This document shows, in pieces, positions 1-64,000 of a stretch of 64,000 nucleotides of DNA; position 1 is the first letter of the stretch; every line of letters begins with the position of its first letter. The position numbers were made by a program, and so were the translations under genes. The DNA is from Paenarthrobacter sp. A20 (GTDB taxonomy: Bacteria; Actinomycetota; Actinomycetes; Actinomycetales; Micrococcaceae), in contig NZ_JALJWH010000001.1 of assembly GCF_024168825.1 (NCBI RefSeq), positions 2,046,001 through 2,110,000 of the forward strand, read 5' to 3'. The notes beneath the pieces are model-generated. The model saw only the letters and a list, made by a program, of their open reading frames with translations. It was not told the DNA's origin and ran no database searches.

Positions 1-2055
1 AAGGCGATCGCCGAGGAAAGCACCACCCGGACCGTCGGTGCCGAATTCTGGGCGAAACATTCCCTGGCCGACCTTGAGGATAAGACGGAGTACTGGCTGG
101 GGAGCCAGGGAAGATTGTCGGAACCCGTGGTCATCAAACCGGGCGACACTCACTACTCGCCCATCAGCTGGACCGAGGCATTCGCCCTGATCGGCGAGCA
201 CGTCAACGCCACCACGCCGGACAAGTGCGTCTTCTACACCTCCGGCAGGACGGCCAATGAGACGGCCTTCATGTATCAACTGTTTGCACGAAGCCTCGGC
301 ACCAATAACCTGCCGGACTGCTCCAACATGTGCCATGAATCCTCCGGGAGCGCGCTCAACCCAACCATCGGCATCGGCAAGGGCACTGTTTCCCTGGAGG
401 ACATCCACCACGCTGAGCTGGTACTGGTAGTAGGCCAGAACCCGGGAACCAACCATCCCCGCATGTTGTCCGCCCTCCGCGACTGCAAGAACAACGGCGG
501 AAAGATTGTAGCCGTCAACCCGCTCCCCGAGGCCGGCCTCCTGAACTTCAAGGATCCGCAATCCCTCAACGGCGTCATCGGCGGCGGCACCACCATCGCG
601 GATGAGTTCCTGCAGATCAAGGTCGGTGGCGACCTCGCGCTGTTCCAGGCGCTGGGCCACTTGCTCCTGGAGGAAGAGAAGCGAAACCCGGGCACCGTCG
701 TCGACCATTCCTTCATTGAGCAGCAGACCGAAGGGTTCGCGGCCTACAGGGAAGCGCGTTCGGTGCTGGACTGGGACGAAACAGAACGGGCAACAGGGCT
801 GACCAGGGAAGAAATCACCAAGGCTGCCGGCATGATGGCCGCGTCCAAGGCGACCATTATTTGCTGGGCCCTTGGACTGACCCAGCAGCCGCACTCGGTG
901 GATACCCTGCGGGAAATCATCAACCTCCTGCTGCTCCAGGGAAACTTCGGCAAGCGCGGGGCCGGTGCGTGCCCCGTCCGTGGACACTCGAACGTCCAGG
1001 GTGACCGGACCATGGGCATTTGGGAGAAACCCAAGGAATCGTTCCTGGCCGCGTTGGACGCCGAATTCGGCTTCCACATGCCGCGCGACCACGGCTATGA
1101 CTCCGTGGAAACCCAGCACGCCTTGGAAAAGGGAGACGTGAAGGTCTTCGTGTCCATGGGCGGAAACTTCGCAGCCGCGGGATCGGACACGGCGGCCCTG
1201 GAACAGGGGCTGAGGAACGCCGGGCTCACCGTCCACATTTCCACCAAGCCCAACCGCGCCCACGTGGTGCACGGCAAGACATCCCTGATCCTTCCCACGC
1301 TGGGGCGGACGGACACGGATGACAAACACCCCAAGGGAAAGCAGTTCCTGTCGGTGGAAGACTCCATGTCCGTCATCCATAAAACGCAGGGCCGGCTGGA
1401 GCCGGTCTCAGATCACCTGCTGAGCGAGCCGGTGATCGTGGCCCGCATGGCACAGGCGACACTGGGTGAGAACCACAGCGTCGACTGGCGGGCCATGGCA
1501 GAGGATTACGACGTGATCCGCGACCACATTGCCAGGGTCATTCCGGGCTTTGAGGACTTCAACGCCAGGGTCCGGACCAAGAACGGTTTTGTCCTTCCCA
1601 ACCCGCCCAGGGATACCCGCACCTTCGCCACGGACATCGGCAAGGGGCGGTTCTCGGTGCGGCCACTTGAGTACCTGGAAGCCCCTGCCGGTCACTTGAT
1701 CCTGCAGACGGTCCGCAGCCACGATCAGTACAACACCACGTTCTACGGCTTGGATGACCGGTACCGGGGCGTTTCCGATGGACGCCGGGTCATCCTGGTG
1801 CACCCCGGAGACATCGAGGATTTGGGATTCAAGGACCGTGACCTGGTGGATGTCATTTCCACGTTCGCAGGGACGGAACGGCGTGCCAACAAGTTCAGGC
1901 TCATCGGGTACCCCACGGCCAAGGGGTGTGCCGCAGCGTACTTCCCCGAAGCCAACGCATTGGTGCACCGCGAGCTGGTGGCCCGGGAATCCAACACCCC
2001 TGGCTACAAGGCCATGACCGTGCGTTTCGTCAAGAATGAAGAGAACGGATCCTGA
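1..2055 (+). CDS. FdhF/YdeP-family molybdopterin oxidoreductase, 5'-truncated
   Basis: The frame is open from base 1, so the gene starts before the window; 684 residues and the TGA stop (2053-2055) are visible. The protein is a molybdenum-bis-MGD oxidoreductase of the FdhF/YdeP (formate-dehydrogenase-alpha-like) type. Visible hallmarks are SGRTANETAF, the cysteine pair in LPDCSNMCHESSG, QNPGTNHPRM, GACPVRGHSNVQGDR and the C-terminal molydopterin-dinucleotide-binding region ending in GYKAMTVRF. Related full-length proteins run to about 750-780 residues, so roughly 80-100 N-terminal residues are missing. It overlaps or abuts fdhD, whose product delivers sulfur to the molybdenum cofactor of this class of enzyme, which supports the call. 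Members are cytoplasmic; the true substrate is often unproven, and some (YdeP) are linked to acid resistance rather than formate. Confidence 0.88.
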   Translation, partial: KAIAEESTTRTVGAEFWAKHSLADLEDKTEYWLGSQGRLSEPVVIKPGDTHYSPISWTEAFALIGEHVNATTPDKCVFYTSGRTANETAFMYQLFARSLGTNNLPDCSNMCHESSGSALNPTIGIGKGTVSLEDIHHAELVLVVGQNPGTNHPRMLSALRDCKNNGGKIVAVNPLPEAGLLNFKDPQSLNGVIGGGTTIADEFLQIKVGGDLALFQALGHLLLEEEKRNPGTVVDHSFIEQQTEGFAAYREARSVLDWDETERATGLTREEITKAAGMMAASKATIICWALGLTQQPHSVDTLREIINLLLLQGNFGKRGAGACPVRGHSNVQGDRTMGIWEKPKESFLAALDAEFGFHMPRDHGYDSVETQHALEKGDVKVFVSMGGNFAAAGSDTAALEQGLRNAGLTVHISTKPNRAHVVHGKTSLILPTLGRTDTDDKHPKGKQFLSVEDSMSVIHKTQGRLEPVSDHLLSEPVIVARMAQATLGENHSVDWRAMAEDYDVIRDHIARVIPGFEDFNARVRTKNGFVLPNPPRDTRTFATDIGKGRFSVRPLEYLEAPAGHLILQTVRSHDQYNTTFYGLDDRYRGVSDGRRVILVHPGDIEDLGFKDRDLVDVISTFAGTERRANKFRLIGYPTAKGCAAAYFPEANALVHRELVARESNTPGYKAMTVRFVKNEENGS

Positions 2056-2056
2056 C

Positions 2057-2947
2057 ATGGGACGAGTGACGCAGCGCCGCAAGGTGCACAAGTTTGTCCT
2101 GGACGGCTCGCCACAGGCACTGGAGCATCCCGTCCGCTTCAAGGAGGACGTGCTGGCAGTGGAGGAGCCCCTGGAAATCCGGTTGGGGGACATGTCCTTC
2201 TCCGTCACCATGCGCACCCCCGGGGACGACTTCGACCTCGTGGCGGGATTCCTTGTCTCGGAAGGCATCGTGTGGGAACCTTCGCAGCTGATCTCCGAAC
2301 GGTTCTGCGCGGGGGAGAACGAAGACGGTGTGCAGACCTTCAACGTGGTGGACGCCCAGCTCAGGCCTGACGTGGTGAGGCCTGACACCGGGCGCAACGT
2401 CTACACGTCCAGCTCGTGCGGGATTTGCGGCACTGATTCCATCGACGCCGTCCGCAAGTCCTCCCATCACAGTCCCAAGGAAGACGACGTCACCATCCCG
2501 GTCAGGGCGCTTGCAGCTCTGCCGGACCGCCTCCGGGAGGCGCAGGCGGTCTTCGACAAGACCGGCGGCGTCCATGCTGCCGGCCTCTTCAGGATCCACG
2601 ACGACGGCACCACCGAGCTGCTGTGCCTCCGCGAAGATGTGGGTAGGCACAACGCGGTGGACAAAGTGGTGGGCTGGGCCTTGCGTGCAGGAATGCTGCC
2701 GTTGAGGGGCACAGTGCTCCAGGTATCCGGCAGGGCATCCTTTGAACTCGTCCAGAAAGCTGCCATGGCCGGCATTCCTGTTCTGGCCGCCGTCAGTGCG
2801 CCGTCCAGCCTCGCGGCGGACCTGGCGGAGGAAACCGGAATTACGCTGGCGGGGTTCAGCCGCGGACACAGTCTGAACGTCTACGCCGGACGGGACAGGA
2901 TCGTCGGGGAAACAGTCGAATCGGAGCGGCAGGTCGTCGGGGGATAG
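2057..2947 (+). CDS. fdhD: formate dehydrogenase accessory sulfurtransferase FdhD
   Basis: This is a 296-residue FdhD-family protein, needed to sulfurate the bis-MGD cofactor before it is inserted into formate-dehydrogenase-like enzymes. The family Cys motif is present as SSSCGICG (C121 and C124 from this start); GFLVSEGI, LCLREDVGRHNAVDK and VSGRASFELVQKAAMAGIP are also family signatures. I chose the ATG at 2057 (MGRVTQRR), one base after the upstream stop codon, because family members start at this point. An in-frame ATG at 2036 would add seven residues and overlap the oxidoreductase by 20 bp. It is co-transcribed with the preceding oxidoreductase, its probable client. Confidence 0.93.
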   Translation: MGRVTQRRKVHKFVLDGSPQALEHPVRFKEDVLAVEEPLEIRLGDMSFSVTMRTPGDDFDLVAGFLVSEGIVWEPSQLISERFCAGENEDGVQTFNVVDAQLRPDVVRPDTGRNVYTSSSCGICGTDSIDAVRKSSHHSPKEDDVTIPVRALAALPDRLREAQAVFDKTGGVHAAGLFRIHDDGTTELLCLREDVGRHNAVDKVVGWALRAGMLPLRGTVLQVSGRASFELVQKAAMAGIPVLAAVSAPSSLAADLAEETGITLAGFSRGHSLNVYAGRDRIVGETVESERQVVGG

Positions 2948-2958
2948 CAGGCAATCAC

Positions 2959-2987
2959 TTGGCTATTAAGCTGGAACAACGTAGATT
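2959..2987 (+). promoter_or_regulatory. candidate promoter of the alpha-mannosidase gene
   Basis: TTGGCT (2959-2964) and TAGATT (2982-2987) are separated by 17 bp in the gap after fdhD. They match 4/6 and 4/6 of the vegetative consensus. Transcription would start about 100 bp before the TTG start of the mannosidase. Confidence 0.4.
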
Positions 2988-3096
2988 TTATCCATCGATT
3001 GGAAGCGCGGCGACCCCAGAATCGCCGCCCGTGCCCGGCACATCCGGGGCGGGGCTGCCAACCTTGTTATTCAGCTGAAGCCCAAAGGGGAATTAA

Positions 3097-6000
3097 TTGC
3101 ACGACGACCGCCGGATCACTGAACAGCGTCTTGACCGATTTGTTCGGGAACGCATTCTTCCGGCCATTTACGGCAGGGCCATACCGCTGCAGCTCAGCAG
3201 CTGGGATGCTCCGGGTGAGCCCGTGCCGGCTGCGGAGGCCATCCGCCAGCTCTTCACGCCCCAGGAACACGGCGCCCCCTGGGGAAAGGCCTGGAGCACC
3301 AAGTGGCTGCACCTTCAGGGCGAAGTTCCGCAGGACTGGGGCATGGCCGATTCCACGTCGGTGGAAATCATCGTGGACCTCGGCTTCAACAGCGACGCCC
3401 CCGGATTCCAGTGCGAAGGCACTGCCTGGCGTGCCGATGGCAGCATCATCAAAGCGATTTCCCCCCGGAACTTCCACGTCCCGCTCAAACTTCTGGGTGG
3501 TGGACTGTCCGTCGACTTCTATGTGGAGGCCGCCGCCAACCCGGACGTTGCGCAAGGCTGGTCCTTTGCACCCACACCGTTAGGGGATAAGGCCACCTCC
3601 GGCGACGATCCCCGGTACCGCCTGGGCCGCATCGCCATGGCAGAGCTGAACGAAACGGTCTGGGAACTGAACCAGGACATCTGGACGCTCAGCGGCCTCA
3701 TGCATGAACTCCCTACTGAGCTTCCCCGCCGCCATGAAATCCTGCGGGCGCTGGAACGGATGCTGGACGTTATGGACCCGGACGATGTCGCCGGGACCGC
3801 GGCGGCAGGTCGCGAGGAGTTGAAAGTGGTCCTGGACCGTCCCGCGTATGCATCCGCGCACCAGCTCCTGGCCACCGGCCATGCGCACATCGACTCGGCT
3901 TGGCTGTGGCCGGTCCGTGAAACCATCCGCAAGTGTGCCCGGACGTTCTCCAACGTGGTGGCCCTCATGGACGAGGATCCGGATTTTGTGTTCTCCTGTT
4001 CCTCGGCCCAGCAGATGGCGTGGATCAAGGAGTACTTCCCGGAGCTCTTTGTCCGGATCCGGGAGAAGGTCAAAGCCGGTCAGTTCATTCCCGTAGGCGG
4101 CATGTGGGTGGAATCGGACACCAACATGCCCGGCGGCGAGGCGATGGCCCGCCAGTTCGTGGAGGGCAAGAGCTTCTTCCTGAAGGAGTTCGACGTCGAG
4201 TGCCAGGAAGCCTGGCTGCCTGACTCCTTCGGCTACTCCGGCGCCATCCCGCAGATCGTCAAGGAAGCCGGTTCCCGTTGGTTCCTGACACAGAAGATTT
4301 CCTGGAACAAGGTCAACCGGATGCCGCACCACACCTTCACGTGGGAAGGCATCGACGGAACCCGGTTGTTTACGCACTTCCCGCCGGTCGACTCGTACAA
4401 CGCTGAACTGCACGGCCGCGAACTGGCCCACGCGGAGCGCAATTACCGGGACCACGGCCGGGGGACCATGTCCTTGGTGCCTTTCGGTTATGGCGACGGC
4501 GGTGGCGGCCCCACGCGCGAAATGGTGGCTGCTGCGCACCGTACGGCAGACCTGGAAGGTTCGCCTAAGGTCCGCATGGGCACCGCCAAGGACTTTTTCA
4601 CGCAAGCTGAAGCCGAGTACACCAACCTGCCGGTCTGGGTGGGTGAAATGTACTTGGAAATGCACCGCGGTACCTATACCAGCCAAGCCAAGACCAAGCG
4701 TGGCAACCGCCGCAGCGAGCACCTTCTGCGGGAGGCCGAGCTGTGGTGCTCCACGGCTGCCGTCCGGCTCGGTGCGGACTATGCATACCCCCGGGACGAG
4801 TTGAAGCGGCTCTGGCGGCTTGTTCTCCTGCAGCAGTTCCACGACATCCTGCCGGGCAGTTCCATTGCCTGGGTGCACCAGGACGCCGAGCGCAACTATG
4901 AGGCCATTTCCCGTGACCTCGAGGCCATCATCAGCGACGCCGCGCAGGCCCTGGTGGGGGACGGCGACACAAGCTACCTGCTCAATGCGGCTCCGCATCG
5001 CCGCGACGGCGTGGCCGCCCTGGGTATCGGTGAAGGCGCCGGATCCGGCGTAGGCGTCCAGGTGGACCAGTCCGGGGAGAGCTTCATCCTGGACAACGGC
5101 GTCATCCGTGCAGTCCTGGACGGGAACGGCCTGCTCACGTCATTGGTGGATCACGCCAGCGGCCGTGACGCGATCGCCCCGGGACAAACCGGCAACCTGT
5201 TGGAGCTCTTCCGCGACACCCCTAATGAGTGGGATGCGTGGGATATCGAGGAGTTCTACCGTCGGAACGTCACCCAACTGACCCAAGCGGACACCATCGA
5301 CCTTGAACGCACGCCAGCAGGCGCCGTCGTGGTGGTCCAGCGCAAGGTGGGCGCCTCCACCATCACCCAGCGCGTGACGCTCGACGCCGGCGCCAAGTCA
5401 TTGGGCATCGCCACCACCGTGGACTGGCAGGAACGCGAAAAGATGCTGAAGATCGCCTTCCCGCTGGATGTGAGGGCGGATCGCTCGGCGTCGGAAACGC
5501 AGTTTGGCCACGTCTTCCGGCCCACCCATACCAACACCTCCTGGGAAGCGGCGAAGTTCGAGATTTGCGCCCACCGCTGGATCCACGTGGCCGAGCCCGG
5601 CTATGGAGTCGCGGTGAGCAACTCGTCGAGCTACGGGCACGATGTCACCAGGGCGGTTCGCCCCGACGGCGGAACCACGACGACGGTCAGGACCTCCCTG
5701 CTGAGGTCCGCCCGGTTCCCGGACCCGGAAGCAGACCGGGGAGAGCACACCCTGGAACTGTCCATCAGGCCAGGGGCAGCGATTGCCGACGCCGTGGAAG
5801 AGGGGTACCGGACCAACCTGAAGCCGAGGTTCGTCACCGGCGGACATGCTGTGGAGCCGCTGGTCTCGGTGTCCAACCCCGCCGTGGTGGTGGAAGCCGT
5901 GAAGCTGGCCGAGGACGGTTCAGGCGATGTCATCGTCCGGTTGTACGAATCGCTGGGTGAGCGCTCATCTGCCACTGTCAGGCCCGGTTTTGAGGCTGTT

Positions 6001-6126
6001 GGAGCGACGGCCACTGACCTGCTGGAGCGTGTGGCAGTGGCTCCAGGAGTGACCGTGGGGGAGGACTCGGAAGTCCACCTGGTGCTTCGTCCGTTCCAAC
6101 TGGTGACACTGCGCTTCACGCGCTGA
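3097..6126 (+). CDS. alpha-mannosidase, glycoside hydrolase family 38
   Basis: A 1009-residue GH38 alpha-mannosidase that hydrolyses non-reducing alpha-mannosyl residues. Layout: an N-terminal beta domain (about 1-250), the catalytic GH38 barrel (about 255-520) with the zinc-binding GHAHID motif (H264, D266) and the nucleophile in WLPDSFGYSG (D376), the helical middle domain (about 525-610; LWRLVLLQQFHDILPGSS), and a long C-terminal beta-sandwich region. There is no signal peptide, so it acts in the cytoplasm on imported oligosaccharides. The TTG at 3097 is preceded by AAAGGGG (3084-3090) at a good distance. No transporter lies next to it; it stands alone with its own promoter candidate and a 3' hairpin. 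Specificity (alpha-1,2, -1,3 or -1,6) cannot be read from sequence. Confidence 0.93.
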   Translation: MHDDRRITEQRLDRFVRERILPAIYGRAIPLQLSSWDAPGEPVPAAEAIRQLFTPQEHGAPWGKAWSTKWLHLQGEVPQDWGMADSTSVEIIVDLGFNSDAPGFQCEGTAWRADGSIIKAISPRNFHVPLKLLGGGLSVDFYVEAAANPDVAQGWSFAPTPLGDKATSGDDPRYRLGRIAMAELNETVWELNQDIWTLSGLMHELPTELPRRHEILRALERMLDVMDPDDVAGTAAAGREELKVVLDRPAYASAHQLLATGHAHIDSAWLWPVRETIRKCARTFSNVVALMDEDPDFVFSCSSAQQMAWIKEYFPELFVRIREKVKAGQFIPVGGMWVESDTNMPGGEAMARQFVEGKSFFLKEFDVECQEAWLPDSFGYSGAIPQIVKEAGSRWFLTQKISWNKVNRMPHHTFTWEGIDGTRLFTHFPPVDSYNAELHGRELAHAERNYRDHGRGTMSLVPFGYGDGGGGPTREMVAAAHRTADLEGSPKVRMGTAKDFFTQAEAEYTNLPVWVGEMYLEMHRGTYTSQAKTKRGNRRSEHLLREAELWCSTAAVRLGADYAYPRDELKRLWRLVLLQQFHDILPGSSIAWVHQDAERNYEAISRDLEAIISDAAQALVGDGDTSYLLNAAPHRRDGVAALGIGEGAGSGVGVQVDQSGESFILDNGVIRAVLDGNGLLTSLVDHASGRDAIAPGQTGNLLELFRDTPNEWDAWDIEEFYRRNVTQLTQADTIDLERTPAGAVVVVQRKVGASTITQRVTLDAGAKSLGIATTVDWQEREKMLKIAFPLDVRADRSASETQFGHVFRPTHTNTSWEAAKFEICAHRWIHVAEPGYGVAVSNSSSYGHDVTRAVRPDGGTTTTVRTSLLRSARFPDPEADRGEHTLELSIRPGAAIADAVEEGYRTNLKPRFVTGGHAVEPLVSVSNPAVVVEAVKLAEDGSGDVIVRLYESLGERSSATVRPGFEAVGATATDLLERVAVAPGVTVGEDSEVHLVLRPFQLVTLRFTR

Positions 6127-6131
6127 CGGGT

Positions 6132-6159
6132 ACCCCCGGCGTCAGATGCCGCCGGGGGT
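6132..6159. terminator. hairpin between convergent genes
   Basis: A perfect 10-bp stem, ACCCCCGGCG (6132-6141) with CGCCGGGGGT (6150-6159), closes an 8-nt loop. It lies 5 bp after the mannosidase stop and faces the end of the minus-strand operon. There is no real T-run on either side. Confidence 0.6.
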
Positions 6160-6178
6160 TACTCGACCAGGCGGGGGG

Positions 6179-7237
6179 CTATTCGACCAGTTCGACGTCC
6201 ACTGCGTCTTTCAGGATTTGAACGCGCAAGGGGATCACCGCGTCGTAGCTCTTGAGTTCGGCTGCGATCTTCTTGGAGAACACTTCCTCCACCAGGACAG
6301 GCATGTCCTTCACTCCCGACAGGTAGCGCTTGGCTGCGAAGTCAAACTCTGACCTGTTGTTCTTGATGCGGGTGTTAAGTGCCTTGGCTTCGTCGGCAAT
6401 TTTCAGCAATTCCTCATCAGAGGCGTTGCGTGCGGTCGCTTCATCCGTCTTCTGGACCAACTGGTCCTTGAGTCGGACAAACTCGTTGTAAGTCTCTTCA
6501 GACTTTGCCGTGATCCCGGCGTTCGATTCGAGCTGTCCTACCCGGTTGTCAAAGGTACGGGCAAATTCGACGTAGGCCACGTTCTTGGATTGCTTGAGTT
6601 GGCCGGCTGCTTCGCGGCAAGGGGCCGCGGCCTGGCTCAGCAAGGTTTGGCGCTCCCGAAGGTTGGCGGCCTTGGAACCGACAAACAGGCCGTTGCAGCC
6701 TGCACCGTCGGCCCTGAAGAGGCCTTCAAACTGTGGGTATGACTCCACCAGGCCTTCCATATGGTCGATGTAGCCTTCATACGAGTCTTCGAGTTGCCCG
6801 ATGGCGACGCCGATTCCATCTTCACGGGACTCGTGGGCGGACTGTACTTTCTGCAGTGCGGACCGGGCCTCATCTGCAGCTTTCTGGAACTCGTCCCGTT
6901 CCTTGCGGGAGTTCTTCCCGGCCTCTTCCTGTGAGGCGGGGGCGTTCCGCGCTTTCTTGTAGGCAGCGAGGTATTCATTGGCTGCCGGCTGAAGCTTGGC
7001 CCGGGAATCCACCAGCGCGGTGAGCTGGCCATCCTTCAGCTGCTGCAGGCTTTCCTTGCGCTGCTGTCCGGATACTTGGGTCATGGTCACAACAGCCGCC
7101 GCGGCAATCACCAACAGGACAACAACGCTGGAGATCAGGATGAGGGCCAGTTTGCGCTTTTTGGGCGCCGGTTGCCCTGCGGGGTCCGGTTGCTGCGGGA
7201 GGTCCGGTTGACTTGTGGGTCCGGGTTCAATCGTCAT
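6179..7237 (-). CDS. membrane-anchored coiled-coil protein with a Cys pair (paralogue 1)
   Basis: 352 residues, family not recognised. It has a proline-rich cytoplasmic N-terminus (1-25), a basic patch (KKRK, 26-29), one transmembrane helix (about 30-53) and a long Glu/Lys/Ala-rich helical region predicted to lie outside the membrane. Two cysteines (C181, C207) are the only ones; their spacing and setting (GxGCNxLF ... AAAPCREAA) resemble the pair in the next gene upstream, so the two are probably paralogues despite low identity. It is the last gene of the cystine-type ABC operon: its start at 7237 is 2 bp from the preceding stop. The sequence suggests an extracytoplasmic, possibly disulfide-bonded structural or sensing protein; no function can be assigned. 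Confidence 0.75.
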   Translation of the reverse strand: MTIEPGPTSQPDLPQQPDPAGQPAPKKRKLALILISSVVVLLVIAAAAVVTMTQVSGQQRKESLQQLKDGQLTALVDSRAKLQPAANEYLAAYKKARNAPASQEEAGKNSRKERDEFQKAADEARSALQKVQSAHESREDGIGVAIGQLEDSYEGYIDHMEGLVESYPQFEGLFRADGAGCNGLFVGSKAANLRERQTLLSQAAAPCREAAGQLKQSKNVAYVEFARTFDNRVGQLESNAGITAKSEETYNEFVRLKDQLVQKTDEATARNASDEELLKIADEAKALNTRIKNNRSEFDFAAKRYLSGVKDMPVLVEEVFSKKIAAELKSYDAVIPLRVQILKDAVDVELVE

Positions 7238-7239
7238 GG

Positions 7240-8148
7240 CTATTCCCCGTCCTTGCCTGCAGCATCAAACTGGTCCGTGCGCTTCTTGAGGGCACTTTCA
7301 AAAGCTTTGTTGGAGTCATTGGCGTTATTGATGAGCTGGGTGTATTGCTCCTTCGCGGAGCTCTCATACTTTGTTTCGGCGGTTTTGAGTGCGTCGTTGA
7401 TATCCAGCATCGCCAGGCCAGCCAGCATCCGTTTGGCCAGGCGCTCGAATTCGTCCTTGCCATCCAGGGCTTCCTGTTGTTTGTCCCGCTGTCCGCGGAT
7501 GATGCCCTCAACCGAGGTCAGGAGTTCGGTTGTCCCGGCGTCGGTGTTCTCCTTGGCTGAGGCTATGGCCGTTAGGCAGGACTCTGCAGCCTTGACGTAA
7601 TCTGCGGAGTAGGTCTCGCTGCCAACATTCAAGGACGAATGCAGGGGAGCGCAGGGACCACCAATGGATTGGGTAATGTTCGCCGTGTTGACCACCAGTT
7701 GATCGTTGTAGGCGATCACGGCTCCGTAGTGCTCTTTGAACCGGTTGTAGGCGTCGCGGATTTCCTGTTCCTGCACTGCCGGTGATGACCCCATCCGTTC
7801 CAAACGGTCCCGGTTTATCCCTGACTCGCGTTTCAAGCGGTCACCATCCTGGTTGAGGACCGTGTCCTTGGCCTCTTGCCCGGCGGTTTCGGACATCACG
7901 TTCGTCAGCCGGACCGAGAACTGGGTGACCAGCGGATCGTAGAGGTTCATTGAGTTGTCCAGTATGAGGCGTTCCTTGTCCAAACGGACCACATCTGCGC
8001 GCTGGACGCCTGCCGGGCGGGAGAGGGCAAACCACGTGCCGAGTCCTCCAGCCAGAACAGCGATGACAACCACCGCGACGATGATGATAGTACGCCGGGA
8101 CTTTCTGCGGCCTGGTTGGGCTGCTGCATCCAAAGTCTCTTCCCCCAT
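7240..8148 (-). CDS. membrane-anchored coiled-coil protein with a Cys pair (paralogue 2)
   Basis: 302 residues, family not recognised. A basic N-terminus (GRRKSRRT) is followed by one transmembrane helix (about 20-42) and a charged helical outer domain. The cysteines C166 (GGPCAPLH) and C191 (AAESCLTA) match the arrangement in the downstream paralogue. I chose the ATG at 8148 (MGEETLDAA), which has GGAG about 10 nt upstream; a longer frame runs back to 8313 inside the ABC ATPase but has no protein-like sequence. It lies 13 bp after the ATPase gene and so is very likely in the same operon. Its role next to a cystine-type importer is unknown. Confidence 0.75.
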   Translation of the reverse strand: MGEETLDAAAQPGRRKSRRTIIIVAVVVIAVLAGGLGTWFALSRPAGVQRADVVRLDKERLILDNSMNLYDPLVTQFSVRLTNVMSETAGQEAKDTVLNQDGDRLKRESGINRDRLERMGSSPAVQEQEIRDAYNRFKEHYGAVIAYNDQLVVNTANITQSIGGPCAPLHSSLNVGSETYSADYVKAAESCLTAIASAKENTDAGTTELLTSVEGIIRGQRDKQQEALDGKDEFERLAKRMLAGLAMLDINDALKTAETKYESSAKEQYTQLINNANDSNKAFESALKKRTDQFDAAGKDGE

Positions 8149-8161
8149 TTTCTTGAGTCTC

Positions 8162-8968
8162 CTAGACGTCGTGCTGTAGCCGTTTGACAAAAAGTTTGGT
8201 CCGTTCCTGCCGGGGTGCGCGCAGCACCTCGGCAGCGGGACCCCGTTCCACCACCACGCCGCCATCCATGAAGATGACCTCGTCCGCCACGTGCTGGGCG
8301 AAAGCAAGTTCATGGGTCACGATCACCATGGTCCAGCCCTCTTCAGCGAGTTCCTTGATGACGCCCAGGACGTCTCCCACCAATTCGGGGTCCAGCGCGG
8401 ACGTAGGCTCGTCGAACAGGAGCAACTGGGGCTTGAGGGCAAGGGCCCTGACAATGCCCACACGCTGCTGCTGTCCGCCGGAGAGCTCAAAAGGGTATGC
8501 GTCGCGCTTGTCGGCAAGGCCAACCCGTTCCAGCAGGCGTTCGGCTTCGGCGATGGCTTCGGCACGCAGCCGCTTCTGGACCTGGACGGGGCCCTCGATA
8601 ATGTTCTTCAGGACCGTCATGTGCGGGAACAGGTTGTAGTGCTGGAAGACCATGGCGCTCCGGTCCCGCAGTGCGGCGATCTCCTTCTTGCCAACTTTGG
8701 CATCGAAGTCGATGGCCAGACCGCCCGCGGCATCACTGTCCCCGAAGGTGACCGTGCCGCCGTCGGGAATTTCAAGGCCGTTGAGCGAGCGCAGGACGGT
8801 GGTCTTGCCTGAGCCTGAGGGACCGATCAGGGCTACCACCTGGCCGCGGCGGATATCGATGTCGATGTCCCGCAGCACCACGTTGCTTCCGAACGCCTTG
8901 GCGAGGTTCCTTGCTTTCAGGACAGACGTAGCGCTCGGCTCCGGGATGGATTCGTTAGTGGGCGACAT
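8162..8968 (-). CDS. amino-acid (cystine-type) ABC transporter ATP-binding protein
   Basis: 268-residue polar amino-acid importer ATPase of the GlnQ/TcyC type that powers the permease encoded just upstream. All ABC motifs are present: Walker A GPSGSGKTTVLRSL, Q-loop MVFQHYNLFPHMT, signature LSGGQQQRVGIVRAL, Walker B LLLFDEPTSALDPE and switch VTHEL. The start at 8968 overlaps the permease gene by 14 bp, typical of translational coupling. Gene order from the promoter is binding protein, permease, ATPase, then the two membrane-anchored paralogues. Confidence 0.92.
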   Translation of the reverse strand: MSPTNESIPEPSATSVLKARNLAKAFGSNVVLRDIDIDIRRGQVVALIGPSGSGKTTVLRSLNGLEIPDGGTVTFGDSDAAGGLAIDFDAKVGKKEIAALRDRSAMVFQHYNLFPHMTVLKNIIEGPVQVQKRLRAEAIAEAERLLERVGLADKRDAYPFELSGGQQQRVGIVRALALKPQLLLFDEPTSALDPELVGDVLGVIKELAEEGWTMVIVTHELAFAQHVADEVIFMDGGVVVERGPAAEVLRAPRQERTKLFVKRLQHDV

Positions 8969-9614
8969 AGCGGTCCAATCTCTTTTCCACGGCGGACTGC
9001 GCGGTGGAAAGGACCAGGCAGATGACCCAGTAGACCAGGGCTGCCTGCAAGTAGAGGATCAGGAACTCGTTGCTGAACGCCGCAATTTGCTGGGCGTTGC
9101 GGAAGAGTTCGGTGACCAGGATCAATGATGCGAGGGACGTGTCCTTCACCAGTGAAATAAAGGTGTTGGACAACGGCGGTACTGACACCCTTGCGGCTTG
9201 GGGGAGGATGATGCGGACCAGGGTCTGCGGGCGCGACATGCCGATGGTGTGGCCGGCTTCCCACTGGCCCTTGGGCACGGACAGGATGGCGGCGCGGATG
9301 ATCTCGGCCGCGTAGCCGCCCACGTTCAGGGAGAACGCGATGATGGCGCTGGGCCAGGGATCCAGCCTGACCCCGATGCTGGGTAGCCCGAAGAAAATCA
9401 CGAAGAGCTGCACCAGCAGGGGCGTGCCTCGGATGACCGATACGTAGAAGCGCCCCAGGCCCGAGAGAAACCAGTTGGGGCTCAGCCGCAACAGTGCAAC
9501 CACCAACGCCAAAACCAGCCCGAAGGCGAACGAGGCAAGGGTCAGGGGTATGGTGCCCGTGACGGCGCCGGTAATGATCGGCCCGAAGGAACTCCAGATG
9601 AGGTCCCAGTTCAT
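8955..9614 (-). CDS. amino-acid (cystine-type) ABC transporter permease
   Basis: 219-residue HisM/TcyB-type permease with about five transmembrane helices. It shows the His/Glu/Gln family pattern: FVSVIRGTPLLVQLFVIFFGLP-like N-terminal half and the EAA loop GQWEAGHTIGMSRPQTLVRIILPQA. It forms the membrane channel with the ATPase and the lipoprotein encoded on either side. Its start codon (9614) directly follows the stop codon of the binding-protein gene (9615). Confidence 0.92.
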   Translation of the reverse strand: MNWDLIWSSFGPIITGAVTGTIPLTLASFAFGLVLALVVALLRLSPNWFLSGLGRFYVSVIRGTPLLVQLFVIFFGLPSIGVRLDPWPSAIIAFSLNVGGYAAEIIRAAILSVPKGQWEAGHTIGMSRPQTLVRIILPQAARVSVPPLSNTFISLVKDTSLASLILVTELFRNAQQIAAFSNEFLILYLQAALVYWVICLVLSTAQSAVEKRLDRYVAH

Positions 9615-10430
9615 TTATTTGGTGACATCTGCGCCGAAGTACTTATCCGAAATCTTCGCAAGGGTGCCATCGGCCCGGAGATCGGCCAGCGCCTTGTCCA
9701 CCGCTGCGGTGAGCTCGGTGGACCCCTTGCGGAAGACAAACGCACTCTCGGTCTTCTCCGGCGCTTCCGCCGCGACCTTCAGTCCGGAGTCGGGAGTGTT
9801 CTTGGCGTAGTCCAAGTAGGTGAGTTTGTCGTTCACGGTGGCATCCACGCGTCCCTGCTGCACCAGGGTGGCGGACTGCGCCCAGCCCTCAACCGCCTGG
9901 ACATTGGCGCCGGCTTCAACGGCCATCTTGTAGAAGTTGCTGGTCAGCGATTGTGCCGTGGTTTTGCCCTTGAGGTCCGCGAAGCTGTTAATGCTGGTGT
10001 TGTCCGACTTGGTCACCACCACTCCGGTGGAGACGGTGTAGGGCGTGGAGAAGTCGTATTTGGCCTTGCGCTCGTCATTGATGGAAATCTGGTTGGCGAT
10101 GGTGTCGAAGCGCTTGGAGTCCAGCCCGGCGAAGATGCCATCGAACTGCGTTTCCTGGAACGAGGCTTTCACGCCGAGTTTCCCGGCCACGGCCTGGGCG
10201 ATCTCGACGTCGAATCCGGTCAGTTCGCCTGCGCCGTCAGCATGGAAGCTGAAGGGACGGTAGGTACCCTCGGTGGCGATCACCAATTCACCTTTGGACT
10301 TCACATCTGAAAGGGACGTGTCGCCGCCTGACTGTGCGGGCGTGGACCCGCCACCGCACGCAGAAAGTGCAAGGGCGGCCGAGGCCAGCGTAGCTGCGAG
10401 GACAGAGCGTCGGGTGCGAAGGCTGTTCAT
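9615..10430 (-). CDS. cystine-type ABC transporter substrate-binding lipoprotein
   Basis: 271 residues, periplasmic-binding-protein fold type 2 (SBP_bac_3). A signal peptide ends in a lipobox (LSAC, C25). The mature domain carries family features of cystine receptors: GTYRPFSFH, LTGFDVEIAQAVA, FDGIFAGLDSKRFDTIANQI, KYDFSTPYTVSTGVVV and LKGKTTAQSLTSNFYK. This pattern is closer to TcyA/FliY cystine-binding proteins than to glutamine or arginine receptors, but ligand choice is inference. It is the first gene of the operon and appears leaderless: a TAAGAT hexamer ends 6 nt before the ATG. Confidence 0.9.
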   Translation of the reverse strand: MNSLRTRRSVLAATLASAALALSACGGGSTPAQSGGDTSLSDVKSKGELVIATEGTYRPFSFHADGAGELTGFDVEIAQAVAGKLGVKASFQETQFDGIFAGLDSKRFDTIANQISINDERKAKYDFSTPYTVSTGVVVTKSDNTSINSFADLKGKTTAQSLTSNFYKMAVEAGANVQAVEGWAQSATLVQQGRVDATVNDKLTYLDYAKNTPDSGLKVAAEAPEKTESAFVFRKGSTELTAAVDKALADLRADGTLAKISDKYFGADVTK

Positions 10431-10442
10431 GGAGCCATCTTA
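10431..10442 (-). promoter_or_regulatory. leaderless -10 element for the cystine-type ABC operon
   Basis: On the minus strand TAAGAT (10442-10437) is followed by 6 nt and then the ATG at 10430. This places the transcription start at or next to the start codon. No Shine-Dalgarno sequence is seen. Confidence 0.55.
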
Positions 10443-10670
10443 GCCACCGTAAGGAACCTTGCTGGGTGTGGGGCCGCCGGCGACCGGCAACAGGGGCGTT
10501 AAAAAGGCTGAGTGGGGGCGGTCCCCAACAGCCCGCCACCACTCATCCCCCCAATTGTGTTCACGTGGGCGCCACATCCACCGGAAACCCGTTCTCTGAT
10601 TCCGGTGTCAGGCTGCAACCGCGTTCACACATTCATGATTGTGCCACGATCTAATGGTTTTGTGAAAGTC

Positions 10671-11378
10671 TTACGCCGAGAGACGTCGTTTTCGGCGCGA
10701 ATAGGCTTTCGAGAACCAGATCCCGGCCAACCCAATGGCCGTGGCCAGCACTGCGGAGTAGTTGATCAGCGAACGCAACCACAGGTGGACCAAGGGGATC
10801 AGGGGGAAGAGCTGGGAGATCAACAGCAGGGCCAGGCCGAGGAAGAGCAGGGCTGAGGCACCCCTGAGCAAGGCAGGGTAGCGGCCAACGATGGTCCGCC
10901 AGATCGCAGGCAACAAACAAGCCGACACATAGCCGGGATAAAAGCGCCCCAGCGCCGCGTAGGCCTCCATCGAAGGTCCCCACGTCAGCCCCGTCATGCC
11001 CACAGTGGAACCGCGTGTGTCCGTGATGACGAAGAAGAAAATGGTCAGCGCCACGGTGAATCCCAGGACGGTCAGCCCCCAGGGGCCGCGTATGGCGCGG
11101 ACGGCTGACTGCGAGCCGAACCCCATGGCGATCTTGATGCCCATGAGCAGGAACGTTCCGTAGAGCAGGAACCGCAGGACCAGGTTAGTGACGTTGATTC
11201 CGCCCAAGAGTGCGTCGATGGCAAGGTAGGGCCCCTCGATGCTGAGGAGGATGTCCAGGGTGATCAACGCGAAGATGTAGAAAACCACCCGGTTCTCGCC
11301 CCGGATCAGGCTTGGGATCCGCGCAAGCGTAATTGCCAGGCAAACAACCAGCGTCACCCAAGGCAGGACAGCCGTCAT
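10671..11378 (-). CDS. polytopic membrane protein paired with a HTH regulator
   Basis: 235 residues with about seven hydrophobic helices and a basic C-terminus (SRRKRRLSA). I do not recognise a named family; it resembles the integral membrane proteins that sit beside small DNA-binding proteins in actinobacteria (the MAB_1171c type), an inference from layout. The ATG at 11378 forms an ATGA overlap with the stop of the upstream regulator gene; a start at 11393 would add five residues and overlap more. Regulator and membrane protein are therefore translationally coupled. The 240 bp between this gene and the cystine-type ABC operon (10431-10670) hold the latter's promoter and nothing else I can identify. 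Confidence 0.75.
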   Translation of the reverse strand: MTAVLPWVTLVVCLAITLARIPSLIRGENRVVFYIFALITLDILLSIEGPYLAIDALLGGINVTNLVLRFLLYGTFLLMGIKIAMGFGSQSAVRAIRGPWGLTVLGFTVALTIFFFVITDTRGSTVGMTGLTWGPSMEAYAALGRFYPGYVSACLLPAIWRTIVGRYPALLRGASALLFLGLALLLISQLFPLIPLVHLWLRSLINYSAVLATAIGLAGIWFSKAYSRRKRRLSA

Positions 11379-12097
11379 CCGAGGTTCTCCCATATTCGTT
11401 CAGTACGTTCGTGGTCTTGTTCCTGGCGGCGCAGTGTCTTACCGAGGGCCAGGAGCCGTTCGCCGGCCAGGGTTACCAGTTCGCTTTGGGACATTTTGTC
11501 CAGCGCCTCCTGCCGGGCATTGGGTGGCCATCCGGCCTCGGCTTCGGTGATGAGCCCGCCCGCCACCAGTCCTCCGGCCGGTCCCACTCCTGCTGCCCGT
11601 GAGGTGGCGATGGCGAGTTCTGGTGGAAGCCTGTTGGCCGTCAAATGTGCGGAGAAGTTTTGCGGGGCGATCCCCGTGGTGTCGCTGACCCGGTGGCGTA
11701 ACTCGCCGTCGTCGATTGCGTCCACCCAGTTCCGCACCGACGTAGGGTGCGGTGGTTCGGAAAGGTGGCCAGCGGGCGCGGAACCTGGTTCGCTTCGGTC
11801 CACTACCGCGCGCAGTAAATCGATGGTGGCGATCTGGCTCACGAGTTCGCAGCCCGTGGGCGGGACCGGCGCGCCGCGGAGTTCGGAGTAAAGATCGAAA
11901 GTGGACAGTGCTTCCACGGGGCTCAGCTGGAAGCCGCGGCTGATACTCACCAAAGTGGACTCGGCAACCTTGCCGCGGACCAACTGCTGGGCCAGTGTTG
12001 TCCGCTTGATGCCGGCGATCCTGCAGACGTCAGCTGTACTGGCATCGGGCGCAACGCCGTGAAGCCAGCGCTGGAACGCCTTGGACTGTAAGGGCAT
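11375..12097 (-). CDS. double helix-turn-helix protein (putative regulator)
   Basis: 240 residues from the ATG at 12097 (MPLQSKAF). Two HTH-like segments are visible: residues about 15-60 (ADVCRIAGIKRTTLAQQLVRG) and about 125-175 (ELRHRVSDTTGIAPQNFSAHL). Both have the same layout of a short helix, a Gly-x-x-x turn and a recognition-like helix, followed by a proline or valine-rich stretch, suggesting an internal duplication. The longer open frame back to 12538 lies antisense to the ABC-F gene and is not credible. It is divergent from the ABC-F gene, so it may control that gene or its own operon; no experiment or motif proves this. Confidence 0.72.
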   Translation of the reverse strand: MPLQSKAFQRWLHGVAPDASTADVCRIAGIKRTTLAQQLVRGKVAESTLVSISRGFQLSPVEALSTFDLYSELRGAPVPPTGCELVSQIATIDLLRAVVDRSEPGSAPAGHLSEPPHPTSVRNWVDAIDDGELRHRVSDTTGIAPQNFSAHLTANRLPPELAIATSRAAGVGPAGGLVAGGLITEAEAGWPPNARQEALDKMSQSELVTLAGERLLALGKTLRRQEQDHERTERIWENLG

Positions 12098-12202
12098 GTG
12101 GAACTTTCCGGGAAGGGTCGCGGGGCAGGACAGGAGTAGGCCGTAAGTGGGAGTACGAATCGATTTTACGCGGACGCCACATTGAATTATGCTTGATGCT
12201 TG

Positions 12203-12248
12203 AACCCGTTGGTCCGTACACCCCCCAAGTCCGGACCAACGGGTTTTT
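12203..12248 (+). promoter_or_regulatory. perfect 14-bp hairpin plus T-run upstream of ABC-F gene (candidate attenuator)
   Basis: AACCCGTTGGTCCG (12203-12216) pairs perfectly with 12232-12245 around a 15-nt loop and is followed by T residues, so it would work as an intrinsic terminator on the plus strand only. It lies about 60 bp before the ABC-F start and after no plus-strand gene, so it can only affect the ABC-F transcript. TTTACG (12165-12170) and TATGCT (12188-12193), 17 bp apart, are a possible promoter just before it. Antibiotic-resistance ABC-F genes are often controlled by such terminators; that is the basis of the reading. Confidence 0.6.
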
Positions 12249-12307
12249 CCATGCCTGCGGGAATCGCGGCCTGAATTCCTGCGTTTTCCCTGCTGGAGGA
12301 TACACAA

Positions 12308-13969
12308 ATGACAGCAACCTTGGTGGCCAAGAATCTTGCCGGTGGCCACGGCCATCGAACACTCTTTTCCGAACTTTCCCTGACGGTGGCTCCCGGCGAC
12401 GTTGTCGGCGTCGTCGGCGCGAACGGTGCCGGCAAATCCACGCTGCTGCGGATCCTTGCCGGCGTGGACCAGCCCCAAGCGGGCAGCGTCAGCCTGGCGC
12501 CGTCGGACGCGTTTGTTGGCTGGTTGCCGCAGGAGCACGAGCGCACTGCCGGCGAAACAATCGGGGCCTACATTGCCCGGCGCACCGGCTGCGCCCAGGC
12601 AACGACAGAGATGGAATCCACCGCAGAGGCCCTCGGCTCCGGGGCTCCCGGCGCCGATGATGCCTACTCCCTGGCCTTCGACCGCTGGATGGCGTCAGGG
12701 GCAGCAGACCTGGAAGACCGTATCCCGGCCGTGCTGGCGGACCTCGGGCTGGAGCTTGGCGCAGAGGCCCTCATGACCGGACTTTCCGGCGGACAGGCCG
12801 CGCGCGTGGCATTGGCTGCATTGCTGCTCAGCCGCTTCGACGTCGTCCTCCTTGACGAACCCACCAACGATCTTGACCTCGACGGCCTGGCCCGCCTGGA
12901 GGCTTTCGTCCAGGGCCTGCGCGGCGGCGTGGTGCTGGTGTCCCACGACCGTGAATTCCTGGCCCGCTGCGTCACTACCGTGGTGGAACTGGACCTCGCC
13001 CAGAATTCCGTGGCCGTTTATGACGGCGGATACGAGGCCTTCCTCGAAGAGCGTGCAGTAGCCAGGCGCCACGCCCGTGAACGCTACGAAGAGTTCGCCA
13101 ACACCAAGGCAGACCTGGTGTCCCGCGCGCGCACCCAACGGGAATGGAGTTCCCAAGGCGTCCGGAACGCCATGAAGAAGAACCCGGACAACGACAAGAT
13201 CCGGCGCGCCGCGAGCAGCGAATCCTCGGAGAAGCAGGCCCAGAAGGTCCGCCAGATGGAGTCCCGGATTGCCAGGCTCACCGAGGTCGAAGAACCTCGC
13301 AAGGAATGGCAGCTTCAGTTCAGCATCGGCCAGGCACCCCGCTCCAGTGCCGTCGTCGCCACCTTGCGTGACGTCGTCGCGCGCCAAGGTGACTTCACGC
13401 TGGGACCGGTGAACCTCCAACTCAACGGCGGCGAACGCATCGGCATCACAGGACCGAACGGGGCCGGCAAGTCGACGCTCCTGCGCCTGCTGCTGGGAAC
13501 GCAGGAACCGGACGACGGCGATGCCTCCATGGGCGCCTCCGTCGCCATCGGCGAAATCGACCAGGCGCGTGGACTGCTCGACGGCGGGCAGCCGCTCGGA
13601 GATGCAGTGGAAGCCGTGCTGGTGGGCTGGAACAGTGCGGATGTCCGGACGCTTTTGGCCAAGTTCGGCCTGAAGGCGGACCACACCGCTCGGACAGTGG
13701 ATTCGTTGTCCCCGGGGGAGCGGACCCGTGCTGCCCTGGCCCTGCTGCAGGCCCGTGGCGTCAACCTCCTGGTGCTGGACGAGCCCACCAACCATTTGGA
13801 CCTCCCTGCGATCGAGCAGCTTGAAGAGGCGCTGGAAAGCTACGAGGGCGCGCTACTGCTGGTCACCCATGACCGCCGGCTGTTGGAAAACGTTCGGCTC
13901 GATTCCCGCTGGCACCTCGAGAACGGCCAAGTCCAGGAACTTCACCACACCCCAAGCCAGGAGAAATAA
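12308..13969 (+). CDS. ABC-F family ATPase (ribosome-associated, possible antibiotic resistance)
   Basis: 553 residues with two ABC domains and no membrane segment, the ABC-F layout. Domain 1 (about 5-240) has [23 protein letters not shown] and VVLLDEPTNDLD. The linker (about 245-340) is long, charged and Arg/Lys/Glu-rich, the part that reaches into the ribosome in ABC-F proteins. Domain 2 has [23 protein letters not shown] and LLVLDEPTNHLD. The general look is that of the TlrC/OleB/Vml-like actinobacterial resistance group rather than EttA, but this needs a phylogeny. An AGGA sits in the last bases before the ATG at 12308 (GCTGGAGGATACACAA). It is followed after 2 bp by an ABC exporter, and preceded by the hairpin at 12203-12248. 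Confidence 0.85.
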   Translation: MTATLVAKNLAGGHGHRTLFSELSLTVAPGDVVGVVGANGAGKSTLLRILAGVDQPQAGSVSLAPSDAFVGWLPQEHERTAGETIGAYIARRTGCAQATTEMESTAEALGSGAPGADDAYSLAFDRWMASGAADLEDRIPAVLADLGLELGAEALMTGLSGGQAARVALAALLLSRFDVVLLDEPTNDLDLDGLARLEAFVQGLRGGVVLVSHDREFLARCVTTVVELDLAQNSVAVYDGGYEAFLEERAVARRHARERYEEFANTKADLVSRARTQREWSSQGVRNAMKKNPDNDKIRRAASSESSEKQAQKVRQMESRIARLTEVEEPRKEWQLQFSIGQAPRSSAVVATLRDVVARQGDFTLGPVNLQLNGGERIGITGPNGAGKSTLLRLLLGTQEPDDGDASMGASVAIGEIDQARGLLDGGQPLGDAVEAVLVGWNSADVRTLLAKFGLKADHTARTVDSLSPGERTRAALALLQARGVNLLVLDEPTNHLDLPAIEQLEEALESYEGALLLVTHDRRLLENVRLDSRWHLENGQVQELHHTPSQEK

Positions 13970-13971
13970 CC

Positions 13972-15885
13972 ATGAGCATGGACCGCGTGGCCTGGAGCTC
14001 GCTGTACAACATCACCACGGCCAAGATCGGATCGAAACCGTTCTCCAAGGAAACGCTGAAGCGCGTCATGGCTTTTGCTGCCCCGCACAAGGCCAAGCTC
14101 ATTGCCTTCGTGATCGCTTCCATCGCAGGTGCTTTCCTGGCTGTTGCGACGCCCGTGCTGGCAGGTCAGGTAGTTGACGCCATCATCGCCAACGCCGGTG
14201 TTGGAACGGTGATTTGGCTCGCCGTCCTGATCGCCATCGTCGCCGTAGGCGAGGCCGGCGTGGGGCTGGTGACCCGCTGGCTGTCATCCATCATTGGCGA
14301 GGGCGTCATTGTGGATCTCCGCACCCGCGTCTTTGACCATGTGCAGCGCATGCCCATTGCCTTCTTCACCAGGACCCGCACCGGTGCCCTGGTCAGCCGA
14401 CTGAACAATGACGTCATCGGAGCGCAGTCCGCCTTCGCCGGCACGCTGTCCGGAGTGGTCAGCAACGTGGTGGCTTTGGCCCTCACACTTGCGGTCATGC
14501 TGAACACGTCATGGTTGGTGACCGTGCTGGCCATGGTCCTGCTGCCCATCTTCCTGATCCCTGCCCGGCGCATGGGCTCCAAGTTGGCGGACCTCCGCCG
14601 TGAGGCTGCTGCGCACAACGCGGCCATGGGTACGCAGATGACCGAACGGTTCTCCGCGCCGGGTGCCACCCTGGTGAAGCTGTTCGGCCGCCCCGACGAG
14701 GAATCCCGGGAATTCGCTGCCCGCGCGGGACGGGTGCGGGACATCGGTATCCGGACTGCGATGCTGCAGTTCACCTTCGTCACGGCACTGACCTTGGTGT
14801 CGGCGTTGGCTCTTGCCCTGGTCTACGGACTCGGCGGCTGGCTGGCCATCGGCGGGCAACTGGCGCCCGGTGACGTGGTGGTCCTGGCGCTCCTGCTGAC
14901 CCGCCTCTACGCTCCGCTGACAGCGCTGTCCAACGCCCGTGTGGAAATCATGAGCGCGCTGGTCAGCTTCGAGCGGGTGTTTGAGATCCTGGACCTGCAG
15001 CCCCTGATCACCCAGAAACCGGACGCCGTGGAAGTTCCGGCCGGACCCGTGGCCGTGGAGTTCGACGACGTCCGCTTCTCCTACCCTTCCGCGGATAAAG
15101 TGTCCCTTGCCTCGTTGGAAGAGGTGGCAACCCTGGACACCCGGGGCGGCGAGGAAGTCCTGCACGGGATCAGCTTCAGGGTGGAACCCGGCCAGACTGT
15201 GGCCTTGGTGGGCTCCTCGGGTGCGGGCAAGTCCACAGTGGCCCAGCTGCTCTCGCGTTTGTACGACGTCGATTCAGGCGCCGTGCGCCTTGGCGGACAG
15301 AACCCCGGAACCGGTGTGGATGTCCGCGATCTAAGTTTCGATTCCCTGCGGGACACGATGGGCATGGTGACCCAGGACGGCCACCTGTTCCACGAAAGCA
15401 TCGCGTCCAACCTGCGCCTCGCCCGTCCGGATGCCACCGAAGACGACATGTGGGATGTGCTCCGCCGGGCACGCCTGGAACCGATGATCCGGTCATTGCC
15501 TGACGGCTTGGAAACCGTGGTGGGGGAGCGCGGCTACCGGCTCTCCGGCGGTGAACGCCAACGCCTCACCATTGCCCGCCTCCTGATCAAGCAGCCGCGG
15601 GTTGTGATCCTCGACGAAGCCACTGCGGCCTTGGATTCCACCAACGAAGCCGCCGTGCAGGCGGCCTTGGGCGAGGCGCTCGAGGGGCGTACCGCCGTCG
15701 TGATTGCGCACAGGCTGTCCACCATCCGTGCGGCGGACGCCATTTTGGTGGTTGAGGACGGCAGGATCGTGGAACGCGGCACGCACACCGAACTGCTTGC
15801 GGCAGAGGGAAGGTACGCCGAGCTGTATCAAACCCAATTCGCCGAAGCCACAGCGGTGGCCCAGGAAGCCGTCCCGGAGCTGTAG
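13972..15885 (+). CDS. ABC exporter (fused transmembrane and ATPase domains)
   Basis: 637-residue half-transporter of the MsbA/multidrug type IV exporter class. Residues about 40-320 form six transmembrane helices (for example LIAFVIASIAGAFLAVATPV, then VIWLAVLIAIVAVG). The C-terminal ATPase (about 345-625) has Walker A GSSGAGKSTVAQ, signature LSGGERQRLTIARL, Walker B VVILDEATAALD and VIAHRLSTIR. It probably works as a homodimer and exports a hydrophobic compound or lipid. The ATG lies 2 bp after the ABC-F stop, with AGGAGAA immediately upstream, so the two genes are one operon. The pairing suggests ribosome protection plus efflux of the same drug class, which is inference. Confidence 0.9.
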   Translation: MSMDRVAWSSLYNITTAKIGSKPFSKETLKRVMAFAAPHKAKLIAFVIASIAGAFLAVATPVLAGQVVDAIIANAGVGTVIWLAVLIAIVAVGEAGVGLVTRWLSSIIGEGVIVDLRTRVFDHVQRMPIAFFTRTRTGALVSRLNNDVIGAQSAFAGTLSGVVSNVVALALTLAVMLNTSWLVTVLAMVLLPIFLIPARRMGSKLADLRREAAAHNAAMGTQMTERFSAPGATLVKLFGRPDEESREFAARAGRVRDIGIRTAMLQFTFVTALTLVSALALALVYGLGGWLAIGGQLAPGDVVVLALLLTRLYAPLTALSNARVEIMSALVSFERVFEILDLQPLITQKPDAVEVPAGPVAVEFDDVRFSYPSADKVSLASLEEVATLDTRGGEEVLHGISFRVEPGQTVALVGSSGAGKSTVAQLLSRLYDVDSGAVRLGGQNPGTGVDVRDLSFDSLRDTMGMVTQDGHLFHESIASNLRLARPDATEDDMWDVLRRARLEPMIRSLPDGLETVVGERGYRLSGGERQRLTIARLLIKQPRVVILDEATAALDSTNEAAVQAALGEALEGRTAVVIAHRLSTIRAADAILVVEDGRIVERGTHTELLAAEGRYAELYQTQFAEATAVAQEAVPEL

Positions 15886-15897
15886 CTGATCTGCTAC

Positions 15898-16305
15898 CTA
15901 CTTGGGCGTGGTCAGCAGCGGGATGACGTGGTCCGTCAGCAGGGGCGCAAGGTCCGTGGGCAACGGCCCGTTCAGGTCCAGCCAACGAATCTCGGCGATC
16001 TCCGCCGAAGGGTGCGCCTCCCAGGTTCCGGGAGCGGTGAAGACTGTGGCCTCAATGTTCGTTGCTGCTTCGTTGGCGGCCACGGCAAGCCAGACACCAA
16101 GGGGCTGGAGCCGGTCCGCTGCTACTTCGATGCCGACTTCTTCAGACAGTTCCCGCGAAGCTGCTTCAACCGCTGTTTCGCCGGGCTCGGGCTTGCCGCC
16201 CGGATGCATGAACTTATCCGTCCCGCGCTTGCGAACGGTGAGCAGGTGGCCTTCGTCGTTGTAGACGCAAACGGCGCTGACCACGATGAGGTCCGTAGTG
16301 GTCAC
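15898..16305 (-). CDS. NUDIX hydrolase
   Basis: 135 residues. A complete Nudix box is present from G37 to I59 (G-x5-E43-x7-R51-E-x-x-E-E-x-G-I), which binds Mg2+ for hydrolysis of nucleoside-diphosphate-linked substrates. Substrate is not predictable; MutT-like nucleotide sanitising is one possibility. The GTG at 16305 has a strong ribosome site (GGGAGG, 5 nt spacing) and overlaps the stop of the DUF6314 gene as GTGA, so the two are translationally coupled. The upstream extension of the frame to 16380 lies inside DUF6314 and is not real. It converges with the ABC exporter across a 12-bp gap. Confidence 0.9.
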   Translation of the reverse strand: MTTTDLIVVSAVCVYNDEGHLLTVRKRGTDKFMHPGGKPEPGETAVEAASRELSEEVGIEVAADRLQPLGVWLAVAANEAATNIEATVFTAPGTWEAHPSAEIAEIRWLDLNGPLPTDLAPLLTDHVIPLLTTPK

Positions 16306-16760
16306 AATTGCCTCCCGGCGTTGAGTCGGACCAGGTGCGATTCCAGGAGCAAATCCTTGGCGGGCCCATGGACATCCCACGTAAAGCTGAACGAATCCGG
16401 GCCCTCAAGGACGTAGTTGACGCGGTAATCGTCGGGATCGCACCAATGCTTGTCCTGGTTGCCCTGCTCAGAGAAGCTCATGATGTGGAAGGGCCTGCCG
16501 TCAGGAAAGAACACGTCCATCGAATCCGTGGCGGCGCCTGGTGTGAGGACATACTCGCGGAAAGCCGGGCCGGAATGGGTAGGCCAGTGCATGGTGCCGT
16601 CTTCGCGGTAGTCCAGGCCGCCGTCGGGGTTCAGTGCATAACGCACGACGCCGGTAAAAGTACCGCGGGTGCCGGAGGCCCGGTCCAGGAGTGTCCGCTC
16701 CACAGTCCAGCTGCCGGCCAAGTAGGCCTGCAAGTCCTGGATGGGTTCCTGGTGGTTCAA
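16302..16760 (-). CDS. DUF6314 family protein
   Basis: 152 residues matching the DUF6314 pattern: LAGSWTVERTLLDR, FTGVVRYAL, YREDGTM, REYVLTP and the Trp-containing C-terminal half (FSFTWDVHGPAKDLLLES). These are small beta-barrel, probably ligand-binding proteins of unknown function. The start is uncertain: the first codon is TTG at 16760, one base from the 3' end of the tRNA-Arg gene, leaving no room for a ribosome site. A second TTG nine codons later (LQAYLAG) is possible. Transcription probably comes through the tRNA. It is coupled to the downstream NUDIX gene by a 4-bp overlap. Confidence 0.8.
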   Translation of the reverse strand: MNHQEPIQDLQAYLAGSWTVERTLLDRASGTRGTFTGVVRYALNPDGGLDYREDGTMHWPTHSGPAFREYVLTPGAATDSMDVFFPDGRPFHIMSFSEQGNQDKHWCDPDDYRVNYVLEGPDSFSFTWDVHGPAKDLLLESHLVRLNAGRQL

Positions 16761-16761
16761 G

Positions 16762-16834
16762 TGCCCTCGATTGGAATCGAACCAACGACACCGGCTTTAG
16801 GAGAGCCGTGCTCTATCCACTGAGCTACGAGGGC
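16762..16834 (-). tRNA. tRNA-Arg (anticodon CCU)
   Basis: A 73-nt cloverleaf on the minus strand. The 7-bp acceptor stem pairs GCCCTCG with CGAGGGC and is followed by discriminator A. The D arm is GCTC-AGTGGATA-GAGC, the anticodon stem CGGCT/AGCCG holds the loop CTCCTAA, and the T arm is GTTGG-TTCGATT-CCAAT. The anticodon CCU reads AGG. No 3' CCA is encoded. No integrase or duplicated tRNA end lies nearby. Confidence 0.96.
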
Positions 16835-16929
16835 CTGTGTGTCCATGGCTCTGAATCCCACTGCTGGAGCTCAAGGGCCCGGACACGACTACAAGCATAC
16901 AAGCTGCCGGGGCGCTGCCCGAACACCGC

Positions 16930-16942
16930 TAGGCTGGCGACC
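16930..16942 (+). promoter_or_regulatory. leaderless -10 element for DUF998 gene 1
   Basis: TAGGCT (16930-16935) is followed by 7 nt and the ATG at 16943. No ribosome-binding sequence precedes this ATG. Confidence 0.5.
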
Positions 16943-17728
16943 ATGAAAGGGCACTCGACTGCAGCAGCACCGGCCGGATCGTTCCTCCCCAACCTCCGCA
17001 GCGTCAGGGCGAACATCGGCGGCTGGGCGCAGCTGAGCGTCGTCCAGTACTTTGTGGCCGAAGCCGCCGTGATCCAGGCCTGGGCAGGTCCGGAGCCCTA
17101 CAGCAGGGCCACTGGCTACATCAGCGACCTGGGAGCCATCTCTTGTGGCGTGTACGAGGACAGGGCCGTCTGCTCGCCCTTGCACTTGCTGATGAACGCC
17201 TCCTTCGTGGTCCAAGGACTGGGCCTGATCCTGGGTGCGCTCTTCCTGACCGCCGGGCTCCTGTGCGTAGCAGCGCGACCCGGTGTTGCTGCCCGGCGTT
17301 TCCGGTCCGTTGCAGCCGATTCCGCTCCAGCCCGCGTGCTGACTGTGCCGTGGATCCTGGCTGTCGCGATCCGGATCCTCACCGGAGTTGCCGGCGTAGG
17401 AACCGTCCTTGTTGGGTTGGTGCCTGAAGACCTCGACTCGCCATGGCATTTCGCAGGTGCCCTGATGTTCTTCATCGGCGGTGGATTCGCCCTGCTGCTG
17501 TTGGGCGTCCTGTGGTTCCGGCAGACTCCGGTCAGCTGGTTCCTTGCCCTGTGCGGCCTGGTTTGTATCGTTGCGCTCATCATTGGTGGGGTCACCGGGA
17601 TGGAAGTTGCCTTGCCCGGCCTTGTGGAGCGGCTGATGGGGTACCCGGTGACTATCGGGTTGGCAGCAGCCGGGCTGGTGATCGCCCAGCGGGTGCACGC
17701 GGAACGGAAGGCAATACGGGTGGGCTGA
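16943..17728 (+). CDS. DUF998 membrane protein (copy 1)
   Basis: 261 residues with about six transmembrane helices and the DUF998 pattern: VQYFVAEAAVIQAWAGP, YISDLGAISCGVY, SPLHLLMNASFVVQG and the middle LVGLVPED motif. DUF998 proteins are distant relatives of cytochrome-b561/frag1-like membrane proteins; their function is unknown. The ATG at 16943 was chosen over an upstream frame running through the tRNA because the protein family begins here and a leaderless -10 element is placed correctly. A second copy follows 70 bp downstream. Confidence 0.82.
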   Translation: MKGHSTAAAPAGSFLPNLRSVRANIGGWAQLSVVQYFVAEAAVIQAWAGPEPYSRATGYISDLGAISCGVYEDRAVCSPLHLLMNASFVVQGLGLILGALFLTAGLLCVAARPGVAARRFRSVAADSAPARVLTVPWILAVAIRILTGVAGVGTVLVGLVPEDLDSPWHFAGALMFFIGGGFALLLLGVLWFRQTPVSWFLALCGLVCIVALIIGGVTGMEVALPGLVERLMGYPVTIGLAAAGLVIAQRVHAERKAIRVG

Positions 17729-17786
17729 GGGCGGGCCCTGATGCACGCAGAAGCGAACAACTGGTGCGCCGGACCTTGGCGGGGTC

Positions 17787-17798
17787 TATTCTGGCGCT
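17787..17798 (+). promoter_or_regulatory. leaderless -10 element for DUF998 gene 2
   Basis: TATTCT (17787-17792) is followed by 6 nt and the ATG at 17799. Confidence 0.55.
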
Positions 17799-18626
17799 AT
17801 GACGACGGCGGCCGGTCCGCGCGGCAGTGACCGCGGGCTTCTGCCCGACCTCGCCGGGAGACGCGAGCTGGTTGGGGGATGGGCAGCGATCACGCCCATC
17901 CACTACTTCATAGTGGAAGCCGTGGCGATAGCTGCGTGGCTGGGCAACCCGGGCTATGAACGGCGGGCACACGTCATCAGCGATCTCGGTGCGGCCCACT
18001 GCGGACCTTTCAACGGGTATGAAGTCTGTTCCCCGCTCAATTGGTTGATGAATGTCTCGTTCGTGCTTCAGGGCGCAGCCATGATTCTGGGCGCCGTGTT
18101 GGTCAATACGGCCGTGTTGTCCATCGCGGCCGAGCCGGGCGCGCGGGTCATCACTCCCCGGATGGCCTCGGAGTCCCGCAGGGCAGCGGAGTCCATTCCC
18201 TGGCTCGCGGCCGGGGTTGTGCGGGCGCTGATCCTCGTGGCGGGCATAGGCCAGGCAATGGTTGGGCTTGTTCCCGAAGACACGGACCTGGCGTTGCACC
18301 TGGTCGGCGCGGGCATGTACTTCATTGCCGGGCCACTGTCCTTGGCGATCCTGGGCGTCGTGTGGAGGAGGCATACGCAGATGTCCTGGTTTGTCCTCGT
18401 GTGCGGTGCGGTGTCCCTGGGAACCACCATCTACATCCTTGCAGTGGGGCTGCGCGTGGAGGAACCGGGTGCGATCGAACGGACCATGGCCTATCCGATC
18501 ATCATGGGGTTATCCATGGTGGGCCTGGTAGTGGCACGACGGGTGACGAAGCAAAGGAAAGCTGTCAGGGCTGTGGTGCGTTCTTCCGTCCCAGGAACAC
18601 CGCAGCCACGCCGCACAGGAGGCTGA
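17799..18626 (+). CDS. DUF998 membrane protein (copy 2)
   Basis: 275 residues, clearly paralogous to the preceding gene: both share GGWA, a (V/I)HYF or VQYF motif, ISDLGA, VCSPL, LMN.SFV.QG, VGLVPED and a C-terminal ERxMxYPxxxGL...VARRV stretch. About six transmembrane helices. The last ~20 residues (basic, Pro/Gly-rich) run 62 bp into the end of the convergent downstream gene. It has its own leaderless promoter, so the pair are separate transcription units rather than an operon. Confidence 0.82.
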   Translation: MTTAAGPRGSDRGLLPDLAGRRELVGGWAAITPIHYFIVEAVAIAAWLGNPGYERRAHVISDLGAAHCGPFNGYEVCSPLNWLMNVSFVLQGAAMILGAVLVNTAVLSIAAEPGARVITPRMASESRRAAESIPWLAAGVVRALILVAGIGQAMVGLVPEDTDLALHLVGAGMYFIAGPLSLAILGVVWRRHTQMSWFVLVCGAVSLGTTIYILAVGLRVEEPGAIERTMAYPIIMGLSMVGLVVARRVTKQRKAVRAVVRSSVPGTPQPRRTGG

Positions 18627-19191
18627 TGAGGAACAGCACCCACGACGCAACGGTGAGCGAAGAGGCCAAAGCCACCGCACCGGCGTCGGGCGTGTCCGTT
18701 GACAGCATGGAATCGATGGCCACATTGGACCACAGGTGGGCCACCGCGAACAGCAGCGGAGCAGCCCACATGGCCCAACGCCATGACTTCCGCGCCACAT
18801 TGGTGCCGATCAGCAGCAGCCAGCTGAAGCCGAAGATCAGCGGAAACAGCGTGCCGGCAGTCTTGTGGACGTAGTTGAGCTGGCCGCGCGCGGACTCATC
18901 CATGGCATCGCGGAGCTGCGAGACGTAGTCCTGTGAGAAGCCGCCGATCAGCGAGTCCGGCATCGCCAGGCCGCCGGAGAGCTGGGTCATCTGGTTCAGG
19001 GTCAGCAGGTGCAGGTACCAGAACAGGAACAGGCTGGCCACGACGCCCGCGATCACAATGAGCTTGGAGTTGCCCTGCGCCTTTTGCGGGGTGCGCTGGG
19101 TGGTGGTGTTGATCACGGGAGGCAAGGTGTGATCGGGAACCACAGCCTTTGCTCCGTGCTTCTTGATGCGCTGCGCTGGTGTCTTGGCCAT
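18565..19191 (-). CDS. small polytopic membrane protein
   Basis: 208 residues with a basic N-terminus (MAKTPAQRIKKHGAK) and about four transmembrane helices, the first at about 45-63 (LIVIAGVVASLFLFWYLHL). I do not recognise a functional family. The ATG at 19191 is preferred over 19200 because a GATAAT hexamer lies 7 nt before it, as in other leaderless genes of this window. The 3' end overlaps the DUF998 copy by 62 bp tail to tail. Confidence 0.75.
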   Translation of the reverse strand: MAKTPAQRIKKHGAKAVVPDHTLPPVINTTTQRTPQKAQGNSKLIVIAGVVASLFLFWYLHLLTLNQMTQLSGGLAMPDSLIGGFSQDYVSQLRDAMDESARGQLNYVHKTAGTLFPLIFGFSWLLLIGTNVARKSWRWAMWAAPLLFAVAHLWSNVAIDSMLSTDTPDAGAVALASSLTVASWVLFLISLLCGVAAVFLGRKNAPQP

Positions 19192-19204
19192 GTCATCCAT
19201 TATC
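19192..19204 (-). promoter_or_regulatory. leaderless -10 element, minus strand
   Basis: GATAAT on the minus strand (19204-19199) precedes the ATG at 19191 by 7 nt. Its -35 region must lie in the opposing gene's promoter and start region. Confidence 0.5.
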
Positions 19205-19212
19205 CCGCCACA

Positions 19213-19224
19213 TAAGCTGGAACC
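19213..19224 (+). promoter_or_regulatory. leaderless -10 element, plus strand
   Basis: TAAGCT (19213-19218) is followed by 6 nt and the ATG at 19225. It sits back to back with the minus-strand element in a 33-bp gap. Confidence 0.55.
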
Positions 19225-20070
19225 ATGACCACCGGCAGGCACACCGCAACTGAACTCGATCCTTCACTCGACGACTACCAACTGGCAAGCGCGCTTGTCC
19301 GCGAGGCAGGCCAACTGGCGCTGCTCATGCGGATGGGCGGCCTGCAGGGCGAACGCAAGACCTCGGTGTCCGACGTCGTCACGGCGGCCGATCACGCTGC
19401 AGAGGCATACGTCCTGGAACAGTTGCGGCGCTGCCGCCCCGAGGATGGCATCCTCGGGGAAGAAGGTGCGTCGGTGGCCGGAACAAGCGGCCGGACCTGG
19501 GTGATCGACCCCGTGGACGGCACCTACAACTTCCTGCACGGCTCCACGTACTGGTGCTCGGCCATTGCCCTCAAACGGGACGATTCAGACCACGGGGGCA
19601 CCGCGGTTGTTGATCCGGACGTGCTGCTTGGCGCCATCTACCAGCCCGAATTGGACAAGCTTTGGCTTGGCGGCGGGGAACACCCCGCCACGCTGAACGG
19701 AGAACCGATCTCCGGCTCCGGCGACCGCTCCGTCAGTGAAATCAGCGCAGCTACCTACATCCACCCCACGTGGCTGGCGGACCCCCGCACAGCCATGCCG
19801 TGGCACGCTGCCGCGATCACTGCCGCGTCCCTTCGTATGTTCGGGTCCGGCTCCTGCGACCTTGGCCGGGTTGCCGACGGCGAACTCGGCTGCTGGTTCC
19901 AGCACAGCTGCCCCGAATGGGACTGGCTCCCCGGTAAGGCGATTGTCCGTGCCGCAGGCGGGGACACCGCCGTCGTGAAGGTCAACGGACTTAACTGGTT
20001 CGTCGCTGGAGGCCCGACGGCGGTGCGCGAGTTGAGCGCGGCGCTCACCTCTGTTCCCCAATTTGCCTAG
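19225..20070 (+). CDS. inositol monophosphatase family protein
   Basis: 281 residues of the Li+-sensitive, Mg2+-dependent phosphatase family (SuhB/IMPase/HisN). Metal-binding motifs: GEEG (78-81), DPVDGT (95-100) and the C-terminal EWDWLPGKAIVRAAGG, where the usual W-D-x-A-A/P is W-D-W-L-P. Substrates in the family include inositol-1-phosphate, histidinol-phosphate, 3'-phosphoadenosine phosphates and fructose-1,6-bisphosphate. Although inositol genes lie 17 kb away, nothing ties this gene to them; a HisN-like or IMP role are both open. It has its own leaderless promoter. Confidence 0.88.
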   Translation: MTTGRHTATELDPSLDDYQLASALVREAGQLALLMRMGGLQGERKTSVSDVVTAADHAAEAYVLEQLRRCRPEDGILGEEGASVAGTSGRTWVIDPVDGTYNFLHGSTYWCSAIALKRDDSDHGGTAVVDPDVLLGAIYQPELDKLWLGGGEHPATLNGEPISGSGDRSVSEISAATYIHPTWLADPRTAMPWHAAAITAASLRMFGSGSCDLGRVADGELGCWFQHSCPEWDWLPGKAIVRAAGGDTAVVKVNGLNWFVAGGPTAVRELSAALTSVPQFA

Positions 20071-20212
20071 GTGCTGAAACCGGGTTAACCCCTTCGGGTA
20101 CCCCCGCGAAGCTCCACTGTTTGCCCTTGTTATTTTGCACCGGGGGGCGTTTGCCCCCACGGTCTCAGCTGCAGGCAAGCCTTGTCCTGCAGCGTTCGCA
20201 AGGGGGAAGTAC

Positions 20213-21502
20213 TTGAACAGCAAGAGCAAGCTGTGGCCCACCGCCGTCGGCGTCACCGCCGTCTCGGTTCTGGCCATCGGCCTCGTGGCCGTACCGGCAG
20301 CCAACGCAGCACCCACTGACGTCATTTCGGTCGGCAGTGGACAGATCATTGATGGCTCAGTCCTGGCCATCCCGAACTTCGCCGGCCTCGCAGCCAACGG
20401 CGCAGCCAAGGCCGAACAGATCGGCACGCCGCCGTCCGGCCCGGCCATCATCGAAAACACCACCCCGCTGGATCTCAGCGCGGTCTTCGGCGTAGTCAAC
20501 GTCGGTGCGGGCAACATCCCGCTCCTGCAGGACAACGGCATCATCCAGGTTGGTGCGGTCAGCCAGTACGGCAAGGCCGTCAACGACGGTTCCTCCGAAG
20601 CATTCTCGGGCACTGTCTCCGGCGCCCCGGGTCTGGTAACCCTGCCCGGCGGCCTTCCGACCTCCGGCGACCCGGCCATTCCGGCAGCCCGTATCTCGGC
20701 CGGCACCGCAGACATCCTTGGTGGCACCGACCTGGTCAACCTCCAGCTCGACATCACCACCCTCGCGGCAGCAGCCAAGAAGGACCAGGGTGCAGCACCC
20801 CAGGGCGCCTACGCCCTTGCCGGTGTTTCGGCTGAGGTCGGCGGCACAGTGGTGGGAGGCGTTGCAGGCACCGTCAGCACCGCGATCAACACAGCCAACC
20901 TCGTCCTGACCCCGCTCGGCGTGACGGTTGCCAACCCGGTGGCCGGCGGCACCATCGCCATCACCGAAGCTGACCTCCTGGCCGCGGCAGGCGTTGCGGA
21001 CCTGAATTCCCTGGCGCCTGGAACGGATTTGGTTTCCTTCCTGCCCCAGGCCGTCGCCACCAAGCTGACCACCCTGGTCAGCAGCACCCTGGCAACTGCC
21101 ACTACTGCCGTGAATGGCCTTGGCCCGATCGCCCAGCTCACCGCCGGACCTGCCCTGGCAGTCCTGACCGCGGCACTTAACGGTGTTGTCGCAGGCGTGG
21201 CAACCACCATCGTCACCCCGCTTGGTTCAGCCCTGACTGCTTTGGTTTCGGCCAAGGTCAACGTCCAGGAAACCGCACCGTCGGGCGCCTTCACCCAGCG
21301 CGCCCTGCAGGTCGGTATTGCCGGGGGCGCCATTGCCACCGTCAACCTCGCCAACGCAACTGTTGGTCCCAACCTTGACGCAGCGGCGATCCCGCTGGTC
21401 AACGCCGACACCATGGCCATCAGCGGTGGCGTGGCCCTCCTGGCACTGCTCACCTGGCTGTTCGTTCGCTCGCGCCGCCGGTCTGCGGTAGCTGCTGCCT
21501 GA
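20213..21502 (+). CDS. secreted Ala/Val-rich surface protein with C-terminal membrane/Arg sorting tail (choice-of-anchor-G-like)
   Basis: 429 residues from the TTG at 20213, which has AGGGGGAAG just upstream; the longer frame to 20135 is not protein-like. A signal peptide (1-32) ends in AVPAANA|A. The body is poor in charge, rich in Ala, Val, Gly and Thr, and reads like a beta-rich fibrous or surface domain (IDGSVLAIPNFAGL, NVGAGNIPLLQDNGI). It resembles choice-of-anchor G proteins, a moderate-confidence recognition. The C-terminus is tripartite: PLVNADTM, a transmembrane helix (about 402-418) and RSRRRS. This is the layout of exosortase or sortase cargo, but there is no LPXTG-like motif. The downstream genes include an exosortase-like protein. 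Confidence 0.75.
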   Translation: MNSKSKLWPTAVGVTAVSVLAIGLVAVPAANAAPTDVISVGSGQIIDGSVLAIPNFAGLAANGAAKAEQIGTPPSGPAIIENTTPLDLSAVFGVVNVGAGNIPLLQDNGIIQVGAVSQYGKAVNDGSSEAFSGTVSGAPGLVTLPGGLPTSGDPAIPAARISAGTADILGGTDLVNLQLDITTLAAAAKKDQGAAPQGAYALAGVSAEVGGTVVGGVAGTVSTAINTANLVLTPLGVTVANPVAGGTIAITEADLLAAAGVADLNSLAPGTDLVSFLPQAVATKLTTLVSSTLATATTAVNGLGPIAQLTAGPALAVLTAALNGVVAGVATTIVTPLGSALTALVSAKVNVQETAPSGAFTQRALQVGIAGGAIATVNLANATVGPNLDAAAIPLVNADTMAISGGVALLALLTWLFVRSRRRSAVAAA

Positions 21503-21544
21503 TCGCCTTGAGCGCATCAAGCATCAGCGAAAGGAGAACTCCTT

Positions 21545-21727
21545 ATGTACGGCCATAACTGGACTGCAGGCGGCACAGCAGCCGGCGGTACCGCCCTCGC
21601 TGTCACCGGAGCCCCCACCCTTGGGTGGGTCATCCTGGTGGGTGTTGCCTTGCTGATCACCGGCTTCGTGGTCCTGCGTAACAGCAGGCTCAAGGCTGCG
21701 AAGCGGGATGCGGGCCCTAACCCGTAG
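21545..21727 (+). CDS. 60-residue protein consisting of an LAVTG sorting signal
   Basis: A tiny protein with a strong ribosome site (AAGGAG, 21531-21536) and ATG at 21545. A Gly/Ala/Thr-rich head (1-17) precedes LAVTG (18-22), a transmembrane helix (about 25-44) and a basic tail (RNSRLKAAKR). This is the three-part sorting signal of LAXTG type, which class E sortases of high-GC Gram-positives recognise, but there is no N-terminal signal peptide and no passenger domain. It sits 42 bp after the surface-protein gene and before a terminator-like hairpin. It could be a small pilin-like or membrane-spanning partner, or a decoy; function unknown. Confidence 0.75.
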   Translation: MYGHNWTAGGTAAGGTALAVTGAPTLGWVILVGVALLITGFVVLRNSRLKAAKRDAGPNP

Positions 21728-21734
21728 CACCACC

Positions 21735-21766
21735 GGCGGGACGGCTCCTGCAAGGGCCGTCCCGCC
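21735..21766 (+). terminator. hairpin after the LAVTG gene
   Basis: A perfect 11-bp stem, GGCGGGACGGC (21735-21745) with GCCGTCCCGCC (21756-21766), 10-nt loop, then a loose T-rich stretch (TTAATCTTTT). It separates the two cargo-like genes from the glycosyltransferase gene and probably gives the first two genes higher expression. Confidence 0.7.
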
Positions 21767-21821
21767 ACCCTTAATCTTTTCGAACAGGCCTCCCCGGCCA
21801 CGCCCCAAGCATGGGAAGTAA

Positions 21822-23183
21822 ATGTCGGTACTCGAATCCGCGCAGGCGCTGGCTTTTGTGCTCCTGGTGGTTTTTCTGTCGTATATCCTCGTGATCCTGG
21901 TGCCGTTCCTGCGGCGCAAACCCGATCCCGAGGGCGATCCCGGCTCTTTCTCCTGGCATGTGTTCATTCCATGCCGTGACGAGGAGGTGGTCATTGGGAA
22001 AACGCTGGAGCTGCTCCGTGCGAAGTTTCCCGAAGCCCATGTCTGGGTAGTCGATGACGACAGCGACGATGCCACGGCGGCCATTGTTGAAGCGGCTTCG
22101 GACCGCGACAGCATGATCCACCTGGTCCGACGCCGGCGGCCACTGGCCCGCACCGGCAAGGGGGACGCCCTCAACGCCGCCTACCGGACCCTGGACGGAT
22201 GGCTGCCCGCCGACGTCGACCGTTCCTCGGTGATTGTCCTGGTGGTCGACGCCGATGGTCACCTTGCGGACAACGCCTTCCGGCAGGCGGCCGGTCCCCT
22301 CGCGTTCGGCGACGCAGAGGTCGGCGCCGCGCAAACCGCCGTGTTTATGTCCAACCTGGAGGACCCCGAGCTCAAGGGTGGCCAGGGGCTCGACCGCATC
22401 AAGAAGGCCTTCGGCCGCTACCTGGTCCTGATGCAGGACATGGAATTCCGCACGACCATCGCAGCAATGCAGTCCCTCCGGCGCCACACCCTGACCGTGG
22501 GGCTGGGCGGAAACGGCCAGTTCACCCGGCTGTCCGCCCTGGACGCCATCGCCAGGACGTCGGGACAACCGTGGCACGGCGCGCTCCTTGAAGACTATGA
22601 ACTCGCCATCCACATCATGCTGGGCGGTTACAAGACCGTGTATATGCACGACACCCACGTCGCCCAAGAGGCACTTCCGGACCTCCGCCGCCTCCTGACC
22701 CAAAGAACACGCTGGTGCCATGGCGGCATGCAATGCAGCACCTATTTGAAGCGGATCTTCGAGTCGCCGTACTTCAGCAATGTTGGCGCGATCGAATCCA
22801 GCTACTTCCTGATCCAGCCGTTCATCCAGATTGTTGGCCTGGTCCTGTGGCCGACGCTGTTCGTCACCATGGTGGCCCAGGGCGCACTGACCATGGGCAG
22901 CTTCGCAGCCTGGATTTCCGCGGCCTGGTTCATCATTCCGTTGATCTTCGCCACCGGCGTGCTGCCCTTCGCCCTGTGGGGACTGGTGTACCGGCGGCAG
23001 GTGACGCCGGAAAAGAACTTCATGATGGGCGTGGTGTGGGGCCTTGGCTATTGGCTCTATATGTACCAAAACTACGTGACGGTACTGCGGGCAACGTACC
23101 GCCTCATCACGGGCCGGCAGGGCTGGGCAAAAACCCGCCGTAACCACGAGTCCGACGTCAAACTCCTAGCGAAGGAAGCCTAG
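21822..23183 (+). CDS. membrane glycosyltransferase, GT2 processive type
   Basis: 453 residues. One N-terminal membrane helix (8-30), a cytoplasmic GT-A domain and about four C-terminal helices. The processive GT2 (cellulose/hyaluronan-synthase-like) motifs are complete: DDDSDD (78-83), DADG (143-146), GGNGQ (229-233), the catalytic-base ED (257-258) and QRTRW (294-298). Such enzymes polymerise sugars from UDP- or GDP-sugars and thread them through the membrane. A GT2 of this kind is also a regular neighbour of the Firmicutes exosortase XrtG. The stop codon overlaps the GTG of the next gene by one base, so the two products are translationally coupled and likely cooperate. Confidence 0.87.
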   Translation: MSVLESAQALAFVLLVVFLSYILVILVPFLRRKPDPEGDPGSFSWHVFIPCRDEEVVIGKTLELLRAKFPEAHVWVVDDDSDDATAAIVEAASDRDSMIHLVRRRRPLARTGKGDALNAAYRTLDGWLPADVDRSSVIVLVVDADGHLADNAFRQAAGPLAFGDAEVGAAQTAVFMSNLEDPELKGGQGLDRIKKAFGRYLVLMQDMEFRTTIAAMQSLRRHTLTVGLGGNGQFTRLSALDAIARTSGQPWHGALLEDYELAIHIMLGGYKTVYMHDTHVAQEALPDLRRLLTQRTRWCHGGMQCSTYLKRIFESPYFSNVGAIESSYFLIQPFIQIVGLVLWPTLFVTMVAQGALTMGSFAAWISAAWFIIPLIFATGVLPFALWGLVYRRQVTPEKNFMMGVVWGLGYWLYMYQNYVTVLRATYRLITGRQGWAKTRRNHESDVKLLAKEA

Positions 23184-23779
23184 TGGCAATGAGCGCCGAC
23201 ATCAGCAACGTCTCCGTCCCCCGTGGACCGCGCGCCATACCCGTTCGGAAGGGCCGCGGCGGGGGCGTGATCGGGCTGGTCTTCATCGCTGCGGCCGTAG
23301 TGGCGATGCTCCAACAGGAAAGCATCCGGGCAGCGGAAGCCTGGCTCATGGCTACCGTCTTCGACGGAATCCTCGGCGGGGCGTCCTACAGTGTGGACGA
23401 CATCATCTTCCACAACGTCGGTGGCGGCCAACCCTACGCACTCATGGTCACTGGCCTTTGCTCCAGCGCGGTCCTCCTGACACCCATCGCCGCACTCGCC
23501 GGAATCCTGTTCCTCATGGGCCGCATCCCGGTTGCGCGGCTCATGCCCGCTGCCATCACGGCCCTGGTCATCGTCTCTGTCAGCAACGCCATCCGATACT
23601 TCATGATCGCGGCGGCACAGCAGAGCTGGGGCCAGCAAGGCTTCGACCTCATGCACCACTTCTTCGGCTCCTTCGTGGTGATTCTCGGCTTCGTGGCCGC
23701 CATCATCGTCCTGGTGCGGGCCGCCGTCGTCCGTAAAGACCGTGCCGCTCCGGCTCGCAGGGGCCGGCGTGCGTCGTAG
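23183..23779 (+). CDS. exosortase/archaeosortase-like membrane protein
   Basis: 198 residues with about five transmembrane helices. The core shows the pattern of the exosortase/archaeosortase superfamily: an invariant-type Cys (GLCSSAVLL, C93) at the start of a helix, N135-x-x-R138 in SNAIRYFMI, and H158/H159 in LMHHFFGSF. In that superfamily Cys, Arg and His form the transpeptidase site that cuts a C-terminal sorting signal. The order and spacing fit, but overall similarity is modest, so I call it exosortase-like. The GTG at 23183 has GAAGGAAG 5 nt upstream and overlaps the glycosyltransferase stop; an ATG at 23189 is the alternative. Likely substrate: the surface protein encoded at 20213. 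Confidence 0.75.
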   Translation: MAMSADISNVSVPRGPRAIPVRKGRGGGVIGLVFIAAAVVAMLQQESIRAAEAWLMATVFDGILGGASYSVDDIIFHNVGGGQPYALMVTGLCSSAVLLTPIAALAGILFLMGRIPVARLMPAAITALVIVSVSNAIRYFMIAAAQQSWGQQGFDLMHHFFGSFVVILGFVAAIIVLVRAAVVRKDRAAPARRGRRAS

Positions 23780-24650
23780 GTTGCCACTGGTCTTCGCGGC
23801 TGTTGCGCTCACGGCCGCCATGGCTTTGGCCGGCTGCGCGCCCGGAGATGCCGAATCGGCCACTGACGGCCAGGTAACCGGCGCTTCTTCGGAAAGCACA
23901 GCGGGCCAGTGCCACGTGATCACCACCCCGGAGGAATACGGTGCAAGCAGTGACTCGCGTCCCGCCGTTGCGTGTTCCGAGCCGCACACCACTCAGACAT
24001 TCCTGGTTTCCAGTGTCCCCGAACCGTTGGCCGGCCAGTCCGAGCGCCCGCTCCACGAGCAATTGCAGAACCTCACCACTCGTCTTTGCCCGGCAGCCGA
24101 GCTGCGCAAGTACCTTGCCGGCAACGACCGCGACGCTACGGCGGGCATGGCCGTCACCGGTTTCTATCCGAGCCGGTCCGAGTGGGCTGCCGGGAGCCGG
24201 ACTGTACGCTGCGACGTCCTGCTGACGTCGCCCGACCAGGCTCCGCGGGAAACCACCATGGACCTCAAAGACGCGCTCGCGGGGCCGGATTCGGCGCAGA
24301 TCCGCCTTTGCTATGCCCAGGAAATCAAGGACGGCGTGCTCAGCTCCGAAGGCTCGGATACCACCTGTTCCGAGCCCCACACCACCGAGGACGTCAGTGC
24401 TTGGTTCGGCCAGGACGCCTCGTTGGTCGGCCTCGCCGCGCAGCAGGAACGCTGCCTGCCGTTCGTTCTTGACTTCCTGAAAGTGGACGTCCTGCCGGCG
24501 GACGTGGAAGTCCGGCCAATTGTCAGGATCGACGGCGGTGCAAGGGCTGTCCGTTGCGGAGTGGCACCGCTGCAAGCCAGCCCGGAGCCCTGGACAGGAA
24601 CGCTTGCGCCCCTGGCCGGCACACTGAATGGGGGAGCGGCCAATGGTTGA
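23769..24650 (+). CDS. lipoprotein with duplicated Septum_form-like domain
   Basis: 293 residues from the GTG at 23769 (MRRRLPLV), which has AGGGG 5 nt upstream and gives a perfect lipoprotein signal with lipobox LAGC (C23). A GTG at 23742 would add nine residues. The mature part contains a duplicated pattern, CSEPHTTQTFLVSSV and CSEPHTTEDVSAWF, each flanked by further cysteines, as in the Septum_form family of mycobacterial and Micrococcaceae lipoproteins. It therefore sits on the outside of the membrane, disulfide-bonded. The gene overlaps the exosortase-like gene by 11 bp and the next gene by 8 bp. Confidence 0.78.
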   Translation: MRRRLPLVFAAVALTAAMALAGCAPGDAESATDGQVTGASSESTAGQCHVITTPEEYGASSDSRPAVACSEPHTTQTFLVSSVPEPLAGQSERPLHEQLQNLTTRLCPAAELRKYLAGNDRDATAGMAVTGFYPSRSEWAAGSRTVRCDVLLTSPDQAPRETTMDLKDALAGPDSAQIRLCYAQEIKDGVLSSEGSDTTCSEPHTTEDVSAWFGQDASLVGLAAQQERCLPFVLDFLKVDVLPADVEVRPIVRIDGGARAVRCGVAPLQASPEPWTGTLAPLAGTLNGGAANG

Positions 24651-26331
24651 GACCAAGCCTGGAGAACCGAAACCATCCACACCCGAAGCGGGAGAGTTCG
24701 CTCCGATGCCGGTGCGGTCCGGCAAGGGCCCCACGTCCGGCCCGGTTCGCAGGGCAGCGGGATTTCTCGCCAGGTTCTTCGGACCCGGAGAGCTGGCGCT
24801 TGGAGGAGTCCCCGTCCCGGCTGTCCTTGCCGGCGTGGTGTCCGCCGTCGCCATGATGGTGAGGCTCTTCGTTCCAGGGCCTGTAGGCATGGCGGACCAG
24901 GGAGACGGCCACGCGCTGGTCTGCTCCCTTGGCGTCAGCAATGTCCGGCCCTGGGACTACGCCGACTTCACGAGGTTCATTTACCCAAGCTGGTCCCCGC
25001 ACCACTTCGTCGGGGAGGCGTGCGGGGCTGTTGGCTCGGGTGAAGCCGTGTACTCGTCCCAACTGGCCTTCCTGTGGTTGGGCAAGGTGTTCACCCCGTT
25101 GTTTGGTTGGGGTCCCGGCCTGGATATGCGGGCCGTGGGGATTGTCTGCTGCCTCGTCTTCGGCTCGCTGATTGCCGCGCTGGTTGCTGTGCTGCCGGGA
25201 CGCACCAGTTTCCGGCTCCTGGTTGCCGCACTGGTCGCTGCAGTGATGGCTGACGGTGTCTTTGCTGATTTCTTCATTTCCCCCTACCCCGAAGCTGCAG
25301 CTTTCCTGGGGACGCTGGCATTGCTGGTGGCGTTGCTGAACTACTGGAACGGCCGTGGAAACCGCTGGTTGGCCATCCTGTGGGTGGTCGCGGCCGGTAC
25401 TTTCACTGTCGCGGCAAAGCCGGAGATGGTTTCGTGGCTGCCTGTGCTCGCGATGGCGTTGTTGTGGCTGCCGTATGTGCGTTCGCAACGTTCCGGCCGC
25501 AGGGCGCCGACGGCAAACTGGTGGCGGCAGCGCATGGTTCCGTTCGCGGCGATTCTGGCAATCGTAGCTTTCGCGGTGGCATTCCTTGCCGTTCAGCCCA
25601 AGCGCACCAGTGACGTGAACCTCTACAACGCTGTCTTCGCCGAAATCCTGCCGCACAGTCCGGTTCCTGAAGATGACCTCAAGTGGCTGGGCCTGGAACC
25701 GGGTTTCCTCGCGGCCAGCGGAACCACAGTTGCGTCGCCGCGTTCAGCTGCGTTGAACCCCAGGTTCCACGAGTTCCAGGAGCAGGCCGGGCCAGCGAAG
25801 CTCGTTGGGTTCTACCTGACGCACCCTGAACGGCTGATCGGTATTGGTGAACGGGGGATCACGGCCATGCTGGCACCCGAACTTGGCTACATTGGTTCCT
25901 ACATGGAGGGGCAGGGGCATGAACCTTTCGACAAGGACCGCCGCTTCCCAGTGATCCTGGGCCTTTTCACCGCCATGAAAGCCGTGCCTGTGGCCTTGGT
26001 GGCCATGCAGTTGCTGACTCTATTGCTGGGCTTTGCCGTTGCCTTCCGTAAGAAGGCAGCAGTGGGTCGCCTTGCGGTAATTGTCGTGGTGGGCGGATGG
26101 TTGCAGTTCTGGGTGGTCATGCTGGGATCGGGACAGCCCGAGATGTATCGCCAACTGATCCTTTCCGGGTTCCATGCTGCGCTGTGCGTGCCATTGCTGG
26201 TGGCGTTGATCAGCATCCTGGCGTCCCAACCGCAAAAGCCTGTGCTTCAGCAACCGGAACCCGCGGTGCCTGACCAAGCGACGCCGGAGGTACGCCCTGA
26301 GAAGCTACGTGACCCAGCCGTCAGCGTTTAG
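24643..26331 (+). CDS. large polytopic membrane protein, GT-C-like
   Basis: 562 residues from the ATG at 24643, with GGGGGAG about 7 nt upstream and an 8-bp overlap with the previous gene. A Pro/Glu-rich cytoplasmic N-terminus (1-50) precedes about ten membrane helices. The first outer loop contains MADQGDGHAL and YADFTRFIYPSW, and the later loop FADFFISPYPEAAAF; acidic residues after the first helix and this topology resemble GT-C polyprenyl-phosphate-sugar transferases. I do not recognise a named family. In this operon it may add sugars on the outer face or move a lipid-linked glycan. The 3' end overlaps the convergent regulator gene by 27 bp. Confidence 0.7.
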   Translation: MVETKPGEPKPSTPEAGEFAPMPVRSGKGPTSGPVRRAAGFLARFFGPGELALGGVPVPAVLAGVVSAVAMMVRLFVPGPVGMADQGDGHALVCSLGVSNVRPWDYADFTRFIYPSWSPHHFVGEACGAVGSGEAVYSSQLAFLWLGKVFTPLFGWGPGLDMRAVGIVCCLVFGSLIAALVAVLPGRTSFRLLVAALVAAVMADGVFADFFISPYPEAAAFLGTLALLVALLNYWNGRGNRWLAILWVVAAGTFTVAAKPEMVSWLPVLAMALLWLPYVRSQRSGRRAPTANWWRQRMVPFAAILAIVAFAVAFLAVQPKRTSDVNLYNAVFAEILPHSPVPEDDLKWLGLEPGFLAASGTTVASPRSAALNPRFHEFQEQAGPAKLVGFYLTHPERLIGIGERGITAMLAPELGYIGSYMEGQGHEPFDKDRRFPVILGLFTAMKAVPVALVAMQLLTLLLGFAVAFRKKAAVGRLAVIVVVGGWLQFWVVMLGSGQPEMYRQLILSGFHAALCVPLLVALISILASQPQKPVLQQPEPAVPDQATPEVRPEKLRDPAVSV

Positions 26332-26946
26332 CTGCTTGCGCAGGCTGATCACGTTGCCGAGCTTGATTCCGGCAGCGGCATAGCGCTGCCTGATCCTGTG
26401 CAGGTGGGCCTTGACGGTTTGTTCACTGATGCCCATGGCGTCCGCAACGCCGCGCACGGACAAAGCTTCGCTTCCGAGGTAGAGCTCCGCCAGCCGCTGT
26501 TCGCGCAGGGATAACTTGACCCGAACGGGGGCGGTATCGACCATGATGGCGGCCGCGTCGGGGTGCACGTACGGCTGCCCGTCAGCCGCAGCCCGGATGG
26601 CCGTCTCGGTGTGTGTTGGACCAGCGGACTTGGGCACGTATCCCAGGGCGCCGGCTGCGCGGGCTGCCCCTGCCTCCCACCCGTCCATGGCGGTGGCCAG
26701 GACCACCACCCGGAGGCCGGAGTCGATAAGCCAGTGGACCGCAGGAATCAGTTCAGCTTGGTGGTCCAAGGTCCCCAGGACGGCAACTGAAATGGAGTCC
26801 CCACCAAAATCGGGCTTGTCCAGGCGGGGTGGAATGGCGTTCAGCCCGGAGGCAACCACCAAGTCCGGAGCGTTGCAACGCAACCATGCATCCAAGGTGT
26901 CGATCATCAGCTGGTGATGATCGACAACCACCATACGGGTCACCAT
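26305..26946 (-). CDS. LuxR-type response regulator with degenerate receiver
   Basis: 213 residues from the ATG at 26946 (MVTRMVVVDHH). The C-terminus (about 150-213) is a clear LuxR/GerE HTH: LSLREQRLAELYL, VADAMGISEQTVKAHLHRIRQRY. The receiver domain is atypical: the acidic pair near the N-terminus reads V-D-H-H, and the phosphoacceptor position is Gly58 (AVLG where active receivers have VLLD). The Lys of YVPKS is kept. Phosphorylation is thus unlikely, and it may be controlled by ligand or protein contact. It is coupled to the histidine-kinase-like gene before it by a 7-bp overlap. Confidence 0.82.
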   Translation of the reverse strand: MVTRMVVVDHHQLMIDTLDAWLRCNAPDLVVASGLNAIPPRLDKPDFGGDSISVAVLGTLDHQAELIPAVHWLIDSGLRVVVLATAMDGWEAGAARAAGALGYVPKSAGPTHTETAIRAAADGQPYVHPDAAAIMVDTAPVRVKLSLREQRLAELYLGSEALSVRGVADAMGISEQTVKAHLHRIRQRYAAAGIKLGNVISLRKQLNADGWVT

Positions 26947-28085
26947 GGTTTCTGCGCCTTGGTACGGACCATGATGCTGGCACCTCCTGGATCTGTGTGG
27001 ACTCGGGGGGAACCCAACAACTCGAGCTCGCTCCACAATGCCGGAGTGCATCGATTGGGGTTCAGCTGGGTCACCCGCCATGTAATGAGCAACGTGGAGT
27101 CCATATCCGGTTCCACAAAGATGTGGATCCTTCGGGGCCGGTCAATCAACCGGTTGTCGGGCTCTCCTGCCGCTGTGGCCAGGAGCATGGTTGCCGCCAA
27201 CACAGCTGACCGCGAAGCCTGCGGCATCCGGTCCACCAGGTCCGATTGCGCCACGACCATGACGGTGGATTCCAGGTCGGCCAACGCCAAGGACTCAGTG
27301 AGCCACGTGGTGGATTGCGAAAGCACCAACTGGTTGCGTAGCTGCTTTGCCAACTCCTGGGCCTGTTCCGAGAAGTGGGGGTCGAGGGGGAGTTCACGCC
27401 CCTCGGCAACCTTGGCGAACAACGACTGGATCTGTTGGTGCGTTTCGGCCAGGCCCTCGACCCTCCCGGAATCGCGCGACACGGATTGTTCGGTCAGTGT
27501 GTTCAGGGCCTCCAGGGTCCTCCGCTCCATGGCGCCGTGCAGGTGGCTGTGGAGGATAAAGACAGACAGCCCGCCCAGGAGGCCGGGGAGGAGGGTGATG
27601 AAGAAGATGAGCAGCCCTTCCCCGGAGCCGAACCGCGGGGTGGTGGCGTAATAGGCGCCGCTCAGGACCGAGTTGGCGGCTACAAGGACCAGGAAGCCCA
27701 GCAGGTCCCAGCGCATGGCGACAAGGAAGACCAACGCAGTCCCAAGGAGAACGTTCAACGCCAGGGACAGGTAACCCGATGTGAGCGTGACGAATTGGGC
27801 GGTCATGGTTCCGGAAGCAATGGACGACGCCAGCCAGATGAGGCGCACGTAGGGCAAATGGCGGCGAGGTGTCTTCGGGGCCGAAGCCATGCTGGCCACG
27901 GCAAGCCCCAAAAGGTCGAACGCCAATGCGCCAAGCTTCAAACGGTCAAGGCTGCTTCCATCGAGGGAGGCGGCGTTCAGGATGCAGGAAATGATCCAAA
28001 TGGTCACGCTGGTGATCACTACGACGGTCCGGGAAACGAACAGCGGGCCGTCCTTGGAAGCTGTGTTCAGGTGCGCCAGGCTCAT
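26940..28085 (-). CDS. histidine-kinase-like membrane protein lacking catalytic motifs
   Basis: 381 residues: about six transmembrane helices (20-185), then a cytoplasmic part laid out like a NarL-partner kinase. However, where HisKA_3 would carry a phosphorylatable His (LHD-type), it reads ERRTLEALNTLTEQ, and no N-box (E-x-x-x-N) or D-x-G-x-G motif is visible; only the terminal GGASIMVRT resembles the last ATPase strand. It looks like a pseudokinase or signalling scaffold. It overlaps the upstream kinase gene by 4 bp (ATGA) and the downstream regulator by 7 bp, so all three minus-strand genes form one operon. Confidence 0.72.
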   Translation of the reverse strand: MSLAHLNTASKDGPLFVSRTVVVITSVTIWIISCILNAASLDGSSLDRLKLGALAFDLLGLAVASMASAPKTPRRHLPYVRLIWLASSIASGTMTAQFVTLTSGYLSLALNVLLGTALVFLVAMRWDLLGFLVLVAANSVLSGAYYATTPRFGSGEGLLIFFITLLPGLLGGLSVFILHSHLHGAMERRTLEALNTLTEQSVSRDSGRVEGLAETHQQIQSLFAKVAEGRELPLDPHFSEQAQELAKQLRNQLVLSQSTTWLTESLALADLESTVMVVAQSDLVDRMPQASRSAVLAATMLLATAAGEPDNRLIDRPRRIHIFVEPDMDSTLLITWRVTQLNPNRCTPALWSELELLGSPRVHTDPGGASIMVRTKAQKPW

Positions 28086-29308
28086 GGCGCGTCCGCTTCG
28101 AGGACAATGGTGGTCCCACGGCCGGGGGCTGACATGACCTGGGCCCGGCCACCGACCCCGCCCATGCGGTTCACCACGGAATTCTTCACCCCGAAGCGTT
28201 CCGCGGGGATGGCATCGGGGTCGAACCCTACCCCGGAGTCGCTGATCAACACCGACACCAGTGAACCGGAGCGCGATACCAGCACGTCAACACGGTCGGT
28301 TCCGGCATGGCGGGCGGCATTGACCATGCATTCCTCGGCGGCATCGGCAATCGCCAACTGAAGCGGCACCGGCAATGTTCCCCCTTCGCCGAAGACGTCC
28401 ACGGCGAATCCATCACGGCTGTGGTGGCGGGCGCGGTCCGTCAGCAGCAGGGCAAGTTCGTTGCAGGGTTCGACGCCGGCCACCGCACCTTGGGCGCCGA
28501 CAGGACCGTCCAGGTGCCTCATCGCATCCCGTAGGTGGGCTTCGGCGGCCGAGGTCCGCGGATCCAGCCCACCGGCGTCGGGTGTTCCAGTGGTGAGCAT
28601 TTCCCGCAACTCGTCCGGGGCCGCTCCTGCACCGCCCCTGGCCAAGAGCGTCAGTGAGCGCAGGACGGTGTCATGCAGGACCCTGGCCTCGGCTGCGGTG
28701 GCGTCGATTTTGGCGCAGGCTACAGCCTGGGCAGCGGCCGATTCCGCCCTGACGGCTTGATCGCGCCAATAGGCCGCAAGGGCTTTGGGTGCTGAATGGC
28801 CCACCACGAACATGACGTACCAGGCCCCCGTGACCATCAGCATGGTGGTAGGCCCCAGGTTATGAACCATGGACGACATGAGGGTGTGTCCCAAGACCAG
28901 AACTGCCAGAATTCCCGTAAAGACCGCGGATTTCCATGAATCACGCAGGGACAGGACCAGGGGTGAACTTGCCGCGAGGACCAGGCTGTGCGCCAGGAGT
29001 AATGAGTCTGAATCCTGGCGGTAGGTGACACCGGCAAGGAGTTCGGAAAGGGTGATCATTGCCAGGACGATCACCAGCCTGAGCGGCCAGGCGTCGGTCC
29101 ACCACATCGCGGTAAGGCAAGCAAAAACCAGGACCATCAGCACGGCGGCAACCACACGGTGCCATCCCGGCCCGCCCATGATTGGCGCCAAGTACAGCCA
29201 CGAAGCCGCGATAAAGACGAAGCTGACCACGGCACCGCTGCGGACCAGCACGTCCGAACCATACTGCACCGGCCGCTCTGTTGCCGGCCGGTTAATCCAT
29301 GCCCCCAT
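28082..29308 (-). CDS. sensor histidine kinase (NarL-partner type)
   Basis: 408 residues from the ATG at 29308, which has a strong GGGGGAG 6 nt upstream (a GTG at 29335 is weaker). About six transmembrane helices occupy residues 25-185. The cytoplasmic part has the HisKA_3 phosphoacceptor in ARVLHDTVLRSL, an N-box (EECMVNAARHA), and G-boxes SDSGVGFDPD and GRGTTIVLE. It is a complete kinase and the probable partner of the canonical LuxR-type regulator encoded divergently from it. First gene of a three-gene operon with the pseudokinase and degenerate regulator. Confidence 0.86.
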   Translation of the reverse strand: MGAWINRPATERPVQYGSDVLVRSGAVVSFVFIAASWLYLAPIMGGPGWHRVVAAVLMVLVFACLTAMWWTDAWPLRLVIVLAMITLSELLAGVTYRQDSDSLLLAHSLVLAASSPLVLSLRDSWKSAVFTGILAVLVLGHTLMSSMVHNLGPTTMLMVTGAWYVMFVVGHSAPKALAAYWRDQAVRAESAAAQAVACAKIDATAAEARVLHDTVLRSLTLLARGGAGAAPDELREMLTTGTPDAGGLDPRTSAAEAHLRDAMRHLDGPVGAQGAVAGVEPCNELALLLTDRARHHSRDGFAVDVFGEGGTLPVPLQLAIADAAEECMVNAARHAGTDRVDVLVSRSGSLVSVLISDSGVGFDPDAIPAERFGVKNSVVNRMGGVGGRAQVMSAPGRGTTIVLEADAP

Positions 29309-29330
29309 GAATGTCTCCCCCGAAACCCGT

Positions 29331-29348
29331 GTCACCTAAAATGGTGAC
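29331..29348. promoter_or_regulatory. palindrome between divergent kinase and regulator genes
   Basis: GTCACC-TAAAAT-GGTGAC is a perfect 6-bp inverted repeat with a TAAAAT centre. It lies in the short divergent promoter region and is a candidate operator; the centre could itself act as a -10 element. Confidence 0.5.
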
Positions 29349-29382
29349 GACATTTCCAAATCATATGGGGGGGAGGGGCGCG

Positions 29383-30051
29383 TTGTTGCGATACCCGGTG
29401 TCCCGACCCGCCATTGAAGTCGACATCGTGGAAGACCACGCCGTCCTTCTCGAAGGGTTGGCTCAATGGCTCCAGGCCAATGCCCCCGGGATTCGGGTGG
29501 TGGGCCGGTACGGCTCGTGGGCCGAAGCGGCCGCGAACCTGCGGGGGTTGTCCGACGTCGTGGTCCTGGACGTACTGCTCGGCGACCAAGTGCCGCTTCG
29601 CGCCAAAATCCAGGCAATCGTCTCCACCGGACCACAGGTGGTGGTCTGCAGTTCAGTGGTGGACCCCGCCGTGATGCGCCAGGCCATCGCTGCAGGCGCA
29701 CTGGCCTACATCCCCAAGACGGCGCCCGCCGGCGTGGTGGAAACCGCGCTCCGCCAGGCGGCACAGGGAATCTCATATATTACGGAGGAAGTCGCAGCTG
29801 CCCTGCAAGCCGAGCAGGCCGGGCCTCAACTATCGGCGCGGGAGCATCAAGTGGTTTCCGTGTATCTGGGCGGCGTTGCCGGCACCCTTGCAGAGACCGC
29901 GCATGTCCTCGGAATTTCCATCGATGGGGTGAAGAAGCACCTGGCGGCGGTGCGGCGAAAATTCCAGGACGGTTCCGAACCGTTGACCCGGCTGGCACTC
30001 AGGGAGCGATTGGTCTCGGACGGCTGGCTGCTGGAGGACCCAAAACAGTGA
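29383..30051 (+). CDS. LuxR-type response regulator
   Basis: 222 residues from the TTG at 29383, chosen because GGGAGGGG ends 5-6 nt upstream; an ATG at 29365 (MGGRG) is possible but has no ribosome site. The receiver is canonical: E17-D18, phosphoacceptor D63 in VVVLDVLL, and K112 in YIPKTAP. The C-terminal LuxR HTH is LSAREHQVVSVYL, AHVLGISIDGVKKHLAAVRRKF. The ending SDGWLLEDPKQ is like NADGWVT of the degenerate regulator, so the two are paralogues. It pairs with the divergent sensor kinase; nearby targets could be the surface-protein operon, which is inference. Confidence 0.85.
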   Translation: MLRYPVSRPAIEVDIVEDHAVLLEGLAQWLQANAPGIRVVGRYGSWAEAAANLRGLSDVVVLDVLLGDQVPLRAKIQAIVSTGPQVVVCSSVVDPAVMRQAIAAGALAYIPKTAPAGVVETALRQAAQGISYITEEVAAALQAEQAGPQLSAREHQVVSVYLGGVAGTLAETAHVLGISIDGVKKHLAAVRRKFQDGSEPLTRLALRERLVSDGWLLEDPKQ

Positions 30052-30113
30052 CCTCCATGGCCTTCGATCCGGCCGCCGTGGAGTGCCCGCCTTATAGTGT
30101 CGGAGCCACCGCC

Positions 30114-30129
30114 TAGACTGGTAGGCACC
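30114..30129 (+). promoter_or_regulatory. -10 element with very short leader for pcrA
   Basis: TAGACT (30114-30119) ends 10 nt before the ATG at 30130, so the leader would be about 0-4 nt. No ribosome site is seen. Confidence 0.45.
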
Positions 30130-32673
30130 ATGGATATGTTGTTTGACCCCTACGCAGACGGACCCTTCAAAGCAGGCACCAAAGCCGCAGTCAAGGCTGC
30201 CCCGGAGCTTTCCCACTCAGGCGGCGGTGCGGCCGGCGCCCGCCTCCAGCCGGGAAACAGCGGGTCATCGGACGCTCCTCAAGGACCAGCTTCAGGTGGA
30301 TGGGGCAACCAAAGCGGCTCCGGTCTGCCAACTGCTGAGGCACTCCTCCAAGGTCTGAACCCGCAGCAGGAAGAGGCAGTCAAACACGCCGGCAGCCCTT
30401 TGTTGATCGTGGCAGGTGCCGGGTCAGGCAAGACCCGCGTCCTCAGTAACAGGATCGCCTACCTCATCGCCACCAAGCGTGCCCACCACGGGGAAATCCT
30501 GGCCATCACCTTCACCAACAAGGCGGCGGCGGAAATGCGGGAACGCATCGAAGCCCTGGTGGGCGGCCGCGCCAAGAGCATGTGGATCTCCACGTTCCAC
30601 TCCTCCTGTGTCCGCATCCTGCGCAGGGAAGCCACCACTGTCGGGCTGAACTCGAATTTCTCCATCTACGACTCCGCGGACTCACTGCGCCTGATCACCC
30701 TTGTGGCCAAGAACCTGGACCTTGATCCAAAGAAGTTCGCACCCAAGGCCATCCAGCACAAGATCTCTGCCCTCAAGAACGAACTCGTCGACGCCGACTC
30801 CTATGCGTCCTCCGCGAATTACAACGACCCCTTCGAAACCGCCGTGGCCGAGGTCTTCAAGGGCTACACGCAGCGCCTTCGCCAAGCCAATGCCATGGAT
30901 TTCGATGACCTCATCGCCGAGACCGTCTACATGTTCCGGGCTTTCCCGGCGCTCGCAGAGTCCTATCGACGCCGTTTCCGCCATGTCCTGGTGGACGAAT
31001 ACCAGGACACCAACCACGCCCAGTACGCCTTGGTCAGGGAAATCGTGGGCCTGGGGACCGATACCAGCGTCCAACCCAGCGAACTCACCGTGGTGGGCGA
31101 CTCGGACCAGTCCATTTATGCCTTCCGGGGTGCGGACATCCGCAACATCGTCGAATTCGAGGCCGACTACCCCAATGCCCGCACCATCAAGCTCGAACAG
31201 AACTACCGCTCCACGCAGAACATTCTCAGCGCCGCCAACTCGGTGATCTCACGCAACCCGAACCGCCAGGAAAAGCGCCTGTGGACCGCTGAAGGTGATG
31301 GCGAAAAGATCGTTGGCTACGTCGGTGAGAACGAGCACGACGAAGCGCAGTTCATCGCCAAGGAAATAGACCGGCTGCAGGACGAGGAAAGCCTGCGTCC
31401 GGGCGACGTCGCCATCTTCTACCGCACCAATGCCCAGTCGCGCTCCATCGAAGACGTGCTGGTCCGGGTCGGCTTGCCCTACAAAGTTGTTGGTGGAACC
31501 CGCTTCTATGAGCGCAAGGAGATCAAGGACGCCCTCGCCTACCTGCGCGTCCTGGTGAACCCTGACGACGACGTCAACCTGCGCCGTATCCTCAACGAAC
31601 CAAAGCGCGGGATCGGTGATCGGGCCGAAGGCGCCGTTGCTGCCCTGGCTGAACGTGAGCGGTCCTCCTTCATGGCCGCCGCCCGCCGTGCGGATCAAGC
31701 GCCCGGAATGGCCAGCCGCTCCGTCAACCTGGTCCTGGGCTTCGTGAAGCTGATGGATGACCTCTCCGAGGTAGCGTCCGGTTCCGGTGCCGCTGCGGCC
31801 CTGGAGGCCGTCCTGGAGCAAACCGGCTACCTTGCCGGGCTGCGCGCCAGCACGGATCCGCAGGACGAGTCCCGTGTGGAAAACCTCGCCGAACTGGTGG
31901 CCGTAGTCCGCGAGTACGAACGCGACAACCCGGAAGGTTCCCTGGGGGAGTTCCTGGAGCAGGTTTCCCTGGTGGCGGACGCCGACCAGATTCCGGATGC
32001 ACCCGGCGCTGACATCGACGCCGCGGTTGCAGAGGCCAAGCGCATGGGTGTGGTCACGCTCATGACCCTGCACACCGCCAAGGGCCTGGAGTTCCCGGTG
32101 GTCTTCCTGACCGGCATGGAGCACGGGATCTTCCCGCACCAGCGCTCGGCCACCGATCCCAAGGAACTCGCGGAAGAACGCAGGCTCGCCTACGTTGGCC
32201 TCACCCGCGCCCGCAAGCGGCTCTACGTCACGCGATCCGAAGTCCGCAGCATGTGGGGCCAGAGCCAGTACAACCCCGCCAGCCAGTTCCTCGAAGAAAT
32301 CCCTTCCGAACTGGTGGAGTGGAAGCGCGAAGGCATGAGCCGCCAAGCAGGCGGTTGGGGCAGCGCCCCCATCGGTTCCAACCGCTATGGCGGTTCGTTC
32401 TGGGGAGCGGGCACCTCGCGCGGTGCTGCCGCCAGCCCCACTGCGGGGTTCGACGCCGACGTTCCTGCCGCCGTCGCACGCAACAGGGTGCAGCCCCAGA
32501 AGGAAGTCATTTCCGTGGTGGTGGGGGACAAGGTCAACCACACGAGCTTCGGTAACGGCGTGGTCCTGGGCGTTGAAGGCGCGGGGGACAAGACAGTGGC
32601 CAAGGTGAAGTTCGACGTCGGGGAGAAGCGCCTGCTGTTGCGTTACGCGCCGCTGACCAAGCTTGATGCATGA
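30130..32673 (+). CDS. pcrA: ATP-dependent DNA helicase PcrA/UvrD
   Basis: 847 residues from the ATG at 30130 (MDMLFDPYADGP). Superfamily 1A 3'-5' helicase acting in nucleotide excision repair and removal of blocked complexes. Motifs: Q-motif LNPQQEEAVKH, Walker A AGAGSGKT (95-102), FTNKAAAEMRERI, VDEYQDTNHAQY (motif II), VGDSDQSIYAFRGAD (III), LEQNYRST (IV), TLHTAKGLEFPVVFLTGMEHGIFPH (V) and LAYVGLTRARKRLYV (VI). The C-terminal ~150 residues hold a flexible Gly/Ser-rich stretch and a conserved Tudor-like end (GDKVNHTSFGNGVVLG) that binds RNA polymerase in PcrA. Length and motifs are normal. Confidence 0.95.
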   Translation: MDMLFDPYADGPFKAGTKAAVKAAPELSHSGGGAAGARLQPGNSGSSDAPQGPASGGWGNQSGSGLPTAEALLQGLNPQQEEAVKHAGSPLLIVAGAGSGKTRVLSNRIAYLIATKRAHHGEILAITFTNKAAAEMRERIEALVGGRAKSMWISTFHSSCVRILRREATTVGLNSNFSIYDSADSLRLITLVAKNLDLDPKKFAPKAIQHKISALKNELVDADSYASSANYNDPFETAVAEVFKGYTQRLRQANAMDFDDLIAETVYMFRAFPALAESYRRRFRHVLVDEYQDTNHAQYALVREIVGLGTDTSVQPSELTVVGDSDQSIYAFRGADIRNIVEFEADYPNARTIKLEQNYRSTQNILSAANSVISRNPNRQEKRLWTAEGDGEKIVGYVGENEHDEAQFIAKEIDRLQDEESLRPGDVAIFYRTNAQSRSIEDVLVRVGLPYKVVGGTRFYERKEIKDALAYLRVLVNPDDDVNLRRILNEPKRGIGDRAEGAVAALAERERSSFMAAARRADQAPGMASRSVNLVLGFVKLMDDLSEVASGSGAAAALEAVLEQTGYLAGLRASTDPQDESRVENLAELVAVVREYERDNPEGSLGEFLEQVSLVADADQIPDAPGADIDAAVAEAKRMGVVTLMTLHTAKGLEFPVVFLTGMEHGIFPHQRSATDPKELAEERRLAYVGLTRARKRLYVTRSEVRSMWGQSQYNPASQFLEEIPSELVEWKREGMSRQAGGWGSAPIGSNRYGGSFWGAGTSRGAAASPTAGFDADVPAAVARNRVQPQKEVISVVVGDKVNHTSFGNGVVLGVEGAGDKTVAKVKFDVGEKRLLLRYAPLTKLDA

Positions 32674-32808
32674 CCTTCGCCGGCAGCTGGCCTCCGTACC
32701 TGTTGTCCTGACCCCCTTCCCGGCCTAGACTGGCCGGGCGTTGCACTGGGGCCGACGTCTGTTTGCTGCCCCATCGCCGCAACCCGTGTTGGCAGTTTCA
32801 GCATTGCT

Positions 32809-33120
32809 GTGTGGGTCCGCGACTCTGATCAGCTGAAGCAGCGCATTTTCTGGACAACGGTGACGGTCCTGGCCGCCCGGCCACCCGCGGAGAACCCGCC
32901 GCCTGCTTCGGCAGTTCCAGCACCTCCGGCGGCGGTGACTCCGGCAGGAGCAGTGGTCCCGGCGTCGGGCACTGAACTTACCTGCGCTGAACTTGCGGCG
33001 ACCGGCCTGGAGTCCGAAAGGCTGCACACCACTCTGTGGGCTGCCGCGGGCCTGCTGGCCGCGGGCGCCGCGCTGATGGTCTTCAACAGCCTCCGGCGCC
33101 GCCGAGGCAGTCCGGCGTGA
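32809..33120 (+). CDS. small protein with LAATG sorting signal, N-terminus doubtful
   Basis: 103 residues if started at GTG 32809. A Pro/Ala-rich stretch (25-55) leads to TCAELAATG (LAATG, 62-66), a transmembrane helix (about 73-93) and RRRR, i.e. an LAXTG sorting signal of the class E sortase type. No convincing signal peptide precedes it in frame. A TAGACT element at 32726-32731 and a TTG at 32741 start a short frame, in another phase, that reads like a signal peptide (hydrophobic VLAVSALLCGSATL) and then hits a stop at about 32833. The gene may be frameshifted or the start may be elsewhere. Expression is therefore uncertain. Confidence 0.5.
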   Translation: MWVRDSDQLKQRIFWTTVTVLAARPPAENPPPASAVPAPPAAVTPAGAVVPASGTELTCAELAATGLESERLHTTLWAAAGLLAAGAALMVFNSLRRRRGSPA

Positions 33121-33129
33121 GGTTACCGG

Positions 33130-33142
33130 CATAATTGGTGGC
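33130..33142 (+). promoter_or_regulatory. leaderless -10 element for lipoprotein gene
   Basis: CATAAT (33130-33135) is followed by 7 nt and the ATG at 33143. Confidence 0.55.
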
Positions 33143-33832
33143 ATGCGACGGACTGTTCTGGGGATTCTTGCTGCCGTGCTCTTGGTGTTGGCCACGGGCT
33201 GCTCCTTCGCCACCGAGGATCCGGACTATGTTCCTCCGGCTCCTTTGGCGCCGCTGGAGCAACTGGAACAGGTTCCCGTCACGGAGCAGAGCAGCCTGTC
33301 TGCCGGTGAAGATGTCACCGCTTTCGTCACGGCGGACCGGAACATTGTGTGCGCCATGACATCCTCACGGGGTGGCCACCTCAACCTGCCCTACGAGGCC
33401 AATTCATACTCGGACGCCGCCAACAACAAGTTTGCGGTCATCCCGGTGGCGCACTGCGAACTGGCCAAGTATGCCAAACCGGAGCTGGCTGACATTGCCG
33501 ACGACTGCGCCGGAACGGGCCTCGGCTACCTCGGCGGGACAGTGCTGCTGTCCCCGGACGCGGCTGTCTATGGCTCGTGTCGTTCCGGCGTAACACAAAT
33601 GGAGTCGGAGTTTGGGCCCAAAGGCAGCCGAAACGGTCCGATCTCCAAGTTGCGGGAGTTGGCGGATGGGCAGAACATCGAGCGCAACGGCCTGCGGTGT
33701 TCGGCGTACAACGGCGGTGTTGCCTGCGGAAACGTCTCCGGTGGCGTCGCTTTCTTCGTGACGTCCGAGGGCTACCAGTTGATTTCCGACGGCGGCAAAA
33801 CGGTCAGCGGGACGCTGAAACAAGCGTCCTGA
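33143..33832 (+). CDS. secreted lipoprotein of unknown function
   Basis: 229 residues with a lipoprotein signal (lipobox ATGC, C20), a Pro-rich linker, and a C-terminal domain with six further cysteines arranged in pairs (CAM, HCEL, DCAG, SCRS, RCSA, ACGN), suggesting disulfides. The segment DVTAFVTADRNIVCAMTS followed by GVACGNVSGG occurs in actinobacterial surface lipoproteins, but no function is known. It has a leaderless promoter and a clean hairpin terminator 40 bp downstream, so it is a single-gene unit. Confidence 0.8.
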   Translation: MRRTVLGILAAVLLVLATGCSFATEDPDYVPPAPLAPLEQLEQVPVTEQSSLSAGEDVTAFVTADRNIVCAMTSSRGGHLNLPYEANSYSDAANNKFAVIPVAHCELAKYAKPELADIADDCAGTGLGYLGGTVLLSPDAAVYGSCRSGVTQMESEFGPKGSRNGPISKLRELADGQNIERNGLRCSAYNGGVACGNVSGGVAFFVTSEGYQLISDGGKTVSGTLKQAS

Positions 33833-33871
33833 TCGCCGGCGGACAGACGACGGGCAGCCGTTGAAAGGTCC

Positions 33872-33897
33872 AAAAACCGCGTCATTCTGCGGTTTTT
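33872..33897 (+). terminator. intrinsic terminator
   Basis: AAAAACCGC (33872-33880) pairs with GCGGTTTTT (33889-33897), 8-nt loop; the arm itself ends in a T-run. It ends the lipoprotein transcript. The next 210 bp up to sucC form the sucCD leader; I can identify no riboswitch in it. Confidence 0.85.
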
Positions 33898-34108
33898 CTA
33901 CAGCCGATAGAAGTGTAAGGTTACTCACTTAACAGGTAGTGTGTAGCTGGCGGGACTCCTCAAAGGGCTAAAGTTCCGAGAGGACCTTACGCAATGTGAC
34001 CGGCTTCAATCCTGGTTGTTTACCGCGTACTTTCCGCAGCTGGCTATCGCGGTCATCGCGGTTCCCGGCTGAACAGAAAACTACTTCGACGTAGAAGGAC
34101 ACTAAACC

Positions 34109-35278
34109 GTGGACCTGTTTGAATATCAGGCGCGCGATATGTTCGAAGCGCACGGTGTACCCGTGCTCGCCGGCATCGTGGCGCACACTCCTGAAGAAGC
34201 AAAGGCAGCTGCCGAGAAGATCGGCGGCGTAACTGTCGTCAAGGCACAGGTTAAGGTTGGTGGCCGCGGCAAGGCTGGCGGCGTCAAGGTTGCCAAGACC
34301 GCCGAAGAGGCGCTTGAGCACTCCACCAACATCCTGGGCATGGACATCAAGGGCCACACCGTCAACAAGGTGATGATCGCCCAGGGCGCGGACATCGCCG
34401 AAGAGTTCTACTTCTCGGTCCTCCTGGACCGCGCCAACCGCAACTACCTGGCCATGTGCTCGGTTGAGGGCGGCATGGAGATCGAACAGCTTGCTGTCGA
34501 GCGTCCCGAGGCCCTGGCCAAGATCGCCATCGACCCCGCTGTGGGAATCGACCAGGCAAAGGCTGACGAGATCGTCGCAGCTGCAGGTTTCGCTGAAGAA
34601 CTGCGCGGCAAAGTGGCCGACGTCATTCTGAAGCTCTGGGATGTCTTCAAGAAGGAAGACGCCACCCTTGTTGAGGTCAACCCGCTGGTTCGCACCGGCG
34701 CAGGCGAGATCGTTGCCCTCGATGGCAAGGTTTCCCTGGACGAGAACGCTGACTTCCGCCACGTGCACCACGCCACGCTGGAAGACAAGGATGCAGCTGA
34801 CCCGCTGGAGGCCAAGGCCAAGGCGCAGGACCTCAACTACGTCAAGCTGGACGGCGAAGTAGGCATCATCGGCAACGGCGCCGGTCTTGTGATGTCCACC
34901 CTCGACGTCGTCGCTTACGCCGGTGAGAACCACGGCAACGTCAAGCCCGCCAACTTCCTGGACATCGGCGGTGGAGCTTCCGCCGAGGTCATGGCCAACG
35001 GCCTGGACGTTATCCTGGGCGACTCCCAGGTCAAGAGCGTCTTCGTGAACGTTTTCGGTGGCATCACCGCGTGTGACGCCGTGGCAAAGGGCATCGTGGG
35101 TGCACTTGCTGAGCTTGGTTCCTCCGCGAACAAGCCGCTGGTCGTTCGCCTCGACGGCAACAACGTTGAGGAAGGCCGCCGCATCCTGACCGAGGCCAAC
35201 CACCCGCTGGTTACCCTGGCCGCCACCATGGACGAGGGCGCCGACAAGGCCGCCGAGCTCGCCAACGCAGCTAAGTAA
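34109..35278 (+). CDS. sucC: succinate-CoA ligase (ADP-forming) subunit beta
   Basis: 389 residues, normal length. It carries the ATP-grasp fold ([39 protein letters not shown]) and the CoA-ligase domain ([42 protein letters not shown]). With SucD it converts succinyl-CoA to succinate with ATP formation in the TCA cycle. The GTG at 34109 is preceded by a GAAGGA about 10 nt upstream. sucD follows after 12 bp. Confidence 0.97.
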
Positions 35279-35290
35279 AGGGACGCGACA

Positions 35291-36193
35291 ATGTCTATCT
35301 ACCTCAACAAAGACTCCAAGGTCATCGTTCAGGGCATCACCGGCGGCGAGGGCACCAAGCACACCGCCCTGATGCTCAAGGCCGGCACCAACATTGTTGG
35401 TGGCGTCAACGCCCGCAAGGCCGGCACCACGGTCCTGCACGGCGACAAGGAAATCAACGTCTTCGGCACCGTCAAGGAAGCCATCGCTGAAACCGGCGCA
35501 GACGTCTCCATCGTCTTCGTCCCGCCGGCATTCACCAAGGACGCCGTTGTTGAAGCCATCGAAGCCGGCATCGGCCTCGTAGTCGTCATCACCGAAGGCG
35601 TTCCGGTCCAGGACTCCGCCGAATTCTGGGCACTCGCCCAGTCCAAGGTGGACGCTGACGGCAAGCAGGTCACCCGCATCATCGGGCCGAACTGCCCCGG
35701 CATCATCACCCCGGGCGAAGCGCTGGTTGGCATCACCCCGGCGAACATCACGGGCAAGGGCCCCATCGGCCTGGTGTCCAAGTCCGGTACCTTGACCTAC
35801 CAGATGATGTACGAACTCCGCGACCTCGGCTTCTCCACCGCGATCGGCATCGGTGGCGACCCCGTCATCGGCACCACGCACATCGACGCCCTGGCTGCGT
35901 TCGAAGCTGACCCCGAGACCAAGGCGATCGTCATGATCGGCGAAATCGGTGGCGACGCTGAAGAGCGCGCAGCCGACTTCATCAAGGCCAACGTCACCAA
36001 GCCGGTTGTCGGCTATGTTGCCGGCTTCACCGCTCCCGAGGGCAAGACCATGGGCCACGCAGGCGCCATCGTTTCCGGCTCCGCGGGCACGGCCCAGGCC
36101 AAGAAGGAAGCCCTCGAAGCCGCTGGCGTGAAGGTCGGCAAGACGCCGTCCGAGACCGCCAAGCTGCTGCGCGAAGTTTTCGCAACGCTCTAG
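35291..36193 (+). CDS. sucD: succinate-CoA ligase subunit alpha
   Basis: 300 residues. CoA-binding Rossmann domain ([16 protein letters not shown]) and the phosphohistidine H256 in [27 protein letters not shown] and [11 protein letters not shown] are family signatures. Works with SucC in the TCA cycle. The inositol region downstream produces acetyl-CoA, so its products feed the cycle, but there is no sign of shared regulation. Three hairpins follow the stop codon. Confidence 0.97.
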
Positions 36194-36215
36194 GTTTTCG
36201 GCCGCAAGGCACAAG

Positions 36216-36276
36216 AAGTACGACGACGGCCCGGCGCCTTCCCCACGGAAGGTACCGGGCCGTCGTCGTACTTTAA
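36216..36276 (+). terminator. strong double-stem terminator of sucCD
   Basis: A perfect 19-bp stem pairs 36216-36234 with 36255-36273 and is followed by T residues. The 20-nt loop contains its own 6-bp stem (CCTTCC/GGAAGG). A further 7-bp hairpin (GGACGTA/TACGTCC) lies at 36279-36301. Confidence 0.85.
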
Positions 36277-36312
36277 GCGGACGTAGCTGACGCGTACGTC
36301 CATGAAAAGTCC

Positions 36313-36346
36313 AAGGCCCACCCGGGAGATCCGGAGGGGCCTTTTG
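36313..36346 (+). terminator. second intrinsic terminator
   Basis: AAGGCCC (36313-36319) pairs with GGGCCTT (36337-36343) followed by TTTT-like bases, with extra CCGG pairing inside. It backs up the sucCD terminator. Confidence 0.6.
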
Positions 36347-36373
36347 TTGCACTCCTGTAGCAATAGTTTGTTA

Positions 36374-36389
36374 GTATGTAAGGACAAAC
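36374..36389 (+). promoter_or_regulatory. inositol-region operator motif, site 1 (tautomerase)
   Basis: GTATGTAAGGACAAAC, matching the 16-bp motif shared by the inositol promoters. A longer inverted repeat, AGTTTGT (36365-36371) and ACAAACT (36384-36390), surrounds it. It lies 17 bp before the tautomerase start. Confidence 0.6.
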
Positions 36390-36406
36390 TACAGAGGGGG
36401 CTGAGC

Positions 36407-36811
36407 ATGCCACTTGTTCGAATCGACGTCAACCAGGGCCGTTCGCCGGAAGAGCTGGCGGGGCTGAGCCGCGCAATCCACGATGCAATCCTCGCCGAGT
36501 ATGGGATTCCCGAGCGGGACTACTTCCATATCCTCACGGAGCATCCGCAGGGCCAGATTGTGGCGCAGGATGCAGGGCTGGGTTTTGAGCGCACGTCCGG
36601 CGTTGTGATGATCCAGATCTTTACCCAAGGCGGCCGCAGCCAAATGGCCAAGAGCTCGCTTTTCGAAGCGATCGCGAGCGGCCTGGCCGAGCTTGGCATC
36701 GTCGGAGAGGACGTCTTTGTGGGCTATGTGGAGAACTCGCCCGGGGACTGGTCTTTCGGCTTCGGGCGGAGCCAGTATGTCACGGGAGAATTGGCCGTTC
36801 CGCGCAAGTAA
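36407..36811 (+). CDS. tautomerase family protein
   Basis: 134 residues from the ATG at 36407 (GAGGGGG upstream). The mature N-terminus would be Pro (M-P-L-V-R-I-D), the catalytic base of the 4-oxalocrotonate-tautomerase/MIF superfamily, and the sequence has two halves as in the longer members (LSRAIHDAILAEYGIPERDYF; FTQGGRSQMAKSSLFEAIASGL). The reaction is a keto-enol isomerisation of an unknown substrate. An inositol-type operator lies in its promoter, so it may act in or beside inositol breakdown, for example on a dione or keto intermediate; this is inference. Confidence 0.85.
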   Translation: MPLVRIDVNQGRSPEELAGLSRAIHDAILAEYGIPERDYFHILTEHPQGQIVAQDAGLGFERTSGVVMIQIFTQGGRSQMAKSSLFEAIASGLAELGIVGEDVFVGYVENSPGDWSFGFGRSQYVTGELAVPRK

Positions 36812-36833
36812 CCCTCCGGGTGTCATGTTGTAA

Positions 36834-36865
36834 ATATGTCAGTACAAACCTTTGACAGGACATGA
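36834..36865 (+). promoter_or_regulatory. tandem inositol-region operators, sites 2 and 3 (iolC operon)
   Basis: ATATGTCAGTACAAAC (36834-36849) and CTTTGACAGGACATGA (36850-36865) are two motif copies lying directly side by side. The TTGACA in the second (36852-36857) can serve as -35 box of the iolC operon promoter; a weak -10 lies near 36875-36880. Confidence 0.65.
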
Positions 36866-36971
36866 AATCTGAGGCAAAGTAGTCATGTGGCCTCGCTCAC
36901 TCAGGGGTGGCAAGGCATTGGGGCCCAGCGCTCAAGGTTCAGAGTTCACAAGAGAAAGGTCAACGATCACC

Positions 36972-37991
36972 GTGACCCACGAACTACTCACGATCGGGCG
37001 CATCAGCGTTGATATCTACCCGAATGACATCGGAGTTGACCTGGAGGATGTTACGTCCTTCGGCAAATACCTCGGAGGCTCACCCTCCAATGTGGCCGTT
37101 GCTGCGGCACGCCACGGCCGCCGCACCGGAGTCATAACCCGCACCGGCGACGACGCCTTCGGCAACTACCTCCACCGGGAGCTCCACAAGTTCAACGTGG
37201 ACGACACCTTCGTCTCCCCGGTCAAGGAGTACCCCACGGCTGTGACCTTCTGCGCCATCAAGCCACCGGAAGACTTCCCACTCTACTTTTATGGCCGCTT
37301 CCCGACAGCCCCGGACCTGCAGATCAAGGCAGAGGAACTGGACCTGGAAGCCATCAGGAACACCGGGATCTTCTGGTCCACCGTCACCGGCCTCTGCCAG
37401 GAGCCGAGCCGAAGCGCTCACATCGCGGCGCACGAGGCCCGTCCGCGCACGGGCTTGAAGGATGGCCAGTTCACCATCCTGGACCTGGACTACCGCCCGA
37501 TGTTCTGGGCCTCGGAAGAGGAAGCCCGCGCCGAGGTCGCCAAAGTCCTCCCGCACGTGACTGTCGCCATCGGCAACGACAAGGAATGCGCCGTAGCGGT
37601 TGGCGAGGGAACTCCCGACGAACAAGCGGATCGCCTGCTGGCCGCCGGCGTCGAAATCGCCGTCGTGAAACTCGGGCCCGAAGGTGTCATGGCCAAGACC
37701 CGCACCGAACGCGTCGTCTCCGCACCGGTTCCGGTGGAAACCGTCAACGGCCTGGGCGCCGGTGACTCCTTCGGTGGCGCGTTCTGCCACGGCCTGCTGT
37801 CCGGCTGGCCTCTGTCAGAGGTCCTGGATTACGCCAACGCTTCCGGAGCGATCGTAGCCTCCCGCCTGTCGTGCGCGGACGCGATGCCGACGCCGGAGGA
37901 GGTCACCTCGCTGCTCGCGGAACGCGGTCGGCCCATCCCCGGTGCCACACTTGCAGCCTCCGCCACCATTCCAGAAGGAGCAGTGCGTTGA
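36972..37991 (+). CDS. iolC: 5-dehydro-2-deoxygluconokinase
   Basis: 339 residues of the PfkB kinase family; phosphorylates 2-deoxy-5-keto-D-gluconate with ATP in myo-inositol breakdown. N-terminal ELLTIGRISVDIYPNDIGV and GGSPSNVAVAAARHG, and the C-terminal catalytic GAGDSFGGAFCHGLLSGW with the catalytic Asp, are characteristic of IolC. The GTG at 36972 was chosen (AGAAAGG upstream); the frame is open back to 36885 but is not conserved-looking. First gene of the main operon, under the tandem operators. Its stop overlaps the start of the next gene (TTGA). Confidence 0.92.
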   Translation: MTHELLTIGRISVDIYPNDIGVDLEDVTSFGKYLGGSPSNVAVAAARHGRRTGVITRTGDDAFGNYLHRELHKFNVDDTFVSPVKEYPTAVTFCAIKPPEDFPLYFYGRFPTAPDLQIKAEELDLEAIRNTGIFWSTVTGLCQEPSRSAHIAAHEARPRTGLKDGQFTILDLDYRPMFWASEEEARAEVAKVLPHVTVAIGNDKECAVAVGEGTPDEQADRLLAAGVEIAVVKLGPEGVMAKTRTERVVSAPVPVETVNGLGAGDSFGGAFCHGLLSGWPLSEVLDYANASGAIVASRLSCADAMPTPEEVTSLLAERGRPIPGATLAASATIPEGAVR

Positions 37992-38962
37992 GCCTCAACG
38001 ATGATCCCCGCCGTTACGAGCACTTGAGCCGGATCAGGCTTGAGGACCCCGAGGCTGTTGCCCGCGCTGCGGCCACCCGCCGCAAACATCCCGGCCTGAA
38101 GCACGGCGTCCAGAATTTCATCGTCGCTGCCGACCACCCTGCCCGCGGCGCCCTCTCCGTGGGTACGCAGCCGATGGCCATGGCTGATCGCCGCGACCTC
38201 CTGGACCGCCTGCAGATCGCCTTGGCCAACCCGGCAGTGGACGGCATCCTGGCTTCGCCGGACATCATGGACGACCTCCTGCTCCTGGGCGCCCTGGAAG
38301 GAAAACTTGTCTTCGGTTCCATGAACCGCGGAGGGCTGGCCGGTCTGGTCAACGAATTCGACGACCGGTTCACCGGACACACGGCGGCTGCGTTGGAGGC
38401 CCTTGGCGCCGATGGCGGCAAGATGCTCACCCGCATCTGCCTTGGTGACCCGGACACGGTGGCCACGCTCGAAGCGACTGCCAAGGCGATCGATTCGCTT
38501 GCTGCCCGCAAGCTCATCGCTATGGTGGAGCCGTTCCTCTCCGTTCGCGATTCCCACGGCAAGGTCCGCAACGACCTCCGTGCGGACGCCGTCATCAAAT
38601 CCGTCGGTATCGCCGAGGGCCTTGGCTCCACCAGCGCCTACACGTGGATGAAACTGCCGGTAGTGGACGAGATGGAACGCGTTATGGCCTCCACTACTTT
38701 GCCTACCGTGCTCTTGGGCGGCGACCCCAGCGGCACCCAGGATGAAGTATTCGCCAGCTGGCAGGCAGCTCTTGCGCTTCCGGGCGTTCGCGGCCTCACG
38801 GTTGGGCGGACGCTGCTTTACCCGCACGACGACGACGTGGCAGGTGCCGTTGCTACGGCCGCCTCGCTGCTGAACAACACGGCGTCCGCGCCGGCAATCG
38901 TTGAACAGGGCGTTTCAGAGCACTCAGCGTCAGACCGCATCCCCGTGAAAGTATCGGAGTAA
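37988..38962 (+). CDS. Cgl0159-family (beta/alpha)8 protein, likely aldolase of inositol pathway
   Basis: 324 residues from the TTG at 37988, overlapping iolC by 4 bp. It belongs to the Cgl0159 family, a DeoC/FbaB-like barrel found next to iolC in Corynebacterium (cg0198). Visible features: FIVAADHPARGALSVG, VDGILASPDIMDD, GSMNRGGLAG, a catalytic-Lys-like K in YTWMKLPVVDEMERV and LLGGDPSG. The window has no IolJ (DKGP aldolase). Its position after the DKG kinase makes cleavage of 2-deoxy-5-keto-gluconate-6-phosphate into dihydroxyacetone phosphate and malonic semialdehyde a reasonable proposal, still inference. Confidence 0.8.
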   Translation: MSLNDDPRRYEHLSRIRLEDPEAVARAAATRRKHPGLKHGVQNFIVAADHPARGALSVGTQPMAMADRRDLLDRLQIALANPAVDGILASPDIMDDLLLLGALEGKLVFGSMNRGGLAGLVNEFDDRFTGHTAAALEALGADGGKMLTRICLGDPDTVATLEATAKAIDSLAARKLIAMVEPFLSVRDSHGKVRNDLRADAVIKSVGIAEGLGSTSAYTWMKLPVVDEMERVMASTTLPTVLLGGDPSGTQDEVFASWQAALALPGVRGLTVGRTLLYPHDDDVAGAVATAASLLNNTASAPAIVEQGVSEHSASDRIPVKVSE

Positions 38963-38968
38963 AGACCC

Positions 38969-40915
38969 ATGGGAACAGCAACCCGTCGGATGACTGTGGC
39001 GCAGGCCGTGGTCGAGTTTCTATCCAAGCAGTACACCGTCGATGCGATCAACGGCGTCGACTACCGTGAGCGCCTGATTCCGGGGACGTTTGGTATTTTC
39101 GGGCACGGCAACGTTGCCGGCGTGGGGCAGGCCCTGAAGCAGTACCAAGCCGCGGACCCGTCGATCATGCCGTACTACCAAGGCCGGAATGAGCAGGCGC
39201 AGGTACATCAGGCTGTTGGTTACGCGCGGCACACGCGTCGCCGCCAGACGTTCGCGATCAGCACCTCTATCGGCCCGGGGTCCTCCAACTTGCTGACCGG
39301 TGCCGCCCTGGCCACCACCAACCGCCTGCCGGTGCTGCTGCTGCCCAGTGACACGTTCGCCACCCGCGCCGCAGATCCTGTGCTCCAGCAGTTGGAGTTG
39401 CCCTACGCCTACGACATCACGGTCAATGATGCTTTCCGTCCGTTGTCCAAGTTCTTCGACAGGGTCTCCCGTCCGGAGCAGTTGTTCTCCGCGTTCCACC
39501 ACGGACTGCGTGTCCTGACGGACCCTGCCGAGACCGGCGCGGTGACCATTTCGCTGCCGCAGGATGTCCAGGCTGAGGCCTTCGACGTCCCGGAAGAGTT
39601 CCTGGCCGAGCGTGAATGGCGGATCCGCCGTCCTGAGGCCGAGGATGACGACATTCGCCGCGCAGTCGCGGCCATCCGCGCCGCCAAGCGCCCGCTGATC
39701 ATCGCCGGCGGCGGCGTCCTTTACGCGTATGCCAACGACGAACTCGCGAAGTTTGCTGAAGTGACCGGCATTCCGGTGGGCAACACCCAGGCAGGCGTCG
39801 GCGTCCTGCCGTGGGACCATAAGTTCTCCCTCGGTGCCATTGGTTCAACCGGCACGACGGCGGCTAACGCCATTGCTGCCGAAGCGGATCTCATCATCGG
39901 GATCGGCACGCGCTACGAGGACTTCACCACCGCATCCCGGACGGCGTTCCAGAACCCGGACGTGAAGTTCGTGAACATCAACGTCGCCGCGATTGATGCA
40001 TACAAGCACGGCTCCACGCTGCCGATTGTTGCTGATGCCCGCAAGGCACTGGTGAAATTGAACCAGGCTTTGGGCGGTTACCGGGTCGGCGGCGATTTGG
40101 AACAGAAGGTCGCAGCGGAGAAGAAGCGCTGGAACGGAATTGTGGACGAGGCCTTCGAGACCCGCTACACGCCGCTTCCGGCCCAGAACGAAATCATCGG
40201 GGCCACCAACAAGGCCATGGATGACCACGACGTTGTCATCTGCGCTGCAGGTTCACTGCCTGGTGACCTGCATAAGATGTGGCGCGTCCGTGACCCGTTC
40301 GGCTACCACGTGGAGTACGCGTACTCCTGCATGGGCTACGAAATCCCCGGCGGCCTGGGCGTCAAGCGTGCCGCTCTGGCCGAAGCCGCCGCCGGTGGCC
40401 CGGACAGGGATGTGGTGGTCATGGTGGGAGACGGCTCCTACCTGATGATGCACACCGAACTGGTCACCGCCGTCGCCGAACGCATCAAACTGATCGTGGT
40501 CCTGATCCAGAACCACGGATACGCCTCCATCGGTTCGCTGTCCGAGTCCCTTGGCTCGCAGCGCTTCGGCACGCAGTACCGCGTCCTGGACAAGGAACAG
40601 CACAGCTTCGACGCCGGTGAGAACCTGCCCATCGACCTCGCCACCAATGCAGAATCCCTGGGCGCCAAGGTCATCCGGATCGAACCGGGGGAGAACGTCA
40701 TCGAGGCACTCGGCGCTGCCATCAAGGAAGCCAAGGCAGCCCCGGAGAGTGGGCCGATTGTCATTCACGTCGAGTCCGATCCTCTGTTGGACGCCCCGAG
40801 CTCGGAGTCCTGGTGGGACGTTCCCGTCTCGCAGGTTTCAGACCTCGAATCCACCCAGCAGGCCTACAAGACGTACACCGACCACAAGAACCGCCAGCGC
40901 AAGCTGCTCGGCTGA
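38969..40915 (+). CDS. iolD: 3D-(3,5/4)-trihydroxycyclohexane-1,2-dione acylhydrolase (decyclizing)
   Basis: 648 residues, ThDP-dependent enzyme family. It hydrolyses the ring of THcHDO to 5-deoxy-D-glucuronate, the ring-opening step of inositol catabolism. Motifs: N-terminal TPP domain with NEQAQVHQAVGYARHTRRR, the central DHS-like domain (PLIIAGGGVLYAYA) and the C-terminal ThDP/Mg site MVGDGSYLMMHTELVTA ending QNHGYAS. Full-length and intact. It starts 6 bp after the previous stop, so it is coupled. Confidence 0.95.
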   Translation: MGTATRRMTVAQAVVEFLSKQYTVDAINGVDYRERLIPGTFGIFGHGNVAGVGQALKQYQAADPSIMPYYQGRNEQAQVHQAVGYARHTRRRQTFAISTSIGPGSSNLLTGAALATTNRLPVLLLPSDTFATRAADPVLQQLELPYAYDITVNDAFRPLSKFFDRVSRPEQLFSAFHHGLRVLTDPAETGAVTISLPQDVQAEAFDVPEEFLAEREWRIRRPEAEDDDIRRAVAAIRAAKRPLIIAGGGVLYAYANDELAKFAEVTGIPVGNTQAGVGVLPWDHKFSLGAIGSTGTTAANAIAAEADLIIGIGTRYEDFTTASRTAFQNPDVKFVNINVAAIDAYKHGSTLPIVADARKALVKLNQALGGYRVGGDLEQKVAAEKKRWNGIVDEAFETRYTPLPAQNEIIGATNKAMDDHDVVICAAGSLPGDLHKMWRVRDPFGYHVEYAYSCMGYEIPGGLGVKRAALAEAAAGGPDRDVVVMVGDGSYLMMHTELVTAVAERIKLIVVLIQNHGYASIGSLSESLGSQRFGTQYRVLDKEQHSFDAGENLPIDLATNAESLGAKVIRIEPGENVIEALGAAIKEAKAAPESGPIVIHVESDPLLDAPSSESWWDVPVSQVSDLESTQQAYKTYTDHKNRQRKLLG

Positions 40916-40945
40916 AATCCCAAAGACTAAAAGGAAGTCCGCACA

Positions 40946-42457
40946 ATGACGACGACGACCACACTGGCCACCATTCACCACTTCATTAACGGCACTGAGA
41001 CCACGGGCGAGGGGGACCGTACGCAACCGGTGTACAACCCGGCGACGGGGCGGGTTTCGGCAGAGCTGCGCCTGGCCAACGAGGCAGACCTGAACGCAAC
41101 TGTCGCGGCGGCCCGCGCAGCAGCTGATTCCTGGGGCGATATTTCCCTGGCCAAGCGCACCGCGGTGTTGTTCAAGTTCCGTGAACTCGTCGCAGCGCAC
41201 GTGGACGAACTCGCCGAGCTGATCACCGCCGAGCACGGCAAGGTCCTTTCGGACGCGAAGGGTGAGATCGGCCGTGGCCTGGAGGTCATCGAGTTCGCCT
41301 GTGGCATCCCGCAGCTGCTCAAGGGCGACTACTCCGACCAGGTCTCCACCGGCATTGACGTCTTCTCCTTCCGCGAACCCCTGGGCGTGGTGGCTGGTAT
41401 CACGCCGTTCAACTTCCCGGTCATGGTGCCGTTGTGGATGGCCCCGATGGCCATCGCCACCGGCAACGCGTTCATCCTCAAGCCTTCGGAGCGCGACCCG
41501 TCCGCCCCGATGCTGCTGGCCCAGCTGTGGAAGCGGGCCGGCCTGCCCGATGGCGTGTTCCAGGTCCTGCACGGCGGCAAGGAAACGGTCGATGGGTTGC
41601 TGACCCACCCGGACGTGGACGGCATCTCGTTTGTTGGGTCCACTCCGATCGCCCAGTATGTCCACGAGACCGCCACCAAGCACGGCAAAAGGGTTCAGGC
41701 CTTGGGCGGGGCGAAGAACCATGCCATCGTGATGCCCGACGCGGACCTGGACAACGCCGCCGACCACCTCGCTGCTGCTGCTTTCGGTTCCGCCGGGGAG
41801 CGCTGCATGGCCATCTCCGTCGCCGTGGCTGTGGGGGACGCTGCGGATCTGATCGTGAAGAAGGTCGAGGAACGCGCCCTGGCCATCAAGGTCGCCAATG
41901 GCACCGAACCCGACGCCGACATGGGCCCGGTCATTACCCCGGCCTCCAAGGAACGCATCCTCCGGATCGTCACCGAAGCCGAAACCGCCGGAGCGGCGAT
42001 GGTGGTGGACGGCCGCGACCTGGTAGTCCCCGGTCATGAAGATGGTTTCTGGGTTGGGCCTACCGTGATCGATCACGTCACGGCCGAAATGACGGCCTAC
42101 GCCGAGGAAATCTTCGGACCGGTCCTGGTCGTGGTCCGTGTGGCGGATCTGGAGGAAGGCGTCGCCCTGATCAACTCCAACCCGTACGGTAACGGCACGG
42201 CGATCTTTACCTCCAACGGCGCCGCAGCACGGAAGTTTCAGCGCTCCGTGACGGTGGGCATGGTGGGCATCAATGTGCCGCTGCCCGTCCCCGTGGCCTA
42301 CCACTCCTTCGGCGGTTGGAAGAACTCCCTCTTCGGCGACAAGCACATCTACGGCCCCGAAGGCGTCTCCTTCTACACCCGCGGCAAAGTCATCACCTCA
42401 CGCTGGCCCGAACCCACCCACGCCTCCGGCGCCTCCTACAACTTCCCCTCCAACTAG
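40946..42457 (+). CDS. iolA: methylmalonate/malonate-semialdehyde dehydrogenase (CoA-acylating)
   Basis: 503 residues, aldehyde dehydrogenase superfamily, MmsA/IolA group. It converts malonic semialdehyde to acetyl-CoA and CO2, or methylmalonic semialdehyde to propionyl-CoA. The catalytic Cys287 lies in FGSAGERCMAISVAV; other signatures are GVVAGITPFNFPVMVPLWM, ISFVGSTPIAQYV and GWKNSLFGDKHIYGPEGVSFYT, the last typical of CoA-acylating MmsA. AAGGAAG precedes the ATG at 40946. It finishes the pathway within the same operon. Confidence 0.95.
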   Translation: MTTTTTLATIHHFINGTETTGEGDRTQPVYNPATGRVSAELRLANEADLNATVAAARAAADSWGDISLAKRTAVLFKFRELVAAHVDELAELITAEHGKVLSDAKGEIGRGLEVIEFACGIPQLLKGDYSDQVSTGIDVFSFREPLGVVAGITPFNFPVMVPLWMAPMAIATGNAFILKPSERDPSAPMLLAQLWKRAGLPDGVFQVLHGGKETVDGLLTHPDVDGISFVGSTPIAQYVHETATKHGKRVQALGGAKNHAIVMPDADLDNAADHLAAAAFGSAGERCMAISVAVAVGDAADLIVKKVEERALAIKVANGTEPDADMGPVITPASKERILRIVTEAETAGAAMVVDGRDLVVPGHEDGFWVGPTVIDHVTAEMTAYAEEIFGPVLVVVRVADLEEGVALINSNPYGNGTAIFTSNGAAARKFQRSVTVGMVGINVPLPVPVAYHSFGGWKNSLFGDKHIYGPEGVSFYTRGKVITSRWPEPTHASGASYNFPSN

Positions 42458-42484
42458 CAGCCCCAGCAGAAAGACAACGCTGTC

Positions 42485-43402
42485 ATGACTGATGTCGAGA
42501 ACAAGCTGATCATCGGCACCGCCCCCGACTCCTGGGGCGTATGGTTTGCCGACGACCCGCAGCAGACACCGTGGGAACGGTTCCTGGACGAGGTTGCAGA
42601 GTCCGGCTACAAATGGATTGAACTGGGTCCGTACGGCTACCTGCCGAACGACCCCACCCGCCTGGCAGAAGAACTCAAGCAGCGTGACCTCCAGGTCACC
42701 GCAGGAACGGTCTTCACGGCCTTCCACCGCGGCGCCAAGCAGTATGACGAAGCGTGGGAACCGGCGCGCAAGGTAGCCGAACTGACAGCAGCCATGGGCG
42801 GCGAACACATCGTCGTGATCCCCGCGATGTGGCGTGACGATGTCACGGGCGAAGCCGTGGAAAACGGTGAACTCACGGGCGGGCAGTGGGCCGACCTCTT
42901 CGCCGGCCACAATCGCATGGGCAGAGTCCTGCTGGAGGACTTCGGCCTGCACCAGCAGTTCCACTCCCACGCCGACTCGCACGTCGGTGCGCAGAAGGAC
43001 ATCGAGACCCTGCTGGCGGCGACCGATCCGCAGTACCTGAACCTCTGCCTGGACACGGGACATGCTGAATACTGCGGAGCTTCCAGCCTGGAACTCATCA
43101 AGAACTACCCGGACCGCATCGGCTACCTGCACCTCAAGCAGATTAACCCTGGGATCCTGGCCGAGGTCAATGAGAAGAACATGACCTGGGCAGCTGCCAA
43201 CCTGGCCGGCGTCATGACTGAGCCGCCGAACGGCCTCCCGGACCTGCGTGCCGTCATTGAAGCTGTGGAAGCGCTCAACCGGCCGATCTTCGGCATCGTG
43301 GAGCAGGACATGTACCCGGTAGCGTTCGATGTGCCGATGCCCATCGCCAAGCGCACCCGCAATTACCTGCTTTCCTGCGGATCCCGCACCCGCGTCCAGT
43401 AA
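42485..43402 (+). CDS. iolE: myo-inosose-2 dehydratase
   Basis: 305 residues, AP-endonuclease-2/xylose-isomerase-like TIM barrel. It removes water from scyllo-inosose to give THcHDO. Signatures include GTAPDSWGVWFADDPQQTPWERFLDEVA and ELGPYGYLP, and metal ligands in QFHSHADSHVG, NLCLDTGHAEYCG and LHLKQINP. These match IolE rather than the related IolI. Co-transcribed between iolA and iolG. Confidence 0.94.
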   Translation: MTDVENKLIIGTAPDSWGVWFADDPQQTPWERFLDEVAESGYKWIELGPYGYLPNDPTRLAEELKQRDLQVTAGTVFTAFHRGAKQYDEAWEPARKVAELTAAMGGEHIVVIPAMWRDDVTGEAVENGELTGGQWADLFAGHNRMGRVLLEDFGLHQQFHSHADSHVGAQKDIETLLAATDPQYLNLCLDTGHAEYCGASSLELIKNYPDRIGYLHLKQINPGILAEVNEKNMTWAAANLAGVMTEPPNGLPDLRAVIEAVEALNRPIFGIVEQDMYPVAFDVPMPIAKRTRNYLLSCGSRTRVQ

Positions 43403-43452
43403 TACGGCCAGTAACGCCGTTCCAGCCAAGAACCCCACGAAGGACAGATACA

Positions 43453-44466
43453 GTGACAAAGACTCTCCGCGTTGCCGTTATCGGCGCAGGCCGCATGGGT
43501 GCGGATCACATCAAGCGCCTCAGTACCCGCATCCACGGCGCTGAAGTGGCCGCCGTCGTCGACGTCGACCTTGCACGCGCACAGGTTGCCATCGAAGGCA
43601 TTGATGGCGCCGTGGCGCTGGCCAGTGCCGACGAGGCACTCAACAACGGCGACGTCAACGCCGTGCTGATTGCTACCCCGGGATTTCTCCACGAGGAGAT
43701 TCTTTACAAGGCCTTGGAGAAGGACTTCCCGATCCTGTGCGAGAAGCCGCTGACGCCGGATGCCCACAGCGCATGGAAGGTGGTCCAGGCTGAGCAGGCG
43801 CTCGGGCACAAGCGCATTCAGGTGGGCTTCATGCGCCGCTTCGATGCCGAGTACTCGGCGTTGGGTGCGATCATCCGCAACAGCGATTTGGGGGAGCTGT
43901 TGATGTTGCACCACCAGCACCGCAATCCGACCACCCCTGAGGGCTTCACCAACGAGATGCTGATCAATGACTCCGTGGTTCACGAGTTCGACGCGATCCG
44001 CTACTTCACCGGTGAGGAAATCACCTCCGTGCAGGTCCGTCTGGGCAAGGCAACGCGCAACGCGCCGAACGGCCAGCACGACCCCCAGCACGTGCTGCTG
44101 GAAACCGAGTCCGGTGTCCTGGCCGACGTCGAAATTTACGTGAATGCCAAGTTCGGCTACCAGGTTGCCACGCAGGCGTCCTTTGAGGACGGCATTGTGA
44201 GCATCGGCGGCGACAGTGGCCCGTACGTCCAGTCCTCCGGTAAGTGGGGCGGCAACGTCACCCCCGGCTTTGAGGAGCGTTTTGGAGCGGCGTACGACGT
44301 CGAGGTGCAGGCTTGGGTGGACGCCGCCCTCCGCGGTGACATCGGCGGTCCCACCGCCTGGGACGGTTATGCAACCGCCGCGTGCTGCGAGGCCGGCATC
44401 GAGGCCCAGAAGTCCGGCGAGAAAGTCAAGGTTCAGCTGAACACCAAGCCGGATCTCTACAAGTAG
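43453..44466 (+). CDS. iolG: myo-inositol 2-dehydrogenase
   Basis: 337 residues, Gfo/Idh/MocA family. N-terminal NAD-binding GAGRMGADHIKRL, EKPLT (EKP catalytic Lys) and a C-terminal domain with HEFDAIRYFTGEEI and the conserved DSVVHE. It oxidises myo-inositol to scyllo-inosose, the first step of the pathway. Its place inside the main operon between iolE and iolH makes it the principal IolG among the four Gfo/Idh/MocA enzymes of this window. The GTG at 43453 is preceded by GAAGGA about 10 nt upstream. Confidence 0.93.
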   Translation: MTKTLRVAVIGAGRMGADHIKRLSTRIHGAEVAAVVDVDLARAQVAIEGIDGAVALASADEALNNGDVNAVLIATPGFLHEEILYKALEKDFPILCEKPLTPDAHSAWKVVQAEQALGHKRIQVGFMRRFDAEYSALGAIIRNSDLGELLMLHHQHRNPTTPEGFTNEMLINDSVVHEFDAIRYFTGEEITSVQVRLGKATRNAPNGQHDPQHVLLETESGVLADVEIYVNAKFGYQVATQASFEDGIVSIGGDSGPYVQSSGKWGGNVTPGFEERFGAAYDVEVQAWVDAALRGDIGGPTAWDGYATAACCEAGIEAQKSGEKVKVQLNTKPDLYK

Positions 44467-44476
44467 GGGATTGACC

Positions 44477-45349
44477 ATGAAAATCGCACTGGACCCCACT
44501 CCGTTCCACCACAGCCACAGCCTGTTGGAATTCCCACGCGTTGCGGCCGACCTCGGCTACAAGTACCTCCAGATGACTCCGCACGCGGACCTCATCCCGT
44601 TCTACAACCACCCCAAGGCCGATGACGATCTGGTGGGGAAGCTGAAGGCAGCGTGTAAGGACGCCGGCGTCGACATCGCTTCCGTCTTGCCTGTGCTGCG
44701 CTGGTCCGGTCCGGACGAGGACGCCCGCGAAGCTGCCGTCCGCTATTGGAAGCGTGCCATCCAGATCGCCGTGGACTTGGGCGTCCAAACCATGAACACG
44801 GAGTTCAGCGGCCGCCCGGAGAAAGCAGAGGAGTCCGAGCGCGCATTTTACCGCTCCATGGAAGAACTGCTGCCAATCATCGAACGGGAAGGTATGGACG
44901 TCCTGATCGATCCGCACCCGGACGATTTTGTGGAGGACGGCTTGGCCGCCCTGCGCGTCATTCGCGGCATCAACTCGCCGAACATCGGCCTGGTCTACGT
45001 TGCCTCGCACACGTTCCACATGGGCAACAAGCCGCTGGAGATCATGCGCGCCGCTGGAGACAAGCTGCGCTTGGTCCACGTCTCGGACACCATGAACCAT
45101 CACGCTTCCCACGGCCTGAGGTACATCACCAACCCGCCCGGCAATGCTGTCCGCGTCCACCAGCACCTGAAGATCGGTGACGGCGACGTGAACTGGGACG
45201 AGTTCTTTGGTGGGCTCAAAGAGATCGGGTTCCTGGATAAAGAGAACACCGTGATGGTGTCCTCAGTGTTCGCCGAAGATGACAATGCGGAAGACGTGTC
45301 CCGCTACCAACTCAAAACGATGGTGGACCACGTTGCCCGGGCCCGCTAA
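44477..45349 (+). CDS. iolH: sugar phosphate isomerase/epimerase, IolH-like
   Basis: 290 residues, AP-endonuclease-2-like TIM barrel, the IolH group of actinobacterial inositol clusters (cg0205 in Corynebacterium). Metal-site motifs: MNTEFSGRPEKAEES, VLIDPHPDDFVEDG and VHVSDTMNHHASHGLRYI. The exact reaction of IolH is not established; a role with inosose isomers is usual speculation. The ATG at 44477 has GGGGA before it; an upstream TTG at 44471 is not needed. It follows iolG by 10 bp. Confidence 0.8.
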   Translation: MKIALDPTPFHHSHSLLEFPRVAADLGYKYLQMTPHADLIPFYNHPKADDDLVGKLKAACKDAGVDIASVLPVLRWSGPDEDAREAAVRYWKRAIQIAVDLGVQTMNTEFSGRPEKAEESERAFYRSMEELLPIIEREGMDVLIDPHPDDFVEDGLAALRVIRGINSPNIGLVYVASHTFHMGNKPLEIMRAAGDKLRLVHVSDTMNHHASHGLRYITNPPGNAVRVHQHLKIGDGDVNWDEFFGGLKEIGFLDKENTVMVSSVFAEDDNAEDVSRYQLKTMVDHVARAR

Positions 45350-45374
45350 GGACCGGTGACGAGCTAAGGAACCC

Positions 45375-46817
45375 ATGACCAATTCATCCTCACTGGAAAC
45401 CCAAACCGACCAGACCGGCGTCCCCCGCACGAGCGGAGGGAAGGACGCCAAGCCGGCCAATCCCAAGAAGTTCCTCAGGAAGGTGGCGCTGTTCTCCACC
45501 TTCGGCGGGCTGCTGTTCGGCTACGACACCGGCGTCATCAATGGCGCCCTGCCGTTCATGCAAAAAGACCTTGGACTCACACCGCTGACCGAAGGCCTTG
45601 TGACGTCCACCCTGCTGTTTGGTGCCGCGTTCGGTGCAATCAGCGCAGGGCGGTTGTCGGACCGTTTCGGCCGGCGCAAAACCATCATGGGCCTGGCCCT
45701 GATCTTCGCCTTCGCCACTGTGGCGTGCTCTTTGGCTCCGACCACCGAGCTGCTGGTGCTTGCGCGCACTGTCCTGGGGCTGGCCGTTGGCGGTGCCTCC
45801 GTGATTGTTCCCGTCTACCTTGCGGAGATGTCGCCTGCCGCCCAGCGGGGCAGGATCGTCACGCAGAACGAGCTCATGATTGTGACGGGCCAGTTCCTGG
45901 CGTTCACCTTCAACGCGGTCCTGGGCAACCTGTTCCCGGACTCGATGCACGTGTGGCGCTGGATGCTGGTGATTGCCACCCTGCCGGCCGTTATTCTGTG
46001 GTTCGGCATGCTGGTACTGCCGGAGAGCCCGCGCTGGCTGGCGTCTTCCGGCCGTTTCGGCGAGGTGATGGACGTGCTCCGCCGGACGCGCGCTGCCGGC
46101 GAAGTCTCCAAGGAGTTCGACGACGTCCGCCGCGCCGCCCGCGAGGATTACCAGTCGAAGATGGGGACGTTCAAAGACCTCGCTGTTCCCTGGGTCCGCA
46201 GAATTTTTGTGGTGGGCCTGGGCATGGCCGTGATCAACCAGATCAGTGGCGTCAACGCCATCATGTACTACGGCACATCCATCCTGTCCTCGTCCGGCTT
46301 CGGCGATCAAGGCGCTCTGCTGGCCAACGTGGTCAACGGCGTGACGTCGGTGGTGGCCGTCATTGTGGGCATGTGGATGATGACGCGGCTGAACCGTAAA
46401 TCAATGCTGATCTTCGGATTGTGCGGGACGGCGGCCTCGCTGACGGCTATCTCCATCACGTCCTTTGCAGTGCCCGAAGGCATGCTCCGTGGTTACTTGG
46501 TACTCCTGTTCATGGTGACGTTCCTGGCCTCCATGCAGTCCTGTATCGGCACTGTCACGTGGCTGACCCTGGCCGAGATCTTCCCGCTGCACGTCCGCGG
46601 CGTGGGAATGGGCATCTGCGTCTTCGTATTGTGGATCATCAACTTCATGGTGGGCTTCTTCTTCCCCCAGATGGTGGCCTGGATGGGCGTCTCAGCCACG
46701 TTCCTGGTGTTCGTTGCCCTGCAGTTGGTGGCGATCGTCTGGGTGAAGCGAACCGTGCCGGAAACCAGGGGTAAGAGCCTGGAAGAGCTGGAAGCGTTCT
46801 TCAAAGCACGCGCCTAA
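45375..46817 (+). CDS. MFS sugar-porter, probable myo-inositol transporter
   Basis: 480 residues, 12 transmembrane helices, sugar porter family. Motifs: [51 protein letters not shown] and [12 protein letters not shown]. Homology and its place as the last gene of the iol operon point to an IolT-type myo-inositol:H+ symporter. It starts 25 bp after iolH. A near-perfect long hairpin follows the stop. Confidence 0.9.
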
Positions 46818-46821
46818 CCGG

Positions 46822-46880
46822 GTTTGAACACAGCTAATGCCCCTAAGAAACGTTCTTAGGGGCATTTGCTGTGTTCAAAC
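46822..46880. terminator. bidirectional terminator, 28-bp stem
   Basis: 46822-46849 pairs with 46853-46880 with one mismatch and a 3-nt loop, placed between the convergent iol operon and iolB. It is among the longest inverted repeats in this window. Confidence 0.9.
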
Positions 46881-46887
46881 TACGGCG

Positions 46888-47781
46888 CTACGGGCCGAAC
46901 GGGAGCCGGGAGTCGATGTCCTGGCCGTCCCAGGTCTGGCGAATCCAGCCGTGGTGCGGGTCGTCGCTGATGAGCCAGTCACGCACGCGGCCGGGGCCGG
47001 CCATGACGTTGAGGTAGTAGAGGTCGTAGCCGGGGGCAGCCATGGCCGGACCGTGCCAGCCATATGGCACCAGCACGACGTCGCCCGTGCGGACCTCCGC
47101 AGAGACGTCAATGGGCCGTTCGTCGGATGCGTACACGCGCGCGTAGCCGATGGCGTCGGAGTCTTCCGGTGCCGGGGATTCAGGCGCCACGCGGGTTTCG
47201 AAGTAGTAGATCTCTTCGAGGCTGGTTTCGCCCTCCTTCTCCTCATCGTGCTTATGGGGAGGGTAGGAGGACCAGTTGCCGGCTGGGGTGATGACCTCGC
47301 ACACAATGAAGCGATCGGCTTCCAGCGCAGCGGGAGTGCCGAAGTTGTGGACCTGGCGTGAGCAATTACCGGCTCCGCGAAGTTCTACGGGTGTCTCGGC
47401 AGCAGTCACCAGGCGGGTGGGGTACCCGGCCTTGGCCGGTGCGGTCGCCACGGCAACACGGCCGCCGTCGTGCGAGCTGATGGTGAGGGCCTTGCCGATA
47501 CCGGTGTAGAGGACGTCGCTGGGTCCGTGGAAAACGGACTGCCGGCCCGCGAGGCTGTACTCGCCGTCGTCGAGCGTTACCGTGAACGTTCCGCTCAACG
47601 GCACCACGATGCGCTCTTCCGCTGCGGCGGGAAGTTCGACGGCCGCACCTGCGGCGAGTGTCGCGACCTTCAGGCCAGTGTGGGCCCAGCCGTCAATGGC
47701 CAGGGTGGAATCGGAAGTCCCCAGCGAGATGTCCCATTTGCCGTCGTTGGCTGTTCCCAGCGGGTATACCCAGTTGGCCAT
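46888..47781 (-). CDS. iolB: 5-deoxy-glucuronate isomerase
   Basis: 297 residues, duplicated cupin (KduI/IolB family). It converts 5-deoxy-D-glucuronate to 2-deoxy-5-keto-D-gluconate, the substrate of IolC. Metal-binding residues sit in YPPHKHDEE, LEEIYYFE and VPYGWHGPAMAAPGYDLYYLNVMAG. AAGGACA lies about 8 nt before the ATG at 47781. Unlike the other pathway genes it is on the minus strand, co-transcribed with the GntR regulator 17 bp upstream. Confidence 0.94.
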   Translation of the reverse strand: MANWVYPLGTANDGKWDISLGTSDSTLAIDGWAHTGLKVATLAAGAAVELPAAAEERIVVPLSGTFTVTLDDGEYSLAGRQSVFHGPSDVLYTGIGKALTISSHDGGRVAVATAPAKAGYPTRLVTAAETPVELRGAGNCSRQVHNFGTPAALEADRFIVCEVITPAGNWSSYPPHKHDEEKEGETSLEEIYYFETRVAPESPAPEDSDAIGYARVYASDERPIDVSAEVRTGDVVLVPYGWHGPAMAAPGYDLYYLNVMAGPGRVRDWLISDDPHHGWIRQTWDGQDIDSRLPFGP

Positions 47782-47798
47782 AAGTAGTTGTCCTTGTG

Positions 47799-48539
47799 TT
47801 AGCGCTGTACGAGTGTCATTTCAAAGCTGTAGGAATCGGCGCGGTAGACGTGGTGGCCGGTTTCCACCATGCGTCCGGTGTCGTCCACCGCCGTGCGTTC
47901 CATGGTGACCAGTGCTGAGCCCGCCTCGGCTTCGAGGAGGGGAGCCTGGTAGTCATTGGCGATCATGGCGCCGATACGTTGGGAAGCCAGCCGGAAGTTC
48001 ACGCCGCCACGCCGGAGAATGGCGTAGAGCCCTTCCTTGGCGAGCTGGGCTTCATCGATGCTGGTGATGTCGTCGCGGACCCAGTTCTCCATGAGCGCCA
48101 AGGGTTTGCCGCCCACTTTGCGCAGACGAGTGAAGTGGTAGACCTTGGACCCGGCAGGTAGTTGGAGAGCTGCGAGCGTGAGGGGGTCTGCCTCCACGTG
48201 GGAGAAGCTCAGGACCTCGGTGGTGGGCTTCTTGCCGTTGTTGCTGAGGTCGTCGTAGAGGCTGGAGAGTTCCAGCGGGCGACGCACCTGGCTGGAGACC
48301 ACCTGCGTTCCCACACCGCGTTTGCGGACCAATAGTCCGGCGCGGACAAGCTCGTCCATGGCCTTGCGCATGGTGGGGCGGGACAGGTTGAGCTGGGCTG
48401 CGAGGTCGATCTCGTTGTCCAGGCGGCTGCCGGGTTCCAGGATGCCGCTGTGAATCGCGGCCTCGATGCCCTGGACCACCTGATGGTAGAGGGGCACGGG
48501 GGACGAACGATCGATGCTGAGACTGAGTTGGTTCGCCAC
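47799..48539 (-). CDS. GntR-family (HutC subfamily) regulator, probable inositol regulator
   Basis: 246 residues. N-terminal winged HTH (about 5-75): PVPLYHQVVQGIEAAI, SRLDNEIDLAAQLNLSRPTMRKAMDELVRAGLL. C-terminal UTRA ligand-binding domain (about 95-240) with FTRLRKVGGKPLALMENWV and SQRIGAMIANDYQAPLL. The GTG at 48539 has AGGAG about 7 nt upstream. The gene is in an operon with iolB, and a shared 16-bp motif lies in front of the tautomerase, iolC, ABC and dehydrogenase operons and its own promoter. It is therefore the best candidate for the local repressor released by an inositol intermediate. Corynebacterium IolR is also GntR-type, though not of the same length class. Confidence 0.85.
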   Translation of the reverse strand: MANQLSLSIDRSSPVPLYHQVVQGIEAAIHSGILEPGSRLDNEIDLAAQLNLSRPTMRKAMDELVRAGLLVRKRGVGTQVVSSQVRRPLELSSLYDDLSNNGKKPTTEVLSFSHVEADPLTLAALQLPAGSKVYHFTRLRKVGGKPLALMENWVRDDITSIDEAQLAKEGLYAILRRGGVNFRLASQRIGAMIANDYQAPLLEAEAGSALVTMERTAVDDTGRMVETGHHVYRADSYSFEMTLVQR

Positions 48540-48626
48540 TGGATTCTCCTAGACGCCTGCTGAAGGCCGGGCGGGAGCGGGGTTGCGGCTCCTGTGCCGG
48601 ATGGATGCCTATGTCCGCTCATGTTC

Positions 48627-48642
48627 TCTTGATAGGACATAT
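48627..48642 (+). promoter_or_regulatory. inositol-region operator motif, site 4 (gntR)
   Basis: TCTTGATAGGACATAT. It is 88 bp before the GTG of the regulator, fit for autoregulation. Confidence 0.5.
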
Positions 48643-48744
48643 TGCCTTTTTCTGATAATAGCAGCCGGGGTGCGGCCGTCAAGGAAGTCGCCGCCGGGCG
48701 GGGCCGCGAGGCCTTCCACTCGAGAAGGTTACGTTAAAACATCC

Positions 48745-48760
48745 TAATGTCAGGACAAAC
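48745..48760 (+). promoter_or_regulatory. inositol-region operator motif, site 5 (ABC operon)
   Basis: TAATGTCAGGACAAAC, containing the dyad TGTC-AG-GACA. It ends 2 bp before the TTGACA -35 box at 48763-48768. The order and spacing match those of sites 2 and 3 upstream of iolC. Confidence 0.65.
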
Positions 48761-48857
48761 TATTGACAAAGTGTGAGGCGAGTCACCATGATCTGAGTAG
48801 TAGGTCATCCGGATACGAGTCTCCGGAGGCCTGAACCTGACATCAAAGGAGATAACG

Positions 48858-49853
48858 GTGGCAAAATTCTCATGGCGAACAGCGGCAGTCGTCGCGGCAG
48901 TGGTTCCCCTCGTGGCACTGAGCGCCTGTTCCAGCCAGGGTGGCAAGCCGGCTGATACCGGCGGGGGTGGAGCGGCCGGCCAAGTCGCAAGCACCGAGCG
49001 CATCAAGATCGCCCTCATCACGCACGCTCCTCCCGGTGACACCTTCTGGGACACCGTTCGCAAGGGGGCGGAGGAAGCAGCAGCCAAGGACAACGTGGAA
49101 CTGCTGTACACCAGCGACGCCGAAGCAGGACGCCAAGCGCAGTTGATCCAGCAGGCCGTGGACCAGAAAGTCGACGGCATCGCGGTCACGCTCGCCACCC
49201 CCGATGCGCTGAAGGATTCACTCAAGAAGGCAACCGAGGCCGGAATCCCGATTGTCAGCTTGAACGCGGGCGAGTCGGTCTCCAAGCAGCTCGGCGCGTT
49301 CACGCACTTCGGTTCCAATGAGAAGCTTGCCGGTGAAGCGGTGGGTGAGCGGCTGGCCGCAGAAAACTTCAAGCACCCCATCTGCGTCATCCAAGCGCAG
49401 GGGCACGTAGGCTTGGAAGCCCGTTGTGCCGGTGTTAAAGCGAAGGTTCCTGGCACGGAAATCCTCTACGTCAACGGCGCGGACATGACCTCCGTGGAAT
49501 CCACGGCAACCGCCAAACTGCAGGCTTCCAAGGATGCAGACGTGATCATCGGCTTGGGTGCGCCGATCACCCTGACGCTCATCAAGTCCGTGTCCACGGC
49601 AGGAAGCTCCGCCAAGGTGGCCAGCTTCGACCTGAACAAGGAACTGGCACAAAAGATCGCGGACGGCGGAGTGCTGTTTACCGTGGACCAGCAGCCATGG
49701 TTGCAGGGCTACGGCGCCATCGACGCCATTTGGCAGAACAAGCGCGGTGGTTTCACTATCGGTGGCGGCCAGTCCGTCCTGACCGGGCCGGCCATCATCG
49801 ACAAGGCCAACGCCACCGACGTCCTGAAGTTCGCTGAGCAGGGTATCCGCTAG
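48858..49853 (+). CDS. sugar/inositol ABC transporter substrate-binding lipoprotein
   Basis: 331 residues, periplasmic-binding fold type 1 (RbsB/IbpA-like, Peripla_BP_4). Lipoprotein signal with lipobox LSAC (C24). The mature domain has the family start IKIALITHAPPGDTFWDTVRKGAEEAA and ligand-region SLNAGESVSKQLGAFTHFGSNEKLAGEAVGERL, plus VDQQPWLQGYGAIDAIW near the end. Location in the inositol locus with an operator in front supports inositol as ligand; ribose-like pentoses remain possible. Confidence 0.87.
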   Translation: MAKFSWRTAAVVAAVVPLVALSACSSQGGKPADTGGGGAAGQVASTERIKIALITHAPPGDTFWDTVRKGAEEAAAKDNVELLYTSDAEAGRQAQLIQQAVDQKVDGIAVTLATPDALKDSLKKATEAGIPIVSLNAGESVSKQLGAFTHFGSNEKLAGEAVGERLAAENFKHPICVIQAQGHVGLEARCAGVKAKVPGTEILYVNGADMTSVESTATAKLQASKDADVIIGLGAPITLTLIKSVSTAGSSAKVASFDLNKELAQKIADGGVLFTVDQQPWLQGYGAIDAIWQNKRGGFTIGGGQSVLTGPAIIDKANATDVLKFAEQGIR

Positions 49854-49906
49854 CACTGACTCGCCGGGCCCGGTGGAAACCGGGCCCGGCAGCAAGGAAC
49901 ATCATC

Positions 49907-50956
49907 ATGACTATGACCCCCACTGCCGCAAAGCCAATTCCAGCTGACGAGCGCGTTGGTCAACGCAACCCGCTCCAGAAGCTTCTGGGCCGTCCGGAAG
50001 TCGGCGCCCTCGTTGGCGCCGTCGTCCTCTTCATCTTCTTCGCCTCCGTCTCGCAGACGTTCATCCAGCCGAACGCGTTCGCCACCGTCCTCTACGGAAG
50101 CTCCACCATTGGCATCATGGCTGTTGGCGTGTCCCTGCTGATGATCGGCGGCGAGTTCGACCTCTCCACCGGTGTCGCCGTCATCTCTTCGGCGCTCACG
50201 GCCTCGCTGTTCAGTTGGTACTTCACCACCAACGTCTGGGTGGGAGTCTTCCTGGCCCTCGTCGTTTCCTTGGGGATCGGCCTGATCAACGGCTGGATCC
50301 TGGTCAAGACCAAGCTTCCCAGCTTCATCGTCACCCTGGCGTCCTTCCTGATGTTGACCGGTTTGAACCTCGGGCTGACCCGACTCATCGGCGGATCTGT
50401 ATCGTCGCCGTCAATCTCAAACATGGATGGCTTTGACTCGGCTCAAGCCGTATTTGCCTCGTCAGTGTCGATCGGTGGCGTTGACGTCAAGATCACGGTG
50501 TTCATCTGGATCGCCCTGGTGGCTGTAGCCTCGTGGATCCTGCTCCGCACCCGGGTTGGCAACTGGATCTTCGCTGTTGGTGGTGATGCCAACGCTGCCC
50601 GCGCTGTGGGCGTCCCGGTGACCAAGACCAAGATCGGCCTGTTCATGGCTGTCGGTTTCTGTGGCTGGATCCTGGGCATGCACAACCTCTTCGCCTTCGA
50701 TTCGGTGCAGTCGGGTGAGGGCGTGGGCAACGAGTTCCTGTACATCATCGCCGCCGTTATTGGCGGCTGCCTCCTGACCGGTGGCTACGGGTCGGCCGTG
50801 GGTGGCGCCATCGGTGCCTTTATCTTTGGCATGGCCAACAAGGGCATCGTGTACGCACAATGGAATCCAGACTGGTTCAAGTTCTTCCTGGGCTTGATGC
50901 TCCTGCTGGCCACCATCGTCAACCTGATCGTCAAGCGCCGGGCAGAGCTCAAGTAA
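49907..50956 (+). CDS. sugar/inositol ABC transporter permease
   Basis: 349 residues, RbsC/IatP-type permease with about ten helices. Signatures: ASVSQTFIQPNAFATVLYGSS, MIGGEFDLSTGVAVISSALTA (the GxFDLS permease motif), GGDANAARAVGVPVTKTKIGLF. Works with the lipoprotein upstream and the ATPase downstream (12-bp gap). Confidence 0.9.
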   Translation: MTMTPTAAKPIPADERVGQRNPLQKLLGRPEVGALVGAVVLFIFFASVSQTFIQPNAFATVLYGSSTIGIMAVGVSLLMIGGEFDLSTGVAVISSALTASLFSWYFTTNVWVGVFLALVVSLGIGLINGWILVKTKLPSFIVTLASFLMLTGLNLGLTRLIGGSVSSPSISNMDGFDSAQAVFASSVSIGGVDVKITVFIWIALVAVASWILLRTRVGNWIFAVGGDANAARAVGVPVTKTKIGLFMAVGFCGWILGMHNLFAFDSVQSGEGVGNEFLYIIAAVIGGCLLTGGYGSAVGGAIGAFIFGMANKGIVYAQWNPDWFKFFLGLMLLLATIVNLIVKRRAELK

Positions 50957-50968
50957 AGGACCGGAACA

Positions 50969-51895
50969 ATGAATGCACAACAGATTGACCAGCAGACCCT
51001 GCTAAAGGATGAGAAGGACCCCTTGACGCACACACCAGTGCACCTGCTTTCGCTTGACGGTGTTGGCAAGCACTACGGCAATATCATTGCCCTGCGCGAT
51101 GTCACCATGGCCGTGGATAATGGCCGCGTCACCTGCGTCCTGGGCGACAATGGCGCCGGCAAGTCCACCCTGATCAAGATCATCGCGGGCCTGCACCAGC
51201 ATGACGAAGGCACGTTGCACGTAATGGGAGATGCCAAGAAGTTCTCCTCGCCCCGTGAGGCCCTGGATGCCGGTATCGCCACCGTCTACCAGGACTTGGC
51301 GGTGGTCCCGTTGATGCCCATCTGGCGCAACTTCTTCCTTGGCTCCGAACTGACCAGCGGGTTTGGTCCGTTCAAGAGCATGGATGTCCAGAAAATGAAG
51401 GACATCACCAAAAAGGAGCTCGCGGACATGGGCATCGACTTGCGCGATGTTGAGCAGCCCATCGGCCAGCTCTCAGGCGGTGAGAGGCAGTGCGTCGCGA
51501 TCGCCCGCGCGGTCTACTTCGGCGCGAAGGTTCTGATCCTGGACGAGCCGACGGCCGCGCTGGGAGTCAAGCAGTCCGGCGTCGTACTCCGTTACATCCT
51601 CCAGGCCCGTGACCGCGGGCTGGGTGTCATCTTCATTACCCACAACCCGCACCACGCCTTCCCCGTGGGTGATCGGTTCCTGCTGCTCAAGCGCGGCAAG
51701 TCGATCGGCTACTACGACAAGAAGGACATCACCTTGGATGAGCTGACGGCCCAGATGGCCGGCGGCGCCGAACTGGCCGAATTGGCCCACGAGCTGGAAC
51801 AGCTTGGTGGGCATTCAGATGCCCTTGAGGAAGTGAAAGCCGAAGTGGCGGGCGTGGCTGACGCCGCTCCGGAGAGCGCTGCGAAGCGGCACTAG
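50969..51895 (+). CDS. sugar/inositol ABC transporter ATP-binding protein (single domain)
   Basis: 308 residues with one ABC domain. Walker [17 protein letters not shown], signature [15 protein letters not shown], Walker [13 protein letters not shown] and ITHNPHHAF switch. Ribose-type importers usually use a fused double ATPase (RbsA, ~500 residues); the single domain here is the Frc/Xyl-like single form and probably forms a homodimer. The C-terminal 50 residues are Glu/Ala-rich and dispensable-looking. Confidence 0.88.
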
Positions 51896-51907
51896 CCTTC
51901 CGAAGGT

Positions 51908-51943
51908 ACTCTGCCCGGAACCCGTAGTGGCTCCGGGCAGAGT
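51908..51943. terminator. hairpin between convergent ABC and lacI genes
   Basis: ACTCTGCCCGGA (51908-51919) pairs perfectly with TCCGGGCAGAGT (51932-51943). No T-run follows. Confidence 0.65.
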
Positions 51944-51974
51944 CGTCCCTAGCGAGCAGAGTCGTCCCTAGCGA
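51937..51974. repeat. 19-bp tandem direct repeat
   Basis: GCAGAGTCGTCCCTAGCGA occurs at 51937-51955 and again at 51956-51974 with no gap. The first copy overlaps the terminator's right arm; the second contains the stop codon of the LacI gene (51968-51970). It looks like a slippage duplication. Confidence 0.9.
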
Positions 51975-52987
51975 ACGGTCGAGGTGGTGCCGCGCAGTAC
52001 CAGCGCCGGCTCGATCAGTGTCCGCTCCGGTTGGAGGGTGGGGTCCTCGATCCGTGCCAGCAGCCTGTGCGCCGCGTCAACGCCTACGAGGTCGCTTCGG
52101 TTGTCCACGGATGTGAGGTCCAGGTAGCGCGACTTCGCTAAAGGGGAGTTGTCGTAGCCAATCACCGAAACATCCCGGGGTACCGACAGCCCACGGGCTT
52201 TGATGGCGGCGAAGGCGCCCAGCGCCATGGTGTCGTTCGCGGCAAAGATCGCGGTGGTGTCCGGGCGGTGCTCCAAGAGCCGGCAGGCTGCTGCGTAGCC
52301 GTCCTCTTCCGACGTTCCGTCGGACTCACTGATGACAGGCTCGACGCCGGCAGCCTCCACCGCGCGAAGGAAACCCGCCCGCCGGTGTGCGGAGGCGCCG
52401 TCGGAACCTGAGAGGTGGCCGATGCGGACGTGACCCAACCCCAGTACGTGGTTGGCAGCCATGCTGCCCCCGCCGTCGTCGTCGTTGGTGATGAGGTCCG
52501 CGCCTACCGGAACACCCTTGCGCCACCCCGCAACCACAGTGGGGACCCATGTTCTGGACAGCATGGCTTCGCTGGGCTCGGCTGCGAGGACCAAGGCGTC
52601 CACGTGCATGGCGAGCAGGCCGTCCGTGGCTTCCCTGATGCGGTTTTCACCCGGTCTTGAGTCCGCGAGCATCACCTGGTAGCCACGGTCTGAAAGGACG
52701 GATTCCATACCGCGGAGGAGGTCGACGAACCACAGGTTCCGGTAGTCGTCGATGACCAGGCCGATGCTCTTGGTACGGCTGCTGGCGAGCGTGGTGGCGG
52801 CCCGGCTGGGCCGGTATCCGAGCTCGGAGATGGCTTGTTGTACGGCGACCCGACGCTTTTCGCTGATCCTCCCTGGGTCCTTGAGGAATAAGGAAACCAG
52901 CGACGGCGAGACTCCGGCCTGCGTGGCGACGTCGTAGAGGGTGGTGCGTCGGGCGCGGGGACTGTCCTGCGTTTCGGGGCTCTTCAA
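51968..52987 (-). CDS. LacI-family transcriptional regulator
   Basis: 339 residues. N-terminal HTH (about 15-60): TTLYDVATQAGVSPSLVSLFLKDPGRISEKRRVAVQ and hinge; C-terminal sugar-binding domain type 1 with YDNSPLAKSRYLDLTSVD. The HTH is Ser-rich at the recognition helix. TTG at 52987 is the only usable start and has only a weak AAAGG upstream, so its exact N-terminus is open. It is divergent from the module 53146-57593, and a perfect palindrome typical of LacI operators (53084-53097) lies in that promoter, so it most likely represses that module. Confidence 0.9.
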   Translation of the reverse strand: MKSPETQDSPRARRTTLYDVATQAGVSPSLVSLFLKDPGRISEKRRVAVQQAISELGYRPSRAATTLASSRTKSIGLVIDDYRNLWFVDLLRGMESVLSDRGYQVMLADSRPGENRIREATDGLLAMHVDALVLAAEPSEAMLSRTWVPTVVAGWRKGVPVGADLITNDDDGGGSMAANHVLGLGHVRIGHLSGSDGASAHRRAGFLRAVEAAGVEPVISESDGTSEEDGYAAACRLLEHRPDTTAIFAANDTMALGAFAAIKARGLSVPRDVSVIGYDNSPLAKSRYLDLTSVDNRSDLVGVDAAHRLLARIEDPTLQPERTLIEPALVLRGTTSTVR

Positions 52988-53035
52988 CGGAATCGGTGTG
53001 CCTTTCGTGTCTGCTCTCGAGGATAGTCGGTTAAT

Positions 53036-53066
53036 GATTGACAGGACATATAGACATAGTTACGAT
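53036..53066 (+). promoter_or_regulatory. operator motif site 6 overlapping the promoter of the second module
   Basis: GATTGACAGGACATAT (53036-53051) contains a TTGACA -35 box (53038-53043). TACGAT (53061-53066) is a good -10, 17 bp downstream. Binding of the GntR-type regulator here would block RNA polymerase. Confidence 0.65.
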
Positions 53067-53083
53067 CAAATCCAGCGTAAAAA

Positions 53084-53097
53084 TTGTAGCGCTACAA
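53084..53097 (+). promoter_or_regulatory. LacI-type operator
   Basis: TTGTAGCGCTACAA, a perfect 14-bp palindrome with central CG, the form of many LacI-family operators. It sits just after the predicted transcription start and 49 bp before the first ATG, fit for repression. Confidence 0.75.
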
Positions 53098-53145
53098 AAT
53101 GCCGCACAGCGCCCCACGCGGCGGCGAAATTTCGAAGGAGAATCA

Positions 53146-54333
53146 ATGGCTGAAAGCCTCGGCGTCGCCGTCATCGGAGCAGGCATGGCCGGCAAGGCCC
53201 ATGCTGCCGCATACCGCACGGCATCTGCCCTCTACAGCCCCGTGCTTCCGCCCGTGCGCCTGGTCTCGATCGGCGACGTGAACGCCGAGTTCGGCTCGCT
53301 GGCTGCACGCCGCTTCGGGTACGAGCGCACTGACACGTCCTGGCAGGCCATTGCCGAGGCTGACGACATTGATGTTGTCAGCGTGGTCATTGCCAACTCG
53401 CTGCACCGCGAAGTGGTTGAAGGTTTGCTGGCCGCGGGCAAGCACGTCCTGTGCGAGAAGCCACTCAGCGACACCTTGGACGACGCACGTGCCATGGCCG
53501 ACGCCGCCCGCGCAGCGGAAACCCGCGGAACCCTCGCCCGCATCGGCTTCACGTTCCGCCGGACGCCTGGCATCGCCTATATCCGGGAACTGATCCGCAA
53601 CGGAACGCTCGGCAACGTCCTGCATTTCAGCGGCCGGTACTGGACCGACTATGGCTTCAGTCCCGCCGCTCCCATGAGCTGGCGCTACAAGGGCGGGCCC
53701 GGCTCCGGTGCGCTGGCCGACGTCGGAAGCCACCTGACGTACGTCTCCGAATTCCTCTGCGGCGACATTAAGTCCATCAGTGGCGGTCGCCTGACGACCG
53801 CGATCGACAAGCGCCCCCTGCCCCTTGGCGCGGTCATGGGCCACGACCACGTGGCTGTGAGCGACACGTACGAGGCCGTGGAAAACGACGACTACGCAGC
53901 CTTCAACGCAGAGTTCGCCAGCGGCGCCGGCAGTTTCGAAGTCTCCCGCGTAGCGGCCGGCCATGCGAACAGCCTCCAGTTCGAGGTTTTCTGCGAGAAC
54001 GGTGCGGCCAAGTTCGACCAGCGCCGCCCATCCGAAATCCAGTTGTTCCTGAACGATGGATCCGGGAATGAGAATGGCTACCGACAGGTCATGCTCGGCC
54101 CGGGCCACCCTTACATCACCGGCGGCCTTGCCATGGACGCCCCGGAAGTCGGCTTCGGCCAGAACGACGCTTTCGGCTACCAAGCGCGTGCATTCCTCGA
54201 AGAGGTTGCGGGCCTCGGCGCAGGTTCATCCCTGCCCCGCTGTGCGACCTTCGATGAAGGCGTCCGCAACATGGAGCTCCTCGGTGCCGTCACCGAATCC
54301 GCCCTCAACAACGGAAAGAAGATCACGGTATGA
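53146..54333 (+). CDS. Gfo/Idh/MocA-family oxidoreductase (module enzyme 1)
   Basis: 395 residues from the ATG at 53146, with AAGGAG 6 nt upstream; the frame open to 53038 lies in the promoter. NAD-binding IGAGMAGKAHAAAYRTA and EKPLS (EKP) motifs; SWRYKGGPGSGALADVGSHLTY is the substrate-domain signature of the longer members. It oxidises or reduces a polyol or sugar, perhaps an inositol isomer or derivative; the exact one is unknown. It overlaps the next gene by 4 bp. Confidence 0.85.
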   Translation: MAESLGVAVIGAGMAGKAHAAAYRTASALYSPVLPPVRLVSIGDVNAEFGSLAARRFGYERTDTSWQAIAEADDIDVVSVVIANSLHREVVEGLLAAGKHVLCEKPLSDTLDDARAMADAARAAETRGTLARIGFTFRRTPGIAYIRELIRNGTLGNVLHFSGRYWTDYGFSPAAPMSWRYKGGPGSGALADVGSHLTYVSEFLCGDIKSISGGRLTTAIDKRPLPLGAVMGHDHVAVSDTYEAVENDDYAAFNAEFASGAGSFEVSRVAAGHANSLQFEVFCENGAAKFDQRRPSEIQLFLNDGSGNENGYRQVMLGPGHPYITGGLAMDAPEVGFGQNDAFGYQARAFLEEVAGLGAGSSLPRCATFDEGVRNMELLGAVTESALNNGKKITV

Positions 54334-55349
54334 AGCTCGGCGTCTACAACGCGATCCTGCACGACCGCCCGCTGCCCGAGGCGCTGAAGGTCATCTCTGA
54401 CTTGGGACTCACGGGAATCGAGATCAACACGGGCGGCTTCCTGCCTGCCGTGCACGTCCCCACCTTTGATCAGATCCTGGAAAGCGACGCAGCCCGCGAC
54501 GACTACCTGGCGATCTTCGAGGGCACCGGCGTCGCCATCGCCGGCCTGAACTGCAACGGCAACCCGCTGCACCCCAAGCGTGAAATCGGTGAAAAGCACG
54601 CGGAGGACATTCGCCGCTCCATTCGCCTCGCGAGCCGCCTGGGCCAGAACCGCGTGGTCACCATGTCCGGCCTGCCCGGCGGCGAGCCCGGCGCCACCAC
54701 CGTCAACTGGGTGGTCAATGCCTGGAACTCGGCAGCACTGGACGTCCTCGATTACCAGTGGGGCATTACCGCGGAATTCTGGAAGCAAACCGACCGGCTC
54801 GCCGCCGATCACGGCGTCAAGGTGGCGTTGGAGCTGCACCCGCAGAACATCGTCTTCAATACAGCGGACGTTTACAAGCTCATCGAGCTCACAGGTGCCA
54901 CGCACGTGGGTGTCGAATTGGACGCCTCCCACTTGTTCTGGCAGCAGATGGACCCGGTAGCAGTGGTCCGCGAACTCGGACCCCTGGTCTTCCAGGCGGC
55001 CGCCAAGGACGTCCGCGTCAACACGGAGAATGCGGCGCTCTATGGGGTGCTGGACAACAGCTTCCGCAGGCTCTCAGCCGACGAGAACCGCACCAACCTG
55101 GGTGGCGACGAGTGGGCAAACGAGTGGCCCAAGAACTCGGCCTGGGATTTCGTGGCACTTGGCCGCGGTCACGATACTGCCTTCTGGACCCGGTTCCTCC
55201 GTGCGCTCCACGACGTGGATCCGAACATGCTGGTCAACATCGAGCACGAGGACGTCTCGCTGGGGCGTATCGAAGGCCTTGAGGTTGCGGCCAAAGTCCT
55301 GCGGGATGCCGACGCGGCATTGGAAACATCCCTGAACGTTCCAGCCTGA
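54330..55349 (+). CDS. sugar phosphate isomerase/epimerase (xylose-isomerase-like barrel)
   Basis: 339 residues, AP-endonuclease-2-like TIM barrel. Metal-site features: EINTGGFLPAVHVPTFD, MSGLPGGEPGATTVNWV, VALELHPQNIVFN, GVELDASHLFWQQMD and NIEHEDVSLGRIEGLEVAA. Similar to isomerases/dehydratases of inositol and sugar-acid pathways. It overlaps the preceding dehydrogenase gene (ATGA), so the products likely act in sequence: oxidation, then isomerisation or dehydration. Confidence 0.85.
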   Translation: MKLGVYNAILHDRPLPEALKVISDLGLTGIEINTGGFLPAVHVPTFDQILESDAARDDYLAIFEGTGVAIAGLNCNGNPLHPKREIGEKHAEDIRRSIRLASRLGQNRVVTMSGLPGGEPGATTVNWVVNAWNSAALDVLDYQWGITAEFWKQTDRLAADHGVKVALELHPQNIVFNTADVYKLIELTGATHVGVELDASHLFWQQMDPVAVVRELGPLVFQAAAKDVRVNTENAALYGVLDNSFRRLSADENRTNLGGDEWANEWPKNSAWDFVALGRGHDTAFWTRFLRALHDVDPNMLVNIEHEDVSLGRIEGLEVAAKVLRDADAALETSLNVPA

Positions 55350-55433
55350 TTACTGCAGCATGAGGCAAGGCGGCGGCGTACGGCCGCCGCCTAGCCGTGT
55401 AAGACGACCATTCATACGGAAGGACTGTGGCGC

Positions 55434-56456
55434 GTGCGCATTGGAATTGTGGGATACGGAGTGGGGGGCAGGTACTTTCATGCCCCGTTCATTGACGCCG
55501 CGGAGGGACTTGAGTTGGCAGGTGTCGTGGCGCGCTCCGAGGCACGGCGGGCGGAAGTCCAGGCCGACTATCCGGGGGTCCCGGTCTATGGGAGCCTTGC
55601 TGACATGCTGTCCGCCGGGGTGGACGCCGTCACCATCACCACACCTCCGCACACTCGCCGGGAGCTGGTCCTGGAGGCCGTGGCAGCAGGCGTCCATGTG
55701 GTGGCGGATAAGCCCTTCGCCCCCGATGCTGAATGCGCGCGGGAACTTGTCCATGCCGCCGGGGAGGCCGGCGTGGTGCTGAATGTCTACCACAACCGCC
55801 GCCGCGATGCCGACATCCTTACCCTGGCCGATGTGCTGTCCTCCGGAGCCTTGGGGGAGCCGTGGCGCGTGCACTCCATCATGGACCAGGATGGCGCCGA
55901 CACCCTGGAGGTTGGCCCGACGGGAGGCCTCCTGCGGGATTTGGGCAGTCACCTTGTGGATCAGATGCTCTGGCTGCTGGGCCCCGCGTCCCGGGTGCAC
56001 GCCACGCTCGACTGGACGGACAAGTTTGGTGAAGAAACGGACTGCGGGTTTTTCATCACCCTGACCCACGCTTCGGGCGTCGTGTCCACCGTGTCCGCCA
56101 GCAAACTCAACCACTCCACCACGCGTGAATTGCGTGCCTATGGAAGTGCTGGCAGCTATGTCGCCGCTGGGGCTGATGTCCAGGCCGACGCCCTCTTTGC
56201 CGGCCGGCGGCCAGCCGCGGAACCGGAAACGTGGGGGATTGATGTGCCCGGGAACGAAGGCACCCTGGCCGTTGGCGGACATCGAACACGGGTGGCGTCC
56301 GCGCAGGGCAATTACGCTACCTTCTACACGGAGTTCGCCCGGGCGGTCCGTGGGGAAGGCCCGGAGCCGGTGCCGGCCGAGGAGGGCGTGAGGACGATTG
56401 AAGTGCTCGATGCCGCCCGCCGGAGCGCCCGTGAGGGCATTGTCGTCCAGCTCTAG
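55434..56456 (+). CDS. Gfo/Idh/MocA-family oxidoreductase (module enzyme 2, IolW/YvaA-like)
   Basis: 340 residues from GTG 55434 (MRIGIVGYGVGG); GGAAGGA is about 9 nt upstream. The motif is DKPFA instead of EKP. N-terminal GYGVGGRYFHAPFIDAA is typical of the YvaA/IolW group, which includes scyllo-inositol dehydrogenase (NADP+). Substrate-domain features: VYHNRRRDADILTL, GGLLRDLGSHLVDQMLWLLG. An inositol-isomer reduction or oxidation is likely, but other polyols are possible. Confidence 0.83.
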   Translation: MRIGIVGYGVGGRYFHAPFIDAAEGLELAGVVARSEARRAEVQADYPGVPVYGSLADMLSAGVDAVTITTPPHTRRELVLEAVAAGVHVVADKPFAPDAECARELVHAAGEAGVVLNVYHNRRRDADILTLADVLSSGALGEPWRVHSIMDQDGADTLEVGPTGGLLRDLGSHLVDQMLWLLGPASRVHATLDWTDKFGEETDCGFFITLTHASGVVSTVSASKLNHSTTRELRAYGSAGSYVAAGADVQADALFAGRRPAAEPETWGIDVPGNEGTLAVGGHRTRVASAQGNYATFYTEFARAVRGEGPEPVPAEEGVRTIEVLDAARRSAREGIVVQL

Positions 56457-56478
56457 CACCTGTGATTCCACCAGCAAT

Positions 56479-56494
56479 GTTTGACAGGACAAAC
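56479..56494 (+). promoter_or_regulatory. inositol-region operator motif, site 7
   Basis: GTTTGACAGGACAAAC, the most symmetric copy: arms GTTTG-x-C and G-x-CAAAC. TTGACA (56481-56486) with TAGTGT (56505-56510), 18 bp apart, could be the promoter of the following gene. Confidence 0.7.
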
Positions 56495-56567
56495 TAACAA
56501 GGTTTAGTGTCGCCTGAAGGATCTCTCCCATGAGACAAAACTTCTGCTGCACTGACGGAGACAGAAA

Positions 56568-57593
56568 ATGACGAAGCAAGTGACCCTCGGCCTGGTAGGT
56601 GTTGGCCGGATCGGCGTGATGCACGCAAAGAACATCAGCGCGCTCAACGAAGCCCTGGCCCAGGACGGTATCCAGGTCCAGCTAAAGCTCACGGATGTGG
56701 CAGAAGAGCACGCACGTTCGGTAGCACGCGACGTCGGCGGGGAGTACGTGGGCTCGGTGGGGGAACTCATAGCCTCCGGAGTGAACGGGCTGGTCATCGC
56801 GACAGGCACCGCCACCCACCCGGACCTCATCCGGGCCGGCGTGGACGCGGGCATTCCGGTGTTCTGCGAAAAACCAGTAGCCGTGAACGTGGCCGAGTCA
56901 CTCCCGGTCCTTGACTACATCCGTGAGAAGGCCGGAGTGGTGCAGATCGGCCACCAGCGCCGTTTTGACGCCGGCTACCTGGAAGCCAAACGGGCCTATG
57001 AGGCCGGGGAACTCGGGTGGATCCACTCGGTTCGGGCCGTCACATGCGATATGACCCCGCCAGCAGTCCAATTCCTTGCAACGTCCGGCGGGTTGTTCCG
57101 GGACTGCTCCGTCCACGACTTCGACATCCTCCGGTGGCTCACCGGCAAGGAAATCGTGGAGGTCTATGCCAAGGGCTCCAATAACGGCGACCCGGCCATC
57201 GGTGAGGTTGGCGACGTCGATACCGCCCTGGCTTTGGTGACTTTCGACGACGGCACGGTAGGCACGGTGTCGGCCAGCCGATACAACGGGGCCGGGCATG
57301 ATGTCCGGCTGGAACTCCAAGGCTCCGAGAGCTCTGTGCTTGTGGGAATGGACCAGCAGATGGCCTTGCGGTCAGCCGAACCCGGAGTCGAATTCCCCAC
57401 CGGTGCCTCCCATACCACCTTCGCCGAGCGCTTCGATCAGGCGTATCGCTCAGAGATGGCCGCGTTCGTGGAACTTGTGCTTGGCCAGCGCAAGAACCCC
57501 TGCACTCCCGAAGATGCTGTCGCGGCCTCGAAGGTGGCAGACGCTGCGCAGGAGTCCCTGGAAAAAGGCGCCCCGGTAAAGGTTGCCCCGTAG
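56568..57593 (+). CDS. Gfo/Idh/MocA-family oxidoreductase (module enzyme 3, IolG-like)
   Basis: 341 residues. LGLVGVGRIGVMHAKNI, EKPVA (EKP), QIGHQRRFDAGYLEAKRAYEAGELG and DCSVHDFDILRWLTGKE are the signature of inositol 2-dehydrogenase-type IolG/IdhA proteins. It has its own operator and promoter, and is therefore separately induced. It may be a second IolG with different inositol isomer preference. A possible hairpin (57614-57649) follows. Confidence 0.87.
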   Translation: MTKQVTLGLVGVGRIGVMHAKNISALNEALAQDGIQVQLKLTDVAEEHARSVARDVGGEYVGSVGELIASGVNGLVIATGTATHPDLIRAGVDAGIPVFCEKPVAVNVAESLPVLDYIREKAGVVQIGHQRRFDAGYLEAKRAYEAGELGWIHSVRAVTCDMTPPAVQFLATSGGLFRDCSVHDFDILRWLTGKEIVEVYAKGSNNGDPAIGEVGDVDTALALVTFDDGTVGTVSASRYNGAGHDVRLELQGSESSVLVGMDQQMALRSAEPGVEFPTGASHTTFAERFDQAYRSEMAAFVELVLGQRKNPCTPEDAVAASKVADAAQESLEKGAPVKVAP

Positions 57594-57613
57594 AAGGTTT
57601 GGACATGGCTGAC

Positions 57614-57649
57614 GCGGGCCGAAGAGTCTGGGGGAAAACTCCGACCCGC
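57614..57649. terminator. imperfect hairpin between convergent genes
   Basis: GCGGGCCGAAGAGT (57614-57627) and ACTCCGACCCGC (57638-57649) can pair with mismatches. It lies between the module and the convergent PIG-L gene. Confidence 0.35.
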
Positions 57650-57668
57650 GCCAGGTTCAGGGGGCAGG

Positions 57669-60584
57669 CTAGGCGATGACTTTCATGGCCTGCCAGCCGG
57701 TGCCGAGGCTGATCGGCGGCACGTTGCTGAGCGTTCCGCCTCCCGATCCGGGATACAGCCACAAGGTGTCTCCGATGCGGCCCACGACGTCGTTCCTGCC
57801 GTCGCCGTCAAGGTCCCGCGGACCGGCCACCGCAGTGCGGGTTCCCCAGCCCGTCCCGATCTGCGTCCATTGCAGCCAGCCCCCGGAGCCATTGCCCGGA
57901 TATAGCCATAATGCGCCTGTGTCGGTGCGCCGCGCCAGTACATCTCCCTTGCCGTCCCCGTTGAAATCGCCGGTGCTGAAGATGGCATTCATGACGTCCC
58001 AACCCCAGCCGACGGTGTAGGGACTCCGCTGGCCTCCGGTGCCGTTTCCTTCGTAGAGCCGGAGCTCGCCATTGCTTCGGCGGCCAATAAAATCGGGGAT
58101 GCCATCGCCGCTGAAATCGCCGGGGGAGAAGATCTGCGTCATGGTGCTCCACCCGGTGCTGACCTGCTTCCTGGCCGCGAAGCTGCCTGCGCCGTCGCCG
58201 GGGTAGAACCAGAGGATGTCTCCGGCCCGGGCCAGAAGGTCAGGCTTGCCATCCTTGTTGAAGTCGCCAGGGGTGACGGTGTCCGTGATGGTGGACCACG
58301 CTGGTGCTGCGAGGGCGACCTGCCGCGGATCGAGTCCGCCCGAACTGTTGCCGGGGTAGAGGTACAGGTTGCCGGCGGCATCAGCGGCCAGCACGTCCGC
58401 ACGGCCGTCACCGTTGAAGTCATGGGCCGACGGCGGTCCGGCTGCGGGCACCGTGTAGGTCTGGGTACCCACGGCTGAGGTGTTGCCGGCAGTGTCGACG
58501 CCGATGTATTTGAGCACCAGCGTGGTACTGCCCATGACGATCGGTTGCGCGGCACTGTACTTGATGTTGGTGGCTGATTCCGTGGCCGTAGGGGTGCTGC
58601 CATTGGTGGTGTAGTAGATGGCGGCAGGCTCATTGGCGGTCAGCGCGATGGTGGCCCCACTGGCCAAGGCCCTGCCGGTGGGATTGGCCGATACCGTGGG
58701 CGCGGTGGTGTCCGGTGGCACGGAGTAGCTCTGCGTGGCTACCTCGGACACGTTTCCGGCAGTATCCCGGGCGAAGTACTTCAACGTCATGGGACCGGGT
58801 CCGTTGAAGGGGATCGCCGTGGTGTAGGGGAGTCCAGCCGTCAGGGGATCGGTGCCGTCCGTGGTGTAGCGGATTTCGGCCGGCTCGTTCGCAGCCAAGG
58901 TGATGGTGGTGCCTGGCGCGTACTGACCTCCCAGGGGCGTGGCCGTGACCACGGGCTTCGTCACATCCGGGCCGGTGGAGTACGTCTGGGTGACCACAGC
59001 CGACGAGTTGTTCGCGCTGTCCACGGCGAAGTACTTCAAGGTCAGCGGACCGTTCAAAATCAGCGGAGCGGTGTACTTGCTGCTTGCCGTGGTGGGGGTG
59101 CTGCCATTGGTGGTGTAGTAAATGGTGGATGTTTCATTGGCGGTCAGGGTTATCGCCTGGCCCGCCGTGTAGGTTCCACCCGGGGGTGCCGCGGTGACGA
59201 CGGGAGCCACGTTGTCGGTGCCGAGATAGGCCTCAAACTCAGCCAACCCGGCGTTGGTGGTGCCCGCGCTGACTGAGGTGATGTTGAGCCGCACGGAGCT
59301 CACTGTCTTGGCGGGGAAGTTGATGGTGAGGCCGGAGCCGTTGTTGGGCAGGGCTGGAACGGCCACGGTACTTCCATCAGAGAACTGAAGGTTGCCACCG
59401 GTAATCTGATCGGTCAGGAGTGGCCGATCGGACAGGGTGACCGCATTGATGGTCCGGGTGGGGGAGAAACTGTACTGAATCCAACTGCCGGCCTTTTCAC
59501 CAGCAGAGACCCACTCCCGCGTGGCATCCATCGGAGCACCCCACTGGTAACCGTCCCTCGCCTTCTCCGGGCTCTGTGCGGAGGCTTTCTGCGAAGACGC
59601 CGTGACGGTGGTGCCCGCCGATTTGGCAGCGTTGCCCACCCACTCAATGGCTGTGATGTATTGCCGCTTCAGCCATTCGTCGTAGGGGGAATCCGGGCAC
59701 CCTTCACCGGGGCTGCTGCAGACGTACATGTCGAAATCGGCGAACCGGACAAACGTGTCCACTTTGGCCGTGAGTTCGGCCCCGGTCACGTTCTGCGCAT
59801 ACTCATCGATGACGTAGGCATCGTAGGCCAGGGACGTGTGCGGCCCGGTGTAGCTTCGGGTCGCCAGCTGGGCGAACTTGGCCGTGGCCCAGTGGTCGCT
59901 GTGGTCGTAGGGGGTATTGAAGTTCCCGGTCCAGTCCTGGGTGCGGAAGGTGGTGGGCTGGAAGTTGACCACCAGGCGGTTCAACGCGGTTTGGAACTGG
60001 GATTTGGTGAAGGTCGCTGCATTGTCCACGGGCCGGATGGAGGAGAGCCGGCCGTCCCAGAGTTTGAGGATGCTCTGGCTGTTGTAGGCGGCGCTGCCCA
60101 GGCCGTTCGGAAAGCCATCGGGAAGCCGCATATAGACCACCGAGACGTTGGGAGCACCGTTCAGGGTACGCATGGTCAGCGGACGCCCGGGCACTCCGGC
60201 ATCGGATGTTGTCCAGCTGTTGGATACACCGGCCATTTTGGCGTAACTGGCTTGGATGCCTGACTCGAGGCTCCGCCAGTAGGTGGCTCCCTCGCCGGCC
60301 TCTCCCGCGGTGGTGAACACCGTTTGAACACATCGCTTGGCTTGGATGTCCCGCATGAAATCCGGGCTGAGGAAGAGCAGATCGTCGTCTGTGTGGGCAA
60401 CGATCTGCATGGCTCCGCCAGTTCCCGCGCACGGCGGTTCAGCAGCAGCCGCAGGCGATGCGGAGGTCAGGACGAGTCCGCCCAAAACCAAAGCAGGCCC
60501 GAGGAGCAGCCCTAGCAGGCGCTTGGGGAAGGATGGACGGGTCTTCGGATGAGAGGATCGGCTGACGTGTTTTGGACGGTCCAC
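57669..60584 (-). CDS. secreted multidomain PIG-L deacetylase with carbohydrate-binding and FG-GAP-like repeats
   Basis: 971 residues. GTG start at 60584 with AAGGAG about 8 nt upstream. Domains in order: basic N-terminus and signal peptide (1-48); PIG-L/LmbE deacetylase (about 55-310) with AHTDDD (63-68) and HSDH (228-231) zinc ligands; a discoidin/F5-8C-like domain (about 320-455); three chitobiase-C-like repeats, each with G-x-Y-x-x-G ... YYTTNGSTPT (about 460-700); and five FG-GAP/VCBS-like repeats, each with a calcium-loop D-(F/L)-x-x-D-G-x-x-D (for example DFNGDGRAD). Probably a surface or released enzyme that deacetylates an N-acetyl sugar in a polysaccharide, anchored to glycan by its C-terminal parts. 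Confidence 0.85.
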   Translation of the reverse strand: MDRPKHVSRSSHPKTRPSFPKRLLGLLLGPALVLGGLVLTSASPAAAAEPPCAGTGGAMQIVAHTDDDLLFLSPDFMRDIQAKRCVQTVFTTAGEAGEGATYWRSLESGIQASYAKMAGVSNSWTTSDAGVPGRPLTMRTLNGAPNVSVVYMRLPDGFPNGLGSAAYNSQSILKLWDGRLSSIRPVDNAATFTKSQFQTALNRLVVNFQPTTFRTQDWTGNFNTPYDHSDHWATAKFAQLATRSYTGPHTSLAYDAYVIDEYAQNVTGAELTAKVDTFVRFADFDMYVCSSPGEGCPDSPYDEWLKRQYITAIEWVGNAAKSAGTTVTASSQKASAQSPEKARDGYQWGAPMDATREWVSAGEKAGSWIQYSFSPTRTINAVTLSDRPLLTDQITGGNLQFSDGSTVAVPALPNNGSGLTINFPAKTVSSVRLNITSVSAGTTNAGLAEFEAYLGTDNVAPVVTAAPPGGTYTAGQAITLTANETSTIYYTTNGSTPTTASSKYTAPLILNGPLTLKYFAVDSANNSSAVVTQTYSTGPDVTKPVVTATPLGGQYAPGTTITLAANEPAEIRYTTDGTDPLTAGLPYTTAIPFNGPGPMTLKYFARDTAGNVSEVATQSYSVPPDTTAPTVSANPTGRALASGATIALTANEPAAIYYTTNGSTPTATESATNIKYSAAQPIVMGSTTLVLKYIGVDTAGNTSAVGTQTYTVPAAGPPSAHDFNGDGRADVLAADAAGNLYLYPGNSSGGLDPRQVALAAPAWSTITDTVTPGDFNKDGKPDLLARAGDILWFYPGDGAGSFAARKQVSTGWSTMTQIFSPGDFSGDGIPDFIGRRSNGELRLYEGNGTGGQRSPYTVGWGWDVMNAIFSTGDFNGDGKGDVLARRTDTGALWLYPGNGSGGWLQWTQIGTGWGTRTAVAGPRDLDGDGRNDVVGRIGDTLWLYPGSGGGTLSNVPPISLGTGWQAMKVIA

Positions 60585-60711
60585 AACTATGCTCCTTTGA
60601 GCAGATGTTGGGCCCCCCAGCCGGCAAACTTACGACGCCCCCTGGACGTCATGCGAATGAAATTGGGCTTTTGCTGAACTTTCAACGGAACTGAAAGCGA
60701 TGCAGTGAGCG

Positions 60712-61503
60712 CTACTGTACTCCACCGGGACGAGCCTGGGTAGGGTTCCGGCAGACATCTACGAAGGATGTGAAAGGCAGCAACCGATCAGAGTCGGGAA
60801 GCTGGGACGCCTCGGGGTGCCACTGCACTGAGGCCACCCACCGTGAGGGGTCTTCCAGGGCCTCCACCGTACCGTCGTCGGCGACGGCCGTGACGACCAG
60901 GCCTTCGCCCACCCTTGCGACAGCTTGATGGTGCCCGGAAGCGATCTTGATGGTGCTCCCTTCGGGGGAACCATACAGTGATGCAGTTTTGGATCCGGCG
61001 GTGAGCAGCACATCGTGCCATGCCCATTCGCTGGCCGTGGTGTCGTGTGGATCCAAGCCGTTGTGGGTCACAGCAGTGGGTGCCATGTCCTGAATCAGCG
61101 TCCCACCATAAAGCACATTCAGCAGTTGGTGGCCGCGGCAGATGCCCAGCAGCGGAAGTCCGGCGTCGATGGTTGCGCGGGCAACATCCATGTCCAGATG
61201 GTCCTGCTCAGCGTTGACGTCGTACAGGGAGTCCTGCGGATCCTGGCCATAGAGGCGCGGATTGATGTCGCCGCCGCCCGGCAGCAGCACGCCGTCGAGC
61301 TCCTGCATTTCAGTGGCCAGCCTCCCGGCGCTGTCAGCCGACACCGGGGTCAGCAGCACGGGCCGCGCACCGGCCTCACGCAGCAGGTCCACGATGAAGG
61401 TGAACAGTCGGTTGGCCTCACCCACACGGGCGTCCGGAGCGTCCGAACTGCTGAGGCGAACCGGAACGCCGATACGCGGACGGGCAACTTCTGAACTCTT
61501 CAT
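60712..61503 (-). CDS. gamma-glutamyl-gamma-aminobutyrate hydrolase family protein (class-I GATase, peptidase C26)
   Basis: 263 residues. Catalytic triad positions: Cys122 in LLGICRGHQLLN, His229 and Glu231 in VQWHPEA. LLPGGGDINPRLYG is the PuuD-type oxyanion strand. PuuD-type enzymes cleave gamma-glutamyl-GABA in putrescine breakdown; other members act on other gamma-glutamyl compounds. No puu genes are near, so the specific substrate is unknown. Divergent from the LOG-family gene. Confidence 0.88.
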   Translation of the reverse strand: MKSSEVARPRIGVPVRLSSSDAPDARVGEANRLFTFIVDLLREAGARPVLLTPVSADSAGRLATEMQELDGVLLPGGGDINPRLYGQDPQDSLYDVNAEQDHLDMDVARATIDAGLPLLGICRGHQLLNVLYGGTLIQDMAPTAVTHNGLDPHDTTASEWAWHDVLLTAGSKTASLYGSPEGSTIKIASGHHQAVARVGEGLVVTAVADDGTVEALEDPSRWVASVQWHPEASQLPDSDRLLPFTSFVDVCRNPTQARPGGVQ

Positions 61504-61565
61504 CCTTCATGATGCACCGCTCAGCGGCCGGGTGCGCAAACGCCGGCGTCATGGCGCAGCGATAC

Positions 61566-61577
61566 TACGCTGAAGCC
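61566..61577 (+). promoter_or_regulatory. leaderless -10 element for the LOG-family gene
   Basis: TACGCT (61566-61571) is followed by 6 nt and the ATG at 61578. It helps to fix this start over upstream in-frame codons. Confidence 0.5.
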
Positions 61578-62729
61578 ATGAACCGCAGCGCACCCTTGAA
61601 CCCGAGTCCGCGAACTCTCGACATCCAAAGCGTTGTCCACTTCGAACGTCTGGTGAGTGCCGGTGCGGGGTCCATGAGTGGTTGGCACGCGCAGTCGCTG
61701 GACCTTCGAGGCCACGCCCGGGACCTCAAGGCCCTCAACCCCCAAGGGGCGATCTTCCTGGGATGCACGTTCGACGACGGCGTGGAAGAGAGCCTCCGAC
61801 GCCGCGGGGCACTCATCTTTCCCAAACTGCAGGGCGTTCCGTTCGACCCCTACCGGGGCAGCCTCTACAGCGCCGCGGAGCTCTACCAGGACATCTCCTC
61901 CACAGAATACGAAGCCACCCTCGACGCGCAGGTCTACCAATGGAGCATCCTTCCCGGACAGCGGGCGAGCCTCGACGCCACCCTTGCCGCGGCCCTTCAT
62001 GACCACGCGATCGGCGACGCCCTGGATGAGTTGCTGGATCATGGGGCGCTCGCCGGGAGCAAAATCGTGGGAGTCATGGGTGGACACGCCGCCCAGCGTG
62101 GCACCAGCGAATTCGCCGACGCCGCGAGGCTGGGCCGCCTGCTCGCCCAGGCCGGTTTCGCTGTCGCCACCGGAGGTGGACCCGGAGCCATGGAAGCGGC
62201 CAACCTGGGCGCCTACTTGAGTGGGCTGCCCGACGTCGACACAACAGCCGCGCTGGGAACCCTCGCCGAGGTACCGGGGTTCAGGCCCTCGGTGACGGCT
62301 TGGGCACGGCAAGCAGCCGTCGTCGTCGAACGTCATCCGGAAGGCACCCCGACGCTTGGAATACCCACGTGGTTCTACGGCCATGAGCCTCCGAACCTGT
62401 TTGCCACCCACATCGCCAAGTACTTCGCCAACGCCCTCCGGGAAGCCATCCTGTTGGAGCTTTGCAATGGTGGGACCATCTTCCTTCCGGGGGCCGCAGG
62501 AACGGTGCAGGAAATCTTCCAGGACGCCTGCGAAAACTACTACGGAGCGCCGGAGACCATCACTCCCATGGTGCTGGTGGGACGCGACCATTGGGAACGG
62601 ACACTCCCGGCATGGCCGATGTTGCAGGGCCTCGCCGCGGGGAAGCCCATGGAGCACAGGATCTTCCTGGTCGATAGCGTGGAGGAGGCACTCGCAGTAG
62701 TTTCCGGCCAAGGAGCACGGCGCGGCTAG
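61578..62729 (+). CDS. LOG-family (Rossmann-fold nucleotide-binding) protein
   Basis: 383 residues. The C-terminal half has the LOG/TIGR00725-like nucleotide-binding motifs ATGGGPGAMEAANLGA and PGAAGTVQEIFQD (PGG-x-GT-x-x-E variant with Ala). The N-terminal ~150 residues are an extension not seen in short LOG proteins (phosphoribohydrolases of ~190 residues). Similar long forms occur in actinobacteria; the activity is not proven. The stop overlaps the convergent metalloprotease stop (CTAG at 62726-62729). Confidence 0.8.
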   Translation: MNRSAPLNPSPRTLDIQSVVHFERLVSAGAGSMSGWHAQSLDLRGHARDLKALNPQGAIFLGCTFDDGVEESLRRRGALIFPKLQGVPFDPYRGSLYSAAELYQDISSTEYEATLDAQVYQWSILPGQRASLDATLAAALHDHAIGDALDELLDHGALAGSKIVGVMGGHAAQRGTSEFADAARLGRLLAQAGFAVATGGGPGAMEAANLGAYLSGLPDVDTTAALGTLAEVPGFRPSVTAWARQAAVVVERHPEGTPTLGIPTWFYGHEPPNLFATHIAKYFANALREAILLELCNGGTIFLPGAAGTVQEIFQDACENYYGAPETITPMVLVGRDHWERTLPAWPMLQGLAAGKPMEHRIFLVDSVEEALAVVSGQGARRG

Positions 62730-63616
62730 AAGTCCTTGCTGCACGGACCTTGGCCGAGTTGGGCCAGGCCCGTCCGGTCGCCGGCAGCGTATTGCCGGAC
62801 CCACGAAGCCTGGTCAAACATGAGCTGCCGGGGATCGTCCACGTGGTCCAGGCCCAGCAGGTGTCCCAGCTCATGCATGATCACCGCGATGCCGATCTCC
62901 TTGCCCTCGGAAGTGTCCACAATGCCTGCGAACTGGGGCGCGTCCAGGGACACGGTGCCTGTGACGTAGGCCTTATAGCCGTTGCTCAGGCCAATCGATG
63001 AGCTTCCGCCCAGACCCACAGTCTGGCCTGTCAGGCGCGGCACCTGCTCCGGAGTGGTCCAGGCGATCAGGACAGGAGCCCATCGGTCCCCGTACCTGGC
63101 CGGCTGGTATCCGGTCCTGTTGGTGGAAGGGACCTCGGAACTCGGACCGTCGTAGATGAACTTCAATCCAGTGGCCACGCTGGCTTGCCGGACGGCTTCT
63201 TCCACCAGGGGCTGCCAGGAAGGATCCGCCTGGTCGGCGTTCACCACGTAATGGATGGGCCTGCACGGCGAGTAGGCCAGAGGGGTTCCGTCTTCTTTGA
63301 CGGCAAGGAACTTGTAGGAGGTACTGGTCCGGTTTACTGGCGCCGGAGTTCCCAGCGGCGCGTCGGCTTCTTCCAGCCCGGGCAACGGGTCCTGGCGTTG
63401 TCCGAACGGTACTAAACCGGGGCGTGGAGCCTGGCTCTGCGTGGCGGATGATCCGTAGAGGAACCGCTGCAGGTCGCCGCTGAAATACGCGCCCGCGCAG
63501 ACAAGGCCGAGGACGCCGAACAGGAACAGGATGGCGGCGATGCTGCTGTGCTTGATCGGTGGACGCGGCGCTGGGGGATCGGGGTCCGGCCACTGGGGCG
63601 ACCCGTAAGGTTCCAT
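62726..63616 (-). CDS. membrane-anchored matrixin-type zinc metalloprotease
   Basis: 296 residues. Proline-rich N-terminus (1-20), one transmembrane anchor (about 25-45), linker, then a metzincin catalytic domain with HELGHLLGLDH (H248, E249, H252, H258) and a downstream Met-containing turn (QLMFDQ), as in matrixins. It is predicted to act outside the cell. AGGGGG lies 4-5 nt before the ATG at 63616. A truncated paralogue follows upstream on the same strand, so this is a tandem pair. Confidence 0.87.
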   Translation of the reverse strand: MEPYGSPQWPDPDPPAPRPPIKHSSIAAILFLFGVLGLVCAGAYFSGDLQRFLYGSSATQSQAPRPGLVPFGQRQDPLPGLEEADAPLGTPAPVNRTSTSYKFLAVKEDGTPLAYSPCRPIHYVVNADQADPSWQPLVEEAVRQASVATGLKFIYDGPSSEVPSTNRTGYQPARYGDRWAPVLIAWTTPEQVPRLTGQTVGLGGSSSIGLSNGYKAYVTGTVSLDAPQFAGIVDTSEGKEIGIAVIMHELGHLLGLDHVDDPRQLMFDQASWVRQYAAGDRTGLAQLGQGPCSKDF

Positions 63617-63726
63617 GGAACCCCCTGACGTGGAGGCCGCGGACGGGAGGTGGGGCGCCGCCGTCGGCCGTAGTCGCCAGCATAAGTCCGGACGCCACGG
63701 GAGTCCATGCCGGAAGTGGTCGGCTG

Positions 63727-64000
63727 CTAGATGTCCTTGCGGCAGGGCGCTGATGCCAGGAGGTGCAGGCCGTTCAGGTCGCCGGCCGCGAGGCCGTCCG
63801 GGGCACCGATTTCCGGGTACATGAGCTGGACCGGATCATCCACGTGGTCCAAGCCCATCACATGTCCCAGTTCGTGTTGCATGACCGCCAGGACGTAGTC
63901 GGCCCCTTCTGGGTTGGCCAGTAGTTCGGCTACCTGCGGAGTGTCCAACTCGAGGCTGCCGGTGATATAGCTTTTGGGTCCATTGTTGAGCGAGTACATG
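63727..64000 (-). CDS. second matrixin-type metalloprotease, cut by window end
   Basis: Only the C-terminal ~91 residues lie in the window (the frame is open to base 64000). They carry HELGHVMGLDHVDD and a Met-turn (QLMYPE), and end in RKDI like SKDF of the neighbour. The visible part aligns with the C-terminus of the preceding gene, so the two are paralogues. Confidence 0.85.
   Translation of the reverse strand, partial: MYSLNNGPKSYITGSLELDTPQVAELLANPEGADYVLAVMQHELGHVMGLDHVDDPVQLMYPEIGAPDGLAAGDLNGLHLLASAPCRKDI

What the first reader, a model, noticed from the sequence alone, without database searches (positions are those of the whole stretch)
20213..26331. Candidate actinobacterial exosortase-like sorting and glycosylation operon
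Seen: a secreted Ala/Val-rich protein with C-terminal transmembrane-plus-Arg tail (20213), an LAVTG mini-protein (21545), a processive GT2 (21822) whose stop overlaps the start of a small membrane protein with Cys93/N135xxR138/H158-159 (23183), a Septum_form-like lipoprotein (23769) and a large polytopic protein (24643). The last four overlap each other. Known: exosortases use Cys, Arg and His in membrane helices, and a GT2 accompanies XrtG in Firmicutes. Inference: the cluster processes, anchors and glycosylates the upstream surface protein. Such a self-contained set, with one dedicated cargo, would be unusual.
Basis: partly seen in the sequence, partly recalled or inferred. Interest (0 to 1): 0.75.

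Follow-up and report, generated by a model that had tools for sequence, protein, structure and literature searches.

The report
Exosortase cassette with sortase-tagged mini-protein
A six-gene soil-bacterium cassette pairs a known exosortase and its one surface protein with sugar-polymer enzymes and a tiny, unnamed, sortase-tagged protein that also sits beside the same kind of sugar-polymer enzyme in other actinobacteria, hinting at a new way to tie glycans to the cell wall.

Summary
In detail: six co-directional genes at 20213-26331. The exosortase reading is right but already catalogued. The 198-aa protein passes NCBIfam exosortase S (197.9 bits, cut-off 145), the upstream protein is choice-of-anchor G with PVV-CTERM, the GT2 passes 'XrtP-associated glycosyltransferase', and the last gene is WsfD. 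XrtS and PVV-CTERM exceed cut-off in the same 9 of 61 congeneric genomes. All six genes keep their order in 11 of 11 named loci. The new part is the one mentioned in passing, the 60-aa LAVTG mini-protein: no signal peptide, Met-Tyr start, strong purifying selection. Relatives lie in 12 of 27 exosortase loci examined, and one more locus has an in-frame mini-exosortase fusion. Others sit beside a GT2 in genomes without a detected exosortase: 17 of 18 unseeded short hits of a class-wide search have a Q..RW GT2 next door or one gene away. None of 12 minis tested reaches a dedicated NCBIfam family. I propose that the GT2 makes a glycan held at the wall by a sortase-anchored peptide, while XrtS processes one cargo beside it. 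Cleavage, anchoring and the glycan are inferred.

The parts
20213..21502 (+). Cargo: choice-of-anchor G surface protein with PVV-CTERM
   Evidence: NF033766 119.9 bits (cut-off 45), NF051874 51.2 (cut-off 27); only PVV_CTERM match in the genome
21386..21496 (+). PVV-CTERM sorting signal (residues 392-428; IPLVN, helix, RSRRR)
   Evidence: NF051874 stretch; IP[LV]VN kept in 10 of 11 named loci, L032 being frameshifted
21545..21727 (+). Mini-protein, 60 aa, Met-Tyr start, LAVTG, one helix, basic tail, no signal peptide
   Evidence: Below cut-off of NF058583 (31.7 of 65) and NF058582 (17.6 of 27); in 11 of 11 named loci
21596..21610 (+). LAVTG motif, the presumed class E sortase site
   Evidence: Sequence; LAXTG as class E signal from passages of PMC5148588
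21822..23183 (+). Membrane GT2 with Q294-R-T-R-W298 (22701-22715)
   Evidence: NF053846 627.6 bits (cut-off 520); motif; fold match to hyaluronan and cellulose synthases
23183..23779 (+). Exosortase S; C93 at 23459-23461, N135-R138 at 23585-23596, H158 at 23654-23656
   Evidence: NF033767 197.9 (145), TIGR04178 29.9 (23), PF09721 26.7 (25.7)
23769..24650 (+). Lipoprotein with Septum_form domain
   Evidence: PF13845 75.8 (25)
24643..26331 (+). WsfD-family polytopic hexose transferase
   Evidence: NF051875 345.6 (80)

Best explanation
This is an actinobacterial exosortase cassette joined to a wall-glycan module. (1) The cargo is exported by its signal peptide; XrtS, using C93, R138 and H158, cuts at the PLVN/PVV motif before the C-terminal helix and releases the cargo or joins it to an acceptor (family membership shown by sequence; reaction inferred). 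(2) The GT2 is a processive membrane synthase that polymerises and extrudes a glycan, and WsfD with the lipoprotein adds lipid-linked hexose outside (inferred from family, fold and motif). (3) The mini inserts N-out/C-in, is cut at LAVT|G by a housekeeping sortase, and its roughly 21-residue Tyr-bearing peptide becomes wall-bound. It is the dedicated partner of the GT2 and most likely holds or seeds the glycan at the wall (association shown; role inferred).
For: Curated models. Same 9 of 61 genomes carry XrtS and PVV-CTERM. Six genes in order in 11 of 11 named loci. Catalytic residues invariant in 13 of 13. Mini in 12 of 27 exosortase loci plus one fusion. 17 of 18 unseeded short A2 hits lie beside a Q..RW GT2 or one gene away. 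16 genomes have the mini-GT2 pair with no exosortase hit genome-wide. Sortase present in 25 of 25 genomes tested. GT2 fold resembles hyaluronan and cellulose synthases.
Against: 14 of 27 exosortase loci have neither mini nor fusion although 12 of those 14 have a GT2, so the mini is not required by the exosortase-GT2 pair. The window mini reaches no sorting-signal cut-off and lacks a signal peptide. PF04203 does not tell the sortase class, and sortases also occur where no mini was seen, so one search does not discriminate. The XrtS motif is CSS, not the CxG of EpsH. A mannosyltransferase (PcManGT) ranks near the synthases, so a non-processive GT2 is possible.
Confidence: 0.5

Rival explanations
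1. The mini is a regulatory or assembly subunit of the GT2, as small membrane proteins are for other GT2 synthases (IcaD/PgaD, recalled), and the sortase signal only sets its place or turnover.
For: Tight pairing with GT2 genes regardless of exosortase; similar size to small membrane partners (recalled).
Against: Does not explain why L[AP]x[TS]G is kept in 44 of 44 Tyr-bearing minis (the scan required it) and in 102 of 105 database homologues (not required there).
Confidence: 0.27
2. The GT2 makes a lipid-linked or short sugar that WsfD passes to the cargo, so the cassette is a protein-glycosylation system; the mini is incidental to it.
For: WsfD is described as moving lipid-linked glucose to an S-layer glycan (passages of PMC2943079); PcManGT ranks 4th and 7th.
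Against: Q..RW and synthase-like fold; mini-GT2 pairs occur without cargo or WsfD.
Confidence: 0.13
3. The mini is a second substrate of the exosortase rather than of a sortase.
For: Adjacency, one in-frame fusion to an exosortase (L161), same motif-helix-basic-tail layout.
Against: 16 genomes carry the mini-GT2 pair with no exosortase hit genome-wide; the motif is sortase-like, unlike the cargo signal.
Confidence: 0.07
4. The mini is an ordinary small sortase substrate beside a GT2 by chance or by shared descent of one locus.
For: Several hits come from the same genus and may share the neighbourhood by descent.
Against: 17 of 18 unseeded hits come from 10 genera and several GT2 subtypes.
Confidence: 0.03

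Closest known systems
Exosortase S / PVV-CTERM choice-of-anchor G (NCBIfam NF033767, NF051874, NF033766)
   Same: Cut-offs passed by the window proteins.
   Different: Nothing at the level of the models; the linked mini, lipoprotein and WsfD are outside them.
PEP-CTERM/EpsH exosortase system (PMC1569441, passages)
   Same: Conserved Cys, NxxR and HxxxG; polysaccharide genes nearby; C-terminal motif-helix-basic signal.
   Different: That system is in bacteria with an outer membrane and EpsH has at least eight helices; here a short protein with about four hydrophobic segments, CSS instead of CxG, and one cargo.
GspA-LcpA-SrtA of Actinomyces oris (PMC6381275, passages)
   Same: A sortase-anchored carrier that bears a glycan.
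   Different: GspA is Sec-translocated, about 25 kDa as monomer, and glycosylated by an LCP enzyme. Here the carrier candidate is a signal-less 60-aa protein beside the polymer synthase, and none of the six cassette proteins listed an LCP family.
LAXTG_small_WW (NF058583) and Microco_LAVTG (NF058582)
   Same: Small proteins or tails with the LAxTG signal; weak similarity.
   Different: Cut-offs not met by any of 12 minis scanned; NF058583 over cut-off in 0 of 248 genomes of the order.
WsfD/WsfH of Paenibacillus alvei (PMC2943079, passages)
   Same: WsfD-family enzyme, there moving lipid-linked glucose to a ManNAc-containing glycan.
   Different: No S-layer or other slg genes in this cassette; sugar and acceptor unknown.

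Membership tests
Exosortase/archaeosortase, XrtS | Curated model cut-offs | tested here: met
   NF033767 197.9/145, TIGR04178 29.9/23; PF09721 26.7/25.7
Exosortase/archaeosortase, XrtS | Conserved Cys, Asn-x-x-Arg and His-x-x-x-Gly | tested here: met
   C93, N135, R138, H158, G162 invariant in 13 of 13
Exosortase/archaeosortase, XrtS | Cys-x-Gly around the Cys, as in EpsH | tested here: not met
   CSS here; CxG stated in PMC1569441. The XrtS model itself is met
Exosortase/archaeosortase, XrtS | Cleavage or transfer of the cargo | not testable with these tools
   Needs biochemistry
PVV-CTERM choice-of-anchor G cargo | Curated cut-offs and co-occurrence with XrtS | tested here: met
   same 9 of 61 genomes over cut-off
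XrtP-associated glycosyltransferase (NF053846) | Cut-off 520 bits | tested here: met
   627.6
Processive GT2 synthase | Q..RW and synthase-like fold | tested here: met
   QRTRW at 294. Processivity itself not testable
Class E sortase substrate (mini) | LAxTG, helix, basic tail at the C-terminus | tested here: met
Class E sortase substrate (mini) | N-terminal signal peptide | tested here: not met
   Only one hydrophobic segment, after the motif
Class E sortase substrate (mini) | Class E sortase in the genome | tested here: inconclusive
   Two PF04203 matches in the own genome, class not determined
Named small LAxTG families NF058583, NF058582 | Curated cut-offs | tested here: not met
   31.7 of 65 and 17.6 of 27
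WsfD hexose transferase | Cut-off 80 bits | tested here: met
   345.6; sugar and acceptor not tested
Septum_form lipoprotein | Pfam gathering score 25 | tested here: met
   75.8

The most novel reading that the evidence does not exclude
The Met-Tyr LAxTG minis are peptide carriers on which Q..RW synthases start or hang their polysaccharide, plausibly through the near-invariant N-terminal Tyr, before a sortase welds peptide and glycan to peptidoglycan: a polysaccharide-anchoring route separate from LCP ligases. In exosortase cassettes this wall-bound glycan, or the mini itself, is the unknown acceptor to which the exosortase joins its cargo.
Probability: 0.17. Interest if true: 0.9.

Novelty: new variant of a known kind. 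Interest (0 to 1): 0.62.

Why it matters
Why exosortases sit beside polysaccharide genes, and what bacterial exosortases attach their substrates to, are open questions as far as the passages I read show. A compact cassette with one cargo, one polymer synthase and a sortase-tagged peptide in soil bacteria makes both testable with a few deletions. Separately, the mini-GT2 pair looks like an unnamed partnership spread over at least ten actinobacterial genera, which could bear on how such cells keep glycans on their surface.

Tried and rejected
Literature. Eight searches listed no paper on actinobacterial XrtS, PVV-CTERM or a LAxTG mini beside a GT2: 10 of 10 listed; 25 of 33, off topic; 2 of 2; 25 of 32; 20 of 493; 2 of 2; 2 of 2; 8 of 130. 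Listings only, partly capped, open-licence library only. The 2012 archaeosortase/exosortase paper is not held.

Tests that did not help. Sortase PF04203 is in 25 of 25 genomes, with and without minis. The XrtS model has no PDB match at E<=0.001. Sequence searches of the PDB gave none for GT2 (E<=0.01) and WsfD (E<=1). NF058583 was tried as the mini's family and rejected. Reading the mini as an exosortase substrate was ranked low because of 16 genomes with mini and GT2 but no exosortase hit.

Circularity and limits. Profile A1 ranked its own seeds highest; not counted. For A2 only unseeded hits are counted; two of the 17 (G362, G593) were already known from the exosortase search, and A2 had two seeds from exosortase-free loci. 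The 24 short frames (at most 200 aa) are all that one search listed of that size among 63 places; 6 are seeds. Of the 39 longer frames four were fetched as controls (L227-L230): two gave a small-ORF row with no GT2 in the locus, two gave no row. Short LAxTG ORFs without N-terminal Tyr in L221, L222, L224, L225, L226, L228 and L230 have no GT2 in the locus, window 32935 lies 9.75 kb from one, and L173:8410 is the cargo's own end. The mini-linked GT2 clade without exosortase was sampled through its minis, so its being wholly mini-linked is by construction. Control GT2s L102-L117 were not checked for Q..RW, so that motif does not discriminate.
Full report
Observation. The six genes are present at the stated coordinates, on one strand, with overlaps of 1, 11 and 8 bases between GT2/XrtS, XrtS/lipoprotein and lipoprotein/WsfD. 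The window lies in a genome of 5,379,468 bases; the nearest named loci are Arthrobacter and Paenarthrobacter.

What the parts are (bits with cut-off). Cargo: choice-of-anchor G 119.9 (45) and PVV-CTERM 51.2 (27). GT2: XrtP-associated glycosyltransferase 627.6 (520). 198-aa protein: exosortase S 197.9 (145), TIGR04178 29.9 (23), PF09721 26.7 (25.7). Lipoprotein: Septum_form 75.8 (25). Last gene: WsfD 345.6 (80). The mini reaches none: NF058583 31.7 (65), NF058582 17.6 (27).

Conservation within the genus. XrtS is over cut-off in 9 of 61 genomes and PVV-CTERM over cut-off in the same 9 of 61, one PVV match each; five further genomes have only sub-cut-off PVV matches. One of the nine, G043, has a second, sub-cut-off exosortase-like match (95.3 bits, open frame 192 aa); near it I saw no GT2 hit and no mini (L168). 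All six genes are in order in 11 of 11 named loci L026-L036 and in L173-L175. Alignments break into two frames in the L032 cargo and the L035 and L026 WsfD. C93, N135, R138, H158 and G162 are invariant in 13 of 13 exosortases; this fits the NxxR and HxxxG of EpsH but not its CxG.

Wider survey. TIGR04178 finds exosortases in 17 of 248 genomes of the order (18 places). The XrtS model finds matches in 11 of 394 genomes of the class, one over cut-off, the window's own. I read 27 of these loci: 17 of the 18 from the order, own included (G222 not fetched), and the 10 non-own loci from the class. A GT2 neighbours the exosortase in 25 of 27 (one exosortase of G235 was missed by my gene caller and is placed); the two without are L100 and L101. 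A UDP-GlcNAc 2-epimerase passes its model in L088 and L093, and one in L164 is judged by eye. Secreted proteins with a C-terminal helix and basic tail lie near many of the exosortases. The lipoprotein-WsfD pair recurs in L092, L160 and L164 (Septum_form confirmed in all three; the WsfD model was run on L092 only).

The mini in exosortase loci. A scan for 30-100-aa ORFs with L[AP]x[TS]G, one helix and a basic tail finds one in 12 of the 27 loci, beside the GT2 or the exosortase, and none in 16 GT2-containing control loci without an exosortase (L102-L117). L161 has an in-frame fusion of such a mini to the exosortase, in a genome only 68% complete, so an assembly error cannot be excluded. The other 14 loci have neither: nine in genera g22 and g15, one in g23, two in g39, one each in g120 and g116. 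By genus, 11 of 17 have a mini or the fusion. Except in L159, whose start is unclear, every one starts Met-Tyr, which the scan did not ask for. L037, a Microbacterium draft genome outside the 27, also has mini, GT2 and an exosortase over the XrtS cut-off (176.4).

The mini follows the GT2. Profile A2 (13 minis, two from loci without exosortase) searched over 394 genomes lists 63 places. Of the 24 with open frames of at most 200 aa, 18 were not seeds; 17 of these 18 lie within 600 bases of a Q..RW GT2, directly beside it or with only the exosortase between, and they come from 10 genera. The exception, G318 (L226), looks like the end of a longer protein. Two of the 17 were already known from the exosortase search. 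A loose first look lists up to 23 GT2 candidates per genome, of which at most six were scored, so a random gene would neighbour one in roughly 1% of cases or less (my estimate). In 16 genomes the pair occurs with no exosortase match genome-wide by TIGR04178 or the XrtS model. Over the 88 loci scanned, 44 of 44 minis with Tyr in the first four residues have a Q..RW GT2 within 635 bases, 26 with an exosortase in the locus and 18 without; those loci were fetched for exosortase, GT2 or mini hits, so this figure is descriptive. The window's own genome has a second mini-GT2 pair far from the window (L176).

The mini itself. Length 49-64 aa; 31 of 44 have no charged residue before the motif. Of 105 database homologues, 83 start MY, 12 more show an internal MY after a longer predicted start, and 102 carry the motif. 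Names given are mostly 'hypothetical protein', with a few LPXTG-anchor, peptidase or unrelated names. Of 12 minis scanned against NCBIfam none reaches NF058583 or NF058582; three (L088, L162, L163) just pass the general LPXTG_anchor domain.

GT2 mechanism. The model of the GT2 (mean pLDDT 88.3) matches hyaluronan synthase, cellulose synthase and an archaeal mannosyltransferase. Q..RW is in 21 of 21 GT2s checked, 20 of them mini-linked. A FastTree of 61 GT2s, midpoint-rooted, puts mini-linked enzymes in two deep clades; the exosortase-free clade was sampled through its minis, the other mixes loci with and without. WsfD of P. alvei is described as passing lipid-linked glucose to a ManNAc-containing glycan (passages of PMC2943079), which fits the epimerases of L088 and L093 but proves nothing for the window.

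Interpretation. Shown: the cassette, family memberships, conserved residues, co-occurrence, and a mini-GT2 association that does not need the exosortase. Inferred: XrtS cleavage, sortase anchoring, polymer synthesis, side-chain addition by WsfD, and the tether. A precedent for a sortase-anchored glycan carrier is GspA of Actinomyces oris (passages of PMC6381275). LAXTG as the class E sortase signal comes from passages of PMC5148588.

Novelty. XrtS, PVV-CTERM, the GT2 and WsfD have NCBIfam models, so that part is a new member of a known kind. The mini as a recurrent, unnamed partner of Q..RW synthases, at times inside exosortase cassettes and once fused to the exosortase, is what I take to be new; eight literature searches (some capped) listed nothing on it.

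Noticed in passing
L176:5506-6827 (own genome, G000:C1 about 45505-46826, outside the window): A second GT2 (379 aa) with an adjacent Met-Tyr LAATG mini, without exosortase in the locus.
   Followed up: yes
L161:6614-7315: In-frame fusion of a MY...LPYTG mini to an exosortase, in a 68%-complete genome.
   Followed up: partly
L090-L098: Exosortase-GT2 loci of two genera (g22, g15) without a mini; L093 has a choice-of-anchor P type protein and a WecB-type epimerase beside the GT2.
   Followed up: partly
L168 (G043:C44:151904-152299): A second, sub-cut-off exosortase-like frame in an XrtS-bearing genome, with no GT2 hit or mini nearby.
   Followed up: partly
L032:7039-8326: Cargo gene frameshifted in this draft record.
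   Followed up: no
L100, L101: Exosortase-like proteins of about 550 aa in genus g39 without the GT2 or mini.
   Followed up: no
window 26305-30051: LuxR-type regulators and sensor-kinase-like membrane proteins next to the cassette; similar genes lie there in L173-L175. A possible regulator of it; families not searched.
   Followed up: no
window 32860-33120: 86-aa ORF with LAATG, helix and Arg tail; no N-terminal Tyr, 9.75 kb from the GT2; gene or chance not settled.
   Followed up: no
window 16691-18626: Two neighbouring ORFs for similar polytopic membrane proteins of 345 and 275 aa upstream of the cassette.
   Followed up: no
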